Positions 1-64,000 of a stretch of DNA of 64,000 bases are shown piece by piece. This DNA comes from Methanobrevibacter ruminantium M1 (GTDB lineage Archaea > Methanobacteriota > Methanobacteria > Methanobacteriales > Methanobacteriaceae). Made by a program: the position numbers and the translations under genes. Position 1 is the first letter of the stretch. Each line of letters begins with the position of its first letter. The notes under the pieces are model-generated. The model searched no databases. It was not told where the DNA came from and saw nothing but the letters and a program-made list of their open reading frames with translations. The stretch is taken from assembly GCF_000024185.1 (NCBI RefSeq), contig NC_013790.1:1201501-1265500 (forward strand), read 5' to 3'.

Positions 1-1
1 T

Positions 2-1135
2 AAGGATGTCATCAAAATGGGAATTGGGGATGTAACCAAACCTTTAACCCCTACAGTAATTAAGGCATTCAAGGATGCTGTTGATGAAATGGCAGATGGA
101 GAAACATTTATGGGTTATGGTCCAGAGCAAGGATATGACTTTTTAGCTGAAGCAATCATTAAAAACGACTTCAACAGATGGGGAGTCGATTTAGACCTTG
201 ATGAGGTCTTCATTTCAGACGGTGCCAAATGTGATACCGGTAACATACAAGAGATTTTTGACCTTGACAATGTAATTGCTGTTACTGACCCTGTATATCC
301 TGTTTATGTGGACACAAATGTTATGGCTGGCAGGTCTGGCCTAATAAAGGATGATGGAATGTATGCGAATATCGTATATCTCCCATGCACTGAAGAGAAC
401 GACTTTGTACCAGCTCTTCCAGAGGAAGATGTAGACTTGATCTATCTCTGTTTCCCTAACAACCCTACCGGAACCACCTTGACAAAAGATCAATTGGCTA
501 AATTTGTCGAATATGCAAAGGAAAATGACGCTCTCATTCTTTTCGATGCAGCTTATGAAGTATTCATAACAGAAGATGACGTTCCTCACACCATCTATGA
601 GATTGAAGGTGCTAAGGAAGTGGCTATTGAATTTAGAAGCTTTTCAAAAACTGCAGGATTCACTGGTACACGTTGCGCTTACACTGTAGTTCCTAAGGAA
701 ATCAAGATAAAGACATCTACTGGAGATGAGCAATCTGTAAATGCTTTATGGAACAGAAGGCAGACCACAAAATTCAATGGAGTATCCTATCCTGTCCAAA
801 AGGCTGCAGAGGCAGTTTACAGTGAAGAAGGACAAAAGGAAATTATGGAAAACATTGAATATTATTTAGAAAATGCCAGAATCATTCGCGAAAGCCTATC
901 TGATATTGGATTGAATGTTTATGGTGGAGTTAACTCTCCTTACATTTGGGTAAAGACCCCTAATGACATGGAATCCTGGGACTTCTTTGACCTTCTTTTA
1001 GAAGATGCAAATATTGTTGGAACTCCTGGATCCGGATTTGGTCCAAGCGGTGAAGGTTATTTAAGATTAACTGCATTCAATACTTTAGAAAATACTAAAG
1101 AGGCAATGAACAGGATTTCTAAATTGTCTTTCTAA
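2..1135 (+). CDS. dapL: LL-diaminopimelate aminotransferase, 5' end missing
   Basis: PLP-dependent aminotransferase that converts tetrahydrodipicolinate plus glutamate to LL-diaminopimelate in lysine biosynthesis. The reading frame is open from base 2 (KDVIK before the first ATG at 17), so the true start lies off the window. The visible 377 codons compare with about 410 in the family. Family motifs are present: [10 protein letters not shown] at the start, [11 protein letters not shown], the substrate/cofactor segment FPNNPTG, and [12 protein letters not shown], which carries the PLP lysine. Near the C-terminus [11 protein letters not shown] contributes the arginine that binds the substrate carboxylate. 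No operon partner is visible downstream; 177 bases of AT-rich DNA follow. The ATG at 17 should not be used as the start. Confidence 0.93.
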
Positions 1136-1312
1136 TTTAGATTCCCTTATTCTCTTTAATTTTATTTTTTATTAGTTATTTTTATTATATTTCTTATTAG
1201 AATTAATTAAGATTCTTAATTCTTATTTAATTCTTATTAGATTTCTATTTATTTCTTTATTAGAATTCTTTTCAATTTATTATATTTTTTAATTTATTAT
1301 TTTGGTGATACG

Positions 1313-1993
1313 ATGGAAGCTGATTTTAGCCTTGTTAATGAAAATGATGATTTGCAGGATTTATTCTCCAAATACGGAGCTCTTGCTTTGGAAAAACAGG
1401 AAAACCTCTCCAAGCTTGTTGGCGATAGCGAGCCTGAATTGGATATTGAAAATGGAATAGTCAAGTTTGGTGATAAGGAGTTTCCTATTCAACTTCTAGG
1501 GTTTTTAGATCCTGATGAGGACACTTGGTCATGGGCATGGGACAATGAGGAAATAGGATTCCCTGAAGAGCTCATTGAGGAAGCCAAGGAAGTTAAGGAA
1601 TTTGGAGAAGATCAGAATATAGTTCAGTTTAAGCAAAGCATGTTTGCTGCAAGCTTTGAGGAAGCCCATATTTTATCCATGACTGTATCTTCAATTTTTG
1701 GAGACGACGCATACTGTGGAGTTAATTATGGAAACTTTGTATTCTTTGTAACCATAAAATCTGATGAGATTCCATCATCTGAGGGTCCTGAAGAATTCTC
1801 CAACATTTTCAATGAATTCCATCGCAGATTTGAAGTAAATCATTTAAAGGCTTTGGAATCCTATGCAATGCTTAAGGGTTATGAATACAAATACAGAGAT
1901 GACTTTGCTCTTGTTAAGATTGGAGACAATAGGGTAGTTGTAGGATTAACCGAAAGAAAAAATGTTCAAAGCATTAAGTTTATTCTAGCTTAA
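1313..1993 (+). CDS. acidic hypothetical protein, DUF6882-like
   Basis: 226-residue acidic soluble protein of unknown role. The segment IQLLGFLDPDEDTWSWAWDN (about residues 60-79) resembles the TWLWAWAN core of DUF6882 proteins, and an aromatic-rich beta segment follows. There is no signal peptide or membrane segment. The start follows a good ribosome binding site (TTGGTG). It is the first of four codirectional genes of similar size and acidity, each separated by about 70-130 AT-rich bases with its own ribosome binding site. Families of this kind often sit as stand-alone genes or with polymorphic-toxin immunity genes. That link is inference only. Confidence 0.65.
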   Translation: MEADFSLVNENDDLQDLFSKYGALALEKQENLSKLVGDSEPELDIENGIVKFGDKEFPIQLLGFLDPDEDTWSWAWDNEEIGFPEELIEEAKEVKEFGEDQNIVQFKQSMFAASFEEAHILSMTVSSIFGDDAYCGVNYGNFVFFVTIKSDEIPSSEGPEEFSNIFNEFHRRFEVNHLKALESYAMLKGYEYKYRDDFALVKIGDNRVVVGLTERKNVQSIKFILA

Positions 1994-2096
1994 ATCGGAT
2001 TCTTTAGATTAATTGGGATAATTTACTGTATTTTAGTTAATCGAATTTATATTATTCTTAAAAGGGTTCATTTTTTAATTTTCTGGCTGTGATCTT

Positions 2097-2723
2097 ATGG
2101 ATAGTGAATTAATTGAAGAAATAAGCTTTGAAATTCAATTATTGCTTAAGATGGGCTTCTATAATGATGAAGAGATTTTAGAAATAATTGATGATGAATT
2201 TATTGAAGAGGACATTCCAAAGGAAAAGCTTTTAGAAATATTCTCAAATGTTAAAGAGAACTTCGATTGTCCAAAAAGCGATTCAGAAGACTTTTTGAAT
2301 CTGAAAGAGGCTTTTTTAAACTTGTCTAAAAATCATAATATATTAACTATTCATAATGCCGGATACGATATTGAAGAGGGAATCCAAGACTCATTTGAAC
2401 TATTCACCCATCTTAGAAACAATAAATATGAAGTGGAAGGATTCTGCTTCTATAGCTTTGAGGATATTGAAATTGCAATTGAAGAAAACAGCCTTTTAAT
2501 AGCCTTTGGCGATTTTGAATTTGATGAAGATAAAGGCCTAAAGATAGCTAAGACAGTTAAAGATGAGCTAGTTTCCAAGGGATTCAATATAAATTGGGAT
2601 GAAAGCATTGATGAGAGAATTGAAATAGTGGATTTCAATTGGCAAAAGGCTTATGAAGATAGGGATTATTCCATGGATGGAGCTTTAAGTGATTATATTG
2701 AATTAAATAACTTAGAAGATTAA
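2097..2723 (+). CDS. acidic hypothetical protein, DUF6891-like
   Basis: 208-residue, strongly acidic protein of unknown function. The second half (THLRNNKYEVEGFCFYSFED, then LLIAFGDFEFDEDKGLKIA and FNINWDES) matches my recollection of the DUF6891 pattern: a short aromatic segment followed by LYLAFG and a helix. The N-terminal 70 residues are helical and Glu-rich. No signal peptide or membrane segment is seen. The ATG follows GGCTGTGATCTT. The last codons (NNLED stop) lie in the first copy of a 26-base tandem repeat, so the C-terminus and stop codon are repeated in the downstream DNA. Confidence 0.6.
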   Translation: MDSELIEEISFEIQLLLKMGFYNDEEILEIIDDEFIEEDIPKEKLLEIFSNVKENFDCPKSDSEDFLNLKEAFLNLSKNHNILTIHNAGYDIEEGIQDSFELFTHLRNNKYEVEGFCFYSFEDIEIAIEENSLLIAFGDFEFDEDKGLKIAKTVKDELVSKGFNINWDESIDERIEIVDFNWQKAYEDRDYSMDGALSDYIELNNLED

Positions 2724-2781
2724 GTGTTTTTGTAAACTTAGAAGATTAAGTGTTTTTGTAAACTTAGAAGATTAAGTGTTT
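2711..2781 (+). repeat. 26-bp tandem repeat spanning a stop codon
   Basis: Copies at 2711-2736, 2737-2762 and 2763-2781 (partial), beginning CTTAGAAGATTAAGTG. The TAA stop of the preceding gene lies in copy 1. The period is not a multiple of three. Confidence 0.95.
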
Positions 2782-2848
2782 CCGTTCAATTAATAGGTTT
2801 AAACTTTTTTTTATTCAATTTAACAATTTTAACTTTGTTGGGGATTAA

Positions 2849-3517
2849 ATGAACGCTCGTTCTTTTGAAATCATTGAAGAGGCCATTTCAAATGGAGTTT
2901 GGACATGGCTTGAGTTGGATTGCTATTCAAATTCACTCTATTTAGAGTTTGAAAGGCTTCAATTATTGTCTAAATCCATTGTAAATCCATTTAAGCCTGT
3001 TCAAGAATCTACTTATAACGATTATAGGGGAGAATTGGCTATTCGATTTGGCACAAACATTTATTTGGCTATTCTTTATGATGATGAGGATTCTTTTGAC
3101 TTTTTAGACCTTGAAGAGGATATTTTAAATTCCTTCTTAAATTCAGATGCCAAATTAAGCGATAATGATTCCTATTTCTATAGGCAGTTTAAAAAGGAAA
3201 TAAGAGGATTCAAGTTTCAGGATGAGGATTATTCAAGTAATCTCACTAAAAAATATAAAAAAGAGATAGTTTTAGCCCAGCTTCCCAATAAAAAAGATAG
3301 TTATGACTTTTTATTGTCATTTGAATTAGACAACTTTGCAATAATCGTTAAGGGAGACATTATTTCATGCTTTAATGATTTCGAATCCTTAAGTGATGGC
3401 GATATAAAGAGAGCTTCCAACGATTGGATCTTGTATTATTTGGATTATTGGATAAAAAAAGGAACTGAAGAGGAGTATGATGAAGATTTCCTTTGTGAAA
3501 ATATTTCATTTGACTGA
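2849..3517 (+). CDS. hypothetical acidic protein
   Basis: 222-residue protein I do not recognise. The N-terminus has GVWTWLELDCYSNSLYLEF, a mixed aromatic/beta segment, then RGELAIRFGTNIYLAILYDD, an acidic helix (about residues 85-105), a lysine-rich stretch near 130-150, and an aromatic C-terminus. It has no signal peptide or transmembrane segment. The start is supported by TTGGGGATTAA just upstream. It shares size, acidity and orientation with its neighbours at 1313, 2097 and 3611, but no obvious sequence similarity to them. Function unknown. Confidence 0.6.
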   Translation: MNARSFEIIEEAISNGVWTWLELDCYSNSLYLEFERLQLLSKSIVNPFKPVQESTYNDYRGELAIRFGTNIYLAILYDDEDSFDFLDLEEDILNSFLNSDAKLSDNDSYFYRQFKKEIRGFKFQDEDYSSNLTKKYKKEIVLAQLPNKKDSYDFLLSFELDNFAIIVKGDIISCFNDFESLSDGDIKRASNDWILYYLDYWIKKGTEEEYDEDFLCENISFD

Positions 3518-3610
3518 TAATTTATTTTTTAGATTATTTTCATTTTCAATCAATTCAATCAATTTTATTAATTTTATTTTATAATGTCAAACTTTTATTA
3601 TGGTGTATTT

Positions 3611-4153
3611 ATGAATCAATTAAGACCAGGATATAACTTTTTAGCCACTCATGAACTGTTTTTTGATGAGATTCCTCATCAAAGGGCCATTCATTTGGCA
3701 AACTATGAATTCTTTTGGAACATCCTAGATGAGCTTGGGCCATTTGGAACAGAAGAGTCATATCTTGCCTTTTGCGAACTATGCGATTGGCTAATAGATA
3801 ATCCCAATACGCCCATAATAGAATGTTTTAGATGGATATTGTCCTCTTGGGACATTGAACTTGAGGATTTTGACGATAAGGTTATTGAAAACGAGAATAT
3901 CCTAAAGATAATCTATGACTTGGATTTCTATGAGGATTTGATGATGCTGGACTTTACCATCATAAGCACAGGGTTCGGTCAGCTTATTCTTCAAGGAAAA
4001 ATCGATGCTGATGTAAAGAACATTATTCAATTGTCCCTTCTGCGTCAGATGAACTCTCATGTACTGGATGAGTATTTGGGAAGTAATATGCAGTATAAAT
4101 ACGAAAGATATTTGTATCTTCAAAAGCTTTTGGACATTTTGGAAGAGGCTTAG
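3611..4153 (+). CDS. hypothetical protein
   Basis: 180-residue predicted helical protein with no family I recognise. An upstream in-frame ATG at 3584 exists, but TATGGTGTATTT directly before 3611 has the GGTG ribosome binding site pattern seen across this window, so 3611 is the better start. The protein is rich in Leu, Ile, Phe, Asp and Glu (for example EFFWNILDELGPFGTEESYL, then FYEDLMMLDFTIISTG) and has four cysteines in the first half. The stop codon is embedded in a 20-base tandem repeat, a layout shared with the gene ending at 2723. It is the last gene of the four-gene acidic cluster. Confidence 0.55.
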   Translation: MNQLRPGYNFLATHELFFDEIPHQRAIHLANYEFFWNILDELGPFGTEESYLAFCELCDWLIDNPNTPIIECFRWILSSWDIELEDFDDKVIENENILKIIYDLDFYEDLMMLDFTIISTGFGQLILQGKIDADVKNIIQLSLLRQMNSHVLDEYLGSNMQYKYERYLYLQKLLDILEEA

Positions 4154-4200
4154 GCATTTTAGGAGAGGCTTAAACATTTTAGGAGAGGCTTAGACATTTT
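4133..4200 (+). repeat. 20-bp tandem repeat spanning a stop codon
   Basis: About 3.4 copies of GACATTTTAGGAGAGGCTTA (4133-4152, 4153-4172, 4173-4192, partial to 4200). The TAG stop of the preceding gene (4151-4153) falls at the first junction. Confidence 0.95.
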
Positions 4201-4639
4201 TTGGTCAATATGTAGAGGTTCGTTTTTTTAACTTATTCTAAGAGAAATTTTAAAAATCACATAATTTTTTTTATTCATTTTGAATAAATTTATAAAAACT
4301 GCATATTTTTACATCAAAAACAATTTTTATGTTTAATTTTTAGGATAATATTTATAAATATTAAAAAATAAAATATATATGGTCAATGTTATGAATCTTT
4401 ATTGACTTTTCATTAAGACTAAAAAAATAGATATTTTAATGTTCTTAACTATTTTAATTATTAAAAATCAATTATATTTAATTTCAATTGAAAAATTATT
4501 ATTTTTTAAACTTTTCAAATTTTGTGCTTTCAATTGAAAAATTATTATTTTTATTAAATAGACTAATTAAATTCAGATAAAAATCATTATTTATCTGCAA
4601 AACTAAATTTATTGATTAATATATAAAAGGAGATTTTAG
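4201..4639. other. intergenic region upstream of purA
   Basis: No gene is seen. The DNA is extremely AT-rich. It contains a direct repeat TTCAATTGAAAAATTATTAT at about 4484 and 4529, whose TTCAATTGAA core is palindromic, 78-130 bases from the purA ribosome binding site. It probably holds the purA promoter, but no single TATA box stands out. Confidence 0.5.
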
Positions 4640-5659
4640 ATGACTTGTAGTATATTAGTTGGAGGAGCTTGGGGAGATGAAGGCAAAGGAAAATGCATTA
4701 CTTACCTTTGCGATACAGACAAACCGGATATAGTTGCTCGTGCAGGTGTAGGTCCTAATGCTGGACATTCAGTGGAATTCAATGGAGAAAAATATGGATT
4801 AAGACTTGTTCCATCTGGTTTTGTTCAAACTGAAGCCCAATTGCTTATTGGCGCTGGAGTATTAGTTGACCCTGAAGTGCTTTTCCATGAATTTGACTAT
4901 TTAAGCAAATACAATGTGAGGGAGAGAACTTTAGTGGACCCTAGATGTTCAATCATCGAACCTGAACACAAAGAGAGGGATCAAGCTTCAGAGCACTTGG
5001 CTAAAAAGATAGGAAGCACAGGATCCGGTTGCGGACCTGCCAATTCAGATAGGGTTTTAAGAACTGCTAAAATGGCTAAGGAGATTCCAGAGCTTGCAGA
5101 CTATTTGACTGACGTTTCTTTAGCAGTCAATGACGCTTTAAATGATGGTCAAGACGTATTCATAGAAGGCTCTCAAGGATTTGCCCTTTCATTATACTAT
5201 GGAACCTATCCTTTTGTTACAAGTAAGGACACCACAGCAAGCAGCTTTGCAGCTGATGTTGGGGTAGGCCCTACTAAGGTGGATGAGGTCATCAATGTAT
5301 TCAAGTCCTATATTTCCCGTGTTGGAGAAGGTCCTTTCCCAACTGAAATGAGTCAAGAGGAAGCTGAAAGCAAAGGCCTTGAAGAGTATGGTGTAGTAAC
5401 TGGAAGGAGAAGAAGAATCGGTTACTTTGATATGGAGCTTGCAAAAGAGTCATGCAGAATAAATGGGGCTACTCAAATTGCTTTAACCTGTGTTGACAAG
5501 TTATATGACTGTGCACGTGTTAGGGACTATGCTGAATTGTCTCAAGAAACTAAAGACTTCATTTCAGAAATCGAGCAAGAGACTGGCGTTCCTGTAACTA
5601 TTATTTCTACTGGACCAGACTTGCAAGACACTATTGATTTAAGAAAAGAATTATTATAA
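4640..5659 (+). CDS. purA: adenylosuccinate synthetase (short archaeal type)
   Basis: Catalyses IMP + aspartate + GTP to adenylosuccinate, the first committed step from IMP to AMP. Diagnostic motifs are [11 protein letters not shown] at the N-terminus (GTP/IMP loop with the catalytic Asp), [32 protein letters not shown] and VTGRRRRIG. At 339 residues it is the short form of thermophilic and methanogenic archaea, about 90 residues below the usual bacterial length. The C-terminus is naturally complete, ending [14 protein letters not shown]. The start follows AAAGGAGATTTTAG. Apparently monocistronic, with long AT-rich gaps on both sides. Confidence 0.95.
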
Positions 5660-6058
5660 TTCTTTTTTCTTTTTAAATAGTTTCTTTCTTTTTTTATTTT
5701 TAGACTCTTATTTTTTCTTCTTTCATCATTTTTTAGGTGCTTATTTTTCTTTTTTTTATCATTCTATTTTTATATAATAATTTTTCCTAGTTTTTTTTTA
5801 AGTGAATTTAGACTCTAATTTTGATATTTTTAGTTATTTTTTATATTTTTACGAAGTATTTGTGATTTAGATAAAAAAGTAAAATAATTATTCTTTTAAA
5901 AAAAGATAATTTATTAGTTTTAAAAAAGAGTTTATCTATTTAAAATATAATATTTAAAAGAAGAATTTTGCTTGATTTAGAATTAAAAGTAAAATATCAG
6001 TTATATAAAAAATAAAAAGAGTAAAGTTTTTTAAAAAAAGAAAAAAAGGTTTCGACAT
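5660..6058. other. intergenic region between convergent purA and the CofE-family gene
   Basis: No gene or RNA recognised. T-rich runs directly after purA (from about 5663) and the run of A before 6059 (T-rich on the minus strand) are consistent with termination of both convergent genes. I see no strong hairpin. Confidence 0.5.
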
Positions 6059-7243
6059 TTAGTCATTTGCTAAATTGTCGAAGTATCCTTGAATGAATAT
6101 GACAGGAGTACCTTTGTCTCCAGAACCGCTGGTTAAGTCACAAAGGGAACCAATCAAGTCAGTTAATACTCTTGGAGTGGTTCCTTCGGTAATCATCTGT
6201 CCGGTTAGGTTTTCAGCCTTTTGTCTTATCTCTTCCTTAATCGCTTCCTTCAATTCGTCTCCATGCAAGTCAGCGAATTGATTGTCTGAAACATATTTCA
6301 ATTTGATTTCATTAGGATAGCCTACAAGCCCTGCTGTATGTGCAGGTGAAACCACAGGGTCAGCCAATTCCCAAATCTTTCCGACAGGATCCTTGAATGC
6401 TCCGTCACCATAGACCATAACTTCAATCTGTTTGCCGGTAAGTTCAATAAGTCTCTTTTGAACTTCATTGACTAATTTATCTCCTGTTTTTGGGAATAGT
6501 TTTAATCTTTCTTCTGTTGCCTTATTGGAACCGAGCAATCCGTATTCTGGGTTGCAACCTGAATCTCCAATAGGTTCAACTAGAATCTCATGCAATCCAT
6601 ATACATTTGCTCCTTTTTCCTTAAGCATTTTTGTGGTTTTCTTTCTTGTATGGATGTCACAGGTCAAGACGTCATTGGTATAGTCAAGAATGGTCTTTAC
6701 GTCATTTGAAAAGACAAATTCAACTTCACAGTCTTCGCTTTCAATCAATTCCCTATAGAAATCAACCATGTTGATTCCGGTAAATGGATGAATCCAGGAA
6801 CTGAAGTTCTTTTCGTAGTCCTCTTCAGTGATGACGCTTCCTAAATTGAATTCGCTTTCATCTAAAGCACGTTCGTCTAAAATGCCGTTTCCCACTTCAT
6901 CTGCAGGGAAAGAGCTTAAAAGGGTAATCTTATCCATTCCTCTTGCAATACCTTTTAGGATTATTGAGAATCTGTTTCTGCTTAGGATAGGATTGGTCAC
7001 TCCGATTTCTTTAGATGGGAATTTCTTTGCAACATCCTCTGCAACGTCATCCACAGTCACATAGTTTCCTTCGGAAATTGCTACAACAGCTTCTGTTATT
7101 GCAACGATGTCCTTGTCTCTAAATTCAAATCCTTCACTTTCTTTTGCTGCCATCAATGAATCTACAACGATAGTTGCTAAATCGTCGTTTTCTTTAATAA
7201 TAGGTGTTCTTATTCCGCGTACAACTGTACCAACACATCTCAT
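6059..7243 (-). CDS. coenzyme F420-0:L-glutamate ligase family protein
   Basis: 394-residue protein whose N-terminal half has the F420 ligase (CofE) pattern: GTVVRGIRTPIIKENDDLA, then FRDKDIVAITEAVVAISEGNYV and NPILSRNRFSIILKGIARGM. CofE adds glutamate to F420-0 using GTP, but true CofE is about 250 residues. This longer form, with motifs HEILVEPIGDSGCNPEYGLLG, MVYGDGAFKDPVGKIWELADP and a Gly/Thr-rich C-terminal part, is a methanogen paralogue whose substrate I cannot infer. It is cytoplasmic, with no signal. The start ATG follows a purine-rich site (AAGGAGCAGTTAAA on the minus strand). Confident on family, not on reaction. Confidence 0.75.
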   Translation of the reverse strand: MRCVGTVVRGIRTPIIKENDDLATIVVDSLMAAKESEGFEFRDKDIVAITEAVVAISEGNYVTVDDVAEDVAKKFPSKEIGVTNPILSRNRFSIILKGIARGMDKITLLSSFPADEVGNGILDERALDESEFNLGSVITEEDYEKNFSSWIHPFTGINMVDFYRELIESEDCEVEFVFSNDVKTILDYTNDVLTCDIHTRKKTTKMLKEKGANVYGLHEILVEPIGDSGCNPEYGLLGSNKATEERLKLFPKTGDKLVNEVQKRLIELTGKQIEVMVYGDGAFKDPVGKIWELADPVVSPAHTAGLVGYPNEIKLKYVSDNQFADLHGDELKEAIKEEIRQKAENLTGQMITEGTTPRVLTDLIGSLCDLTSGSGDKGTPVIFIQGYFDNLAND

Positions 7244-7340
7244 TTTAACTGCTCCTTAAAATCAAAAAACTTTTATTGTGATTATACTCCATAACCTATT
7301 AACTTTATATTCATTCAATTATATATATGTTAAGTTTTTC

Positions 7341-7440
7341 AAGTTTTTCTTTTAGTTTCTCATCAGTTTTTTAAGTTTTTCTTTTAGTTTCTCATCAGTT
7401 TTTTTAAGTTTTTCTTTTAGATTCTTATCAGTTTTTCAAG
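7341..7440. repeat. 32-33-bp tandem repeat
   Basis: About three copies of a unit beginning AAGTTTTTCTTTTAG (7341, 7373, 7406) with a degenerate fourth, in the gap between the divergent genes at 7243 and 7599. Confidence 0.85.
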
Positions 7441-7566
7441 TTTCTCATTGGGTTTTTCTAGAACTTTTCTAAATCCTTTCCATTCGTTCTATTTTAATTC
7501 TAATAGTCTCAATTTCTAATGTATCAAATAACTTTCTTAAATCCAGTATTACTTATTTTACAAAAA

Positions 7567-7578
7567 TTATATATATTT
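7567..7578 (+). promoter_or_regulatory. candidate TATA box for the gene at 7599
   Basis: TTATATATATTT lies about 20 bases before the ATG. That spacing suggests a nearly leaderless transcript, and no GGAG/GGTG site is seen before this start. Confidence 0.4.
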
Positions 7579-7598
7579 TATTAACTATAAATTTAAGC

Positions 7599-7982
7599 AT
7601 GAAAGATATTATTAATCCGAATGTAGAAATTCCTGATGAACAGGTAGCTATGGCATTTTTTAGAAGTGTCCGTTGGGTTAATGGGGTCTATTGTCCTAAA
7701 TGCAAGTCATATAATGTCAATAACAGAGGAAACCAAGGCAGAACTCGTCGATATGTATGCAAAGATTGCGGATCTAATTTCAATGACTTTTCAGGCACAA
7801 TCTTCCATAAAAGCAAGATACCGCTTAATGTAATGCTTTATATTTTATTCAATTTGGATGAAAAAACCACCACTCAATTGTCTGAAGAGTTAGGCTACAG
7901 CAGGCAATGCATCTCAAGAATATCTAAATTATTTAGGGATAAGCTATTGAGCAATCCTGAGTTTTTTGACATTGAAGAATGA
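7599..7982 (+). CDS. zinc ribbon/HTH protein resembling an IS1595-type transposase N-terminus
   Basis: 127 residues. The N-terminal part (QVAMAFFRSVRWVNGVYCPKC) with the pairs Cys32/Cys35 and Cys54/Cys57 is the zinc ribbon that opens IS1595/ISXO2-type transposases. FSGTIFHKSKIPLNVMLYIL and a helix-turn-helix (about residues 88-113, TTQLSEELGYSRQCISRISK) follow. The DDE catalytic domain of the family (normally another ~150-200 residues) is absent, and the frame ends cleanly with no downstream remnant that I can find. It is therefore either a domesticated DNA-binding protein or a truncated transposase. No terminal inverted repeats were found nearby. Confidence 0.75.
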   Translation: MKDIINPNVEIPDEQVAMAFFRSVRWVNGVYCPKCKSYNVNNRGNQGRTRRYVCKDCGSNFNDFSGTIFHKSKIPLNVMLYILFNLDEKTTTQLSEELGYSRQCISRISKLFRDKLLSNPEFFDIEE

Positions 7983-8126
7983 TTTTTACGATTAATTTTT
8001 AAATTTTTTAATGCTTTTCTTGCATCTAAAAAAAATATTTTAACTTTTCTTCGTCTAAAAAAAATTTTTTATAGCTTTTTTTTTTAAAAAAATTACACTA
8101 ACAATCATACCAAAAAAGTGTCCAAT

Positions 8127-8210
8127 GTTAGCATATTGGTGCATGATTTCTCGTTTTTGTAACTTTAACGGTACATTTATGTAAGCATATCAGTGTCTTA
8201 ACAATTGTTA
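8127..8210. promoter_or_regulatory. candidate operator cluster
   Basis: GTTAGCATATTGGTG (8127-8141) and GTAAGCATATCAGTG (8181-8195) share 12 of 15 bases at a 54-base spacing. TAACAATTGTTA (8199-8210) is a perfect palindrome. The cluster lies about 500 bases before the transporter gene, so its target is uncertain. Confidence 0.35.
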
Positions 8211-8660
8211 TACATTCTTAATTAAGCCAATATATTCTTTTTATTCATATTTATTTTAAATAATATCAATTTATTTTTAATATGGCTTAATATTTCTTCG
8301 ATTTTGTATATTTAAAAGCTTTTAAAGCATTTAATTTGTACTGATTTTAAAAATTTTTAGTTATTTTTTGCACTATTAATCTATCAATCCTTTATTTAAT
8401 GAAAAACATTATATACTTTGTTTATACAATCTTTATATAGTAATAAGTTTTTAAATTATAAGTTTTATAATCCATAAGAACTAATTCAAAAATACCTTTT
8501 TAATTTCCAAAATTAAACCTTTATTTTAATAATTAGTTTTTTTTAAAAAGAATTTATAAAAAACAACTTATTATTTTAAGATTTTTATATAAATGGCTAT
8601 GTATGATTGGAGTAAAAAAATCTCTTCAATAGGCATAGGCCACATTTTTTGTTAAATAAA

Positions 8661-8668
8661 TTTATATA
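8661..8668 (+). promoter_or_regulatory. TATA box of the ABC transporter operon
   Basis: TTTATATA, 52 bases before the ATG at 8720, fits an archaeal box A with a short leader. Confidence 0.5.
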
Positions 8669-8719
8669 GAAATTAAAAAAGACAATTTTTTGTTTAATTT
8701 TTAAATTAAAGTGATTTTT

Positions 8720-9667
8720 ATGGATAAAAAAACTCTAGCAATTATTGCTATTATCGTTATAGCTCTTGTAGCTGTTGGTGCTTACTTTGCAACCAGCGGT
8801 GGATCAAGTGACAATGTAGTAAGAATCGGTCACTTGCCATCAGACCATGACACCGCACTTTTCGTTGCAAAAGAGAAGAAGTTGTTTGAAGATCAAGGTC
8901 TCACTGTTGAACTAACTCAATTTAACAATGGTGGAGACTTAATGACTGCTATGGCAAGTGGAGATATTGATATTGGTTATGCAGGTATCACCCCTGTAAT
9001 GTCTTCCATTTCCCAAGGAGTTCCTGTAAAAGTTGTATCCGGTGCTCAAATTGAAGGAAGCGCTATCGTTGCCAATAAGAACAGCGGCATCACTACCGTT
9101 GCAGACTTAAAAGGCAAGACTGTAGCAACCCCTGGTGAAGCAACAATTCAAAACATGCTTTTAACCTCTGCTTTAACACAAGCAGGCGTATCCACTGATT
9201 CAGTTGAATTCACAACCATGAAAGCTGCTCAAATGACTGACGCTTTAAAGGCAGGTCAAGTTGACGCAATGATCATTTGGGAGCCATATTCCTCAATTGC
9301 AGTTAAGAATGGTGACGGCGTATTGATTGAAAACAGTTCTGAAATCATTCCAGGACACCCATGCTGTTGTGTTGTAGCTAGGGAAGACTTCATCAAGGAC
9401 CACCGTGACTCATTAGACAAGGTATTGAAAGCTCATGAAGAAGCTACTAAATTCACTAATGAAAACCCTGCAGAAGCGGCTAAGATGTTACCTGAAGACA
9501 TCGTACCAGATCAAGAGTTACAAGCTAAAGTAATCGCAGATACCGTTTTCATTTCTGGTTTAGATGCTGAGTACAAACAAAAGGTCATGGACTTCATGGC
9601 TCTTGAAGTGCAATTAGGTCTTTTAAAACAACCTTTAACTGAAGAACAAATCTTTGCAGACTTATAG
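8720..9667 (+). CDS. NitT/TauT-family ABC transporter substrate-binding protein
   Basis: 315-residue periplasmic-type binding protein of the NMT1/THI5-like (SsuA/TauA) fold. An N-terminal hydrophobic segment (about residues 5-23) anchors it; no lipobox cysteine is seen. Fold motifs are VRIGHLPSDHDTALFVAKE, GGDLMTAMASGDIDIGYAGITP, LKGKTVATPGEATIQNMLL and DAMIIWEPYS. HPCCCVVAREDF contains three adjacent cysteines, unusual in a secreted protein and reminiscent of the Cys-rich motif of THI5-type proteins. The GTG at 8711 belongs to the ribosome binding site (AAAGTGATTTTT), so ATG 8720 is the start. The ligand could be a sulfonate, nitrate-like anion or pyrimidine; the sequence does not decide. 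Permease and ATPase follow. Confidence 0.88.
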   Translation: MDKKTLAIIAIIVIALVAVGAYFATSGGSSDNVVRIGHLPSDHDTALFVAKEKKLFEDQGLTVELTQFNNGGDLMTAMASGDIDIGYAGITPVMSSISQGVPVKVVSGAQIEGSAIVANKNSGITTVADLKGKTVATPGEATIQNMLLTSALTQAGVSTDSVEFTTMKAAQMTDALKAGQVDAMIIWEPYSSIAVKNGDGVLIENSSEIIPGHPCCCVVAREDFIKDHRDSLDKVLKAHEEATKFTNENPAEAAKMLPEDIVPDQELQAKVIADTVFISGLDAEYKQKVMDFMALEVQLGLLKQPLTEEQIFADL

Positions 9668-9703
9668 ATTTAAGTCTTTAAAACTCCCTTAGGTTTGTTT
9701 AAA

Positions 9704-9730
9704 TAAGCATTGCTCCTTGAGCAATTCTTA
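9704..9730 (+). terminator. hairpin plus T-run after the binding-protein gene
   Basis: ATTGCTC and GAGCAAT pair around a CTT loop, extended by TAAG/CTTA after one mismatch, then TTTTTTC and more T-runs. It would separate the binding-protein transcript from the downstream permease. Confidence 0.6.
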
Positions 9731-9927
9731 TTTTTTCTTTTTTTTATTTTTTTAAAAAACATTTATTATTTTCATTATTTTATTATTTTATTTTATTTAA
9801 TTAGGCTATTTTTGATGGTTCTGTTTCAGAAAGCAGTTTATTCTAGCCTATGCTTTTATTCATTTTAAATTGACATTTTTTAAATGCCAAATTATATATA
9901 TAATAGAGTATTAATCTATTAATATAT

Positions 9928-10072
9928 GGATAATATAATTCATTAATTAATAATTTTAAATAATCTTTGGATATGATTCATTAATTAATAATTTAATTAA
10001 TTCTTTGGATATGATTCATTAATTAATACTTTAATTTATTCTTAGGATATGATTCATTAATTAATAAATTAT
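9928..10072. repeat. 38-bp tandem repeat before the permease gene
   Basis: Four copies starting at 9928, 9969, 10007 and 10045, of the form GGATATGATTCATTAATTAA. Each copy carries the palindromic core ATTAATTAAT. The repeat fills most of the gap between the binding-protein gene and the permease. Confidence 0.9.
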
Positions 10073-10101
10073 ATTAAAAAATTTTATAGATCGTGGTTTA
10101 T

Positions 10102-10845
10102 GTGGAAATTAAGAAAAAATTTTTACCATTTATCCTACCGGCAATACTTCTTATAATCTGGTACCTTATTACAGATGGTTTGCATTTGATTCCTTATTAT
10201 ATCCTGCCAAGTCCTTTAAATGTATTTAATGCGGCATGGACTTTAATAACTAATGGAAAACTCTTCATGCATACCTCTAGCACACTTATAAAGGTATTCT
10301 CAGGTATCATTTTAGCATCTGTAGTTGCCATTCCACTTGGAATAATCCTTGGATGGTATGAGACCTTAGACAGATTAAGCTCCTTAATCATAAGTATCCT
10401 AAGGCCTATTCCTCCTATCTCATGGATTCCATTCTCCATTCTTTGGTTTGGTATAGGATTATCCTCTGCAGTATTCGTTATCTTTATCGGTTGTGTTTTC
10501 TCAGTACTTGTATACACAATTGACGGTGTTAAAAGAACCGATAATGTATTAATCGAAGCAGCTCAGACTTTAGGTGCAAACAATTGGGATATCTTGCTTA
10601 AGATTGTCCTTCCATCCACTTTGCCTTATATAGTCTCTGGACTTAAGGTAGGTGTGAGCATAGCTTTAATGTGTACCGTATCTGCTGAGATGATTGCTTC
10701 AAGCAGAGGTTTAGGTTATATGATTCTAACTGCAAGTCAATTGTTCCAGCCTGGAACTGTGGTAGTTGGTATGATAGTTATTGGTATAATCGGTATTTTA
10801 TTTGATTATGGATTTAGAAAAGCGCAAGAGAGAATATTCTGGTAA
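10102..10845 (+). CDS. ABC transporter permease (SsuC/TauC type)
   Basis: About 247 residues with roughly six membrane segments, beginning FLPFILPAILLIIWYL. The loop EAAQTLGANNWDILLKIVLP is the EAA motif that contacts the ATPase. SSRGLGYMI is typical of the NitT/TauT permeases, and the protein ends KAQERIFW. Two GTG codons are in frame (10093, 10102). No good ribosome binding site is seen; the second is chosen because GTGGTT precedes it at the spacing used by other genes here. Works with the binding protein at 8720 and ATPase at 10987. The start is uncertain by three codons. Confidence 0.88.
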   Translation: MEIKKKFLPFILPAILLIIWYLITDGLHLIPYYILPSPLNVFNAAWTLITNGKLFMHTSSTLIKVFSGIILASVVAIPLGIILGWYETLDRLSSLIISILRPIPPISWIPFSILWFGIGLSSAVFVIFIGCVFSVLVYTIDGVKRTDNVLIEAAQTLGANNWDILLKIVLPSTLPYIVSGLKVGVSIALMCTVSAEMIASSRGLGYMILTASQLFQPGTVVVGMIVIGIIGILFDYGFRKAQERIFW

Positions 10846-10986
10846 TTTGCCAGTCTGATTCTCATATTTGTATTTTAAATAATTATTGGTGTTAATTATC
10901 AGTATTAATTTTATTGGTGTTAATTATCAATATTAAATTTATTAGTGTTAATTATCTGTTTTAATTTTTATTAAAAGGTGTTTATA

Positions 10987-11739
10987 TTGGCAATTGATAT
11001 AAAAAATGTTTCTAAATCATTTGTTACAAAAGATAAAGATTTCATGGCATTGAAAAATATTAATCTCCATGTGGATGATGGAGAATTGATCTGTCTATTG
11101 GGACCTTCCGGCTGTGGAAAGACCACCTTGCTTCGTATGGTGGGTGGTTTGGAAAAACCTGATGAAGGAGAGATATATGATAGGGGAGAGCTTGTAACAG
11201 GTCCTTCCAAAGACAGAGGATTCATTTTCCAGCAATATTCTTTATTCCCTTGGCTAAATGTTTTAGATAATGTTATGTTTGGATTGAATTTAAATAAAGA
11301 TACAAGCAAGGAAGAAAATTTGGCTGCTGCTGAAAGATATCTTGAAAGGGTAGGATTGGCTGAATTTAAATACAGCTATCCCCATGAATTGTCTGGTGGT
11401 ATGAAGCAAAGGGTGGCTATCATTCGTTCTTTATTAAATCACACTCCTGTTCTTCTTATGGATGAGCCATTCTCAGCAGTTGACATGCTTAATAGGCATA
11501 GTCTTCAAGAGCAACTTATAGGAGTTTGGAAAAGATTTAATACCACAATTCTTTTTGTAACCCACGACGTTGACGAGGCAGTCTATTTGGCTGATAAGAT
11601 TGTGATTATGGATAAGAATCCGGGCAGAATTCAAGATGTTGTTGAAGTTCCTCTTGAAAGGCCTAGACAAAGGGAATCAAGAGAATTTTTAGACTTCCAG
11701 GATGAAATAGAAAAGCTGTTAGGTGTTTGGGAACCTTAG
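10987..11739 (+). CDS. ABC transporter ATP-binding protein (SsuB/TauB type)
   Basis: 250-residue ATPase. Walker A GPSGCGKTT, Q-loop FQQYSLFPW, signature LSGGMKQRVAI, Walker B VLLMDEPFSAVD and switch histidine VTHD are all intact. The C-terminal part (IVIMDKNPGRIQDVVEVPLERPR) is typical of nitrate/sulfonate/taurine-type ATPases. The start is TTG at 10987, because the in-frame GTG at 10978 overlaps the ribosome binding site AAAAGGTG. Three short AT repeats (TTAATTATC) lie between permease and ATPase. A strong hairpin follows the stop by two bases. Confidence 0.92.
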   Translation: MAIDIKNVSKSFVTKDKDFMALKNINLHVDDGELICLLGPSGCGKTTLLRMVGGLEKPDEGEIYDRGELVTGPSKDRGFIFQQYSLFPWLNVLDNVMFGLNLNKDTSKEENLAAAERYLERVGLAEFKYSYPHELSGGMKQRVAIIRSLLNHTPVLLMDEPFSAVDMLNRHSLQEQLIGVWKRFNTTILFVTHDVDEAVYLADKIVIMDKNPGRIQDVVEVPLERPRQRESREFLDFQDEIEKLLGVWEP

Positions 11740-11741
11740 CT

Positions 11742-11778
11742 CAAGCTTTTTTGAGACCTTCGGTCTCAAAAAACCTTG
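11742..11778 (+). terminator. 37-base hairpin element (copy A)
   Basis: CAAG, C, six T, GAGACC, loop TTC, GGTCTC, six A, C, CTTG. The stem has 16 pairs with one C/C mismatch and starts two bases after the ATPase stop. ACCAAAATTTTT follows. A second copy with compensatory stem changes lies at 13770-13806 on the minus strand. Confidence 0.75.
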
Positions 11779-12071
11779 ACCAAAATTTTTATTTCGGTTG
11801 TTTCGAGTCAAGCTTTTAGTTTTGGCTGTTTTCAGATAGGCCTTTTGGTTTTGGAAAAAAAACTAGCTGAATTTTTATTAGAGCGTTTCCAACTTATCTT
11901 TTTTAATTTTATCAATTTTTTTTATTAGATTTTTTAATTGTTTGTATATTTGCGAATAATTCTTATTTTTAAAAAATGTGCCCAAATTTTTAAAAAATCT
12001 TTTTTAAGTTATTTATTTCTTTGTTAAAAAGAGTAATGAAAAGAACTAAAATGAATATTTAATCTAAAAGG
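11779..12071. other. intergenic region between convergent transporter and thiD
   Basis: No gene. TCAAGCTTTTAGTTTTGG at about 11809 partly repeats the start of the hairpin element at 11742. The rest is T- and A-rich. Confidence 0.45.
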
Positions 12072-12872
12072 CTATTTTAAAAAGTCAAGATTGCTGTTAA
12101 AATTAGGATTTAATGTGCCATACCTACCCTTCTTAACCGCTTCATAAATGAATTTGGTAGATCTTTCTATTGCAATCTCTAGATTGTTTTCATCCTTGCT
12201 GTCTTTGTCCTTTTCATTTAATATAATAAGATTTGCACATATTGCAGCAGAGAGACTGCATCCTGTGCCATGAAGATTATCTGTTTTGATTAGATTCTGC
12301 TTTAAAATGCTTAGCTCATCCTTTTGTTTATTGTAAATGACATTGTTTCCATCAAGATGGCCACCTGTAATCATTACATTGCAACATTCTCCAATCTTAT
12401 ATGCAGCTTCCTTTGCATCTTCTATTGATTTTATGCTGATTCCTGAAAGCTCTTCAGCCTCTTTAACATTTGGAGTAACAAGAAGTGCATTTTTCAAGAG
12501 ATATTTCTTTAATGAATTTGCCATTTCCTTCTTTGCAAGTTGCCCACCTGAACTTGCCACCATCACTGGGTCAACAACTATGCGTAAATTTAATTCTTCG
12601 ACCTTTTTACTTACAAGTTGGATGATTTCTTTTGAGTATAATAGGCCTGTCTTTGAGTATTTGATAGGATACTCATCAAATATGGAATCTATCTGCTGCC
12701 TAATATATGAGGTTTCTATAGCTTGCACAGAAAACACTTTTTTAGGATTTTGCGCAGTTAGTGCGGTGATTACTGAACAGGGGTGAACTCCATGTGCAGC
12801 CATTGTTTTCATATCTGTGCTTATTCCAGCTCCTCCTGAAGGGTCAAATCCAGCTATTGAAAGTCCTATCAT
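12072..12872 (-). CDS. thiD: hydroxymethylpyrimidine/phosphomethylpyrimidine kinase
   Basis: 266-residue ribokinase-fold enzyme that phosphorylates HMP and HMP-P in thiamine pyrophosphate synthesis. Motifs: SIAGFDPSGGAGISTDMKTM at the start, VVDPVMVASSGGQL, TPNVKEAEELSGI, and HGTGCSLSAAI with the anion hole and catalytic residues. The family is normally 260-270 residues; archaeal versions often carry an extra ThiN domain, which is absent here. It is third in the minus-strand series proS-cofC-thiD and faces the ABC transporter tail to tail. That proximity makes a pyrimidine substrate for the transporter possible but unproven. Confidence 0.9.
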   Translation of the reverse strand: MIGLSIAGFDPSGGAGISTDMKTMAAHGVHPCSVITALTAQNPKKVFSVQAIETSYIRQQIDSIFDEYPIKYSKTGLLYSKEIIQLVSKKVEELNLRIVVDPVMVASSGGQLAKKEMANSLKKYLLKNALLVTPNVKEAEELSGISIKSIEDAKEAAYKIGECCNVMITGGHLDGNNVIYNKQKDELSILKQNLIKTDNLHGTGCSLSAAICANLIILNEKDKDSKDENNLEIAIERSTKFIYEAVKKGRYGTLNPNFNSNLDFLK

Positions 12873-12920
12873 AATATCATCTTTAAAAATAGTTTTTATA
12901 AAAAAATAGGTTTAATGATT

Positions 12921-12972
12921 TATTTTAAAATTTATTAAAATTTATTAAAATTTATTAAAATTATTAAAATTT
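12921..12972. repeat. 10-bp A/T tandem repeat
   Basis: About five copies of TTTATTAAAA between cofC and thiD. Confidence 0.8.
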
Positions 12973-13005
12973 ATAAAAATTCAATTGTTTAATTTTTAAT
13001 TTTGT

Positions 13006-13710
13006 CTAATCTCTAGTCACTTTAAGCCTTTCATGGTCATGGGAGGATTCTACCTTGATTCCAAGGGATTCTAAGTATTTTTTGGTTTCGGTTCCATTTC
13101 CATGAAGCATGATTTCTCCAAGATCCTCTGTGGTGTTTACATCCAAGGCCATATAGAATGAATCATGTACAATAGGAACTAGTTTTTTTCTTTTGGCCTC
13201 TTCGATATGTTTATTGAAGCTAAATCCTTCAAATTTCATGTCAATTGCCAATGGCTTTATGATAAGAGTATTGGTTCCTCCTCCCTTTGAAGGAACGATG
13301 ATAAAATCAAAATTCTTTGCCTGGTCAATTAGGAGCTTTACATTGGTCTTTCCAATAAGTGGAATGTCAGATGGCAGGATTATCACTTTTCGGGTTTTCT
13401 TTCTTGACCATTTCATTGCCTGTTTTAAGGCCTTATTTAAAGGGTTGTCATCAGAGGAGTTAACAGCTTTGGATTTTTTATATTCCTCTTCAACAATTGT
13501 AGTAAGCTCCAATTCTTCTGCATATGCTAAAACTTCCTCATCTCTGCTGATGATAACGACCTTATCTACAATAGGCTTTAATGTATCTGTAATGTCTTTT
13601 AGCATGGCTTTTAAAAGATCCCTCCTTTCTTCAGGTGTTAGAAAAGGAGATAATCTTGTTTTAGCATTTGCAAATTGATTTACAGGAATTATTGCATAAA
13701 TCTTATCCAT
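13006..13710 (-). CDS. cofC: 2-phospho-L-lactate guanylyltransferase
   Basis: Forms lactyl-2-diphospho-5'-guanosine from phospholactate and GTP in coenzyme F420 synthesis. The N-terminal motif YAIIPVNQFANAKTRLSPFL is the nucleotidyltransferase loop. ILPSDIPLI holds the metal-binding Asp, and GGGTNTLIIKP, FSFNKHIEEA and ALDVNTTEDL are also family features. 234 residues compare with about 210-225 usual. Two ATG codons occur (13716 and 13710). AGAGG is only one base from the first and seven from the second, so 13710 is preferred. It follows proS by about 100 bases, with hairpin element B between them. Confidence 0.9.
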   Translation of the reverse strand: MDKIYAIIPVNQFANAKTRLSPFLTPEERRDLLKAMLKDITDTLKPIVDKVVIISRDEEVLAYAEELELTTIVEEEYKKSKAVNSSDDNPLNKALKQAMKWSRKKTRKVIILPSDIPLIGKTNVKLLIDQAKNFDFIIVPSKGGGTNTLIIKPLAIDMKFEGFSFNKHIEEAKRKKLVPIVHDSFYMALDVNTTEDLGEIMLHGNGTETKKYLESLGIKVESSHDHERLKVTRD

Positions 13711-13769
13711 TTTCATTCCTCTTAATATATTTTAGTCCGGTTTTTCCTAGTTGTAAAAAAAATTTTGGT

Positions 13770-13806
13770 CAAGGTTTTTTAAGGCCGAAGGCCTTAAAAA
13801 AGCTTG
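13770..13806 (-). terminator. 37-base hairpin element (copy B)
   Basis: On the minus strand: CAAG, C, six T, AAGGCC, loop TTC, GGCCTT, six A, C, CTTG, then ACCAAAATTTTT. It begins directly after the proS stop. Flanks are identical to copy A at 11742, and two stem pairs differ in a compensated way. Confidence 0.75.
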
Positions 13807-15213
13807 CTAGTAAGTTTTAGCCATAAGCGCAACATGCTTTGCAGGCTTTCCGCAATGAGGACATATCTTGTCTGTTTTTATGTTTTCCTCATTGATTCCA
13901 AGAATGTCAACTTCTGTTTCCTCTTCTATTTCCTTACCACATTCCTCTTCTCCGCACCAGTAGAATTTAACCACTTTTTCTTCATCTACAATTTCTCCAA
14001 CATTGTCAAGACTTTCTAAAGTGATTAGTTTATCTTCCTGTGCTTTCCAGGATTTTGCTTTTAGATTTTCTTCAATTTCCATTAATAAGTCTTCTACTTT
14101 TGATGGAAGATCATCTTCTAGGCTTATTTCTATCTTTTCACCAGTGTCACGTCTGCCAAGGATAGCTACATTGTTCTTTAAGTCTCTTGGACCTAATTCG
14201 AATCTAAGAGGAGTTCCTTTCAATTCCCAATCAAAGAATTTCTTACCTGGCCTTATGTCTCTTGTGTCCATTTGGACTCTGATTCCTTTTGATTCTAAGG
14301 ATTTCTTGATTTCAAGGCATTTAGCCATTACTTCCTCTCCTCCATCCTTAAATATGATTGGAATGATTGTTATTTGCTTTGGAGCGATTCTTGGAGGTAG
14401 GATAAGCCCTTTTTCATCTCCGTGAGCTGCAATTGCTGCTGCAATTACCCTATCTGAGATTCCATAGCAGGTCTGGTAGGCGTATTCATGGTTTCCTTCC
14501 TTGTTTTCAAAGGTTATCTCAAAGGTCTTTGCAAAGGTCTGGCCTAAATTGTGGACTGTTCCAATCTGCAAGGTCTTTCCATCAGGCATGATTGTATCAA
14601 ATGCCATAGTGTATTCTGCACCTGGGAACTTGTCCCAGACAGGCCTCTTGCTGATGAGATATGCAATTCCCATTTCATCAAAGAGCTCTTTATATATTTC
14701 AATTCCAGTTTCAACCTGTTCTGCCGCTTCTTCTGGGCTTGAGTGAACAGTGTGGGCTTCTGCAAAGGTGGTAATTTCCCTTACTCTTATAAGAGGCCTT
14801 GTATGCTTGGTTTCATATCTGAATGTGTTTACCACTTGGTATTGCTTGATTGGAAGGTCAATGTGTGATCTTACCCATAGGGAAAACATAGGATACATTG
14901 CAGTTTCGCTTGTAGGTCTTATTGCAAGCTTTTCATTCAATTCCTTTTGACCTCCATGGGTTACCCAATAGACCTCATCTTCAAATCCCTTTACATGAAT
15001 TCCCTCTTTTGCAAGTTCCTCTTCTGGAATAAGTAGTGGGAACAATACTTCATCATGTTCGCTGTCAAGCAGGTCTCTGTAGATGTTTAAGCATGCTCTT
15101 CTTATTTGAAATCCATAAGGGAGCCATACGCTCATTCCTTTAATAGGATATCTTGAGTCTGTAATTTCTGCCTTTTCTAATATCTCATGGAACCATTCAC
15201 TAAAATTTTCCAC
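13807..15213 (-). CDS. proS: prolyl-tRNA synthetase (archaeal/eukaryal type)
   Basis: 468-residue class II synthetase charging tRNA-Pro. Motif 1 region [16 protein letters not shown], the ATP/proline site [12 protein letters not shown], motif 2 [21 protein letters not shown] and motif 3 [16 protein letters not shown] are present. The archaeal-type C-terminal zinc domain has CGEEECG and CPHCGK and ends in the characteristic tyrosine (KTY). Full length for the archaeal/eukaryal type, with no editing insertion. First of three minus-strand genes (proS, cofC, thiD); its stop is immediately followed by hairpin element B. Confidence 0.95.
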
Positions 15214-15249
15214 ATTATCACCATAATTAAATAATAAATCTGAATAATT

Positions 15250-15364
15250 GATTGTTTTTATTAAATATAATTTTTAAGCTTATATTTGAATAAATGATTG
15301 TTTTTATTAAATATAATTTTTAAGCTTATATTTAAATAAATGATTGTTTTTATTAAATATAATT
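15250..15364. repeat. 46-bp tandem repeat upstream of proS
   Basis: Copies at 15250-15295, 15296-15341 and 15342-15364 (partial), starting GATTGTTTTTATTAAATATA. They lie 36-150 bases before the proS start and probably overlap its promoter. Confidence 0.9.
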
Positions 15365-15680
15365 CTTGTTATATTGAATAAATTTTTTATTTATTAAATA
15401 TCTTGTTTTATATTTTTATTTAATAATATTAATAGTTTGTATTTAATTGATTATATAGTTTTTAGTTGATTTTTCTTATTTTGAATAATTTGCTTTTTAA
15501 TTTCATTTTATTTTATTCATTTTTATCCTTTTAATTAAGACTATTTATGGTTTGTCAGATTTTATTGAAAAATAACTTTTTATTACTTTTTTAGCTATTT
15601 TTTAATTTAAATCATAAGAAATCTATTTTTATCTTGTTTTTCTAGGATTAAATCAAAACTTATTTTATTAATTGTATACA
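15365..15680. other. rest of the proS/egsA divergent region
   Basis: AT-rich DNA with no gene or clear structure. It must contribute promoter sequence for the divergent genes. Confidence 0.45.
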
Positions 15681-15690
15681 TATATATAAA
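15681..15690 (+). promoter_or_regulatory. candidate TATA box of egsA
   Basis: TATATATAAA, 63 bases before the ATG at 15753. Confidence 0.4.
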
Positions 15691-15752
15691 TTAATATAAA
15701 TTAACATGCTTTAAATTTATGAAGATAATTAAAAATTTATAAGGAGAATAAT

Positions 15753-16796
15753 ATGGATTCTAAAAAGATTCAAATGCCAAGAGAAGTACATATAGGCCCT
15801 AATGTTTTAGATGAAGTTGGGGAAATATGTAAGGATTTACGTTTATTTGATGAAGCTCTTGTTGTATCCGGATTTCATACATTTGATGTTGCCGGTCAGC
15901 AGACAGTTGACGCTTTAGAAAGTTCTGATTTTGGTGTGGATGTCGTAAAGGTTAAGGATGCATCTGTAGAATCAGTGGAGAAGGTTAGAGAGAAGATTGC
16001 CAATGCATCTGTTGTATTGGGAGTCGGAGGAGGTAAGATAATTGATGTTGCAAAGCTTGCTTCCACTTATGAGCATTCCTACTTCATTTCAGTTCCAACC
16101 ACTGCATCTCACGACGGAATAGCCTCCCCTATGGCCTCCATTAAGAATGACAAGGGATCCATCTCTAAAAATGCAAATTCTCCAATGGCTGTTGTTGCAG
16201 ACACTGGCATAATCAACACTTCTCCTTTTAGATTAATCGCTTCAGGCTGTGCAGATATCGTTTCCAATTACACTGCAATCAAGGATTGGAGATTGGCTTA
16301 TAGGTTGAGAAATGAAAAGTTCAGCGAATCTGCAGCTGCCCTTTCTGAAATGACTGCAAAGCTCATTATCAATTCCTCTGACAGCATTAAGGAAGGATTG
16401 GAAGAAAGCGCTAGAATAGTTGTAAAGTCATTGTTCAGCAGTGGAATGGCAATAAGCATTGCAGGTTCAAGCAGACCTGCAAGCGGTTCTGAACATCTCT
16501 TCAGCCATGCATTGGATAGAATCGCTAAAAAGCCAGCATTGCATGGTGAGCAATGCGGTGTGGGAACTATCATGATGATGCACTTGCATGGCGGTGATTG
16601 GAGAGCTATTCAATCTATTTTAAAGACAATTGGGGCACCTACAAATGCCTCCGAATTAGGATTGGATGATGATGAGATAATTGATGCATTAACAATTGCA
16701 CATACATTAAGGCCTGAAAGGTATACCATTTTAGGTGATAATGGATTAACTAGGGATGCTGCCATTAAGTTAGCTAGAAAAACTGAGGTTATTTAA
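15753..16796 (+). CDS. egsA: NAD(P)-dependent sn-glycerol-1-phosphate dehydrogenase
   Basis: Makes sn-glycerol-1-phosphate from DHAP, the backbone of archaeal ether lipids, and is thus a marker of archaeal origin. 347 residues, matching the family. Motifs: [26 protein letters not shown] (NAD site), [28 protein letters not shown], and the zinc ligands in [12 protein letters not shown] and LHGEQCGVG. The start has a strong site (AAGGAGAATAAT). The UPF0179 gene follows 95 bases later in the same direction. Confidence 0.95.
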
Positions 16797-16890
16797 TTAA
16801 AAGGATTGGTGAATAATTTATATTTAATAATTTAATGTATTCTCCTTAAGTTTAAGCATGTTTTAATAAACTTATTGGTGATGATTATTT

Positions 16891-17331
16891 ATGATAACTT
16901 TAATTGGTAAGAAATTAGCAAAGGAAGGAGAAAGCTTTATATTTTATGAGCCCGCAGAGGAATGTTCGACTTGTAGGTTTAAGGCTTCTTGTATAGATTC
17001 CCTTGAAGAGGGACATAAGTATACAATCACGGAAGTCCGTGATGTGGAACAGAAGTGTCCTATTCATGAGGATGAAAAGGTTCAGGTGGTTGTTGTGGAA
17101 AAGGGAGAGACCACTATTTTAACCGATTCCAAAGGAGTCTTTGAAGGATCCAGCTTTGAATTTAATAGACAAGGATGTTCAAATAAGGATTGTGACTTTA
17201 GGGACATGTGTTTCCCTGAAGAGATTGGAAAAGGAGAAAAATGCGTTTATATTAAGGACCTTGGAAAGTTCAATGACTGTCCTCGCGGAAACTCTTTGAT
17301 TAAATGTGTTGTAAAGATATATGACAAATAA
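16891..17331 (+). CDS. UPF0179 family protein
   Basis: 146-residue cysteine-rich protein found across methanogens and other Euryarchaeota, with no known function. Cysteine groups: ECSTCRFKASC, KCPIH, GCSNKDCDFRDMC, a single cysteine in KCVYIKD, DCPRG and a final IKCVV. The spacing suggests binding of metal or Fe-S clusters. The start follows TTGGTGATGATTATTT. It lies between egsA and rpiA in the same orientation. Confidence 0.85.
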   Translation: MITLIGKKLAKEGESFIFYEPAEECSTCRFKASCIDSLEEGHKYTITEVRDVEQKCPIHEDEKVQVVVVEKGETTILTDSKGVFEGSSFEFNRQGCSNKDCDFRDMCFPEEIGKGEKCVYIKDLGKFNDCPRGNSLIKCVVKIYDK

Positions 17332-17394
17332 ATGATTTATTGATTGTTTAATGGATAATCGATTAATCAACGTTTTCAATTTTTATATTTATAG

Positions 17395-17485
17395 AATTTA
17401 TAGATTTCATTGATTTATAGATTTTATAGATTTTATTGATTTATAGATTTTATAGATTTTATAGATTTTATAGATTTTATTGATT
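17395..17485. repeat. short A/T tandem repeats before rpiA
   Basis: Units of about 10 bases (ATAGATTTT) repeated many times with interspersed TGATTT. Confidence 0.8.
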
Positions 17486-17553
17486 TAATGAAATATTGAT
17501 TTTATTAATTTTATTAATTTTTTTGATTTTTATTAGGGATTTTGGTGTTTATT

Positions 17554-18222
17554 ATGAGTCAAATGAAAAAAGATTGTGGTTATGCTGCTGCAGAATTGGT
17601 AAAAGACGGTCAAGTATTAGGGCTTGGAACTGGTTCAACAACCCTTTATTTTATTGAAAAGGTAGGGATGAGAGTTAGAGATGAAGGAATTGAAGTTATG
17701 GGAATTCCAACTTCCTTTCAGTCTTCCTTGCTTGCTCGCAAGTGGAACATTCCAATAACAAGCCTTGATGAGCATGAGATTGATTTGGCTGTTGACGGTG
17801 CAGATGAGATAGATCCGGACTTTAACTTAATCAAAGGTGGAGGAGCTGCACATACTATAGAAAAGATAGTTGACTATTCTGCTAAGGAATTGGTAATCAT
17901 TGCAGATGATTCCAAGCTCGTTAATGTTTTAGGTGCCTTCCCACTTCCTATAGAAATTATTCCAGTTTCCTTAAACCCTGTAACAAAGGCTTTAGAGGAT
18001 ATGGGAGGGGAAGTAAACATTAGAATGGGCCAAGCTAAGGATGGTCCTGTCATAACCGACAACGGAAACTTCATTTTGGATGTTTCTTTTGGAGAGATAG
18101 ACAATCCTATTTCTATGGAAAAAGAGTTAAACACCCTTCCTGGAGTTGTTGAAAACGGATTGTTTACTGAAATGGTAGATAAGGTTATTATTGGTTCTAA
18201 AGATGGTGTAAAATACTTATAA
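17554..18222 (+). CDS. rpiA: ribose-5-phosphate isomerase A
   Basis: Interconverts ribose-5-phosphate and ribulose-5-phosphate. 222 residues with GLGTGSTTLYFI, DGADEIDPDFNLIKGGGAA (catalytic Asp and Lys) and LVIIADDSK, all standard for RpiA. The in-frame TTG at 17542 overlaps the ribosome binding site TTTTGGTG, so ATG 17554 is the start. It follows a 220-base AT-rich gap with 10-base repeats, so it probably has its own promoter. Confidence 0.95.
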   Translation: MSQMKKDCGYAAAELVKDGQVLGLGTGSTTLYFIEKVGMRVRDEGIEVMGIPTSFQSSLLARKWNIPITSLDEHEIDLAVDGADEIDPDFNLIKGGGAAHTIEKIVDYSAKELVIIADDSKLVNVLGAFPLPIEIIPVSLNPVTKALEDMGGEVNIRMGQAKDGPVITDNGNFILDVSFGEIDNPISMEKELNTLPGVVENGLFTEMVDKVIIGSKDGVKYL

Positions 18223-18541
18223 TTTACACTTTTTTATTTTTTCTTTTTTTTTTAAAAAGCACTTATTACCTTATTCAATATTTGAGCTATTTTTTCTTAT
18301 TTTCAAAAATTCATCTCTTTTTAAGCCTTAAATTTTATCAATTTCTTATTTAACCTATTTAACTAATTAAACTATAAATAAGATAATTAAGATAAATATA
18401 GTATAATTCTAATATTCAATTTAAACAATTATTTTTTTAATCAATCATTGATTTTAATTATTAATTATTCTTATTCATACTTATTAGAATGTTTATATAT
18501 TTCAACTAACTAAAAAATCAATTTTATTGGGATTTGAGTAA
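18223..18541. other. intergenic region with promoter
   Basis: T-run after rpiA (18228-18255) probably ends that transcript. A TATA box TTTATATA is at 18492-18499. No gene seen. Confidence 0.45.
18492..18499 (+). promoter_or_regulatory. TATA box
   Basis: TTTATATA, 42 bases before the ATG at 18542, in typical archaeal box A position. Confidence 0.5.
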
Positions 18542-19876
18542 ATGAAAGTAGTTATAGTAGGTGGAGGAGCTGGAGGTATATCCACAGCTTCCAATCTTAG
18601 AAAATTAGACGAAGAAGTAGAGATTGTTGTATTGACTAGAGATAATCAAGTGTCTTACTCTCCTTGTGCAATTCCTTATGTACTTTCCGATAGGATCCAT
18701 TCATTTGATGACATTGTAATGAGGACTGTTGATGATTATAAGGCAAAAAACATTGATGTTATGCTTGAGACTGAAGTGACTGGAGTCGATTCAGCTAAAA
18801 AGCAAATCACCTATTCTAAAAATGGTGTTGTTCAAACCATGAACTATGATAAGCTTGTTCTTGCAACTGGAGGAAGTCCATTTGTCCCTCCTATGAAAGG
18901 GGTTGATTTAGATGGCGTATTTAAGATAAGAACTCTTGATGACGGAAAACAAGTAAAGGAATGGGCTGAAAACTGTAAAAGCGCTTTAGTAACTGGCGCA
19001 GGTCTTATTGGTATTGAGATAGCATATGCATTTAAAAAGATGGGCTTGAAGGTAACCTTATGTGAAATGTTGCCACAGATCGTTCCACGTTCACTTGATC
19101 CTGATATGGCTAAAATCCTTACTGACTATTTGATTGAAGAGGGAATTGATGTGGTTCTTGGCCAGCCTATTACAGAGCTTAAAGGGGAAGATGGCAAAGT
19201 CAAAAAGGCTGTCTTTGAAGACGGAACTGAAGCAGATGCAGATATGGTTATTTTGGCTACAGGTGTTAGAGCAGAGCTTAATTTAGCAAAAATGGCTGGA
19301 TGTGACTGTGGAAGATGGGCCATACTTGTAAATGATAGGATGGCTACCACCGTACCTGATGTCTATGCAGTTGGAGACTGTGTAGAGTCTTACAGTGCAA
19401 TTCTCAGATCAAACACTGTTTCTCAGTTAGGAACCACTGCAGTTCGTCAAGCTAAGACCTTGGCTCAGACTCTTGCCGGCAAACGTTCAAGATTCAATCC
19501 TGTGCTCAATTCCATGGTATCTAAAGTAGGCAAATTGGAGTTCGGTGCAGTAGGCCTTACCAGAAGCTTTGCACAGCAGAACAGCATAAAGGCAGTTGTA
19601 GGAAAGGTTGAGGCATTGACAAGGGCAAGGTATTATCCAAATGCAAAGCCTATGAATGTAAAGGTCATCTGTGATGCAGATGGTACAATAATAGGTTGCC
19701 AGATAATTGCAGAGGAAAGGGTAGCTGAGAGAATTGATACCATGACATTGGCAATCACTCAAGAGCTTACCTGCTTTGAACTCAGTAATATGGAGTTTGC
19801 TTATGCACCTCCTGTTTCCATGGTAACTGATCCATTGGTAATTGCTGTAGAGGAAGTCAGTAAAAAGTTTAATTAA
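18542..19876 (+). CDS. FAD-dependent pyridine nucleotide-disulfide oxidoreductase
   Basis: 444-residue flavoprotein of the CoA-disulfide reductase/NADH oxidase group. The FAD loop VVIVGGGAGGIS is at the N-terminus. Cys42 in SYSPCAIPYVL is the single redox cysteine of this group. The NAD loop LVTGAGLIGIEIAYAF is near residue 145, the second FAD motif is VPDVYAVGDCVE, and the C-terminal dimer domain contains YYPNAKPMNVKV. Possible roles are oxygen or peroxide detoxification by NADH oxidation, or reduction of CoA or persulfide disulfides. The sequence does not decide between them. Confidence 0.88.
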   Translation: MKVVIVGGGAGGISTASNLRKLDEEVEIVVLTRDNQVSYSPCAIPYVLSDRIHSFDDIVMRTVDDYKAKNIDVMLETEVTGVDSAKKQITYSKNGVVQTMNYDKLVLATGGSPFVPPMKGVDLDGVFKIRTLDDGKQVKEWAENCKSALVTGAGLIGIEIAYAFKKMGLKVTLCEMLPQIVPRSLDPDMAKILTDYLIEEGIDVVLGQPITELKGEDGKVKKAVFEDGTEADADMVILATGVRAELNLAKMAGCDCGRWAILVNDRMATTVPDVYAVGDCVESYSAILRSNTVSQLGTTAVRQAKTLAQTLAGKRSRFNPVLNSMVSKVGKLEFGAVGLTRSFAQQNSIKAVVGKVEALTRARYYPNAKPMNVKVICDADGTIIGCQIIAEERVAERIDTMTLAITQELTCFELSNMEFAYAPPVSMVTDPLVIAVEEVSKKFN

Positions 19877-20536
19877 GTTTAAACTTTTTATTTTTACCTT
19901 TATTCTTTCTTTTTTTAAATATTTTTTATAATTTTTTAATTTTAGCAATGTTTTTAGACTAATTTTTGTTTTCATTTATTTTTGCAATATTTATTTTTTA
20001 TTTTTGTTTAATTTTATCATTTTTGAATATTTATTCTTATTTTTAAAAAATTTATCTTGATTTTTATTAATTATTTTGCTTATTTTTCAATAAGAATTAT
20101 TCATTTTAGCTATTTATATTATATTTAATATTCATAAACTTTATATTTTCTAATAAATTCTAATAAATTTAGCTATTTAAAATTTAATTATTAATTTATT
20201 TCTTTTTATTAATTATATAAATAATTGCAAAAGTTATTTTTTATTTTTGTTTTAATTTCATAAAAAAATGCTAAATTTTATTACTATTCTCAATTATTTC
20301 ATCAAAATTAGTTTATTAATTTTTCAATTTTTTAACTATATTTGCAAACTTTACCTTTTATTTTTGTAGAATTTTTAATAAAAATCATTAGTTATTTATA
20401 TAACGGATAATAAATATTATAGTGTTAGATGATTAGTTTTTATATATAAAATTTATATAAAAATTCATTAAAAATCAATTTAATCTATAGACTTTAAGTC
20501 TTTAATAATTAATAATATTTTAGAGGAGTGTTTATT
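19877..20536. other. AT-rich intergenic region upstream of metG
   Basis: 660 bases with no gene. TATA-like boxes occur at 20395-20403 and 20442-20461. No repeats beyond short A/T runs. Confidence 0.45.
20442..20461 (+). promoter_or_regulatory. candidate TATA region of metG
   Basis: Overlapping TATATATAAA and TTTATATAAA, 76-95 bases before the metG start. Confidence 0.35.
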
Positions 20537-22612
20537 TTGACAAAAATATTTATTTCATGTGCCCTTCCATATGCAAACGGTCCATGTCATTTAGGTCACT
20601 TACGTTCAACATATATTCCAGCGGATATCTATGCAAGATATAACCGTATGGCTGGAAATGATGTCTTGATGGTATGTGCAACCGACGAGCATGGAACTCC
20701 AATTGCAGTTAAAGCAGATGCTGAAGGCAAGAAACCTATTGAAGTTGCAAAACGCTATCATGACATGATAGCCCGTGACATTGAAAGCTGTGACATCAGC
20801 CTTGACAATTTTGCAAGAACAAGCGACGAGTTGCATTATAAGATCTCACAAGACTTCTTCCTATACCTTTATGAAAAGGGATTGATCTATGAGGAAGCCA
20901 TTCAACAGCTTTATTGTGAAAACTGTGAAAAGTTCTTGCCAGATAGGTATGTTGAAGGAATCTGTCCTGTCTGTGGGGCTGAAGCAAGAGGAGACCACTG
21001 CGAATCCTGCGGAAGAGCTTTGGAACCGACTGAGCTTCTTGAGCCACACTGCCTTACCTGTGGAAATACTCCAGTAATAAGGGACAGCACACAATATTTC
21101 TTTAAGTTAAGCCATTTCCAGAATCAATTGGAAGAGTATATTACAACCAACGAGTATCTTCCTCCAAATGTCAGAAACTATGCTCAGAACTGGCTTAAGG
21201 AAGGCCTTGAAGATTGGATAATGACCCGTGATATGAAATGGGGTATTCCAGTTCCTCTTGAAGGCGCTAAAGGAAAGGTCATCTATGTATGGGGAGAGGC
21301 TTTCATCGGATATATTTCCTCTGCAGCTGCATGGAGCAGAAGAACTGGAATTCCTTGGGAAGACTATTGGGATGGACATGTTGTTCATTTCATTGGAAAG
21401 GACATTATCTATCACCATTCACTCTTTTGGCCTGCTATGCTTATGGGACATGACTGCAAGTTACCTGATGACATTTTTGCAGGTGAATTCTTATCCCTTG
21501 AAGGCAGAAAGATGTCTACCAGTAAGAATTGGGTTGTCTGGGTATCTGATTTTGTAAAAGACTTCGAATCAGACTTGCTTAGATTCTATCTAACTATTAG
21601 CGCTCCTTTAAATAAAGACACTGATTTCTCATGGGATGACTTTGGAAGAAGGGTAAATGATGAATTGGCAGATATAATTGGAAACTTCTTGCATAGGACT
21701 TTTACATTCACTCATAAGTTCTTTGACGGTAAGGTCCCTGAATATGCAAATCCAAGTGAAGAGGACTTGGAATTTGAAGCTGAGATTAAGGAATTACCTG
21801 CTAAAGTGGGAGAGCTTATCTCAAGCATGAAGTTTAGGGAAGGTTTGGTTGAGATTCTCAAGACTGCCAAATCTGCCAATAAGTACTTTAATGATCAAGA
21901 GCCATGGAAAGCTGTAAAAGAAAACCCACAAAAGGCTTCTAACTGTTTATATTTATCCAATCAGTTCTGTAAATCCTTGGCAATTCTTTTAAAACCTTAT
22001 ATTCCAAATAAGGCAGATGCAATCTGTGATATAATTAATATTTCTAAGGAAAACGTTTGGGATGATGCAAGCATATTCCTAGAGAATGGTCATGAGATAA
22101 ATAAGGCAAAGCCACTCTTTAAGAAGATTGAAGATAAGGTTATTGAAGCTCAAAAGGAAAAGTTATATGCTAACCTAGAGGATTCAGAAGAAACTAAAGA
22201 TGATAAAGACAATAAAAAAGATAAAAAAGATAAATCTAATAAGAATAAATCAAATAAAGACAAAAAAGATAAATCTAAATCAAATGATGGTGAAAAAATG
22301 GATTTAATTAGCATTGATGAATTTGCAAAAGTGGAAATTAGAATAGGAAAGATTGTAGAGATTGAAAAAATAGAAAAATCAAATAAATTATTAAAGACCC
22401 AAATTGACATTGGAGATAAGACCATTCAAGTTATTGCAGGTCTTGGAAAAAGATATGCTCCTGAAGACTTATTAGGCAAAAAGGTACCTGTAGTAACCAA
22501 TCTTAAACCAGCTAAATTGATGGGTGAATTATCTGAAGGAATGATTATGGCTACTGAAAGTGCAGCTATTTTAACTCCTGACGATTGTGAAATTGGCGAA
22601 TTACTTATGTAA
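20537..22612 (+). CDS. metG: methionyl-tRNA synthetase with C-terminal tRNA-binding domain
   Basis: 691-residue class I synthetase. The N-terminal [20 protein letters not shown] holds the HIGH-type motif, and [11 protein letters not shown] is the KMSKS loop. Two zinc knuckles are visible: CENCEKF with CPVCG, and CESCG with CLTCG. After the anticodon domain a highly charged Lys/Asp/Asn linker (about residues 550-590) joins a Trbp111-like tRNA-binding domain starting [20 protein letters not shown]. The start is TTG at 20537: the in-frame GTG at 20528 lies in the ribosome binding site GAGGAGTG, and [11 protein letters not shown] is the usual N-terminus. Confidence 0.95.
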
Positions 22613-22801
22613 TTTGCTTAATTTTTATTTATTTTTAATATTTATTCATTAATTAATGTTTAAGTTAAAATTGCAATGTTTAATTTTTAGTTTAAACATA
22701 TTTCTTAAACATTTTAAAAAAATAAATTCAATTCAAATATCCAAAATTAATCAAATAAATTCTTTCGGCGGAGAATTTATAAAAGTCCTCACGGTGATAT
22801 T

Positions 22802-24379
22802 ATGGATGAATCATTAATGATAACAGAGTCTGAGAAATTTTTAAATCAAATAGAGAGGGAGAAGTTAGATCTAACCAATCTTAAGTCTGACTTTAGTGAC
22901 TTGGAGTCATATTTAGAGGTTTACGAACTTCTAAAAAGCAACTTTGACAAGCTCCAGGACATGAAGGAAAGTATGGATGAGAGAGGTTATACTGCTCCAT
23001 TCAGATCTCTCAATCGTTATGGTTCTCGTGTAAGTGAGGATGTTGATTATGAGGAACTAGGTGAATTGAACCGCCATAACACTATTTTTAGAAACAATGC
23101 CTCTGCTAAAAAGAACAGCTTTGATAGGGTAAAATATGCCATAGCAGCTCATAGGATTGCCTTAGGCAATCTTGAGGAATATGCCAAAATCAGATGCAAG
23201 GACTGTCAAAAGTCATATAAGGTTAGCACATTCCTTGAAAACTCTAAGACCTGCAAATGCGGAAGCACTGATTTTGAGCTTAAGGTAAACCACTCTGGAA
23301 TCCATAGATTGGAAATCATTCCTTATCTTCCATTATCCGGCAATTATATGGTTCTTCTCTCCAGCTTATCCGGTTGGGGAAGGGATTCATTCAGAAGAAT
23401 CCTAAACATATTGCAGCAGAAAAGAAAAGGTGTTGTAAAGACTGTAACTCCTATAATCCGCATAAAGGAAAATGGCAGAACCATTACTAAAAGGGTAAAC
23501 CTTGATAGTGAATTTGCAGATTGCTATGAAGAGGAACTTAGAAGAATATATGGTAAGGGAGTTAGAATAGAAAGGCTTGAATTCCATAGTACAAAGCCAA
23601 CAATAGTTAATGATAAGTATACCCGTACCAATCTGGCCTTGGCTTATGTCAAGCATGCTGAAGACATTGTTTCAAGACATGAGGAAGAGATTTTTGAGGA
23701 AAACATCAAGGACTTGAATAATCTTAAGACCTATGATGAGCTTATCTATTCAGTCAATCTTGAAAAGCCTGAATATATGGATGAGGATGACTTAGACTCT
23801 TGGAGAGAGCAAAAGATTCAGGACAATCTTTTGGAATTAGGCCTTATGGACAAATATGGGCACTTAGATAAGCAATTAAAGAAAGACCTAAAGGAAAGGG
23901 AGAGAATAAAGTCTAAGATTTTTGCAGACATTGCACCAACCCTTATTCTTTGGGACATTTCCAAATATTATCTCTGCACATCCTATGACCGCCGTAAAAG
24001 GTATGGATCTCCATTCCCTTTCATTAGAAACGATTTAGACAGACAGCAGCGTAAGGTATTTGCAAATCCCCATGCAAATGTAGTAGGTCTCCTTAGGGAA
24101 AAGGAGAAAAAGCATATGATAGCAATAGATGAGATGGATTTATTGCTGTATAAAAAGTTTAAATTGGAAAAGAGAATTAAGAACACTAATTTTAAGCTGA
24201 ATTATGCAGCACTAGGACCCGCTATTGTATTTGCAAATTCTGATTACAACATTAAGGAAGTTTCTAGAGCATATAAAGTTGGAGAGAAAAGCGTAAAAAG
24301 AGAGATTATGAATATTAAGAGCTTTAGAAAGCCAAACAGTAAAAAATCAAGAGAGTTTTTAGGTAAGATTAAGGGGTAG
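22802..24379 (+). CDS. DUF530-like methanogen protein
   Basis: 525-residue cytoplasmic protein. It resembles the DUF530 family of methanogens by size and architecture: an N-terminal helical region, a zinc ribbon (CKDCQKSY, then CKCGSTDF, about residues 137-160), a central domain with GWGRDSFRRILNIL, and a basic C-terminus containing a helix-turn-helix-like segment (DYNIKEVSRAYKVGEKSVKR). No catalytic motif is recognised. The ribbon and HTH suggest nucleic-acid binding. The ATG follows TCACGGTGATATT. Family assignment is from memory and moderately sure. Confidence 0.6.
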   Translation: MDESLMITESEKFLNQIEREKLDLTNLKSDFSDLESYLEVYELLKSNFDKLQDMKESMDERGYTAPFRSLNRYGSRVSEDVDYEELGELNRHNTIFRNNASAKKNSFDRVKYAIAAHRIALGNLEEYAKIRCKDCQKSYKVSTFLENSKTCKCGSTDFELKVNHSGIHRLEIIPYLPLSGNYMVLLSSLSGWGRDSFRRILNILQQKRKGVVKTVTPIIRIKENGRTITKRVNLDSEFADCYEEELRRIYGKGVRIERLEFHSTKPTIVNDKYTRTNLALAYVKHAEDIVSRHEEEIFEENIKDLNNLKTYDELIYSVNLEKPEYMDEDDLDSWREQKIQDNLLELGLMDKYGHLDKQLKKDLKERERIKSKIFADIAPTLILWDISKYYLCTSYDRRKRYGSPFPFIRNDLDRQQRKVFANPHANVVGLLREKEKKHMIAIDEMDLLLYKKFKLEKRIKNTNFKLNYAALGPAIVFANSDYNIKEVSRAYKVGEKSVKREIMNIKSFRKPNSKKSREFLGKIKG

Positions 24380-24430
24380 TCTCTTTTTTATGGATTTTTC
24401 TTATTCATTTTTTTGTTTTATATTTTTAGT

Positions 24431-24505
24431 TGTGATTTGAATTTCAGAAAAATAATTTTTATCTATAGTTTGTGATTTAAATTTTAGAAAAATAATTTTT
24501 ATCTA
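24431..24505. repeat. 40-bp direct repeat
   Basis: Two 35-base near-identical copies (24431-24465 and 24471-24505) beginning TGTGATTT, directly before the next gene; the second ends 15 bases before its start codon. Confidence 0.9.
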
Positions 24506-24520
24506 TTATGGGTGCATTAT

Positions 24521-25228
24521 ATGAGTTATGATTTTGATGACTTTGATGAGGATTTCGATGATGATGAGTTTGATGAATCTGAGGATTATGATGACTTTGA
24601 TGAAGATTTCGAAGATGATTTTGAGGACGATTTTGAAGATGACTTTGATGACTTTGACTTCGATGATGACTTTGACAATCTAGACTCAAAATCAAAGGAA
24701 GATATTGATATATTTGATGAAAAACCACTTGAAACTGATTCAGGTTATGAAAGAACCGCTGTAGAGGTTCATGTTTCAAGTCCTTTAAGTTCAAGAAAGC
24801 TTGTTGAACTTATGGACACTTATCCTTCCTTAAAGAGAATTACTTGTCCTAAAAGCATTTATGATAGAATGTCTTCAAAATATATTAAAATTTTAAAGGA
24901 AGATTTGAACATCACTGTTGAAATCAAATATAATTGGGGAAAGAAAAAATACACAAAAAAGGAAGTCGATTCTGTAATTGAATTGTTCAATGAGGGAAAA
25001 CGTTCAGGTGAAATTGCTTCACAATTGGATATGCCTATTTCCAATGTTAATTATATCAAATCCAAATACTCTGATAGGATCAATGTAAAGCATTATAAAA
25101 AGAAATATGATGATGAATGCAGATTAAGGATAAAATCCATGAAGGAAGATGGCTTAAAGCCAAAAGAGATTTCTCAAAATCTGGGCATTCCAGTTAGATC
25201 TGTTTATTATATTTTGAATAAGAAATGA
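24521..25228 (+). CDS. acidic DUF1699-like protein with HTH segments
   Basis: 235 residues. Residues 4-65 are almost entirely Asp, Glu and Phe in DFDD/EDDF repeats. Next comes a segment (about 78-130: SSRKLVELMDTYPSLKRITC, PKSIYDRMS) resembling DUF1699, a small methanogen family. The C-terminal 100 residues contain two helix-turn-helix-like units (KRSGEIASQLDMPISNVNYI and LKPKEISQNLGIPVRSVYYI). The GTG at 24512 is part of the ribosome binding site GGGTG, so ATG 24521 is used. A DNA-binding protein with an acidic tail that could compete with DNA or bind basic chromatin proteins; function is inferred. Confidence 0.6.
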   Translation: MSYDFDDFDEDFDDDEFDESEDYDDFDEDFEDDFEDDFEDDFDDFDFDDDFDNLDSKSKEDIDIFDEKPLETDSGYERTAVEVHVSSPLSSRKLVELMDTYPSLKRITCPKSIYDRMSSKYIKILKEDLNITVEIKYNWGKKKYTKKEVDSVIELFNEGKRSGEIASQLDMPISNVNYIKSKYSDRINVKHYKKKYDDECRLRIKSMKEDGLKPKEISQNLGIPVRSVYYILNKK

Positions 25229-25607
25229 TTTTTTTATTTCCTTTTTTTTTATTTCCTATATAATATTACTTTTTTTTTTAAATTATGATATAAATTTAAT
25301 TTTAGTTTTCTAATTTTTATACATAATTACTATCTTTTTATTTTTTTCAACAGCTTTTCAAGTATTTTTTAAAATTTTTATTTGTTTCTTTAAAATTCCT
25401 TTCATATAATTGAAAGGATATTAATTTATTTTTACTTTGATATGAAACGAATAATTTTAATTAATTATCATTTTTATTATTTTATATTTTCTCTCATTTT
25501 CTTGGATATTTTTATGCATAGGACTATTTTATATTTTTAAATATCCCAATTCCTTTAATTTTTGCTTTATTCTTTAAATAAGCCCTAAAAAATCTTTTCA
25601 TAACATT

Positions 25608-25634
25608 TATATATTAGATTAAATAAATATATAT
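25608..25634 (+). promoter_or_regulatory. candidate TATA boxes with no gene downstream
   Basis: TTTATATATTA and ATATATATAG lie within a region that has no coding sequence for another 1.8 kb. They could start a noncoding RNA or a long adhesin leader. Confidence 0.35.
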
Positions 25635-26230
25635 AGTATAATGGACAGTTTTCGATTAATCCTTTTTCAACGATAAAAACCTAATTTGGTTAAGTTAATA
25701 TGCTAATTATATTAATATTCTTTAAATTGTCTTATTTGGATTAAATGATTTGAATTTTATCTAAAAATAATTTAACTTTATTTATTGATAAAATAAAGAT
25801 TTTATGGGAGTCTTTTCTTTGTTTTATCTTTTAAATATCCTTTAATTTTTTAGATATTCTTATAATTTTTTCAGCAAAAATAAGTAAATTTTAAGTTTAT
25901 TTTTGTCTTAATTTTAACTTGATCATATTAAATTTGTTTTAAAAGATTAATTTGAAAAGTTCATAAAAATTTAGTAAAAATTAAATCAATGCTTATTAGC
26001 CTTTGAATTAATTATTCACTTATTCAATTTCATTATTGGATCTAATTTATGGGAGTCTATTAGTGAAGGTATTGCTTTGAATATGATGCTGATATATGGG
26101 AGTCTATTGGCGTGGAGTAATTAAATCATGAATTAATCATTGTGAGATTTTGCTAGAATTAATTTATTTAAAGAAATAGACAGAATTTAAAAAATCAATT
26201 AATCCAGTACTTCTGGTAAAAAAGTGAAAA

Positions 26231-26384
26231 AATCAGTAATCCTGATTTAAATGTGAAATCATTTTCACTAAAACTCATTTTTTGAGTTTAAAGTTTAGTT
26301 CTGATTTCAGGAGAAATTATATTTCTAAAACTCATTTTTTGAGTTTAAAGATGAAATCATAATTTCTGGAGAAATTATATTTAT
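26231..26384 (+). ncRNA. array of small hairpins (possible structured RNA)
   Basis: Perfect stems at 26231-26247 (AATCAG/CTGATT), 26253-26268 (GTGAAA/TTTCAC), 26271-26289 and 26328-26346 (both AAACTCA/TGAGTTT), 26312-26326 (AGAAAT/ATTTCT) and 26353-26366 (GAAAT/ATTTC). The part from 26271 is a direct repeat of 57-58 bases. Whether it is transcribed is unknown. Confidence 0.35.
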
Positions 26385-27080
26385 TATATAATTAAAGATG
26401 TTGAATTTATATAAATTGTATGGGCTTTAAAATATATAGCTGCAGAGGATTTTACTATCACAGTCAAATATCTGGTTTAAGAAGAATTCAGTCTTACAGA
26501 ATATTTCTTAAGCTATTGTTTGATTAAAATAGTTCTATTCTTATAAGCTAAGGTAAAAGATATGATTTTAAAGAGTGTATAATTTTCGTACTATGTTTGT
26601 TGAATGATATTTTTCATAAATTATATGATTATTACAATTTAATTAAATAAATTTGATTCGCCTTTATACAATCAGAAAGATCAAGCAATTGAAATTCTAT
26701 TGACTAATGATCATGAATTTGGCCGCAATCACAATATTCATATAATTTGGTTTGAAAAATATTTTAGTTTATTGAAAGTATATAATTTGAATAATGAAAA
26801 CATAATTTATATGGTTGTTTTTAATTTATTCAAATTAAAAAATTATTAATCAATAAAAAAGAAATAAAAAGTGATTATTTGAGGAAATTATTGATTGATA
26901 ATTCATCAATTATTAATTAAGCTAAACTGAAGCAAGTTAAAAATAATTAATTAATGATTGTAAAACAATCATATAATAAGTTCAAGTTATATGATTTAAA
27001 TTATAATTAAAGGAGATAAAATCAGATTATATGTTTGAATATTGTAATTAACGGGTTAAATTTAAAATAAAAAACTAAAA

Positions 27081-27170
27081 TAATATCAATTCGAATATGC
27101 ATCACAAATGAAAAGAAAATTTATTAAATGTGTGTGTAAGACTTGGCATATTCAAAATTATTTGATATTA
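27081..27170. repeat. nested inverted repeat
   Basis: Outer arms TAATATCAA (27081-27089) and TTGATATTA (27162-27170), inner arms GAATATGC (27093-27100) and GCATATTC (27146-27153). A T-run follows at 27173-27180, so it could end a transcript. Confidence 0.5.
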
Positions 27171-27442
27171 TTGGTTTTTTCTGTGTATAAAGGAAAGATA
27201 ATAAAGTTAACTATTATAAAAATAGGTGTTTTAAAAATTAACTAAAATGGTGTAAATGAACTAAATGATGTGTATCAAATACTTACTTTTTGGGTATTTA
27301 TCACATTTTTGAAAACGAGTGTTACTTATAATAAAAAATTTATCAAAATTTGAATGCTTAGTTTTATAGTATTTATCACATTTTATTATTTTGTTGAATT
27401 AAAATTTTATTAATTAAATTTTTATTAAAGGAGGGTAAGTAA

Positions 27443-30400
27443 ATGAATAATAAGACATTATTTATCATTGGTTTATTCATATGTCTTTTATTTACCATAC
27501 CTATGGTATCAGCTGCAGATGCTGATTCCAATTTAATTGATAATTCAGTAATTGGAACAAATATCAATTCACAAGCAATTACAACATCTGATGCAAGTAT
27601 TGATCACAGTTCAAATGCAAATGCAATCAATACTAATATTAATTCTGATGATATTGTTTCTAATAACAATAACAATAATTCCATAATTGATATTAATGAT
27701 TCCGATATTGAATCTCAAAAGGATGGTTCAAGTAAGAATATTATCAAGTCTACCAATAAAAATACAAATGATTCCAATAATGAAACTGAAGATAATATTC
27801 TAGTAACTGATATCAATTTAGGTAAAAATAATAAAAATTCAAATGATAAAAATATTTTAAGTGCAAATGCACTAACTGCTGATGGAACTGGTACAACTTT
27901 CGGTGACTTGCAATATATCATTGACCAAGATACAACCGGTACCATTACTTTAGATAAAAATTATAAATTCGAATCTGGCACTGATGATGCTTATCTCGAT
28001 GGTATAACTATAAATAAGGCCATTACTATAAATGGTGGAAATCATACTATCGATGGAGACCACTTGGCTAGAATATTTAATATTAATACTGGATCTGCTT
28101 CCGATATTGTTGTTTTAAATAGCATCCATTTCATTAATGGTATGGCAGATGGCAGTGGCGATAATGCCAATGGTGGTGCTATTTATATTGGTTCTCCAAC
28201 TACCTTAAATTATATTACTGCAATCAATTGTACAGCTACTGGTAATGGTGGTGCCATATATGCACATGCAGATGGTACCAATATTGCAGCTAATTACCTA
28301 TACCTATATAACAACACTGCAGTGAATGGTGGTGCATTATATGTTTATGGTAATGATTATACAGTCACAGTAGTGGATGCCCGATACAATTCTGCAAGTG
28401 GAAATGGTGGTGCAATGTATGCATACGGAAACAGTTTCCACCTTAACAAGGTTAACTTCATTAACAATACGGCATACGGTGAAGATTCAGAAGGTGGTGC
28501 AATATTCTTTGCCCATAATTCTGATGATAGTATTGTTAACAATTCCTACTTTGCAAACAACTCTGCAAATAGAGATGGTGGTGCAATAGTTTGGGATCAA
28601 GGTGCACACTTCGGTGAACTTTATAATTCCAAGTTCTACAACAATACTGCTAACCATAGTTCAGGTGCTGTTCGTTGGAGTGGTGAAAATGGTACCATTG
28701 ACAATTGTAGTTTTATTGACAACAAGGCTTATGGAACCAATTTAGAACCTGGTGATTTTGATCAAGGCGGTGACCAGATTCTTGGTGGTAATGGTGGTGC
28801 TATTACTTGGTTAGGTTCTGTGGGTATTATTAGGAATTCAAACTTCACTGATAACTATGCAGAGGCAAATGGTGGAGGTATGTTCCTTATAGCTTTCGAT
28901 ATTAATGACCCTAATTCCATATGTAACGATACCCATATTATCAACTGTAACTTCATTAGTAATGATGCTGGACTTAATGGTGGTGCATTAGATTGGGACG
29001 GTAAGGCTTACAATGGTTCTGTATCTGGTTCCAAATTTTATAACAATACCGCTGCACGTAGTGGAGGTGCTATCTTCTGGAAAGGTAATGGAGGTATCAT
29101 AACACAATCTGACTTTAAGTATAACTCTGCAAATGGTACTCATTTAGTTCAGCCTGAAGGATTCCTTACCCCTGGTGGTAATGGTGGTGCGGTAATCATC
29201 ACAGGTAGTGATGTTAATATTACATATTCCAATTTCACTAACAATAGTGCTAGAGCTCGTGGTGGAGCGGTTTACTTGCAGCTCAATAACAATACCATGG
29301 TTTTGAATTCCTCATTTGAAAATAATAGTGCAGGTACTAATGGTGGAGCACTTGACTTTTATACTGGTGCTGAAAATGGTAAGGTAATTAACTCCACATT
29401 TTTGAATAATACTGCTAATCGTAGTGGTGGTGGTATATACTGGAATGGTGAAAAAGGTGTAATTAATGGTAGTATTTTCTATGATAATAAGGCTTTAAAT
29501 CAAGGTACATACGTAAATGGAAGCCAAATTACCGATGGTGGTGACGGTGGTGCTATCATTTGGACAGGTTCACATGGTACTTTAGAAAATTCAACCTTTA
29601 AAAACAACAATGCTACTAACCGTGGTGGAGCTATTTTCCTTGAGAAACATAATCTGGAGGACCCTAATGATTATTGTAAAAATATTACAGTTTTGAATTG
29701 TACATTTGAAAAGAATTCTGCAGGTACCAATGGTGGTGCTATTGATTGGTTTGAAGGTGCAGAAAATGGAAGAATTATTAATTCAACATTCACTGAAAAC
29801 TATGCACGTAGATCTGGTGGTGCTGTATTCTGGAATGGTGTTAATGGTACTATATCCAATTCAACATTTACATTAAACGAAGTAGGTCTTGAAGGTGCAG
29901 ATACTGGAACTGGTGAGACAATTCCAACTGGAGATGATGATGGTGGAGCTATCAAATGGACAGGTGCAAATGGTTTAATTGAAAATTCCATATTTAGAGA
30001 AAATAAGGCTTTAGAAGGTCGTGGTGGAGCAATTTATCTTGAAAACAATGAGAATGGTACTGTTAACAATTGTACTTTCGAATTGAATAGTGCATTTACA
30101 AATGGTGGTGCTATAGACTGGCACGAAGGTGCAAAGAATGGTCAGCTTATCAATTCCACCTTAACAAACAACACTGCTGGACGTAGTGGTGGTGCAGTAT
30201 ATTGGAATGGACACAATGGTACAATCAATGGAACTAATTTTACAGATAACAAGGCATTAGGAACTCATCACACTGAAGGTCAGACTGAAGGTGGAGATGG
30301 TGGTGCAATCATTTGGACAGGTTCCTATGGTACTATTGAGCTTTCTAACTTCCATAATAACAGTGCACGTTGGAGAGGTGGAGCAATCTTCCTTCAGAAA

Positions 30401-33400
30401 AACGTGCATGAAGGGGAAGAGCATTGTTATAATACAACCGTTAAGAATTCCTACTTTGAAGAGAACTTTGCAGGCAGTAACGGTGGTGCTATCGATTGGT
30501 CTGCAGGTGCTATGTATGGTAAATTGATTAATTCAACATTCATAAACAACACTGCGGAACGTAGTGCAGGTGCTGTTTACTGGAATGGTCTATATGGTGA
30601 AATATTAAATTCCACATTTGAAAACAATACTGCTATAGGTAACTTCACTCATGACGTTCGTCCTGAAGTGGATGAAACCTATACTGTTATTGGAGGTAAC
30701 GGTGGTGCTGTTGTAATTACTGGAAGCCATGCAAAAATCGATGGATCCAACTTTACATTCAACACTGCAACAAGACTTGGTGGTGCAATCTTCTTCCACG
30801 ACAATACAAACGGTACTATAAACAATTCCATCTTTACTAATAACACTGCAGGTCTCAATGGTGGAGCCCTTGACTTCTATGAAGGTGCGAGAGATGGTCA
30901 GGTACTTAATTCCACCTTTATCAATAACACTGCAAAGGATGGAAAAGGTGGTGCAATCAACTGGATAGGTACAAATGGTACTGTAGATGGCTGTGACTTT
31001 ATAAACAACACTGCAAATGGATCTGATGATGAGTCTGGTGCAGGTGGTGCAATAAATGTAGATGGTATTAACACCTATATTGCAAATTCAACATTTACAA
31101 ACAACAGCTGTTGGGACGATGGTGGTGCTATCTGTTGGAATGGTGACTTAGGTAAAATCTATAATATTACCTGTTTTAACAATAGCGCTATAGGAAAAGA
31201 CCACAAATCTTCAGGCGGTACCATAAGTATTTATGGTTCAAACCTCACAATGGACAAGGTTAACATAACATTAGGTACAGTGTCCTCAGTAAATGATGAC
31301 AAGGTATCCAAAGGTGGAGGTATATTTGTTACAGGTAATTATGTAAACATTACCAATGCCGAATTTACAAACTGTTCTGCATTGGCTCCTATTGACGATT
31401 CCTCTGCAGGAGCATTGTACATTATCGGTAACAATACCAATGTAGTGAATGCAACATTCAAAAACAACACTGCTTATGAAGACGGTGGTGCAGTATATAT
31501 TTTAGGTGAAAATTGTACCTTGAACAATACATTATTCCTCAATAACGTTGCCCACAACGATGGTGGAGCAATCCAATGGGATGGTAACAATGGTAGAATC
31601 TACAATCTCACTGCTGATGGAAACTATGCAGACAGTGCAAGTGGTTCCTCTAAAGGAGGTACCCTCACTATTGAAGGTAATAATACAGTTATACAAAAAA
31701 TCAATATTTCCAATTCCTATGTTGATAGCGACCATGATTTAGGAGCAGGTAAGTCTACCCAAGGTGGAGCTATATTCCTAACTGGTAATGACTGTAACAT
31801 TACAGATGCTGTATTTGACAATTGTTCTGTAAAATATGTTGCAGATGAATCATCTGGTGGAGCAATGTACATTATCGGTAACAATACCAATGTAGTCAAT
31901 GCTAACTTCACAAATAACTCTGCTGTTGAAGACGGTGGTGCAATATATATTGATGGTGACTATTGTACCTTGAACAATACTGTTTTCATCAATAACACTG
32001 CTCATAATGACGGTGGTGCTGTTGACTGGGAAGGTAATTATGGTCATGTTTACAATTTAACTGCTATTGATAACCATGCAGATAGTGCACATGGTAGTTC
32101 TAAAGGTGGTACTATCCTGCTTGAAGGTGGTCATTGTACATTTGACCAGCTTAACATTTCAAACAGTTATGTAAGCGGTGAAACCTACACAGGTACAAAA
32201 CCTGTTCAAGGTGGAGGTATAGCTATCTCCGGTAATGACTGTAACATTTCCAATTCCGTATTTGACAATTGTTCTGTAAGATATGAAGGAACCAATTCCT
32301 CTGGTGGTGCATTATACATTTGGGGTAACGATACTCATATAGCGAACTGTAATTTCACAAACAACTCTGTTCCTTCCGATGGTGGTGCAATCTATGTTGG
32401 AGGTTCTGACGTAACTGTAGTCGATTCAAATTTCATCGATAACAATGCTTCCCAATCTGGTGGTGCAATCTTCTTGACTGACAATAAGAATTCACAAATT
32501 AATGGTTCAACCTTCAAGAACAATTCTGCGAAAGTGAATGGTGGAGCTATTGACTTCTATGCAGGTGCAGAAGACGGTCTAGTATCTGCTTGTGAATTTG
32601 TTAACAACACTGCTGGTGCTTCCGGTGGTTCCATTTACTGGGAAGGTACCAGAGGTGTAATCGAATACTCTAGCTTTGATGGAAGCAGAGCTTTAGGTAA
32701 TCAAACAAGTGATGCAAACAATGGTAGAGGAGGATCTATCATTTGGCTCGGAGACCACGGTACAATTCGTGGTTGTGACTTTAATGACAGTCAATCCGCT
32801 AAAGAAGGTGCTACATTATATGTTGTAGGTGACCTTATTAAGGTTCAACAATCTAACTTTACCAATTCTCAAACCAATACTAGTGGTGGTATTTACATCC
32901 AAGGTTCAGAAGGTACTATAAGTAATTGTCATATGGAAAACACTACTGCTAAGGAAAGTGGTGGAGCACTTTATGTAAAAGGTAATTATATCTATTTATT
33001 AGATTCTGATATAAATAATGCTACTTCCGTTAATAATGGTTCTGCAATTTATATTACTGGTAACACTACCCATATAGAGAATTCAAATGTAACCAATTGT
33101 AGTTCAAGTTCTGGAAATGGAACCATAATGATTGCAGGTTATAAGACAGTAATGGATGGTGTAAATGTAGATAACAACAAAGCTGTTTCTGCTGGTGCAG
33201 TTCTAATTAGTGGAAGTCAAACCAAAATATCTAACTCTAACTTCACCCATAACAATGCATCCAAGGATGCAGGGGGTATAATGATTAATGGTACTGACAA
33301 TACCATTACAACTTCAAATATCTCTGATAACTATGCTAAAGAAAATGGTGGAGGTATTTACTATACAGGTGATAGAAATACAGTAAGTTATTCTAATATT

Positions 33401-36400
33401 GACCATAACAGTGCTAATAATGGTGCAAATGTATATATGGCTATAAAAGCTAAAGATTGTAAGCTTATAGGTTCCAATATTACAAATGCCAAGGCTAGAA
33501 ACTTTGGTGGTGGAGTAGAATGGTGTGAAAATTCTGAAAATGGATTGATTCAAGATTGTTACTTCTATAACTGTACTTCAACTGCCCACGGAGGTGCTAT
33601 TCACTGGTACCCAGGTAAATATGGTGTTATAGATAATTGTACTTTTGTTGAATGTCATGTAGCTGGTACCAAAAACGGTGGTGCAATATATGCAGGTGCA
33701 AACACTAATGTTAAACCAGTTGGAACAGTTTTATCAAACAGTACATTCATTAACTGTACAACAGGTACCAGAGGTGCTGTAAACTGGAATTCACAAGGTG
33801 GTTTGATTTATAATAACACCTTTATTAATTGTGGTGTAGCTAACACATCTGTTACTACATCTTGGGGTGGTGCCCAAGCTTTACAAATTGAAAAAGGTAA
33901 CAACACTCAAATTATTGCTTGTGAATTTTATAACTGTTCCGGTATCGGTGGAGGAGGAGCATTAAGAGTACAAGGTGATGGCCATAGTGGTTATAATATT
34001 ACAATTGCGAACTGTACATTTGACAATTGTAATAATACCGGTTTAGCTGGTGGTGTATATTTAAGTGATATGGCTAGAAATATAACTTTTGAAAACAATA
34101 CCTTTACCAATAACAGTGCTCCTAATGTAGGTGCATTCTTTATGGACCCTAAAACTGTCATTGTTTCATTTGTAAATAACACATTTATTAATAACTCTGC
34201 TACTGGCAGTTCTGGTTATGCGGGTGCCGCTCAATTAACTGGAAATCTTGAAGTAATCAATTCTACATTCATAGAAAATTCAGCTGTTAGTAAAGCAGGT
34301 GCTATTAATGCTGTTGAAGATTATGATGGAAATAACAATTTAGCTATTATTGGATCCACTTTCCAATACAATAAAGCTAAAGAAGGTTCTGCCATCAATG
34401 CTATTAATTTGGATATGACTGACACAGTTTTACTTGAAAACCAAGCAGCATTTGATAAATGGACAAACCAAAGAAATTCAAGAGCTAATGGTCATGTATC
34501 TATAAATGGTACTTTTGTAGGTAAAGATAACTACTTGAATGGTATTAAGGCTAATGGAGCTACTTTCGATAATGTAACATATTGTGGTGTAAATGGTGGA
34601 GGTTTATATGAAGATACTGTCACCAATACCGATGATGTAACTTCAGCTAAATCCACAAATGAGGTTCATCAGTTAATAGTCTTAGAGATTTATGATTATA
34701 ATAATAATTTAGTGGATACTAAAACCACATTTACTGATGAAAATGGTAAATTCAATTTCGAATTTGACATGGAAAATCCTCAAGATTACTCATACAAGGT
34801 TATTCACCCTGAAGATAATTATTACACTGGTGCAGAATATTCTATTGGAAAAGCTATATCTAATATAACAATCAAATCTCAGAATATTACTCACCCAGAA
34901 GATGAGAATATAACATTTAAGGTAACTGGAGGAAGTGGAACACCTACTGGTAATATTACTGTATTTATCAATGATACTGAAGGTAATGTGATATTTAATG
35001 ATACAATTATTCTTAACAGTACCGGTGAAGCAAAATTATTCTTCCCAAGATTAAATGCAAGCGAATATTACATAGAAGCCAAGTATAATGGTGATAACAA
35101 CTACTTGCCTGACAATGACACTTCCATATTCCATGTAAATATGGCAGAATCATTCATCAAAATTGGAATTGAAAACTACACTTATAATGAAACTAGAAAT
35201 ATCACAATCACAGTGCCATATATAGAATCAGGTAGGATATCCGTTATCGTAACTAATGAAAACTTCACTCAATTATACACAGTCTATGTTAATGAAGGAA
35301 CTGAAGAAGTGCAAATTCAACTTCCTATATTGGATGCAGGTGTTTATGATATTGAAGCAATATTCCATGGAAACAACAATTACTATCCAAGCCAAAATAC
35401 AACTAATTTCACTGTATTTAAAGCTGCTTCAATAATTAACATTACAGCAGACAATGTAAGTGGTGGAGTGAGAGAAACTGTTGATATTCATATCGATCCT
35501 GAAGTTGCAACTCAAAATATAAATCTTACAGTTTATGATGCTCAAGGTAATATTGTTGATCAATATTATGACCTTGGTTTACACGATTCCAGAATTACTC
35601 AAATTCTTACATTGTTACCTAAAGGTAAATACAATGTTACTGTAACTTATCCTGGAGATAAGAATCATAATGCATCTTCAAATTCAACAATCTTCTATGT
35701 AACTAATGATTTATTCCCAATTGAAATCAATGCAACTAATATGACCTATGGTGATGATCAAATCATCAACATTACAGTTCCTGCCAATGCAGACCCAGAT
35801 AAATTATACATTAACATAAATTGTAGTGATTGGCCTGGAAATAAAACTGTAACTGAATTAGGATTGACTATTGATGAAAATGGTTTAATACAAATAGATA
35901 CTACTAACACTAATTTATTTGCAAATAAAATAGATGCAGGTAATTACACTATTAATGTTTATTATCCTGGTGATGATGACTTCTTATCCAACAGTAGTAG
36001 TGTTGACTTTGAAGTAGCAAAAGCTATTCCTGAAATGAATGTTACTCCAACTAACATTACATATGGAAATCTTGAGGATATTTTAGTCGAAATTGCCCAA
36101 AATGGTAACGTTACCCTATATGTAACTAGTGAAAATGACCCAACTTTAAACATTACTAAGATTGAAGTTGAAATTATTGAAGGTAAAGTCTACTGGAATG
36201 TAAATGATACATACTTGCCAGCAGGCGAATATATGGTTGAGGCAATATTCAATGGAAACAGAAATTATGAATCTGTAAACAAAACAGAAAAATTCAATGT
36301 TACCAAAGCCATTCCTAACATTGTCATTGATGTCGATGATATACATGTTGGTGACAGTGAATACATTAATGTTACTGTCGAAGGTGTCGAACATGGTACC

Positions 36401-39400
36401 ACCCCACAAGGTAACATTAAGATCATTGTCAGAACAATCGATCAAATTGTTGAACTTAATGCCACTGGCCAATACAACTTAACATTAGATGATGAAGTTC
36501 AAGGCAATGGCATAAGTGTAACCGTAATTTATTATGGTGATGATAATTATAATTACACAGAAAAATCTGTATACTATGATGTAACTAAAAAAGAAACTTC
36601 CATTAATGTAACAGGAGCTACTCCTATTTCATATGGAACTATAGAAAATCTTCTAGCTGAAGTAAATGAAACTGGCGTTACAGGAACCATTACCATTTAT
36701 GTAAACAGTACTGTAGATGGATTTATCAATCAAACTCATGTAGCTACAATCACTGTTGATGATGCAGGTAAAGCTACTTGGGATATAGATCAAATCATAT
36801 TACCTGTCGGTTCATATGATGTTACTGCAGTTTACTCTGGTGATGACAAATTTGAAGGTAGTGTATCTACTGTCAAAGTAATCGTTGTAGAAAAGGCTAC
36901 TGATTATGACATCAGTGTAGAAGCCAATAACACTGTTTATGGAACTGATCAAGTCATCATTGTAACTGTTCCTGATAATGCAAATGGTACTGTAACCATA
37001 ACCATAGAAGGTACTGAAATCAGCTTAACCTCACAAGTGGAAAACGGTAAAGCAGTATTTACTATTCCAAATGACCTAGTTGACTTCTTAGAAGTACATG
37101 ATAATTATAATGTAACTGCAACCTATAATGGAGATGATAAATACGCAGCAGGAGTCAAAGCAAGTGACTTATTCAATGTAACCAAAGCTGAATCTCACAT
37201 TAAAGTTGTTGCAGAAGATATTGATTACACTCAAATTGAAAACATTACTGTAATCCTTCCAGATTTCAATGCTACCGGTAAAATAGTGATTACAATTGTT
37301 AATAAATCTGACACCACTCAAATAGTCAGAACTTTAGAAGTTGACCCCTTCACTAATACTACTGGTGTTATCTATCCATTTGAAGGATTATTAGTAGGTA
37401 ATTACACAGTTAAAGTCGAATACAGTGGAGACCATAACTATAATAACAGTGAAAACACTACTGACTTTGAAGTACGTAAGGTAGATCCTACCCTAACTGA
37501 AAACTCACCGGATATCATTTACGGTGCAGATGAAAACATAACTGTTACCATCACCGGTGCTACAGGAGGTGTGGATCCTACCGGAACCATACAAGTTATT
37601 GTTGATGGTGTAACCATTGATACCATTACTATTGGTGATAAAGACTTAGAATTCATTGTAACCAAACCTGGAGTTGATCCACAACACAATATAACTGTTA
37701 TTTACAGTGGAGACAGCAACTATAACCCAGTAACCATTACCGGTGAATTTGCTGTAACTCAAAATAACACTATTGAAATGGAAGAAGTCAGTCCTAACAT
37801 TGTTTATGGTAATAATGAAATAATTACAATCACTCTTCCTAATGATGCAACAGGTACTGTCTATCTTGTAGTCAATGGAACTTATTACACTCCTATTGGT
37901 ATTGATGAAAACCATCAAGCTGTATTTACCATTGTAGCTCCAATCGTAGGAGAATACAACTTCACAGCTTACTACAGTGGAGATGAAAACTACACAGCTA
38001 ATAATATAAGTGGTGCATTCAATGTAACCAAAGCGGATGTAAGTTTATCAGAATCTCACACTGCCACAATTACTTATGGTGCTAATGATACAATTACTGT
38101 AACAATTACTGGTGTTGAAGGTCCTGAAGGAGTATTAGCTCCAACTGGAACCATTAAGGTATTGGTTGATGGAGAAGAAATTGGCAATGTCACCATTGGT
38201 GATGATTTAGTATTTAACTCCATTAGGCCATTTGTAGACCCACAACACAACATAACAATTATTTACAGTGGAGATAATAACTATAATTCCAAAGTCATAG
38301 ACAATACCGTATTGGATACCCTTGTATTCGAAGTTATTAAAAACAATACTCTTGAAATCAGTGAAGATTCTCCAGATATTTTCTATACTGAAAATGAAAC
38401 CATAACTGTAACCATTGCTGGTGATGCAACAGGTACCATTACTGTAACAGTTGGTGGAGAACAAGTAGGAGAAGTAGTCACTATTACTGAAATAACAGAA
38501 GATGACAAAGTATTCACCTTCAACATTACAAAACCTGAAGGTGGAGTATATGATGACTTAACCGTTGTATACAGTGGAGATTCCAATTATGATTCCGCTA
38601 CCATCAATGGTGAATTCACTGTAAGTCCTATTGATCCTAATATCACTGAAGACAGTCCTGATATTGTTTACACAAATAATGAAGTTATTACAATAACTGT
38701 TCCTGAAGGTGCTACCGGTAATCTAACTGTTACTGTCAAAAACAGCAAAGGTGATACAGTAGAGACCAAAAAATTGGTTATAGGTACTGATGATTTGGTT
38801 GTAACTATTGAAAAACCTGCTGTAGATAACTACACTTTCACTGTTGATTACACTGGCTGTACTAATTATACTGAAAAAACCATTACAGGTGAATTTAAAG
38901 TAACAAAAGCATCAAATGAGATTACAGTCGTATCTACCAATATAACCTATGGACAAACTGAAACAATAACCGTAACAGTTCCAGAAGGTGCAACAGGTAA
39001 TGTAACAATTACCGTTGGTACATACACTGATATGTTAGAAATTCCAGAAGGCAGCACTGAAGTAGTATTCACTATTCCAAAAACAGCTGCAGATGAATTG
39101 TTAAGTGTAAGTGATAACTATATTGTATTCGCTAACTACTCCGGTGACAGCAATTATGAATCCGTGGTTGCAAATGCTCCTTTCCATGTAGATCCTGCTA
39201 ACACTACACTCACTATAGAAGTTGCTGATATTACTTATGGTGAAGATGAAATAATCAATGTAACCGTTAATGGAGTAACTGGTGGAGATATTCCAACTGG
39301 ATTTGTAACAATCAAACTCAATGGTACAGACATTGAATTAACCAAACCTGTAGATAGTGAAGGAAAAGTACAATTCAACGTATCAGGATTAGTTGTAGGA

Positions 39401-42232
39401 GAATACACTGTAAATGCTACATTTGTATCAAGTTCAATCAATTATAATGATAGCAATAACACTGCTAAGTTCAATGTAACTAAAGCAGATGTTAAAGAAG
39501 CTAATATGAACATTACAGCTATTAACATCACTTACGGTGATGATGAAACCATAACTGTAATCCTTAATGAAACTAACATAACCGGAAACGTTACCATTAC
39601 AATCAATGGTACTGAAATCGAAACCAAAGAATTAGTGGATGGTAAGGTTGTATTCACCGTTCCTGATTTAGAGGTAAACGGATACAATGTAGTGGCTAAC
39701 TACTCCGGTGATCATAATTATAATGCAATACCTATTGGAGCTAATTTCAACACAGACTTTAAAGTTGATAAGGCTAATGTAACTGTTGTTGTTACTCCAG
39801 TAGATATAATTTACAAAGAAACAGAAGAAATTAACGTTACTGTTACTGGTGTTTTCATTAACGATAATGTTAACGACAATTTAACCGGTAAAGTAACCAT
39901 ATACATAGATGGTGTTGAAAATCAAACTAAGGATATTAGTGCTGTTGATGAATACGGTATCTTACACTTCAGTGTAGAAGGATTGGCTGTAGGTACTCAT
40001 AATGTTACTGCAGTTTATCATGATGATAGAAACTACAATGATAACAATGCAACTGAAGACTTTGAAGTAATCAATGCTCTTCCAGAAGATATGAAAGTAA
40101 TTCCACAAAACATCACTTACCATATCCAAACAGAAACCATTACTGTTGATTTAGGAGAAGTATTAAACGGAACTGTCCAATTGTACATAAACGACACATT
40201 AGTCGCTACATTTGAGGTAATAGACCAAAGAACAGTAAGCTACACCAATAATAGTTTAGCTGTAGGAAACTACACCGCTAAGGCAGTTTTCACTGCAAAT
40301 GGTGATTTCGTTAACGCTAGTGCAAACTTCACTGTATCTAAAGCCCCTGTAACTGTTGATGTAGTGGCAGAGGACAGTGTTTATGGTGAAACTCAAACCA
40401 TTACCGTAAATGTTGATAATACTGTTCCAGATAAATACAACCTAACAGGTAATGTAAGCATTACAATTAATGGTGTGGATTATGGCAATAAGACTGTTGA
40501 TGCTAACGGACAAGCAGTATTTGAAATAACTGGATTGGAAGCTAATGATAACTATCAAGTAATCGCTACATATTACAACGATCCTAACTATCTAGACAAT
40601 ACTGGTCAAGATACCTTTAAAGTAAGCAAAGCTGATGTAAAAGATGTAAATAAAAACATTACAGCTATTAACATTACTTATGGTGAAGATGAGACCATTA
40701 CAGTAACCTTAAATGAAGATAACATTACTGGAAAGATTACCATTACAATCAATGGCACTGAAATTGAAACTAAGGAATTAGAAGATGGTAAAGTTGTCTT
40801 TACAGTAAAAGACTTAGAAGTGAATGGATACAATGTTGTAGCTAATTACTCTGGTGATACTAACTATAATGCTTTCACAATAGCTGATAACCTAAATACT
40901 GACTTTACTGTAGGAAAAGCTAATTCAACTGTTGAAGTTGAAGCTATTCCAAGCATTGTTTATGGCAACAATGAAACCATTACTGTAAGTGTTCCAATTA
41001 GAAACCACACAGGTACAATTACCCTTACAATAAATGGCAGTGACTATGTATTTGTAAAACATCTAACTGCTGAAGATGGAGATACAATTGTACTAACTAA
41101 TGTAAGCGGTCTTGCTGTTGGAAATTACAATGTAACTGTAAAATATAGTGATGATAGAAACTACAACGATAGTGAAGCTTCTGCATTATTCGAAGTAACT
41201 AAAGCAACTCCAAGTCAAATTACTGTTGAAGCTCAAAATATCACTTACACTGAAGATGAAATAATTCTAGTTACCGTTGCTGATGAAAACGCTACAGGCA
41301 GTGTGACCATTACAATTGATTTAGGAGATTCCACTTACACAAACACTACCAATCTGGATGAAAATGGACAAGCTAAATTCAATGTAACTGGTCTTGTAGT
41401 AAACCACTACACAGTTGTAGCCAATTACTCTGGAGATGCAAATTACACTGGTCAAACTGCATCTGCTCCATTTAGAGTGGATAAGGCTGCTTCAAATGTA
41501 ACCATAGATGTGGCTAACATTACTTATGGTGAAATAGAATATGCAAATATAACTATACCTAACTATAACGCTTCAGGTAGAGTAATTATCAAAGTGGATG
41601 ATAAAGCTTATGATATTTTACCAATCAACAACAATACTCCTGTAAAACTTGAATTAGATGGTTTAGCTGTTGGAACTCACACTATTGATGTAGAATACTT
41701 CGATGATGATAATTACAATAAATCTGTAGCACATGTAGAATTTAATGTAACTAAAGCCATTATCCCAGTTGATCCTGCTAATGCCTCTTCATTAATAGTT
41801 CTACCAACTAATATTACTTATCTTAACAATGAAACCATTGTTGTAAGCGTTGGAGCAAACAATGCTACAGGTAAGGTAACTATAACTATCAAAGATAAGG
41901 ATGGCAATCCTGTTGATATCGATCCATCTGTTGTAACAAGCAAAAACATCACAGAAGAAGGTTCACAATCTGTAACTTTCACTGTTCCAGGTCTTGCAGT
42001 AGGAAATTACACTGTAGAAGTTGATTATACAGATGATGCAAACTATGAAAACGCTCAAACCAGCGCTAAATTTATTGTTGACCCAGCTAATTCAACTGTA
42101 ACTGTTGAAGCGGTTAATATCACTTATCTTGATAATGAGACTATCACTGTCACTGTTCCTATCACTAATGCTAGCGGTACAGTTGTAATTAAGATAAATG
42201 GCACTCAAAAAGACGAAAGAACTGTAAGCTGA
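27443..42232 (+). CDS. giant adhesin-like surface protein, N-terminal part (ends at in-frame TGA)
   Basis: 4929 residues. A Sec signal peptide (about 1-25, ending VSA) is followed by an Asn/Asp/Ser-rich stretch to about 140. A long parallel beta-helix region (about 150-2420) is built from repeats such as NNTANRSGGAIYW, like polymorphic outer-membrane and pectate-lyase folds. After a short linker (about 2420-2475) bacterial Ig-like domains of the Big_3 type follow (units of ~90 residues: ITYGDDETITV, then FTVPGLAVGNYTV and YSGDxNYN). By my count 25 are complete here and the 26th is broken by TGA at 42230. The downstream frame at 42257 is in phase and completes the protein. The ribosome binding site is AAAGGAGGGTAAGTAA. 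Likely extracellular attachment or cell-cell contact. Confidence 0.88.
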   Translation: MNNKTLFIIGLFICLLFTIPMVSAADADSNLIDNSVIGTNINSQAITTSDASIDHSSNANAINTNINSDDIVSNNNNNNSIIDINDSDIESQKDGSSKNIIKSTNKNTNDSNNETEDNILVTDINLGKNNKNSNDKNILSANALTADGTGTTFGDLQYIIDQDTTGTITLDKNYKFESGTDDAYLDGITINKAITINGGNHTIDGDHLARIFNINTGSASDIVVLNSIHFINGMADGSGDNANGGAIYIGSPTTLNYITAINCTATGNGGAIYAHADGTNIAANYLYLYNNTAVNGGALYVYGNDYTVTVVDARYNSASGNGGAMYAYGNSFHLNKVNFINNTAYGEDSEGGAIFFAHNSDDSIVNNSYFANNSANRDGGAIVWDQGAHFGELYNSKFYNNTANHSSGAVRWSGENGTIDNCSFIDNKAYGTNLEPGDFDQGGDQILGGNGGAITWLGSVGIIRNSNFTDNYAEANGGGMFLIAFDINDPNSICNDTHIINCNFISNDAGLNGGALDWDGKAYNGSVSGSKFYNNTAARSGGAIFWKGNGGIITQSDFKYNSANGTHLVQPEGFLTPGGNGGAVIITGSDVNITYSNFTNNSARARGGAVYLQLNNNTMVLNSSFENNSAGTNGGALDFYTGAENGKVINSTFLNNTANRSGGGIYWNGEKGVINGSIFYDNKALNQGTYVNGSQITDGGDGGAIIWTGSHGTLENSTFKNNNATNRGGAIFLEKHNLEDPNDYCKNITVLNCTFEKNSAGTNGGAIDWFEGAENGRIINSTFTENYARRSGGAVFWNGVNGTISNSTFTLNEVGLEGADTGTGETIPTGDDDGGAIKWTGANGLIENSIFRENKALEGRGGAIYLENNENGTVNNCTFELNSAFTNGGAIDWHEGAKNGQLINSTLTNNTAGRSGGAVYWNGHNGTINGTNFTDNKALGTHHTEGQTEGGDGGAIIWTGSYGTIELSNFHNNSARWRGGAIFLQKNVHEGEEHCYNTTVKNSYFEENFAGSNGGAIDWSAGAMYGKLINSTFINNTAERSAGAVYWNGLYGEILNSTFENNTAIGNFTHDVRPEVDETYTVIGGNGGAVVITGSHAKIDGSNFTFNTATRLGGAIFFHDNTNGTINNSIFTNNTAGLNGGALDFYEGARDGQVLNSTFINNTAKDGKGGAINWIGTNGTVDGCDFINNTANGSDDESGAGGAINVDGINTYIANSTFTNNSCWDDGGAICWNGDLGKIYNITCFNNSAIGKDHKSSGGTISIYGSNLTMDKVNITLGTVSSVNDDKVSKGGGIFVTGNYVNITNAEFTNCSALAPIDDSSAGALYIIGNNTNVVNATFKNNTAYEDGGAVYILGENCTLNNTLFLNNVAHNDGGAIQWDGNNGRIYNLTADGNYADSASGSSKGGTLTIEGNNTVIQKINISNSYVDSDHDLGAGKSTQGGAIFLTGNDCNITDAVFDNCSVKYVADESSGGAMYIIGNNTNVVNANFTNNSAVEDGGAIYIDGDYCTLNNTVFINNTAHNDGGAVDWEGNYGHVYNLTAIDNHADSAHGSSKGGTILLEGGHCTFDQLNISNSYVSGETYTGTKPVQGGGIAISGNDCNISNSVFDNCSVRYEGTNSSGGALYIWGNDTHIANCNFTNNSVPSDGGAIYVGGSDVTVVDSNFIDNNASQSGGAIFLTDNKNSQINGSTFKNNSAKVNGGAIDFYAGAEDGLVSACEFVNNTAGASGGSIYWEGTRGVIEYSSFDGSRALGNQTSDANNGRGGSIIWLGDHGTIRGCDFNDSQSAKEGATLYVVGDLIKVQQSNFTNSQTNTSGGIYIQGSEGTISNCHMENTTAKESGGALYVKGNYIYLLDSDINNATSVNNGSAIYITGNTTHIENSNVTNCSSSSGNGTIMIAGYKTVMDGVNVDNNKAVSAGAVLISGSQTKISNSNFTHNNASKDAGGIMINGTDNTITTSNISDNYAKENGGGIYYTGDRNTVSYSNIDHNSANNGANVYMAIKAKDCKLIGSNITNAKARNFGGGVEWCENSENGLIQDCYFYNCTSTAHGGAIHWYPGKYGVIDNCTFVECHVAGTKNGGAIYAGANTNVKPVGTVLSNSTFINCTTGTRGAVNWNSQGGLIYNNTFINCGVANTSVTTSWGGAQALQIEKGNNTQIIACEFYNCSGIGGGGALRVQGDGHSGYNITIANCTFDNCNNTGLAGGVYLSDMARNITFENNTFTNNSAPNVGAFFMDPKTVIVSFVNNTFINNSATGSSGYAGAAQLTGNLEVINSTFIENSAVSKAGAINAVEDYDGNNNLAIIGSTFQYNKAKEGSAINAINLDMTDTVLLENQAAFDKWTNQRNSRANGHVSINGTFVGKDNYLNGIKANGATFDNVTYCGVNGGGLYEDTVTNTDDVTSAKSTNEVHQLIVLEIYDYNNNLVDTKTTFTDENGKFNFEFDMENPQDYSYKVIHPEDNYYTGAEYSIGKAISNITIKSQNITHPEDENITFKVTGGSGTPTGNITVFINDTEGNVIFNDTIILNSTGEAKLFFPRLNASEYYIEAKYNGDNNYLPDNDTSIFHVNMAESFIKIGIENYTYNETRNITITVPYIESGRISVIVTNENFTQLYTVYVNEGTEEVQIQLPILDAGVYDIEAIFHGNNNYYPSQNTTNFTVFKAASIINITADNVSGGVRETVDIHIDPEVATQNINLTVYDAQGNIVDQYYDLGLHDSRITQILTLLPKGKYNVTVTYPGDKNHNASSNSTIFYVTNDLFPIEINATNMTYGDDQIINITVPANADPDKLYININCSDWPGNKTVTELGLTIDENGLIQIDTTNTNLFANKIDAGNYTINVYYPGDDDFLSNSSSVDFEVAKAIPEMNVTPTNITYGNLEDILVEIAQNGNVTLYVTSENDPTLNITKIEVEIIEGKVYWNVNDTYLPAGEYMVEAIFNGNRNYESVNKTEKFNVTKAIPNIVIDVDDIHVGDSEYINVTVEGVEHGTTPQGNIKIIVRTIDQIVELNATGQYNLTLDDEVQGNGISVTVIYYGDDNYNYTEKSVYYDVTKKETSINVTGATPISYGTIENLLAEVNETGVTGTITIYVNSTVDGFINQTHVATITVDDAGKATWDIDQIILPVGSYDVTAVYSGDDKFEGSVSTVKVIVVEKATDYDISVEANNTVYGTDQVIIVTVPDNANGTVTITIEGTEISLTSQVENGKAVFTIPNDLVDFLEVHDNYNVTATYNGDDKYAAGVKASDLFNVTKAESHIKVVAEDIDYTQIENITVILPDFNATGKIVITIVNKSDTTQIVRTLEVDPFTNTTGVIYPFEGLLVGNYTVKVEYSGDHNYNNSENTTDFEVRKVDPTLTENSPDIIYGADENITVTITGATGGVDPTGTIQVIVDGVTIDTITIGDKDLEFIVTKPGVDPQHNITVIYSGDSNYNPVTITGEFAVTQNNTIEMEEVSPNIVYGNNEIITITLPNDATGTVYLVVNGTYYTPIGIDENHQAVFTIVAPIVGEYNFTAYYSGDENYTANNISGAFNVTKADVSLSESHTATITYGANDTITVTITGVEGPEGVLAPTGTIKVLVDGEEIGNVTIGDDLVFNSIRPFVDPQHNITIIYSGDNNYNSKVIDNTVLDTLVFEVIKNNTLEISEDSPDIFYTENETITVTIAGDATGTITVTVGGEQVGEVVTITEITEDDKVFTFNITKPEGGVYDDLTVVYSGDSNYDSATINGEFTVSPIDPNITEDSPDIVYTNNEVITITVPEGATGNLTVTVKNSKGDTVETKKLVIGTDDLVVTIEKPAVDNYTFTVDYTGCTNYTEKTITGEFKVTKASNEITVVSTNITYGQTETITVTVPEGATGNVTITVGTYTDMLEIPEGSTEVVFTIPKTAADELLSVSDNYIVFANYSGDSNYESVVANAPFHVDPANTTLTIEVADITYGEDEIINVTVNGVTGGDIPTGFVTIKLNGTDIELTKPVDSEGKVQFNVSGLVVGEYTVNATFVSSSINYNDSNNTAKFNVTKADVKEANMNITAINITYGDDETITVILNETNITGNVTITINGTEIETKELVDGKVVFTVPDLEVNGYNVVANYSGDHNYNAIPIGANFNTDFKVDKANVTVVVTPVDIIYKETEEINVTVTGVFINDNVNDNLTGKVTIYIDGVENQTKDISAVDEYGILHFSVEGLAVGTHNVTAVYHDDRNYNDNNATEDFEVINALPEDMKVIPQNITYHIQTETITVDLGEVLNGTVQLYINDTLVATFEVIDQRTVSYTNNSLAVGNYTAKAVFTANGDFVNASANFTVSKAPVTVDVVAEDSVYGETQTITVNVDNTVPDKYNLTGNVSITINGVDYGNKTVDANGQAVFEITGLEANDNYQVIATYYNDPNYLDNTGQDTFKVSKADVKDVNKNITAINITYGEDETITVTLNEDNITGKITITINGTEIETKELEDGKVVFTVKDLEVNGYNVVANYSGDTNYNAFTIADNLNTDFTVGKANSTVEVEAIPSIVYGNNETITVSVPIRNHTGTITLTINGSDYVFVKHLTAEDGDTIVLTNVSGLAVGNYNVTVKYSDDRNYNDSEASALFEVTKATPSQITVEAQNITYTEDEIILVTVADENATGSVTITIDLGDSTYTNTTNLDENGQAKFNVTGLVVNHYTVVANYSGDANYTGQTASAPFRVDKAASNVTIDVANITYGEIEYANITIPNYNASGRVIIKVDDKAYDILPINNNTPVKLELDGLAVGTHTIDVEYFDDDNYNKSVAHVEFNVTKAIIPVDPANASSLIVLPTNITYLNNETIVVSVGANNATGKVTITIKDKDGNPVDIDPSVVTSKNITEEGSQSVTFTVPGLAVGNYTVEVDYTDDANYENAQTSAKFIVDPANSTVTVEAVNITYLDNETITVTVPITNASGTVVIKINGTQKDERTVS

Positions 42233-45200
42233 GATAATCCTACCTATAACATTACAGTGGAAGGATTAGCTGTTGGCGAATATAATGTGACTGTAGAATA
42301 CAGCAATGACCCTAACTACAACAACAGCAATGCATCTACCTTATTCCATGTGGATAAGGCTAATATTCCTGATGTTCCAAATACTGAAGGTCTTGTTGTA
42401 ATTCCAACAAATATCACATATCTTGAAGATGAATCCATTACAGTTACTTTAGATGTTCCTAATGCAACTGGCAAAGTCACTATCAACATTAATGGAACCG
42501 ACATTGAAACTAAGGAGATTGGCGGTGGCACTGTAACATTCACTGTTTCAGGCCTTGCAGTTGGCGAGTATAATGTAACTGCCAAATACACTGATGATCC
42601 AAATTACAATGATGTCAATGCTTCTGCATTGTTTAATGTTAGTCCAGCTGCTTCCAATGTGACTGTAGTTCCTACAAATATCACATATCTTGAAAATGAG
42701 ACCATTACAATTAGCGTTAACGTAACTAATGCTACAGGTACTCTTGTAGTCAAGATAAACGGCACAGAAGTGAACACAACTACATTTACAGGTGAAGATA
42801 AGCCAACTATTGTAGTAACTGTTCCAGACCTTGCAGTAGGCGAATACAATGTAACTGTGGAATACATAGATGATCCAAATTACAACAATAGCGATGCATC
42901 TGCCTTATTCCATGTAGATAAGGCTAATATTCCTGATGTCAACCCAGATACAGGCATCGTTGTTGTTCCTACAAATATAACATACAATGATGATGAAACT
43001 ATTACCGTAACTGTTAATGTAAGCAATGCTACCGGTAAGGTTACCATTAAGATTAACGACACTGATATCGTATTAAGCAAGAACATTACTGAAGACGGCT
43101 CACAGACTGTAACATTCAATGTTCCAGGCCTTGTTGTAGGCGACTATAACGTAACTGCAGAATACACAGATGACGCTAACTATAATGATGTCAATGCTTC
43201 TGCATTGTTCAAGGTTGAACCAGCTGCTTCCAATGTGACTGTTGTGCCAGTAAACATTACTTATGGTGAAAATGAGACTATCACAGTCAGCGTTGATATC
43301 AATAACGCTACAGGTAATGTAACCATTAAGATTAACGGCACTGCTGTTGAATTGACTAAGAACATTACTGAAGAAGGTTCACAGACTGTTACTTTCAATG
43401 TTCCAGGTCTTGCAGTGGGCGAATATAATGTAACTGCTGTTTACCATGATGATGTTAACTATAATGAAAGCAATGCTAGTGCATTGTTCAATGTAAAGAA
43501 ATCAGCTCCAGTCAATCTGACTGTAACTGCTACTAATGTGACTTATGGCGAAAACGTAACCGTTACCGTCACTGTTCCAGATGACGCTACTGGCAATGTA
43601 ACCATTACTATCGGAGATTACACAGACAAGAAGGAAATCACTCCTGGATCAAACACTGTCGAATTCACAGTACCAAATCTTGAAGTGAATAACTATGTTG
43701 TCTATGCTAACTACTCTGGTGACAGCAACTATGAAAGCGGCATCGTAAATGCTCCATTCCATGTTGATAAAGCTAATTCAACCGTAATAGTTGAAGCAAC
43801 TAACATAACCTATGGAGAAGATGAGACAATCACTGTAACTGTCCCTAACAATAATGCTACTGGATGGGTAACTGTCAGCGTAAACGGTAGTGAAATCGGC
43901 TCTAAAAAGATTGGCACAGATGGAAAAGCAACATTCACAGTCAAAGACTTAGAAGCAGGCGAATATGAAGTAACCGTAACATATGATGGAGATAGAAACT
44001 ACAATGGAAACAACAACCTTACAAGATTCACAGTAGATAAGGCTAACATTACTGAAGATAATATAACTGTAGTTCCAACAAATATCACATATCTTGATAA
44101 TGAAACAATCGCTGTAACTATCGGCGTAAACAACGCTACAGGCATAGTAACCATCAAGATAAACGGAACTAATATCGAATTAAGCAAGAATATTACTGAA
44201 GATGGTTCACAGACTGTAACATTCAATGTTCCAGGCCTTGTTGTAGGCGACTATAATGTAACTGCAGAATACACAGCTGATCATAACTATAATGACGTCA
44301 ACGCTTCTGCATTGTTCAAGGTTGAACCAGCCTCATCAAATGTGACTGTCGAAGCGGTAAATATCACTTATCTTGATAATGAGACTATCACTGTCACTGT
44401 TCCAATCACTAATGCAAGCGGTACAGTTGTAATTAAGATAAATGGAACTCAAAAAGACGAAAGAACCGTAAGCGGAGACAATCCAACCTACAATATTACA
44501 GTAGGGGGATTAGCTGTTGGCGAATATAATGTGACTGTAGAATACAGCAACGACCCTAACTACAACAGCAGCAATGCAAGTACCTTATTCCATGTAGATA
44601 AGGCTAATATTCCTGATGTCAACCCAGATACAGGCATAGTTGTTGTTCCAACAAATATCACATATAATGATGATGAAACTATCACTGTAACCGTTGATGT
44701 TCCTAATGCTACTGGAAATGTAACTATCAGAATCAACGGAACTGATGTTGAATTGACTAAGAACATTACTGAAGATGGCTCACAATCTGTAACATTCAAT
44801 GTTCCTGGCCTTGTTGTAGGTGACTATAATGTTACTGTAGAGTACACAGATGATGCTAACTATAATGACGTCAATGCTTCTGCATTGTTCAAGGTTGAAC
44901 CAGCTGCTTCCAATGTGACTGTAGTTCCTACAAATATCACATATCTTGATAATGAGACCATTACAATTAGCGTTAACGTAACTAATGCTACAGGTACTGT
45001 TGTAGTCAAGATAAATGGCACAGAAGTGAACACAACTACATTTACAGGTGAAGACAAGCCAACTATTGTAGTAACTGTTCCAGACCTTGCAGTAGGCGAA
45101 TATAATGTAACTGTGGAATACACTGATGATCCTAATTACAACAATAGCGATGCATCTGCCTTATTCCATGTGGATAAGGCTAATATTCCTGATGTCAACC

Positions 45201-46030
45201 CAGATACAGGCATCGTTGTTGTTCCAACAAATATCACATACAATGAAGATGAAACTATCACTGTAACCGTTGATGTTCCTAATGCTACAGGTAATGTAAC
45301 CATTAAGATTAACGGAACTGATGTTGAATTGACTAAGAACATTACTGAAGATGGCTCACAATCTGTAACATTCAATGTTCCAGGCCTTGTTGTAGGTGAC
45401 TATAATGTTACTGTAGAGTACACAGATGACGCTAACTATAATGACGTCAACGCTTCTGCATTGTTCAAGGTTGAACCAGCTGCTTCCAATGTGGCTGTAG
45501 TTCCTACAAATATCACATATCTTGATAATGAAACTATCACTGTAACCGTTGATGTTCCTAATGCTACTGGTATGGTTACCATTAAGATTAACGGCACTGG
45601 CGTTGAATTGACTAAGAACATTACTGAAGATGGCTCACAGACTGTCACTTTCAATGTTCCAGGCCTTACAGCCGGCGAATATAATGTAACTGCGGTTTAC
45701 CATGATGATGTTAACTATAATGAAAGCAATGCCAGCGCATTGTTCAATGTAAAGAAATCAGCTCCAGTCAATCTGACTGTAACTGCTACTAATGTGACTT
45801 ATGGAGATAACGTAACCGTTACCGCCACTGTTCCAAATGACGCTACAGGCAATGTAACAATTACAATCGGAGATTACACAGAGAAGAAGGAAATCACTCC
45901 TGGATCAAACACTGTCGAATTCACAGTACCTGACCTTGAAGTGAATAACTATGTTGTCTATGCTAACTATTCTAGTGACAGCAACTATGAAAGCGGCATT
46001 GTAAATGCTCCATTCCATGTAGATAAAGCA
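42100..46030 (+). repeat. six-domain block duplicated inside the adhesin gene
   Basis: About 1.7 kb at 42100-43790 recurs at 44345-46030 (offset 2244 at the KDERTVS segment, 2256 at the KKSAPVNLTV segment). The order of the six Ig-like units is conserved and identity is high at DNA level. Confidence 0.85.
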
Positions 46031-49000
46031 CCTTCACATGTTGAGGTAGATGGAATAGACATTAATTACACTGATTTGGAAACCATTACAGTTACTGTAA
46101 GCGATAATAATGCCACTGGATTTGTAACCATTACAATCAACGGCACTGATATTGAATTAACTAAAGAAGTTTCTGCAGGTCAAGCTGTATTTGATGTAAA
46201 AGACTTGGTTGTTGGAGAATACAATGTAACTGCTGTATATCACAGCGATAGAAACTACTTGAACAGCACTGCTTCCGATACATTCAAAGTAGATAAGTCA
46301 GATGTCAAGAACATGACCATAAGTCCTGTAAACATTACTTATGGTGAAAACGAAACAATTACTGTAAGAATCACTGATAATAATATCACAGGCAATATAA
46401 CCATTTCTGTAAATGGCACTGAATATGGTCCTGTTGAACTTGACAATGGTGTTGCAGTCTTTAATGTTCCTGGATTGATTGTAGGTGATTATGAAGTAAC
46501 TGCTAGCTATAGCGGCGATTCCAACTATAATCCTGCAAGCTCAACCGAGACATTTACTGTGGATAAGGAGAAACCAAATGTTCATGTGGTCTCTGAAAAC
46601 ATTGACTATGGAAAGAATGAGACAATTACTGTTATTGTAGATGGATTTAATGTAACCGGCAATGTTACCATTAAGATTAATGGCACAGAGATAGCAACTA
46701 AAGAAATTAATGATAAAGGCCGTGCAGTATTTGTTGTACCTGGCCTTCAAGCCGGTGAATATGAAGTAGTTGCCATATATAACGGTGATGATAATCATGA
46801 ATCTTCCGAAGGCAGTGATACATTTACAGTAGCTACCGTCACTCCAAACATGGATGTGGAAACTGAGGACATCGATTATGGCGACAATGAGACTATAACA
46901 GTAACCCTTCCTAAAGATGCGAAAGGTAGTGTAAACATAACCATTACCGATGAGAATGGCACTGTTGTTTATGAAGGTGAAGCTCAGCTTGAAGATGGCA
47001 AGGCTACTGTTGACGTTCCAGGCATCACACCGGGTCCATACAATGTAACTGTCAAGTATCCTGGAGACAGAAACTATAATCCAACCAATAAGACAGTCAG
47101 ATTCAATGTAGATAAGGTAGTTCCTGATGTCGATGTCGATACTGTTAATATTGATTATGGCGACAATGAGACTGTAACTGTTACAGTTAACCCTGTTGAT
47201 GGTGGCGTCACTCCTACAGGTAGTGTAAATGTCACTGTCAGAGATTCTGATGGTAAAGTTGTTTATGAAGGCAATGTAGATCTTGTTGCAGGCAAGGCTA
47301 CCCTTGATGTTCCTGATTTAGGTGCAGGAGATTACACTGTTGATGTACGCTATGGCGGTGATTCCAACTACGATGATTCAACTGGAGGCTCAAGCTTCAA
47401 TGTAGCTAAAGTCTCTCCTGATATGGATGTGCAAACTGAAGACATTGATTATGGCGACAATGAGACTGTTACTGTAACCCTTCCTAAAGATGCGACAGGC
47501 ACTGTAAATGTAACCATTAAGGATAATGACGGCAATGTCTTTTATGAAGGTGAAGCTGAGCTTAAAGAGGGCAAGGTTACTGTTGATGTTCCTGGTTTGC
47601 CTGCTGGCGATTACACTGTTGATGTAGCCTATGGCGGTGATGATAATTACAACCCAGTCAATAGTTCCGATAGCTTCAGCATAGATAAGGTAAGTCCTGA
47701 AGTCGATGTTGGTACTGAAAACATTGATTATGGTGACAATGAGACTGTAACTGTCACAGTTAACCCTGTTGAAGGAGGATCTGCTCCTACAGGCACTGTA
47801 AATCTAACCGTTAAGGATAGTGACGGCAAAGTTGTTTATGAATGCCAAGCAGACCTTGTTGAAGGCAAGGCTACTGTTGATGTTCCTGGTTTGCCTGCTG
47901 GCGATTACACTGTTGAAGTTGCTTATGGCGGTGATGAGAATTACACTGCTACAAACTCCAACGGAAACTTTGCTGTAGGTAAAGTTAACCCTGATATGGA
48001 AGTTGATGGTGAAGACATTGACTATGGTGACAATGAGACTGTTACTGTAACCCTTCCTAAAGATGCGACAGGCACTGTAAATGTAACCGTTAAGGATAGT
48101 GACGGCAATGTTGTTTATGAAGGTGAAGCTAAGCTTGATGATGGCAAGGCTACTGTTGATGTTCCTGGTTTGCCTGCTGGCGATTACACTGTTGAAGTTG
48201 CTTATGGCGGTGATGATAATTACAACCCAGTCAATAGTTCCGATAGCTTCAGCATAGATAAGGTAGCTCCTGAAGTCGATGCTGACACTGAAGACATTGA
48301 TTATGGTGAGGATGAGCCTATAACCGTAACCATTGACCCTGTTGAAGGAGGTTCCACTCCTACTGGCACTGTAAACGTAACCGTTAAGGATAAGGATGGC
48401 AATGTCGTTTATGAAGACCAAGTAGATCTTGTTGATGGCAAAGTCACCCTAGACATTCCAGATTTAGATGCCGGCGACTACACTGTTGATGTGGCATACA
48501 GCGGTGATGAGAATTACACTGCTAGAAACTCCAGCGGAAGCTTTACTGTAAACAAGGCAAAACCAGAATTGAATGTAGATTCAGAAGACATTGATTATGG
48601 TGATGATGAAACCATTACTGTAAGCCTTCCAGAGGATGCAACAGGCACTGTAAACATAACCATTACAGATAAGGACGGTAAAACCAAGGTATTCAATGAT
48701 GTTCCTATTGAAAACGGCAAGGCTACAATTAGCGTTCCTGATTTGGATGCTGGAGACTATAATGTAACAGTAGACTATCCGGGAGATGATAATTACCTTG
48801 GCTCTAAAGCTACTTCAAGCTTTAAAGTTGTCAGATCAAACAGCAATATCACTCTTGAGACTGAGAACATCACATATGGTGACGAAGAGCCTATAACTGT
48901 TGATGTAAATCCAGTGGAAGGAGGAGTCACTCCTACCGGTACTGTAAACATAACTATTACAGATAAGGATGGAAATACTAAAGTATTCAATGATGTTCCT

Positions 49001-50416
49001 CTTGAAAACGGCAAGGCTACTGTAGATGTTCCTGACTTGGCCGCTGGAAACTACATAGTTGATGTAAAATACTCCGGTGATGGCAATTACGATCCAGATA
49101 GCACTGAAGGAGCATTTGAAGTTGCAAAAGCAGTTCCTCACATTGAAATTCATGTATATGACATTTACTATGGCGATGTAGAAGTGCTCACTGTCACATG
49201 CGATGCTCCAGGCACTGTGGACATCACTGTAAATGGAGTCACTGTAACAGTACCTCTTGATGACGGATATGATAAGCGTGTATTCAGTTCAATTGTTAGA
49301 GCATACAGCGGCAAGGCAACTCTTGACCTTGTAAACTTGGCTGTTGGCACATACCCTGCTAAGGCAGTCTATAACGGAAATGAAAACTACACTTCCGTCA
49401 GCGACAATGACACTTTCCATGTATACAAGGAGAATACCACTACCAAGATATCTGTAGATGATATCAAGCTAGGTGAAGATGCAGTGATTGATATTGAAGT
49501 TACCCATGAAGACGGCTCTGAAAAGATCAATACTAACATAACTGTAACTGTCGATGGAAAAGATTATACTGTTGAGCTCATTGATGGAAAAGGCACTTTA
49601 ACCATTCCTGATTTGGATCTTGGAAAACATACTGTCAAAGCGGTATATCCTGGAAGCCACAACTACACAAACAGTTCAAACGCTACCAGCTTTAAAGTGA
49701 CAAAAGTTACTCCAAGCTTCGATATTTCAACTGAAAACATCCAAGTCGGAGATGATGAAACCGTTACTGTAACTCTTCCAGATGATGCAACAGGAACCGT
49801 AACCCTTACCATTGACGGCAAAGAATATACTGCTACAGTTGAAAACGGCAAAGCTACATTTGTTATTCCTGGCATTAAGGCAGGCGAACATAAGGTCAAT
49901 GTTGCATATAGCGGTGATGACAAGTACGCCCCTGCTAAAAGAAGCGACAGCTTTACAGTAAGCAAGGTTAAACCTGATATGGGCATGGACGCTCCTGAAA
50001 TCAAAGTAGGCCAAGACGGCGTTATAACCGTAACTGTTCCAGAAGATGCAACAGGTACAATAAGCATTACCGTAGATGGCAAGACTTACACTGCAAGCAT
50101 TAAGGATGGCAAAGCGGTATTCCATATCTCTGGATTAGGTCCAGGCACACATATTGTCAAAGCCTACTACTCTGGTGACGGCAAGTACTTGGCTGGCTCT
50201 GTTGATGGAACCATTGTTGTAGAGCCTAAGAACGGTACAAGCCCACAAGATAAGGGCAAAGCTCATGGTGGTATTGATTTAGAAAGCAAAAAGACCGGTA
50301 ATCCAATATTAGTATTGTTCATGGTATTGTTCAGCTTAATTTTAATACCTATAAAAAGAAGAAGAGATGATGATGAAGAAGAGGAAAATGAAGATCAAAT
50401 TAATCGTATAGATTAA
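42257..50416 (+). CDS. giant adhesin-like surface protein, C-terminal part
   Basis: 2719 codons in the same phase as the preceding frame (start-to-start 14814 bases, divisible by three), with 28 more Ig-like repeats by my count plus the end of the broken one. The C-terminus has a membrane anchor (GNPILVLFMVLFSLILIPI), a basic stop-transfer RRR and a very acidic tail. The codon at 42230 is GGA in the internal paralogous repeat at about 44475, so one base change (GGA to TGA) explains the split. The GTG at 42257 has no convincing ribosome binding site and no signal peptide follows, so this part alone would not be exported. Read through, the whole protein would be 7657 residues. Confidence 0.8.
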   Translation: MEGLAVGEYNVTVEYSNDPNYNNSNASTLFHVDKANIPDVPNTEGLVVIPTNITYLEDESITVTLDVPNATGKVTININGTDIETKEIGGGTVTFTVSGLAVGEYNVTAKYTDDPNYNDVNASALFNVSPAASNVTVVPTNITYLENETITISVNVTNATGTLVVKINGTEVNTTTFTGEDKPTIVVTVPDLAVGEYNVTVEYIDDPNYNNSDASALFHVDKANIPDVNPDTGIVVVPTNITYNDDETITVTVNVSNATGKVTIKINDTDIVLSKNITEDGSQTVTFNVPGLVVGDYNVTAEYTDDANYNDVNASALFKVEPAASNVTVVPVNITYGENETITVSVDINNATGNVTIKINGTAVELTKNITEEGSQTVTFNVPGLAVGEYNVTAVYHDDVNYNESNASALFNVKKSAPVNLTVTATNVTYGENVTVTVTVPDDATGNVTITIGDYTDKKEITPGSNTVEFTVPNLEVNNYVVYANYSGDSNYESGIVNAPFHVDKANSTVIVEATNITYGEDETITVTVPNNNATGWVTVSVNGSEIGSKKIGTDGKATFTVKDLEAGEYEVTVTYDGDRNYNGNNNLTRFTVDKANITEDNITVVPTNITYLDNETIAVTIGVNNATGIVTIKINGTNIELSKNITEDGSQTVTFNVPGLVVGDYNVTAEYTADHNYNDVNASALFKVEPASSNVTVEAVNITYLDNETITVTVPITNASGTVVIKINGTQKDERTVSGDNPTYNITVGGLAVGEYNVTVEYSNDPNYNSSNASTLFHVDKANIPDVNPDTGIVVVPTNITYNDDETITVTVDVPNATGNVTIRINGTDVELTKNITEDGSQSVTFNVPGLVVGDYNVTVEYTDDANYNDVNASALFKVEPAASNVTVVPTNITYLDNETITISVNVTNATGTVVVKINGTEVNTTTFTGEDKPTIVVTVPDLAVGEYNVTVEYTDDPNYNNSDASALFHVDKANIPDVNPDTGIVVVPTNITYNEDETITVTVDVPNATGNVTIKINGTDVELTKNITEDGSQSVTFNVPGLVVGDYNVTVEYTDDANYNDVNASALFKVEPAASNVAVVPTNITYLDNETITVTVDVPNATGMVTIKINGTGVELTKNITEDGSQTVTFNVPGLTAGEYNVTAVYHDDVNYNESNASALFNVKKSAPVNLTVTATNVTYGDNVTVTATVPNDATGNVTITIGDYTEKKEITPGSNTVEFTVPDLEVNNYVVYANYSSDSNYESGIVNAPFHVDKAPSHVEVDGIDINYTDLETITVTVSDNNATGFVTITINGTDIELTKEVSAGQAVFDVKDLVVGEYNVTAVYHSDRNYLNSTASDTFKVDKSDVKNMTISPVNITYGENETITVRITDNNITGNITISVNGTEYGPVELDNGVAVFNVPGLIVGDYEVTASYSGDSNYNPASSTETFTVDKEKPNVHVVSENIDYGKNETITVIVDGFNVTGNVTIKINGTEIATKEINDKGRAVFVVPGLQAGEYEVVAIYNGDDNHESSEGSDTFTVATVTPNMDVETEDIDYGDNETITVTLPKDAKGSVNITITDENGTVVYEGEAQLEDGKATVDVPGITPGPYNVTVKYPGDRNYNPTNKTVRFNVDKVVPDVDVDTVNIDYGDNETVTVTVNPVDGGVTPTGSVNVTVRDSDGKVVYEGNVDLVAGKATLDVPDLGAGDYTVDVRYGGDSNYDDSTGGSSFNVAKVSPDMDVQTEDIDYGDNETVTVTLPKDATGTVNVTIKDNDGNVFYEGEAELKEGKVTVDVPGLPAGDYTVDVAYGGDDNYNPVNSSDSFSIDKVSPEVDVGTENIDYGDNETVTVTVNPVEGGSAPTGTVNLTVKDSDGKVVYECQADLVEGKATVDVPGLPAGDYTVEVAYGGDENYTATNSNGNFAVGKVNPDMEVDGEDIDYGDNETVTVTLPKDATGTVNVTVKDSDGNVVYEGEAKLDDGKATVDVPGLPAGDYTVEVAYGGDDNYNPVNSSDSFSIDKVAPEVDADTEDIDYGEDEPITVTIDPVEGGSTPTGTVNVTVKDKDGNVVYEDQVDLVDGKVTLDIPDLDAGDYTVDVAYSGDENYTARNSSGSFTVNKAKPELNVDSEDIDYGDDETITVSLPEDATGTVNITITDKDGKTKVFNDVPIENGKATISVPDLDAGDYNVTVDYPGDDNYLGSKATSSFKVVRSNSNITLETENITYGDEEPITVDVNPVEGGVTPTGTVNITITDKDGNTKVFNDVPLENGKATVDVPDLAAGNYIVDVKYSGDGNYDPDSTEGAFEVAKAVPHIEIHVYDIYYGDVEVLTVTCDAPGTVDITVNGVTVTVPLDDGYDKRVFSSIVRAYSGKATLDLVNLAVGTYPAKAVYNGNENYTSVSDNDTFHVYKENTTTKISVDDIKLGEDAVIDIEVTHEDGSEKINTNITVTVDGKDYTVELIDGKGTLTIPDLDLGKHTVKAVYPGSHNYTNSSNATSFKVTKVTPSFDISTENIQVGDDETVTVTLPDDATGTVTLTIDGKEYTATVENGKATFVIPGIKAGEHKVNVAYSGDDKYAPAKRSDSFTVSKVKPDMGMDAPEIKVGQDGVITVTVPEDATGTISITVDGKTYTASIKDGKAVFHISGLGPGTHIVKAYYSGDGKYLAGSVDGTIVVEPKNGTSPQDKGKAHGGIDLESKKTGNPILVLFMVLFSLILIPIKRRRDDDEEEENEDQINRID
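47430..48300 (+). repeat. two-domain unit repeated in the adhesin C-terminal region
   Basis: The segment containing VDVPGLPAGDYTV and YGGDDNYNPVNSSDSFSIDK occurs at about 47580 and again 573 bases (191 codons) later, nearly identical. Confidence 0.8.
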
Positions 50417-51137
50417 TTTATCTTTCTATCTTTTTTATTCATTTTTTATTCATTTTTTATTCATTTTTTATTCATTTTTTTATTTTTTCAGTTTTTCATT
50501 TATTTTTTCTTTTTCTTTTCTAAATTCATTTAAAATTTTTATTTTTTATCTTCTATTTTTTTATTATCTATTTTTTTCATAATTTTTTATCATCTTATTT
50601 TTTATCATAATTTTTAGTCTTAAAGTCCATATTTTTCATTAAGATTTTTTCAAGAAAGTTTTATTTTCATAATTTTTATCATCTTATTTTTTCAAAATTT
50701 TTATTTTCATATTTTTAATTTTTAAGATCAATCAAATTTTTTTTATTCTATCATAATTTTTTACTCAAAAAGTCCATATTTTTCATCCAGATTTTTTCAA
50801 GAAATTTTACTATGAAAATAATCAAAATAAGGTTTAATTATTTTATGGTTATTTTAATTCTTTTAATTTTAATTAACTATTTCTATAATTAAATTAATAG
50901 CACTATAAAAAATATTTCATTGCTTTTTAGATAGTAAACATCAATTTATTAATATTTCTAATTTTATTCAATTTTTAAAATTTTCTTTTATAGGATTATT
51001 GGTTTTATATTTTGAAAAGTTATCAGATTAGTCAAGTTTTTTTAAAATTTTATAAAAAGTTTATTTAATAAAAGAAATATAAAATAATTTAATTAAGATT
51101 TGAAAATCTTTATTTAAAGATGATTGTGGTGTTTAAG
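50417..51137. other. intergenic region after the adhesin gene
   Basis: Begins with a 12-bp tandem repeat TTCATTTTTTAT (50436-50478). A 36-base direct repeat starting AAAGTCCATATTTTTCAT occurs at 50622-50657 and 50769-50804. No gene. The T-runs on the plus strand would serve termination. Confidence 0.55.
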
Positions 51138-52163
51138 ATGTCAAGTTTAATTTCAATTCCTACTTTGCCTTTAATTGTTATCGCATTGATATGTGGGATT
51201 CTTTCATTTATAAGTACTCGTTTGGTTATGCCTTGGCTTATTGGTAAGCTTGAGCAGGCGGAAATTATTGGAAAGGACATTCATAAGTCCTCCCGTCCCA
51301 TTGTAGCTGAAATGGGTGGTATTGGTATAATATTCGGATTCATCATAGGGATCTTTGCCGGAATAATTCTCTTTCCAGTATTGACCTTCCAGCTTGTGGT
51401 TGTCCTTCTGGTTGTTCTTCTTGTTGGAATCATCGGCATGGTTGATGACCTTATTGTATTGTCCTCAAAGGAGAAGCTATTCCTTCTCTTTTTGGCAGGC
51501 ATACCATTATGGTGGGTTGCCCCTCCTAATGTAGGCCTTCTATATATGATCATGATTCCGATAGCAGTATCAATCACCTCAAACCTTACCAACATGCTTG
51601 CAGGATTGAATGGAATAGAATCAGGCCTTGGGGTTATTTCAATGACCTCACTTACAATAAGCTGTATCATTCTTGGAAAGTATGACGTTGCGATTATAAG
51701 CATGACAATGCTTGGAACCCTTCTTGCATTCCTTTATTATAACAAGTATCCGGCCAAGGTTTTTCCAGGGGATACCGGTACCCTTATCATTGGGGCGACA
51801 ATCGCTGCAATTGCGTTTATTGGAAGGGTAAAGCTCATAGCATTCATTGTCCTTCTACCGAACATTATAGATGCAGCGTTAAAGTTCTACAGTGCTGGAG
51901 TTATGGAAAGGCAGCAGCACAATCCGACTCAGCTTAATGAGGACGGCAAGCTTGTAAGGCCGGAGCAGGGATTCAAATCCCTTATCAGGCTTGTATTGAG
52001 AAAGCCGGTGGATGAAAAGACTGCTGTGATGATGATATGGGGAATAGGCATTATTTTTGGTATTCTTGGTATAATTGTTGCACTGCTGATGCCTGGGGTA
52101 ACTCATGATCAGACATTTGCACAGTTTATACACTTGAAAGATTATTTCTATTATTTGGGCTAA
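51138..52163 (+). CDS. GlcNAc-1-phosphate transferase family membrane protein (MraY/AglH-like)
   Basis: 341-residue integral membrane protein with about ten hydrophobic segments, of the family that transfers a sugar-1-phosphate to a polyprenyl phosphate. Motifs: HKSSRPIVAEMGGIGIIFGF, GMVDDLIVLSSKEKL (Asp-Asp), TNMLAGLNGIESG, FPGDTGTLIIGA, and the cytoplasmic ERQQHNPTQLN loop near the C-terminus. Likely acts in N-glycan or pseudomurein precursor synthesis. The in-frame ATG at 51120 precedes a GGTG ribosome binding site, so ATG 51138 is the start. It lies directly after the adhesin gene, whose Ig-like repeats contain many potential N-glycosylation sites (NxT/NxS). Confidence 0.88.
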   Translation: MSSLISIPTLPLIVIALICGILSFISTRLVMPWLIGKLEQAEIIGKDIHKSSRPIVAEMGGIGIIFGFIIGIFAGIILFPVLTFQLVVVLLVVLLVGIIGMVDDLIVLSSKEKLFLLFLAGIPLWWVAPPNVGLLYMIMIPIAVSITSNLTNMLAGLNGIESGLGVISMTSLTISCIILGKYDVAIISMTMLGTLLAFLYYNKYPAKVFPGDTGTLIIGATIAAIAFIGRVKLIAFIVLLPNIIDAALKFYSAGVMERQQHNPTQLNEDGKLVRPEQGFKSLIRLVLRKPVDEKTAVMMIWGIGIIFGILGIIVALLMPGVTHDQTFAQFIHLKDYFYYLG

Positions 52164-52540
52164 ATTTGCCTATTTTCTTTAAATTCATTTTTTATAATAT
52201 TTTTTAGTTTTTTAATCTGTTTTTAATTTTTTACTTTTTTCCAGTTTTTTGTTCTATTTTTCTTGTTTTTTGTTTTCACTGTTTCGAACGTTTTATATAT
52301 AGTTTTATATAGTTTACAAAAACGCTTCTGGTTTACTATTTATAACTATATTAAACCTATAGTTCTTTATTTTAAAAAATAATAAGTTTAAATAAAGAAA
52401 TATATATATATATAAGATAAAATACAAACTATTTTATGTAAATATTTTATAAATAAATAAATTTTTAAGAAGCAGTGTCTCATAAATGACATTTTCAGTT
52501 GATTTTTTTTAAGAAATTAATTAGTATAAGAGGTGATAAT
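52164..52540. other. intergenic region with TATA-like and palindromic sites
   Basis: T-runs after the transferase gene. TATA-like boxes at 52291-52302 and 52401-52414. An imperfect palindrome at 52330-52357 resembles one at 61017-61041. Confidence 0.45.
52330..52357. promoter_or_regulatory. imperfect palindrome, possible operator
   Basis: GGTTTA and TAAACC arms enclose CTATTTATAACTATAT. Shares TTTACTATTTATAA with the palindrome upstream of the Rpn gene at 61017. Confidence 0.3.
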
Positions 52541-52681
52541 ATGGCTAGACCAATTAGCCCAACTCCTACTTTGTATGGTGAAGATGCTAGGAGGTTTTTA
52601 AAGAAAATGAATGAACCTCCAACAGAAAAAGAAAAGAAATTTTGGAAAGAAGTAGAATCACAAAGGTTTGTTCCTTTTTAA
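52541..52681 (+). CDS. 46-residue small protein, possible antitoxin
   Basis: MARPISPTPTLYGEDARRFL begins a 46-residue protein with a helical, charged second half (NEPPTEKEKKFWKEVESQR). The start follows a clear AGAGGTGATAAT site. The P-x-P-TLYGEDARRF pattern is one I associate with small archaeal proteins encoded near GNAT or toxin genes. That recollection is not checked. Its stop (52679-52681) overlaps by four bases the stop of the GNAT gene on the opposite strand (52678-52680). An antitoxin role is inference from size and neighbour. Confidence 0.65.
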   Translation: MARPISPTPTLYGEDARRFLKKMNEPPTEKEKKFWKEVESQRFVPF

Positions 52682-53254
52682 ACAACTAAGTCAATATATA
52701 AGTAGAATGTTTGTTTAGGATTCTGCTTAATAATTTTTTCTAATTTTTCATTAATTTTTTTCTCATCTTTTTTTAAACAAGTAAATTGATTTTTTTCAAC
52801 ATAAAAATCATATGCTTTTGCATAAGCGTTTACAACTATGAATCTTACACCAACATAATTTTCAGATATTATTTTAATATTTTTTATAATATTTCTTAGT
52901 ATGTGAGTACCTAATCCTTTATTGGAATATTTTTCATCAATTGCAAATCTACCTATTTTTATTGCAGGAATTCTTTTTTTATTAGTGCTGTCTAATTTTC
53001 CTTGTATTATGGTTCTTACTCCTTCATCTTTAATATCTTTTATTCTTATTCCATCTGAGTAAACTTACAAAACCAATTATTTCGTCATCACATATAATCA
53101 ATTTTGTTAAATTTAGTTTCTGTTTTTGTTGTTTTAATGCGTCTTCCTTTAAAAATTCATTCAATTCTTCATCTTCACAATAAAAATTATTTAAATTGTG
53201 GCTTTCGTTTAAAGTTTCAAAATAATAATTATCTTTAATGTACTGACTATCCAT
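52678..53254 (-). pseudogene. GNAT-family acetyltransferase, frameshifted
   Basis: Two reading frames together give a complete GNAT protein of about 191 residues. Codons 1-66 (53254-53057) end in IIGFVSLL. The remaining 125 codons (53055-52681) start DGIRIKDIKDEG and contain the acetyl-CoA loop IGRFAIDEKYSNKGLGTHIL, then VGVRFIVVNAYAKAYDFYVEK and a C-terminus FYLYIDLVV. A single extra base (or two missing) near 53056 separates them; without correction the protein stops at 53030 after 74 residues. The start has GGTAAT upstream. Related proteins act as tRNA-acetylating toxins (TacT/AtaT type), usually beside a small antitoxin gene. A sequencing error cannot be excluded. Confidence 0.75.
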
Positions 53255-53311
53255 ATTACCATCTTCTAGAAATAAACTTTTTTAATTAAAATTCAATTCA
53301 TTATTATTTTT

Positions 53312-53818
53312 TCAAACCCATTCCACATTTGCAGTTGTAAAACTATAGCTGTCTGAAAAGGCAGGATTAAATAGTCTATTGCTTATATTTTCCGTCTTAA
53401 ATGAATTGGTGATTGCTCTTCTCATATTGTAATTTATACGATCTCCTGCAGACTCCTTCTCTTCCTTTGTTTTTATGATCTTTGATGAGGCATAGACCTT
53501 TAGCTGTATCCTCGTTTTATTGAAGTTGTCCTTTCCCTTAAAGGTCTGTGCAATCTTTATTATCTTAATGTTTTTCATATTGAATAGGCCTTCCTTTCTC
53601 TTGTCCTTTGAATAGTTGTCAAAGGTGTCCTTTGGATAGATTGCCAGTCCGTTTGAGGAAGCTCCTTCGAATGCTCCGTTTCTTGCTGCAGCCATGGCTA
53701 TGTTTACCTCATTTGCATCGCTTATGATGTTTGTAAGGGCTATGATGCTTATGAATGTAAAGCTTAAAAGAAGGAGCAGTTCGACTGTTATCTGTCCTTT
53801 ATTGTCTGTTTTTATCAT
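53312..53818 (-). CDS. pilin-like secreted protein with class III signal peptide
   Basis: 168 residues. The N-terminus has a basic leader (IKTDNKG) then QITVELLLLLSFTFISIIAL, the QxxxE-hydrophobic pattern of archaeal class III (type IV pilin-like) signal peptides that are cut just before Gln by EppA-type peptidase. The remaining ~130 residues form a hydrophilic exported domain ending SYSFTTANVEWV. It is codirectional with the similar gene at 53902 (83 bases apart), probably one operon, and could be a pilin subunit or pseudopilin. No assembly ATPase or membrane platform is in the window. Confidence 0.7.
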   Translation of the reverse strand: MIKTDNKGQITVELLLLLSFTFISIIALTNIISDANEVNIAMAAARNGAFEGASSNGLAIYPKDTFDNYSKDKRKEGLFNMKNIKIIKIAQTFKGKDNFNKTRIQLKVYASSKIIKTKEEKESAGDRINYNMRRAITNSFKTENISNRLFNPAFSDSYSFTTANVEWV

Positions 53819-53901
53819 TTTATCATCGATTTTTTTTAGTTTACTTTCTTTTCATTTCTAATTCTTCTTGCCTTTATTAATTGCAGTTTCCTATATTTGC
53901 C

Positions 53902-54366
53902 TTATCCTTCTACTTGCATGATTATTATAGAACTTTGATTATAGATGTGGCTCTCATTATTGTTTGTTAGGGTCTTTTTAATTATGTAGCTTCCTCCATT
54001 GTATAATTGCGCCTTGCTTAATGTTCGGTTCTTTGAATCAACTAGATTTATGGGCTGGATTTTAGCTTTTCCCTTCTTGTTGTTGAATTCCAATATTATT
54101 TCATTGCTGCTTACAAGTATTGTATAATAGTTTCCGTCAACAGATTGGGGAAGTTTTATTTTCTTTGAAAATCCTTCATTATTGCTATTTACTTGATCTA
54201 TGCTAGTTGATATCGAATTAAGTAAAAATCGGCCTTGGGAGTTTTCATCCATATCATTTGCAGAATCTATGCTATGCTCTAGGATAGGAAAGTTCACTAT
54301 CAGAATCATGACTATGATGATTGTGCAAAATAAAAGTTCTATGTTGATTAATCCTTTTGAATCCAT
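53902..54366 (-). CDS. pilin-like secreted protein (atypical class III signal)
   Basis: 154 residues. MDSKGLINIELLFCTIIIVM has the leader-Gly and the conserved Glu five residues after the predicted cut, followed by a hydrophobic helix, but Leu replaces the usual Gln at +1. The rest is hydrophilic with many Asn and Ser and ends HIYNQSSIIIMQVEG. Upstream partner of the pilin-like gene at 53312. A minor pilin or structural partner is likely. Whether the altered +1 residue is still processed is unknown. Confidence 0.65.
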   Translation of the reverse strand: MDSKGLINIELLFCTIIIVMILIVNFPILEHSIDSANDMDENSQGRFLLNSISTSIDQVNSNNEGFSKKIKLPQSVDGNYYTILVSSNEIILEFNNKKGKAKIQPINLVDSKNRTLSKAQLYNGGSYIIKKTLTNNNESHIYNQSSIIIMQVEG

Positions 54367-54812
54367 GTAATTTTATTTTATTGTTCTATTATTTAAATAT
54401 TTGCTAATATTTTGGGTAAATATTGATTTAATAGTGTTAAATTGACTTGATAGTAGTAAATTGTTTTGATTTCGTAATAATATTGACTTTAAAGTGTTAA
54501 ATTGACTTGATAGTAGTAAATTGTTTTGATTTCGTAACAATATTGTTTTAGTTTCGTAACAATTTTTACTTGAATGTGTTTATCCGTTTTCTTTTGTGGA
54601 AGTCCAGAAAAAAGGCTTAAAATTGACTTTTAATAAATCAGATTTATCATAAATTTGCTCATTATTTGATTTTTAATTAATCAGAGTTATCATAAAAAGA
54701 TTATTTAAATAGAATGAATAAAATATTTAATAATAAATATCAAATATTTTTAAAAAAAACTATATTCTATCATTAAACTTATTGTCTTTTAACAGAATCG
54801 GGAGAGAAAAGC
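54367..54812. other. divergent region between pilin-like genes and priL
   Basis: Contains the 60-bp repeat at 54421-54565. The rest is AT-rich and must hold promoters for both directions; ATTTAAATAG (about 54703) and AAAATATTTAATAA (about 54720) are weak TATA candidates for priL. Confidence 0.4.
54421..54565. repeat. 60-bp tandem repeat, member of a dispersed element
   Basis: Copies at 54421-54480 and 54481-54540 plus a partial third to 54565, each containing AAATTGTTTTGATTTCGTAA. Part of it (54454-54511) matches 60776-60833 on the minus strand at 48 of 58 positions by my alignment. Confidence 0.9.
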
Positions 54813-56156
54813 ATGGTGATTGTTTCTTATTTAAATCCACTGTCTTCAGAGGGCCAAAACATAGTCAGAGGACTCTCTAGTCTTGACGACATATTCGCCC
54901 CTAATGATGACCTTATTGACATAGTCATTCATAGCCCTCGTCAGACCATTTCAAATCAGGAATATGTGCCAGAGACTCTTGCCGACTTGGCCATCAACAG
55001 AATCAAATGGTATATCGACAAAAAGAACAATAAGGATTTCAATCCAAGCAATTACGCCTATTTTTTTAATGAAGAGATTGCTGAATATGACACTATCGCA
55101 TTCCACATACTTGCCCAGGCTGTTGCAAGCCAATTTAGGGCGGGGTCTCGTGAGATAAAGCTTTTTGTCGAATCCTATGGACTTCTTGTTGAGGACAGAT
55201 TGATAAGATTACTTGAAACAGAAAAAAGAGAGCTTGTTGAAGAGATATTAGGGGACTTTCTTGTTCAGGACGGCATAGAATGGGCCTTCCTGAAGGACTT
55301 AGTTGCAAGCAAAAGAATCTCCCTTACAGACCTTGTATTGGATAATGGTAAGATAGTCCTTGACAGGGAAGAGTTTGTCTATACATTCGGCGATGAGTTC
55401 ACTGACCGCTCTCCAGAGAGAATCTATGACATCCTAATTGGAGACGGCCTTAAGGAAATGATCGTATCCAAGCTTCTCATTCAAAAGTCAGAGGAATATG
55501 TTGCACATATTCAGGATATGCTTAGAACAATTGAGCCACACCCTGCCATTGTAAGGCTTGGTGAGATGCTTGGCGAGACAATTACAGAGCTTATGACAAA
55601 GTACAGCAGCTTCTATGCAGCTGGAGGAGCCTATGGTAATATGGAAATAGGCAAGCTAGTGAGGGAAGCATTCCCTCCATGCATTGCAAACACCGTCGAA
55701 GGGGTCTCTTCAGGGGGAAGAAACGATGCTATAGTCCTTCTTCTTACTTCATTTGTTTCATATGCAAGGCTTTATCCTGGAATATTCGGTGCAGATGCCA
55801 GCGTAAAGGTTTCAGACATTGACTCAAACCTTAACATCACAATGAATGAGATACTTCCTTTGATATATGAGGCAGCGGATAACTGTACTCCTCCCTTGTT
55901 TGAGGACCAGCCACAGGAGAAGATAAACATTACTTCAAAATTAGGCTTTGGGATGCATGAGACTCCAGAGCTGGAGCATGAAGGTGAGACAAAGTGGTAC
56001 ACTCCTATGAGCTGTGAAAAGATTAAGATGCATCTTCCTCAGCTGTGCAAGGAGAATAAGGATTGCGCTAAGATAAACAATCCATTAAGCTATTATTCTA
56101 GGATGAGGTGGATTCTAAGCAAGAAAGGTGGAGAATCTAAATCTGAGGAAGAATAG
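54813..56156 (+). CDS. priL: DNA primase large subunit
   Basis: 447-residue regulatory subunit of the archaeal/eukaryal-type replicative primase, partner of PriS at 62142. The N-terminal helical domain contains SYLNPLSSEGQNIV and DLIDIVIHSP. The C-terminal Fe-S domain has its four cysteines in FPPCIAN, MSCEKIKMHLPQLC and KDC; SYYSRMRW closes it. A GGGAGAGAAAAGC site precedes the ATG. The gene lies 6 kb from priS with accessory genes between. Confidence 0.93.
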   Translation: MVIVSYLNPLSSEGQNIVRGLSSLDDIFAPNDDLIDIVIHSPRQTISNQEYVPETLADLAINRIKWYIDKKNNKDFNPSNYAYFFNEEIAEYDTIAFHILAQAVASQFRAGSREIKLFVESYGLLVEDRLIRLLETEKRELVEEILGDFLVQDGIEWAFLKDLVASKRISLTDLVLDNGKIVLDREEFVYTFGDEFTDRSPERIYDILIGDGLKEMIVSKLLIQKSEEYVAHIQDMLRTIEPHPAIVRLGEMLGETITELMTKYSSFYAAGGAYGNMEIGKLVREAFPPCIANTVEGVSSGGRNDAIVLLLTSFVSYARLYPGIFGADASVKVSDIDSNLNITMNEILPLIYEAADNCTPPLFEDQPQEKINITSKLGFGMHETPELEHEGETKWYTPMSCEKIKMHLPQLCKENKDCAKINNPLSYYSRMRWILSKKGGESKSEEE

Positions 56157-56474
56157 TTGATTATGGTTTTTTTATAGGAATAATCTTTCCTAATTTCACT
56201 GGTTTTCTTCTTCTTTTTTTGTACTGCTTTTTTTTTCAGTTTTAAATTTTATTTTATTTAACTTTCAATTTTTCACAATTTTTCTATCATTTTAATTTAG
56301 TAAGTTTTATATAGTTATTATTAAATAGATATGCATATAAAAAAAATCTAAATTTGCTTTTATTTTAATTAAATTAATTCTTTTTTAAAAAAATCATTTT
56401 TAGATTTTAATAACTTAAAACAATTGAATATGATGCTTGTTTTATTATTTTTTTCTTAATCTTGAGGTGAATTG
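56157..56474. other. intergenic region
   Basis: T-runs after priL and AT-rich promoter DNA for the following gene. No other feature. Confidence 0.4.
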
Positions 56475-58958
56475 ATGTTAAATAGAAAGGCTTTGATTTT
56501 TTCATTGATTGTTTTATTTATGCTATCCATTTCTGCTGTTTCAGCTTCAGATAATACCTTTAATGAGGGCACTGGTTTAAATGAAGATATTGCTGATTTA
56601 AATGATTTCAGTGATTTAAATAGCAATTTTAATAATGGACTTAGTTCTAATGCTGTTCATGGTCTAGATGATGATTCTAATAATAATTTATCATCTGAAA
56701 ATATGATTTCTTCATCTGATGATGAAAAACAAGATGATTTAGAGGGTTCTGATTCAGATTCAATTAAAGACAATCTCAATTCAAATTCTATCAAAGACCA
56801 AAACAATTCTAATTCTAGTACTGCAGACAAGTCCAATACAAAAATCCAAACTAAGATCTCTGCAAAGGACATCAATACATACTATAAGGAAAAATCAAGC
56901 CTAGTATTATATTTAAAGGATAATAAAAATCAGGCCCTTTCAAACAAGACAATCAAACTAAGCCTCAACGGTAAAACATATGCTCAATTGACAGATAAAC
57001 TGGGAAAGGCCTCATTCTCTCTTTATGGCCTTAAACCTAATTCATATGATGCGAAGATAGAATTTTATGGGGATGATGATTATAAGAAGTCTGTTAGGAC
57101 TGTTAAAGTCAATGTAAAGAAGGTAGATATATCAATCAATACAAAGGACTTCTCCACATATCTCAATTCAAACATCTTCTTTTCTGTAAAGGTCTTAAAC
57201 AAGCTTACTAAAAGTCCTGTTGAAGGCATACGGATTCAGTTCAATGTTTATTCATCACAGAAAAACTATAAGAACTACTATGCCCTAAGCGATAAGGATG
57301 GAATCGCCACCTTAAAGAAGAACCTAAAACTAGGCTCATATGATGTTTACACATATGTAAAGGATGATGGCCAAAAGGACTATATAAATTATAGAAACAC
57401 AAAAAATAAGGTCTCAATTAAGATATCCGCTCCTGGAGAGATGGGATGCTCATCAATCTATATCCATGTAAATGAGAATGAAAGCGCTGTCGCCTTTAGA
57501 AGGGATTCCACATATGCAGCTGACTTGTATATAGTCGCTCAAAAGTGGCATGGAAGAAATGCAGTGAAGCAGTATAAGCTTACTGGAACCTACTTTTTCC
57601 ATGCTATCGTCACTTCAGACGGATGGCTGGTAGGAACTGGAGGTGCAGACAATCCTACAATCAATAAGAAGATAGAAAGCCTTGCAGGTCAGATGGTCTC
57701 ATCCAATAACATTCAAAATTCCAAGCTTAATACAATTAGAAAATATGAAAGGTCATTAGGCATAGGACACTTTGCAATAGTGGATCCTAAAGGAAACTAT
57801 GCCATTGTTTGGAAAAGCGGATATGTGAAGGGAAAGCTGAAGAATGGCCAATATATTGATGTTCCTAATTCAAGAGGCATGTTTAGAAAGGGAAGCTATA
57901 AGAGCTTTTCAAAGGACACTGCAACTGCAGCATTAAGGATTGCAGCTACAGACAGATTTGGAGTAAACAGAAGGGACATCACTGTTTTCCATTATAAGAG
58001 AAGCACTAAGAACTACCAGACAAGCGCACAGGTGAAAGCCTATGCTGCAAACGATAAGGGAAACCTTGCAGGAAGACGCACTGGAGGAAAAAGCGATAAC
58101 ATTCATTATAAGAAAACCTATATCAGCAGGTCCAAGCTTCCGGGAACTCCTAATAAAAAGCTCCTTGGAACCCACAGCTTTGGAAAGATCGACACCCTTA
58201 TAAAGACCCAAACTAAGGTTTCAGCTCCTGCCCTAACTGCAAATCAGAATCAGACCAAATACTTTAAGGTGACTGTAAGGAATAAGAAGACAAATAAGAC
58301 CTTAAGAGGAGTTAAAATTAGTCTTAAGGTTTATACAGGCAGTAAGTTTAAGAGCTATGCTGTGACTACCAATAAGAGTGGAGTTGCTAATTTCAATACA
58401 AAGGCTTTAAGTGCAGGAACTCATAATGTGACCATAAGCCAGGCCAATCATAAGTACATAGTTTCTGGAAGTTCTAAGATAGTTATTAAGACGGTTAAAA
58501 AGAATAATACTGTTAATTCTACTAATTCTAGTGTTGTTAATGGTTCTGGAGTAAATGGTAGTTCCAGTTCTAATGCTAGTGTTAACAATGCTTCTGAGCC
58601 TATTAATAATTCCACAACAGACAATTCTAGTGAGAATAATGGTTCTGCAGGTAATAGTTCTAGTTCTGATAGTTCTGTAGGTAATGGTACTGCTTCAGAT
58701 GGTTATGTAGGTAATGGTTCTAGTTCTGATAGTTCTGTAGGTAATGGTACTGCTTCAGATGGTTCTATGGGTAATAGTTCTACTTCAGATGGTTCTGCAG
58801 GTAATGGTTCTAATTTTGCTTCTGTTTTAGATGTTTCTGCAGCTATCAATTCTGATTCTAATGTTGGAAATGACAGTCAAAGCAATTCTAAAACTGAAAC
58901 AAAACTTAGTTCAATGAAAACAGATATTTTAACAAGTTTTATAAAATTAATTAACTAA
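56475..58958 (+). CDS. secreted Ig-repeat protein with possible Ntn-hydrolase domain
   Basis: 827 residues. Signal peptide (1-25, ending VSAS), an Asp/Asn/Ser-rich stretch to ~120, two Ig-like domains (to ~320), a central domain (~320-570), a third Ig-like domain, and a Ser/Asn/Gly-rich repeat tail (20-residue units with SSSDSSVGNG). The central domain begins at Cys325 in MGCSSIYIHV, the only cysteine I see in the protein. An Arg 17 and an Asp 19 residues later (FRRDST) match the C-R-D spacing of C45/C59 Ntn-hydrolases such as bile salt hydrolase, and GHFAIVDPKGNYAIVW follows. No membrane anchor, so it may be released or wall-bound. ATG 56475 follows GAGGTGAATTG. The enzyme assignment is tentative. 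Confidence 0.7.
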   Translation: MLNRKALIFSLIVLFMLSISAVSASDNTFNEGTGLNEDIADLNDFSDLNSNFNNGLSSNAVHGLDDDSNNNLSSENMISSSDDEKQDDLEGSDSDSIKDNLNSNSIKDQNNSNSSTADKSNTKIQTKISAKDINTYYKEKSSLVLYLKDNKNQALSNKTIKLSLNGKTYAQLTDKLGKASFSLYGLKPNSYDAKIEFYGDDDYKKSVRTVKVNVKKVDISINTKDFSTYLNSNIFFSVKVLNKLTKSPVEGIRIQFNVYSSQKNYKNYYALSDKDGIATLKKNLKLGSYDVYTYVKDDGQKDYINYRNTKNKVSIKISAPGEMGCSSIYIHVNENESAVAFRRDSTYAADLYIVAQKWHGRNAVKQYKLTGTYFFHAIVTSDGWLVGTGGADNPTINKKIESLAGQMVSSNNIQNSKLNTIRKYERSLGIGHFAIVDPKGNYAIVWKSGYVKGKLKNGQYIDVPNSRGMFRKGSYKSFSKDTATAALRIAATDRFGVNRRDITVFHYKRSTKNYQTSAQVKAYAANDKGNLAGRRTGGKSDNIHYKKTYISRSKLPGTPNKKLLGTHSFGKIDTLIKTQTKVSAPALTANQNQTKYFKVTVRNKKTNKTLRGVKISLKVYTGSKFKSYAVTTNKSGVANFNTKALSAGTHNVTISQANHKYIVSGSSKIVIKTVKKNNTVNSTNSSVVNGSGVNGSSSSNASVNNASEPINNSTTDNSSENNGSAGNSSSSDSSVGNGTASDGYVGNGSSSDSSVGNGTASDGSMGNSSTSDGSAGNGSNFASVLDVSAAINSDSNVGNDSQSNSKTETKLSSMKTDILTSFIKLIN
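58645..58812 (+). repeat. 30/60-bp coding tandem repeat
   Basis: GGTAATGGTACTGCTTCAGA units repeat in 60-base periods in the Ser/Asn/Gly tail of the surface protein. Confidence 0.9.
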
Positions 58959-59018
58959 CTAAGTATATTTAATCATTTTAATAAAACTTAGTTAAATATC
59001 CTTATTTTTTCATTTTAT

Positions 59019-59312
59019 TTATAATAATATGCTTTTAATGGTATTCATTGCTTCTTCGTCTTCATTTTCACAGAAGTCTTTAAATAATTTTCTTATTTTA
59101 TTGATTTTTTCCTCTTTTGCTTGTATTTCTTCCTCTTTTGTTTGTATTTTTTCGTCTATTGCTTGTATTTCTTCCTCTTTTGCTTGTATTTTTTCGTCTA
59201 TTGCTTGTATTTCTTCCTCTTTTGCTTTGATCTCTTTTTTCAAATATTTATTTCTCTCTTCAATGTGGTGATTTATTGCCATTACTGCATATTCCTCAAA
59301 TGACATGTTCAT
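59019..59312 (-). CDS. small coiled-coil protein equal to the C-terminal part of the neighbouring Rpn nuclease
   Basis: 97 residues. MNMSFEEYAVMAINHHIEER at the start and NKIRKLFKDF at the end match residues 278-368 of the Rpn-family protein at 59607. The middle is a 14-residue coiled-coil repeat (KEEEIQAIDEKIQA), encoded by 42-bp DNA repeats. A strong Shine-Dalgarno GGGAGGAG ends five bases before the ATG (GGAGG at seven). The upstream 59313-59445 is recognisably homologous to the preceding part of the nuclease gene but is riddled with changes. The nuclease half decayed while this small frame stayed open. By analogy with E. coli RpnS, a likely inhibitor of the nuclease. Confidence 0.7.
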   Translation of the reverse strand: MNMSFEEYAVMAINHHIEERNKYLKKEIKAKEEEIQAIDEKIQAKEEEIQAIDEKIQTKEEEIQAKEEKINKIRKLFKDFCENEDEEAMNTIKSILL

Positions 59313-59445
59313 TTAATCTCCTCCCTGAATCTATATAGTGATTTTCCTTCAAATTAGGGGCTGCTAAAGGTATGTTATTAGTTCAATCCAATTTTCTTTC
59401 TTTGATAGTTTTTATCTTTTTTTAGGAATTTTTCTTTAAAATTAG
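59313..59445 (-). pseudogene. decayed remnant of an Rpn-family nuclease gene
   Basis: The minus strand aligns with 59883-60020 of the intact gene (for example CTGCTAAAG and TCAATCCAA read on the plus strand) with indels and no open frame. It is the truncated upstream part of the duplicated gene. Confidence 0.65.
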
Positions 59446-59606
59446 ATAATGCGTACTCTAATAGGTTCTGTTTTTATTATTTTGTTACATGTTTAGTGTA
59501 AATTCTAGTGTAATGTTTCTAAGGGAGAATTGCTTTAACATTATAGTCTGTATGACTAAATTTAAAGGAATGCTTGCGTTCAATTATTAGAATTTTTTAT
59601 TTTATT

Positions 59607-60713
59607 CTATAATAATATGGTTTTAAGGGTATTCATTGCTTTTTTGTCTCCGCTTTCAGAGAAATCTTTAAATAATTTTCTTATTTTATTGATTTCTTCA
59701 TCTTTTGCTTGGATCTCTTTTTTATGCTCTTTGTCTTTTGCTTGGATCTCTTCGTCTTTTTCTTCGAGTTCTTTTTTATGCTCTTTGTCTTTTTCTTCGA
59801 GTTCTTTTTTCAAATGTTTATTTCTCTCTTCAATGTGGTGGTTTATTCCCATTACTGCATATTCCTCTATTGACATGTTCATTTTAAGTTCCTCCTTGAA
59901 TCTTTCTAGTTCTTCTTCTTCAAAATTATGGACTGCTAAAGCCATGTATATCAGTGTCAATCCAACTTTTCTGTCTGTTGATAGGTTTTTTATCTTGTTT
60001 TTTATTTCAACTCCTTTTTTCAATAGTTTTTTTCGTTCATCACCATTGCTTTCCATATAATATAGTAGCTGCAGTTTGACATATGCCTCATCATCAAAGC
60101 AATCGTTCTCAGCCTTAAACTCCAACTCCTTAATCACCTTCTCTGTGTTAAAGCAGGTTGTGCTTCTCTTGTTTATCCTGTAGCGATACTCCTTATCATA
60201 TCCATATGGTTCATCATTATCGGGATCATCATTTATGGTTATCATTATAACTATGACTTTCTGCCCCTTCTTTTTTCTGTGCAGGGTCGTCTGATAGTCT
60301 CCAAATCTTATCTTATCCTTTTTTGCAGGGCCTGAGCTTTGAAATTCGATAATGTAGATTTTTCCGTCTTCAGCTTCTATTACCAAGTCGCAATAGCTTT
60401 GGTTCAATGTCTGATCTAAGATTTCAACATTTAAGAATTGCTTGAATATTATATGCTTTAATCCAAAGACATTCAAAAATGCCTGTATATTGTTCTCTGC
60501 AATGAACTTGAAGATTCTGTCATGTACTTTATTAATTTTCTCCTTTTTAAATTGCTTTGCAGGCTCAAAAGGAAATTCTTCACAGGCAATCTTTTTTAAT
60601 TCTCCATTTTCATCTACTAATACTTTATATACTTTGCCTTCTTCTGTTTCGTAGTATGATACTGTATTGTTATTTTCGGTTGAGATTTGATTTAACTTTT
60701 TTAAATTCACCAT
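59607..60713 (-). CDS. Rpn-family recombination-promoting nuclease (PD-(D/E)XK, transposase-like)
   Basis: 368 residues. The nuclease core has Asp109 (YCDLVIEA), Glu123 and Gln125 (IYIIEFQSSG), the D-ExQ form of the PD-(D/E)XK fold seen in Rpn/YhgA-type proteins. An extra N-terminal ~55 residues precede HDRIFKFIAEN. A helical domain (STDRKVGLTLIYMALAVHNF, FEEEELERFKEEL) leads to a Lys/Glu coiled coil. AAGGAGG at 59891-59897 and ATG at 59882 form an internal start for residues 278-368. E. coli homologues are autotoxic DNA endonucleases restrained by such a C-terminal product. No terminal repeats of a mobile element were seen. Confidence 0.8.
   Translation of the reverse strand: MVNLKKLNQISTENNNTVSYYETEEGKVYKVLVDENGELKKIACEEFPFEPAKQFKKEKINKVHDRIFKFIAENNIQAFLNVFGLKHIIFKQFLNVEILDQTLNQSYCDLVIEAEDGKIYIIEFQSSGPAKKDKIRFGDYQTTLHRKKKGQKVIVIMITINDDPDNDEPYGYDKEYRYRINKRSTTCFNTEKVIKELEFKAENDCFDDEAYVKLQLLYYMESNGDERKKLLKKGVEIKNKIKNLSTDRKVGLTLIYMALAVHNFEEEELERFKEELKMNMSIEEYAVMGINHHIEERNKHLKKELEEKDKEHKKELEEKDEEIQAKDKEHKKEIQAKDEEINKIRKLFKDFSESGDKKAMNTLKTILL
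59891..59897 (-). promoter_or_regulatory. internal Shine-Dalgarno in the Rpn gene
   Basis: AAGGAGG on the minus strand ends eight bases before the in-frame ATG at 59882-59880. It would give a 91-residue C-terminal protein. Confidence 0.6.
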
Positions 60714-60775
60714 ATGAACAATCCTTTATTTTTTTCTTTTGGTGAATAAAGTATTTAAATCTTTTCTTTTTTGAA

Positions 60776-60833
60776 TTCAAGTAATTTTAACACTCTAAAG
60801 TCAAAATTGTTACGATATCGTAACAATTTGCTA
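60776..60833 (-). repeat. dispersed intergenic element upstream of the Rpn gene
   Basis: The minus strand matches 54454-54511 (plus) at 48 of 58 positions. A further shared CAATTTTTACTTGAA lies just outside it (60836-60850). Confidence 0.8.
60804..60829. promoter_or_regulatory. 26-bp perfect palindrome, likely operator
   Basis: Arms AAATTGTTACGAT and ATCGTAACAATTT with no spacer, about 90 bases before the Rpn start. GTAACAAT half-sites also occur at 54.5 kb. Confidence 0.5.
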
Positions 60834-61016
60834 TTTTCAAGTAAAAATTGATGTGAAAGTGTGAAATTGCTTTGTTCGTATGAAAATAAACAAAATTCCC
60901 CTTCCATTTTCATCTTCTTTTATTGAAATAAAATGGATTTTTCCTTATTTTTCATGATGATATATTCGTGGGTTTGTGTTTTATCTTATATAAACTTATG
61001 GTGGTTTTTTAGCAGT

Positions 61017-61041
61017 TTTACTATTTATAATGTATAGTAAA
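61017..61041. promoter_or_regulatory. interrupted palindrome
   Basis: TTTACTAT and ATAGTAAA arms around nine bases; related to the site at 52330. Confidence 0.35.
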
Positions 61042-61250
61042 CCAGAATTAGGTGGTTTTATTTCTTTGAGGGGGTTTTAAGACTTGTTCGATAGCTATTT
61101 TAACGATTTTTTTCTGTTATTTTTTAAGCTTTTTTAGCAATTTTTCCATAATTTTTCGATTGATCTTTCTAATCTATCAAATTTTTTGCAATTTTTTTTG
61201 CAAATTTTTATGAATTTTTTTCTCGACTTTTTTTATTTTTTCTCAATTTT

Positions 61251-61335
61251 TTCCAAAATCAAATAAATTCTTTTATCAATATTTTTCCCCTATTTTTTCC
61301 AAAATCAAATAAATTCTTTTATCAATATTTTTCCC
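61251..61335. repeat. 46-bp direct repeat
   Basis: Two copies starting TTCCAAAATCAAATAAATTC at 61251 and 61297, just downstream of the minus-strand gene ending at 61356. Confidence 0.9.
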
Positions 61336-61355
61336 TTTATAAATCGATCTTTTGT

Positions 61356-61847
61356 TTAATAGGTATAGTCATCCTCATCATAATAGTTTAGGATAATGGA
61401 ATGCTCAAAGTCCTGATAGTTATTGAAATGATACTCCTGGTAGTCTTCAATCAGGATGGAAATGATTCTTTCCTTCTCATCTATTGATTCCATCATGCAG
61501 AATTCGCTTAAAAGCTCTGGATCATAGTCATCAAAGTCCTCATCCTCAAGCTCCTTTCTATCCTTGAACTCTTGAAACCTATTGTATTCGTCCTCGCTTA
61601 GAAGGTCCTCCTCATCAAATAGGTCCTCATGGCTTTCTATCTTATAGAGCTCTATGTGATTGTTGTCATGGTCCAGCTCCAACAGCTCATTTGATTTTAG
61701 TGAAATTCCATAGACCCTTCCGCTTTTAAGGTCAATGACGGTCTTTCCGGTTGATTCGTACCTGGTCCAATTGTCCAATGCAGGCTCTATAATCTCCCTT
61801 ATTGTAAGGCTTTCTATAAGTCGCCTGAGCTCTTCTTCACTTAGCAT
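61356..61847 (-). CDS. acidic hypothetical protein
   Basis: 163 residues, very rich in Glu, Asp and Tyr, no signal peptide or membrane segment. It opens MLSEEELRRLIESLTIREII and contains YESTGKTVIDLKSGRVYGIS, a short beta segment also vaguely reminiscent of the N-terminal part of the Rpn protein (EEGKVYKVLVDENGEL). The last 60 residues hold no motif I recognise. It lies between the Rpn gene region and priS; both flanks carry tandem repeats of 46-49 bases. Function unknown. Confidence 0.6.
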   Translation of the reverse strand: MLSEEELRRLIESLTIREIIEPALDNWTRYESTGKTVIDLKSGRVYGISLKSNELLELDHDNNHIELYKIESHEDLFDEEDLLSEDEYNRFQEFKDRKELEDEDFDDYDPELLSEFCMMESIDEKERIISILIEDYQEYHFNNYQDFEHSIILNYYDEDDYTY

Positions 61848-61863
61848 TTAAATCATCCTTAAC

Positions 61864-61990
61864 TTGTTTTTGCTTATTTTGAATCTGTTTAAATCAATTA
61901 TTTTCTTTTAATTTGTTTTTGCTTATTTTGAATCTGGTTTAATCAATTATTTTCTTTTAATTTGTTTTTGCTTATTTTCAATCTAATTAA
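61864..61990. repeat. 49-bp tandem repeat
   Basis: Copies at 61864, 61913 and 61962 (partial), starting TTGTTTTTGCTTATTTTGAA, between divergent genes. Confidence 0.9.
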
Positions 61991-62058
61991 ATATGATTAA
62001 ATCAATCTTTTTTACATGAAAAACTTAGTTTTTCTTGTTTTATAATAAGTTTTAAGTA

Positions 62059-62068
62059 TTATATAAAT
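62059..62068 (+). promoter_or_regulatory. candidate TATA box of priS
   Basis: TTATATAAAT, about 75 bases before the priS ATG. Confidence 0.4.
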
Positions 62069-62141
62069 CATAAATATTTTTAAGTTTTTAAGGAAAAAAT
62101 CTGTTTTTTTAAAATGAATTAAATTATTAAAGAGTGATTTC

Positions 62142-63134
62142 ATGTATGGTCCGTCAAGCTTGGCAGAAAGAAGAATATATTACAGAGAGGAATGGTCGGA
62201 TAAGGACCTTCCAGACTTCATAGCCCAAGGAATCACCAAAAGGGAATTCGGTTTCGACCATCTTGGAAACGGTCCTAACGACAGATATAAGGTCTTCAAG
62301 GGAACAGACACCCTAAGAAGATTCTTAAGATACAAGACACCATTTGCAGCATACATTTCAGTGGCCTTCTATCAGAACCCTAGAAAGAGGGGAGGCTGGG
62401 AAAAGGCAGAATACATCTTTGACATAGACGCCAAGGACCTTCCAATCAGATCATGCAACTGCGACGGAGTATGCGAGATATGTCTTGGAGAGGCCTTGGA
62501 AAGGGTCAACATAATGCTTGACACATTGAAGGGAGACCTGGGATTGAAGAACATACATCTCATCTATTCAGGCAGGGGATTTCATATAAGGATATTGGAT
62601 CCCGATATGATGGAGGCCGACAGCGACCTGAGGGCTGAGGTATTGAAGTATGTTGCTGGAGCTGAGGTTCCAAGGGCACAGTATCCTAACATAGTCCCTG
62701 GAGCCAAGCCATTGAACTTCGAGCACTTCTCCATCCCTATAGCATATCCTGCAGTCTTTACAAACAAGGTTAAATATAATATATTCCACCTTAGGGGAGA
62801 TGAGACAATAGATGGAATAAACAATAGGCTCCTTAAGGACATAATAAAAAACAGGGAATTTCTTATTGACGACAAGTGGGGACTCTTTAAGGAAAGGATA
62901 GGTCCAAGGAGATATAAGGATATGGTGAATGCGATGGCAAGGGTGAACCTTGCCACTATAGATGCAAAGGTTACAATAGACCTTAAGAGAATTTTGAGGC
63001 TGCCGTCATCCCTCCACTCAAAGGTAAGCATGAAGTGTGTGGAGGTAAAGAATCCTGAGACCTTCGATCCATTCAAGCATGCAGTTCCTAAGTTTGTATA
63101 TGAGAGAAAGGATGAGGAGATTGCTCAAAACTAG
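62142..63134 (+). CDS. priS: DNA primase small (catalytic) subunit
   Basis: 330-residue catalytic subunit that synthesises primers with PriL. SSLAERRIYYREEW at the N-terminus, the metal-binding YIFDIDAKD (DxD), a zinc knuckle CNCDGVCEICLG, IHLIYSGRGFHI, and the third acidic region ending RLPSSLHSKVSMKC are all present. Full length. The ATG follows AGAGTGATTTC. Higher GC than its surroundings, as expected for a conserved gene. PriL is at 54813 in the same direction but separated by accessory genes. Confidence 0.95.
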   Translation: MYGPSSLAERRIYYREEWSDKDLPDFIAQGITKREFGFDHLGNGPNDRYKVFKGTDTLRRFLRYKTPFAAYISVAFYQNPRKRGGWEKAEYIFDIDAKDLPIRSCNCDGVCEICLGEALERVNIMLDTLKGDLGLKNIHLIYSGRGFHIRILDPDMMEADSDLRAEVLKYVAGAEVPRAQYPNIVPGAKPLNFEHFSIPIAYPAVFTNKVKYNIFHLRGDETIDGINNRLLKDIIKNREFLIDDKWGLFKERIGPRRYKDMVNAMARVNLATIDAKVTIDLKRILRLPSSLHSKVSMKCVEVKNPETFDPFKHAVPKFVYERKDEEIAQN

Positions 63135-63467
63135 CTTTTGATAATTTTCATTATTATTTTTATTATTTTTATTTATTTTCAGTCTCAATTTTATTATTTT
63201 TATTTATTTTTCAATCTTAATTTTATTATTTTTATTATTTTTTTCATTCTCAATTTTATTATTTTTATTATTTTTTTCATTCTCAATTTTATTTTTTATT
63301 TATTTTCCAATCTCAATTTTATTATTTTTATTAAATTTTTATTTATTTTCCAATCTGATTTCCCATAATCCTGATTTGGATTTAAGATTATGGAAAATTA
63401 TATTAAATCTTAAATACTTGTTTTGTTATAAATTATAAATAATGAACATTAACTAAGGAGGTTAATC
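63135..63467. repeat. A/T-rich imperfect tandem repeats
   Basis: From 63150 to 63355 about five copies of a ~40-base unit containing TCTCAATTTTATTATTTTTA. The remaining bases to 63467 hold the ribosome binding site and AT-rich leader of the next gene. Confidence 0.8.
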
Positions 63468-63866
63468 ATGGATAATAAAGCGATAATTGGAATTGTAATT
63501 GCATTGATTGTAATTGTCCTTGCATGCTTTGCTTATGTGACATTTAACGGAAATGCTCCAATTTCATTGAATGTAACTGAAAATATAACAAACAATACAG
63601 ATACAAGCGTAGACACTACAGACAATGCCACCCTCGTATCACAAGACCCAAATAATGATTCTGAAGTTAAGGACATTGCTAAGAATGTCTCTGAAAGTAT
63701 ATCAGAGCAAAATAAGGCAGTTGCCGATTCTGGAGACACCTTGCATAAACAGACTTTCACAGTTTCAGAAAACGAAACCGGTCAAAATGAGGGCATGGAA
63801 CCTGGAACCTATGTGATGTATTATACTGAAAATGATGGTCCTATAAAAGTTCAAAAGATAGATTAG
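63468..63866 (+). CDS. small membrane-anchored extracytoplasmic protein
   Basis: 132 residues: an N-terminal membrane segment (about 5-26, AIIGIVIALIVIVLACFAYV) followed by an Asn/Asp/Thr-rich outside domain with several NxT/NxS sites and a C-terminal part GMEPGTYVMYYTENDGPIKV. A strong AAGGAGGTTAATC site precedes the ATG. No family recognised; short anchored proteins of this kind are common in Methanobrevibacter. Its cysteine (residue 20) sits in the hydrophobic segment and has no lipobox. Function unknown. Confidence 0.65.
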   Translation: MDNKAIIGIVIALIVIVLACFAYVTFNGNAPISLNVTENITNNTDTSVDTTDNATLVSQDPNNDSEVKDIAKNVSESISEQNKAVADSGDTLHKQTFTVSENETGQNEGMEPGTYVMYYTENDGPIKVQKID

Positions 63867-64000
63867 TCTCTTTTTAATCTTTTAACCCATCTTTTTATTT
63901 TTTTTTAAACTTTTATTCTTATTTTATTTTTTATTCAAGCTCTTTTTCATTTAGAATTTTTTAGACATTTAAAACTTTATCTGCTTTTTTTTAAGATTTT

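Follow-up and report, generated by a model that had tools for sequence, protein, structure and literature searches.

The closest described systems to the locus considered here are the Rpn genes of Escherichia coli, each of which encodes a long toxic nuclease (RpnL) together with an internal inhibitor (RpnS) (PMC10327210). RpnS pairs specifically with its own RpnL and blocks DNA cleavage, and a single additional four-residue repeat is enough to abolish the inhibition (PMC10327210). Stand-alone RpnS genes have also been described in E. coli, namely ypaA (encoding RpnES), which lies downstream of rpnE, and a copy of RpnCS that follows rpnC in some strains (PMC10327210), and to this extent the mechanism, the internal start and the stand-alone copies are all already known in bacteria. 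As regards archaea, the only mention in Zhong et al. (2023) is that the Rpn family was noted in two archaeal phyla (PMC10327210), and literature searches of open-access papers found no other reports on archaeal Rpn.

The stretch of DNA analysed (here called the window) comprises 64,000 nucleotides, corresponding to positions 1201501–1265500 of the 2,937,203-bp single-contig genome of Methanobrevibacter ruminantium M1. The relevant features, numbered from the first letter of the window, are the following.

59607–60713, minus strand: putative Rpn-like PD-(D/E)XK nuclease (RpnL), 368 aa (open reading frame, invariant columns, hhalign alignment to E. coli Rpn, and a model with weak structural matches)
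59607–59882, minus strand: predicted intragenic C-terminal protein (RpnS-like), 91 aa, from the conserved Met278 (sequence and conservation)
59891–59897, minus strand: internal Shine-Dalgarno AAGGAGG, spacer of 8 nt to the internal ATG at 59882 (pairing -10.0 kcal/mol)
59019–59312, minus strand: stand-alone RpnS-like ORF, 97 aa, with 66% identity to the C-terminal part of the nuclease (ORF, alignment)
59318–59325, minus strand: Shine-Dalgarno GGGAGGAG of the stand-alone ORF, spacer of 5 nt to the ATG at 59312 (pairing -10.5 kcal/mol)
59313–59423, minus strand: decayed copy of the nuclease gene (the stretch just before the internal start), with 7 frame-breaking indels (DNA alignment)
59104–59229, minus strand: tandem repeat with a 42-bp unit (14 residues, two heptads) within the stand-alone coil, 3.0 copies, 94% match
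59691–59797, minus strand: repeat with a 54-bp unit (18 residues) within the C-terminal coil of the nuclease

Pairing energies were calculated against an anti-Shine-Dalgarno tail assumed to be the canonical UCACCUCCU rather than read from the host 16S, genes of the window being seen to use GGAG/GGTG sites. On this basis the nuclease's own start is weak, at -3.8 kcal/mol against -10.0 for the internal and -10.5 for the stand-alone start, while the median for the long ORFs of the window is -6.05 kcal/mol. The nuclease gene and its copy are bracketed by genes for the large (54813–56156, plus strand) and small (62142–63134, plus strand) subunits of DNA primase, and this interval (54813–63134) also contains an 828-aa surface protein with Ig-like/SpaA domains. 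A 163-aa acidic ORF lying immediately upstream of the nuclease gene has no match among curated family models and is flanked by short AT-rich direct repeats (61234–61335 and 61859–61992, with units of 46 and 49 bp). Elsewhere in the window, at 27443–50416, are two very large ORFs of 4,929 and 2,719 aa, the second of which is rich in Ig-like repeats in the style of an adhesin.

The initial annotation, made from the sequence of the window, called the longer gene an archaeal Rpn nuclease, a description that holds at the level of its homologue group but finds no counterpart in curated models of the protein itself. No Rpn model in Pfam, NCBIfam (at E up to 1) or PADLOC matches the window nuclease, and no relative emerged when the single sequence was searched against viral contigs, plasmids, phages and genome contigs; a narrow-alignment search for related loci returned three Methanobrevibacter loci. 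Among the 23 Methanobacteriaceae homologues that were aligned with it, which are 17–33% identical to it and which define the conservation columns used below, nine match TIGR01784 (the best at 9.6e-10), and in hhalign the group profile can be aligned to E. coli Rpn (probability 91.5%, E-value 8.7e-7) with the catalytic motifs in register. The D and ExQ motifs of a PD-(D/E)XK core are thus found in the group profile together with homology to E. coli Rpn, and in the window protein D109, E123-x-Q125, R136 and Y140 are all intact, D109, E123 and Y140 being invariant among the homologues. An AlphaFold model (from a four-row alignment; mean pLDDT 72) shows a PD-(D/E)XK-like order of elements, followed by helices and then by one long coil that begins near the internal Met; among PDB structures it comes closest to NucS/EndoMS and a Cas4-family protein, EcoO109I ranking further down, all with weak E-values (E 0.05). 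Comparison at the level of the gene group supports the view that the window gene is related to Rpn and shares a conserved internal start.

That internal start had been proposed from an AAGGAGG lying eight bases before an in-frame ATG at 59882, giving a 91-residue product, and these coordinates check. Lack of conservation in relatives had been named as the observation that would count against it, and conservation was examined using 120 unique, diverged nuclease genes from genomes of one archaeal family, the Methanobacteriaceae. A start codon lies within 6 codons of the junction between nuclease and C-terminal segment in every one of the 120 (119 ATG and 1 GTG), and Shine-Dalgarno pairing of -6 kcal/mol or better occurs at this start in 92% of them, as against 5% of 571 other internal ATGs; in matching 12-codon windows taken elsewhere in the same genes, the combination of ATG and Shine-Dalgarno appears in 1.5% of 2,430 cases. 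At the protein level, 90% or more of the 23 aligned homologues have Met278, a conservation that matches that of catalytic residues. As positive controls, E. coli rpnA, rpnB, rpnC and rpnE all have the same junction ATG, with pairing from -7.1 to -11.1. Across the homologues pairing is tighter at the internal site than at the best site for the start of the full-length gene (medians -8.15 and -6.65; paired p 1e-4), as would be expected if the inhibitor should exceed the nuclease. The comparison of the 120 homologues excludes chance as the origin of the internal start, the opposite of the outcome that would have counted against it.

A different way of accounting for the same site would be that Shine-Dalgarno and ATG simply follow from the residues (K-E-E-x-x-M) found at the start of a helix, Met278 being a structural residue and the start untranslated. 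Residue choice does contribute, since synonymous recoding alone yields a site of -6 or better in 47% of all genes and in about a third of cluster representatives. However, when one gene is taken per 45%-identity cluster, the site is present in 38 of 42 representatives, where recoding gives 13 (maximum 21 in 3,000 runs). The four residues ahead of the junction start are, moreover, nearly all different between clusters, with 40 distinct combinations among the 42 representatives (VGGN, LGDR, EETK, GELN, ELIE and so on), and the recurring GGAG or GGTG core falls in differing reading frames across homologues, so that what is kept is a DNA site and not a peptide. The sole exception to ATG is GTG, itself a start codon, and the E. 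coli genes for which internal initiation is proven (PMC10327210) share the arrangement. An origin as a by-product of the protein sequence is thus very improbable, and the junction Shine-Dalgarno and start are, on this comparative evidence, constrained at the level of DNA. The internal start known from the Rpn family is in this sense present in the window gene both in its sequence and in its conservation.

The stand-alone ORF at 59312 had been described as encoding the same segment as the nuclease C-terminus with its own ribosome site, and this proves correct: the 97-aa and 91-aa sequences align end to end with 66% amino-acid identity, and the small ORF is preceded by GGGAGGAG-N5-ATG. Lying downstream of its parent, derived from the parent's C-terminus and carrying its own ribosome site, it has the attributes of a gene of the ypaA type. 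DNA homology to the nuclease gene continues for 111 bp upstream of the small ORF (59313–59423), where it is interrupted by 7 frame-breaking indels; the degraded nuclease copy of the initial annotation is therefore real, but its outer limit in the alignment made here is 59423 and not 59445. Within the 294 bp of the small ORF, in contrast, all changes of length are in frame, with none that is frame-breaking net, a difference from the upstream stretch that is significant at p 1e-4, or at 2e-3 if the coil is excluded. The 42-bp repeats that had been seen in the stand-alone coil are likewise there.

Whether the small frame is under selection, as had been suggested, is a question on which different measures speak with different force. 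For the window pair dN/dS comes to 0.45 (interval 0.15–1.9), which fails on its own to reject neutrality, and it is the indel asymmetry, together with the pooled loci described below, that gives support to selection on the 97-aa frame at the level of sequence change. It might be argued instead that a partial duplication left this ORF behind as a remnant in decay, its frame being open only because a coil rich in lysine and glutamate rarely mutates to stops; the pairwise dN/dS is compatible with such neutrality, about half of neutral simulations remain stop-free, and broken copies do exist in relatives (loci L025, L062, L101 and L151). Against this stand the uneven distribution of indels seen in the window (p 1e-4 to 2e-3), the retention of a Shine-Dalgarno at -10.5, and the behaviour of copies at other archaeal loci. 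A search of DNA made without regard to reading frame found copies at 41 of the 116 loci with enough sequence, and in 33 of these 41 the frame is intact, compared with 18 expected and at most 25 in 400 runs, an expectation that assigns half of the substitutions to the copy and allows 0.1 indel for each substitution, and from which there is no rejection if indels are ignored. In addition, the frequency with which duplicated segments begin at the Shine-Dalgarno is well above that expected by chance. Taken with the copies at other loci, a decaying remnant is an unlikely explanation of the 97-aa ORF.

The same set of loci shows how general the arrangement is. Same-strand downstream frames resembling the C-terminus of the adjacent nuclease occur at 38 of the 116, so that a stand-alone copy of the C-terminal segment in archaea, represented in the window by an intact ORF, is found at about a third of archaeal loci. 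Of the 41 copies from the frame-blind search, 20 have homology that begins 0–20 bp upstream of the internal ATG and 29 have homology that begins 0–60 bp upstream of it, so that the part kept is mostly the ribosome site and the small frame, an arrangement also seen in E. coli ypaA. Shine-Dalgarno pairing of -6 or better is present in 60% of copies that have a start codon, which is weaker than at the internal starts. Pooled over copies and parents, dN/dS is 0.43 (0.35–0.52), with a bootstrap probability of 6% for a value of 0.5 or more; since 0.5 is the lowest value expected for a copy evolving neutrally beside a constrained parent, this leans towards constraint on the copies. On these computations stand-alone copies are frequent and mostly keep ATG and frame. 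Some loci (L059, L068, L120, L132 and L144) carry two tandem stand-alone RpnS-like frames of unequal length behind one nuclease gene. Others (L029, at 229–1764, and L087, L094 and L079) have younger partial duplications in which the nuclease half has kept some 170–220 bp, largely in frame, upstream of the small frame, and these are possible intermediates towards the arrangement in the window. Some Methanobrevibacter genomes (G012, G055, G091 and others) have a dozen or more rpn-like genes.

The notion that a stand-alone copy is an extra twist of the archaeal locus does not survive, such copies having already been described in E. coli after rpnE (ypaA) and, in some strains, after rpnC (PMC10327210). 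There are nevertheless differences. Like ypaA, the window copy is a same-strand downstream copy of the C-terminus with its own Shine-Dalgarno, but ypaA starts at its Shine-Dalgarno, whereas the window still shows the decayed remnant of the nuclease half upstream, and the coils of copy and parent (66% identity) differ in length; further, RefSeq marks rpnE as inactive and ypaA as a pseudogene, while the window nuclease keeps its catalytic residues.

The C-terminal segments themselves call for some care. A profile of archaeal C-termini (A5) matches the structure of RpnAS (PDB 7TH0) at an E-value of 4.8e-5, so that by computation the C-termini of most archaeal members are homologous to this solved E. 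coli domain. The window C-terminus is not picked up by profile A5, and the RpnAS-like three-helix domain was not found in the window protein, whose C-terminal segment forms a plain coil; searched against other genomes of the archaeal family, it gave only weak matches to coils. Length in the window pair varies by units of 7/14 and 18 residues, and in the archaeal family mostly by multiples of four. The stand-alone coil consists of six heptads (42 residues) and that of the nuclease of 18-residue units (36 residues, 6 shorter), and because the two differ in both period and length it is doubtful that the 97-aa protein pairs with the neighbouring nuclease: a coil of six heptads may simply not fit one built of 18-residue units.

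This raises the possibility that the stand-alone protein neutralises other Rpn alleles, whether incoming or carried by other strains, or has a regulatory role as part of a mixed dimer, with repeat number setting its target. In favour of this are the mismatch of the window coils, the abolition of cross-inhibition in E. coli by one extra repeat (PMC10327210), and the lengths found across loci, where copy and cognate parent segment are equal in 1 of 33 cases and a multiple of four residues accounts for 22 of the 32 differences (p 2e-7). However, the internal segments of related genes (at least 75% identical) are also often unequal, being of equal length in 5 of 28 (p 0.085 against the copy–parent pairs), and fast slippage without selection may suffice, so that selection for a mismatch of repeat number between copy and parent is suggestive and a role directed at other alleles is possible though the less probable case. 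A stronger form of the idea, in which stand-alone RpnS genes would be a selected immunity repertoire, repeatedly budded off at the internal start and blocking foreign or sister Rpn alleles instead of the parent because their repeat number is kept different from the parent's, must be considered improbable; if true, it would make Rpn loci a system for distinguishing self from non-self in archaea.

The reading preferred here, and one that is probably correct as a whole, is that the locus is an archaeal Rpn toxin–antitoxin gene with an internal RpnS and a duplicated, free-standing RpnS. The full-length protein would be the toxin RpnL, a PD-(D/E)XK DNA nuclease, and a second ribosome entry at the AAGGAGG-ATG (59882) would yield the C-terminal coil alone, as RpnS; this would pair with the C-terminal coil of RpnL and hold the nuclease off until infection or stress released it. 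A partial tandem duplication would then have given rise to the free-standing RpnS gene at 59019–59312, the nuclease half of the duplicate decaying while ribosome site and frame were retained, and its product would provide extra antitoxin or an antitoxin of changed specificity. Internal translation, nuclease toxicity, inhibition and phage defence in archaea are here inferred from E. coli, whose mechanism is carried over by homology, the archaeal C-terminal profile matching the RpnAS structure.

Set beside E. coli RpnL/RpnS (rpnA–rpnE; COG5464, TIGR01784), the archaeal genes share a PD-(D/E)XK core with ExQ, a variable C-terminal coil, a junction Shine-Dalgarno and ATG, an RpnAS-type C-terminus in most members and four-residue length variation in the family. 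They differ in having an archaeal host and in that their members are only some 17–33% identical to the window protein, while the window C-terminus is a plain heptad or 18-residue coil lacking an RpnAS-type domain. Another archaeal defence gene with internal in-frame initiation belongs to an unrelated family, and its small product is part of an interference complex and not an inhibitor.

What is added here, by computation, is that both the internal start and the Shine-Dalgarno in front of it have been kept across the archaeal family, so that the design is near-universal in these archaea (one family, Methanobacteriaceae), with the nested frame freed at about a third of loci. The gene-within-a-gene design of antitoxin would in this way be extended from bacteria to archaea, with statistical support from 120 genes, and the many natural length variants in Methanobrevibacter offer material for studying how the coil sets antitoxin specificity.
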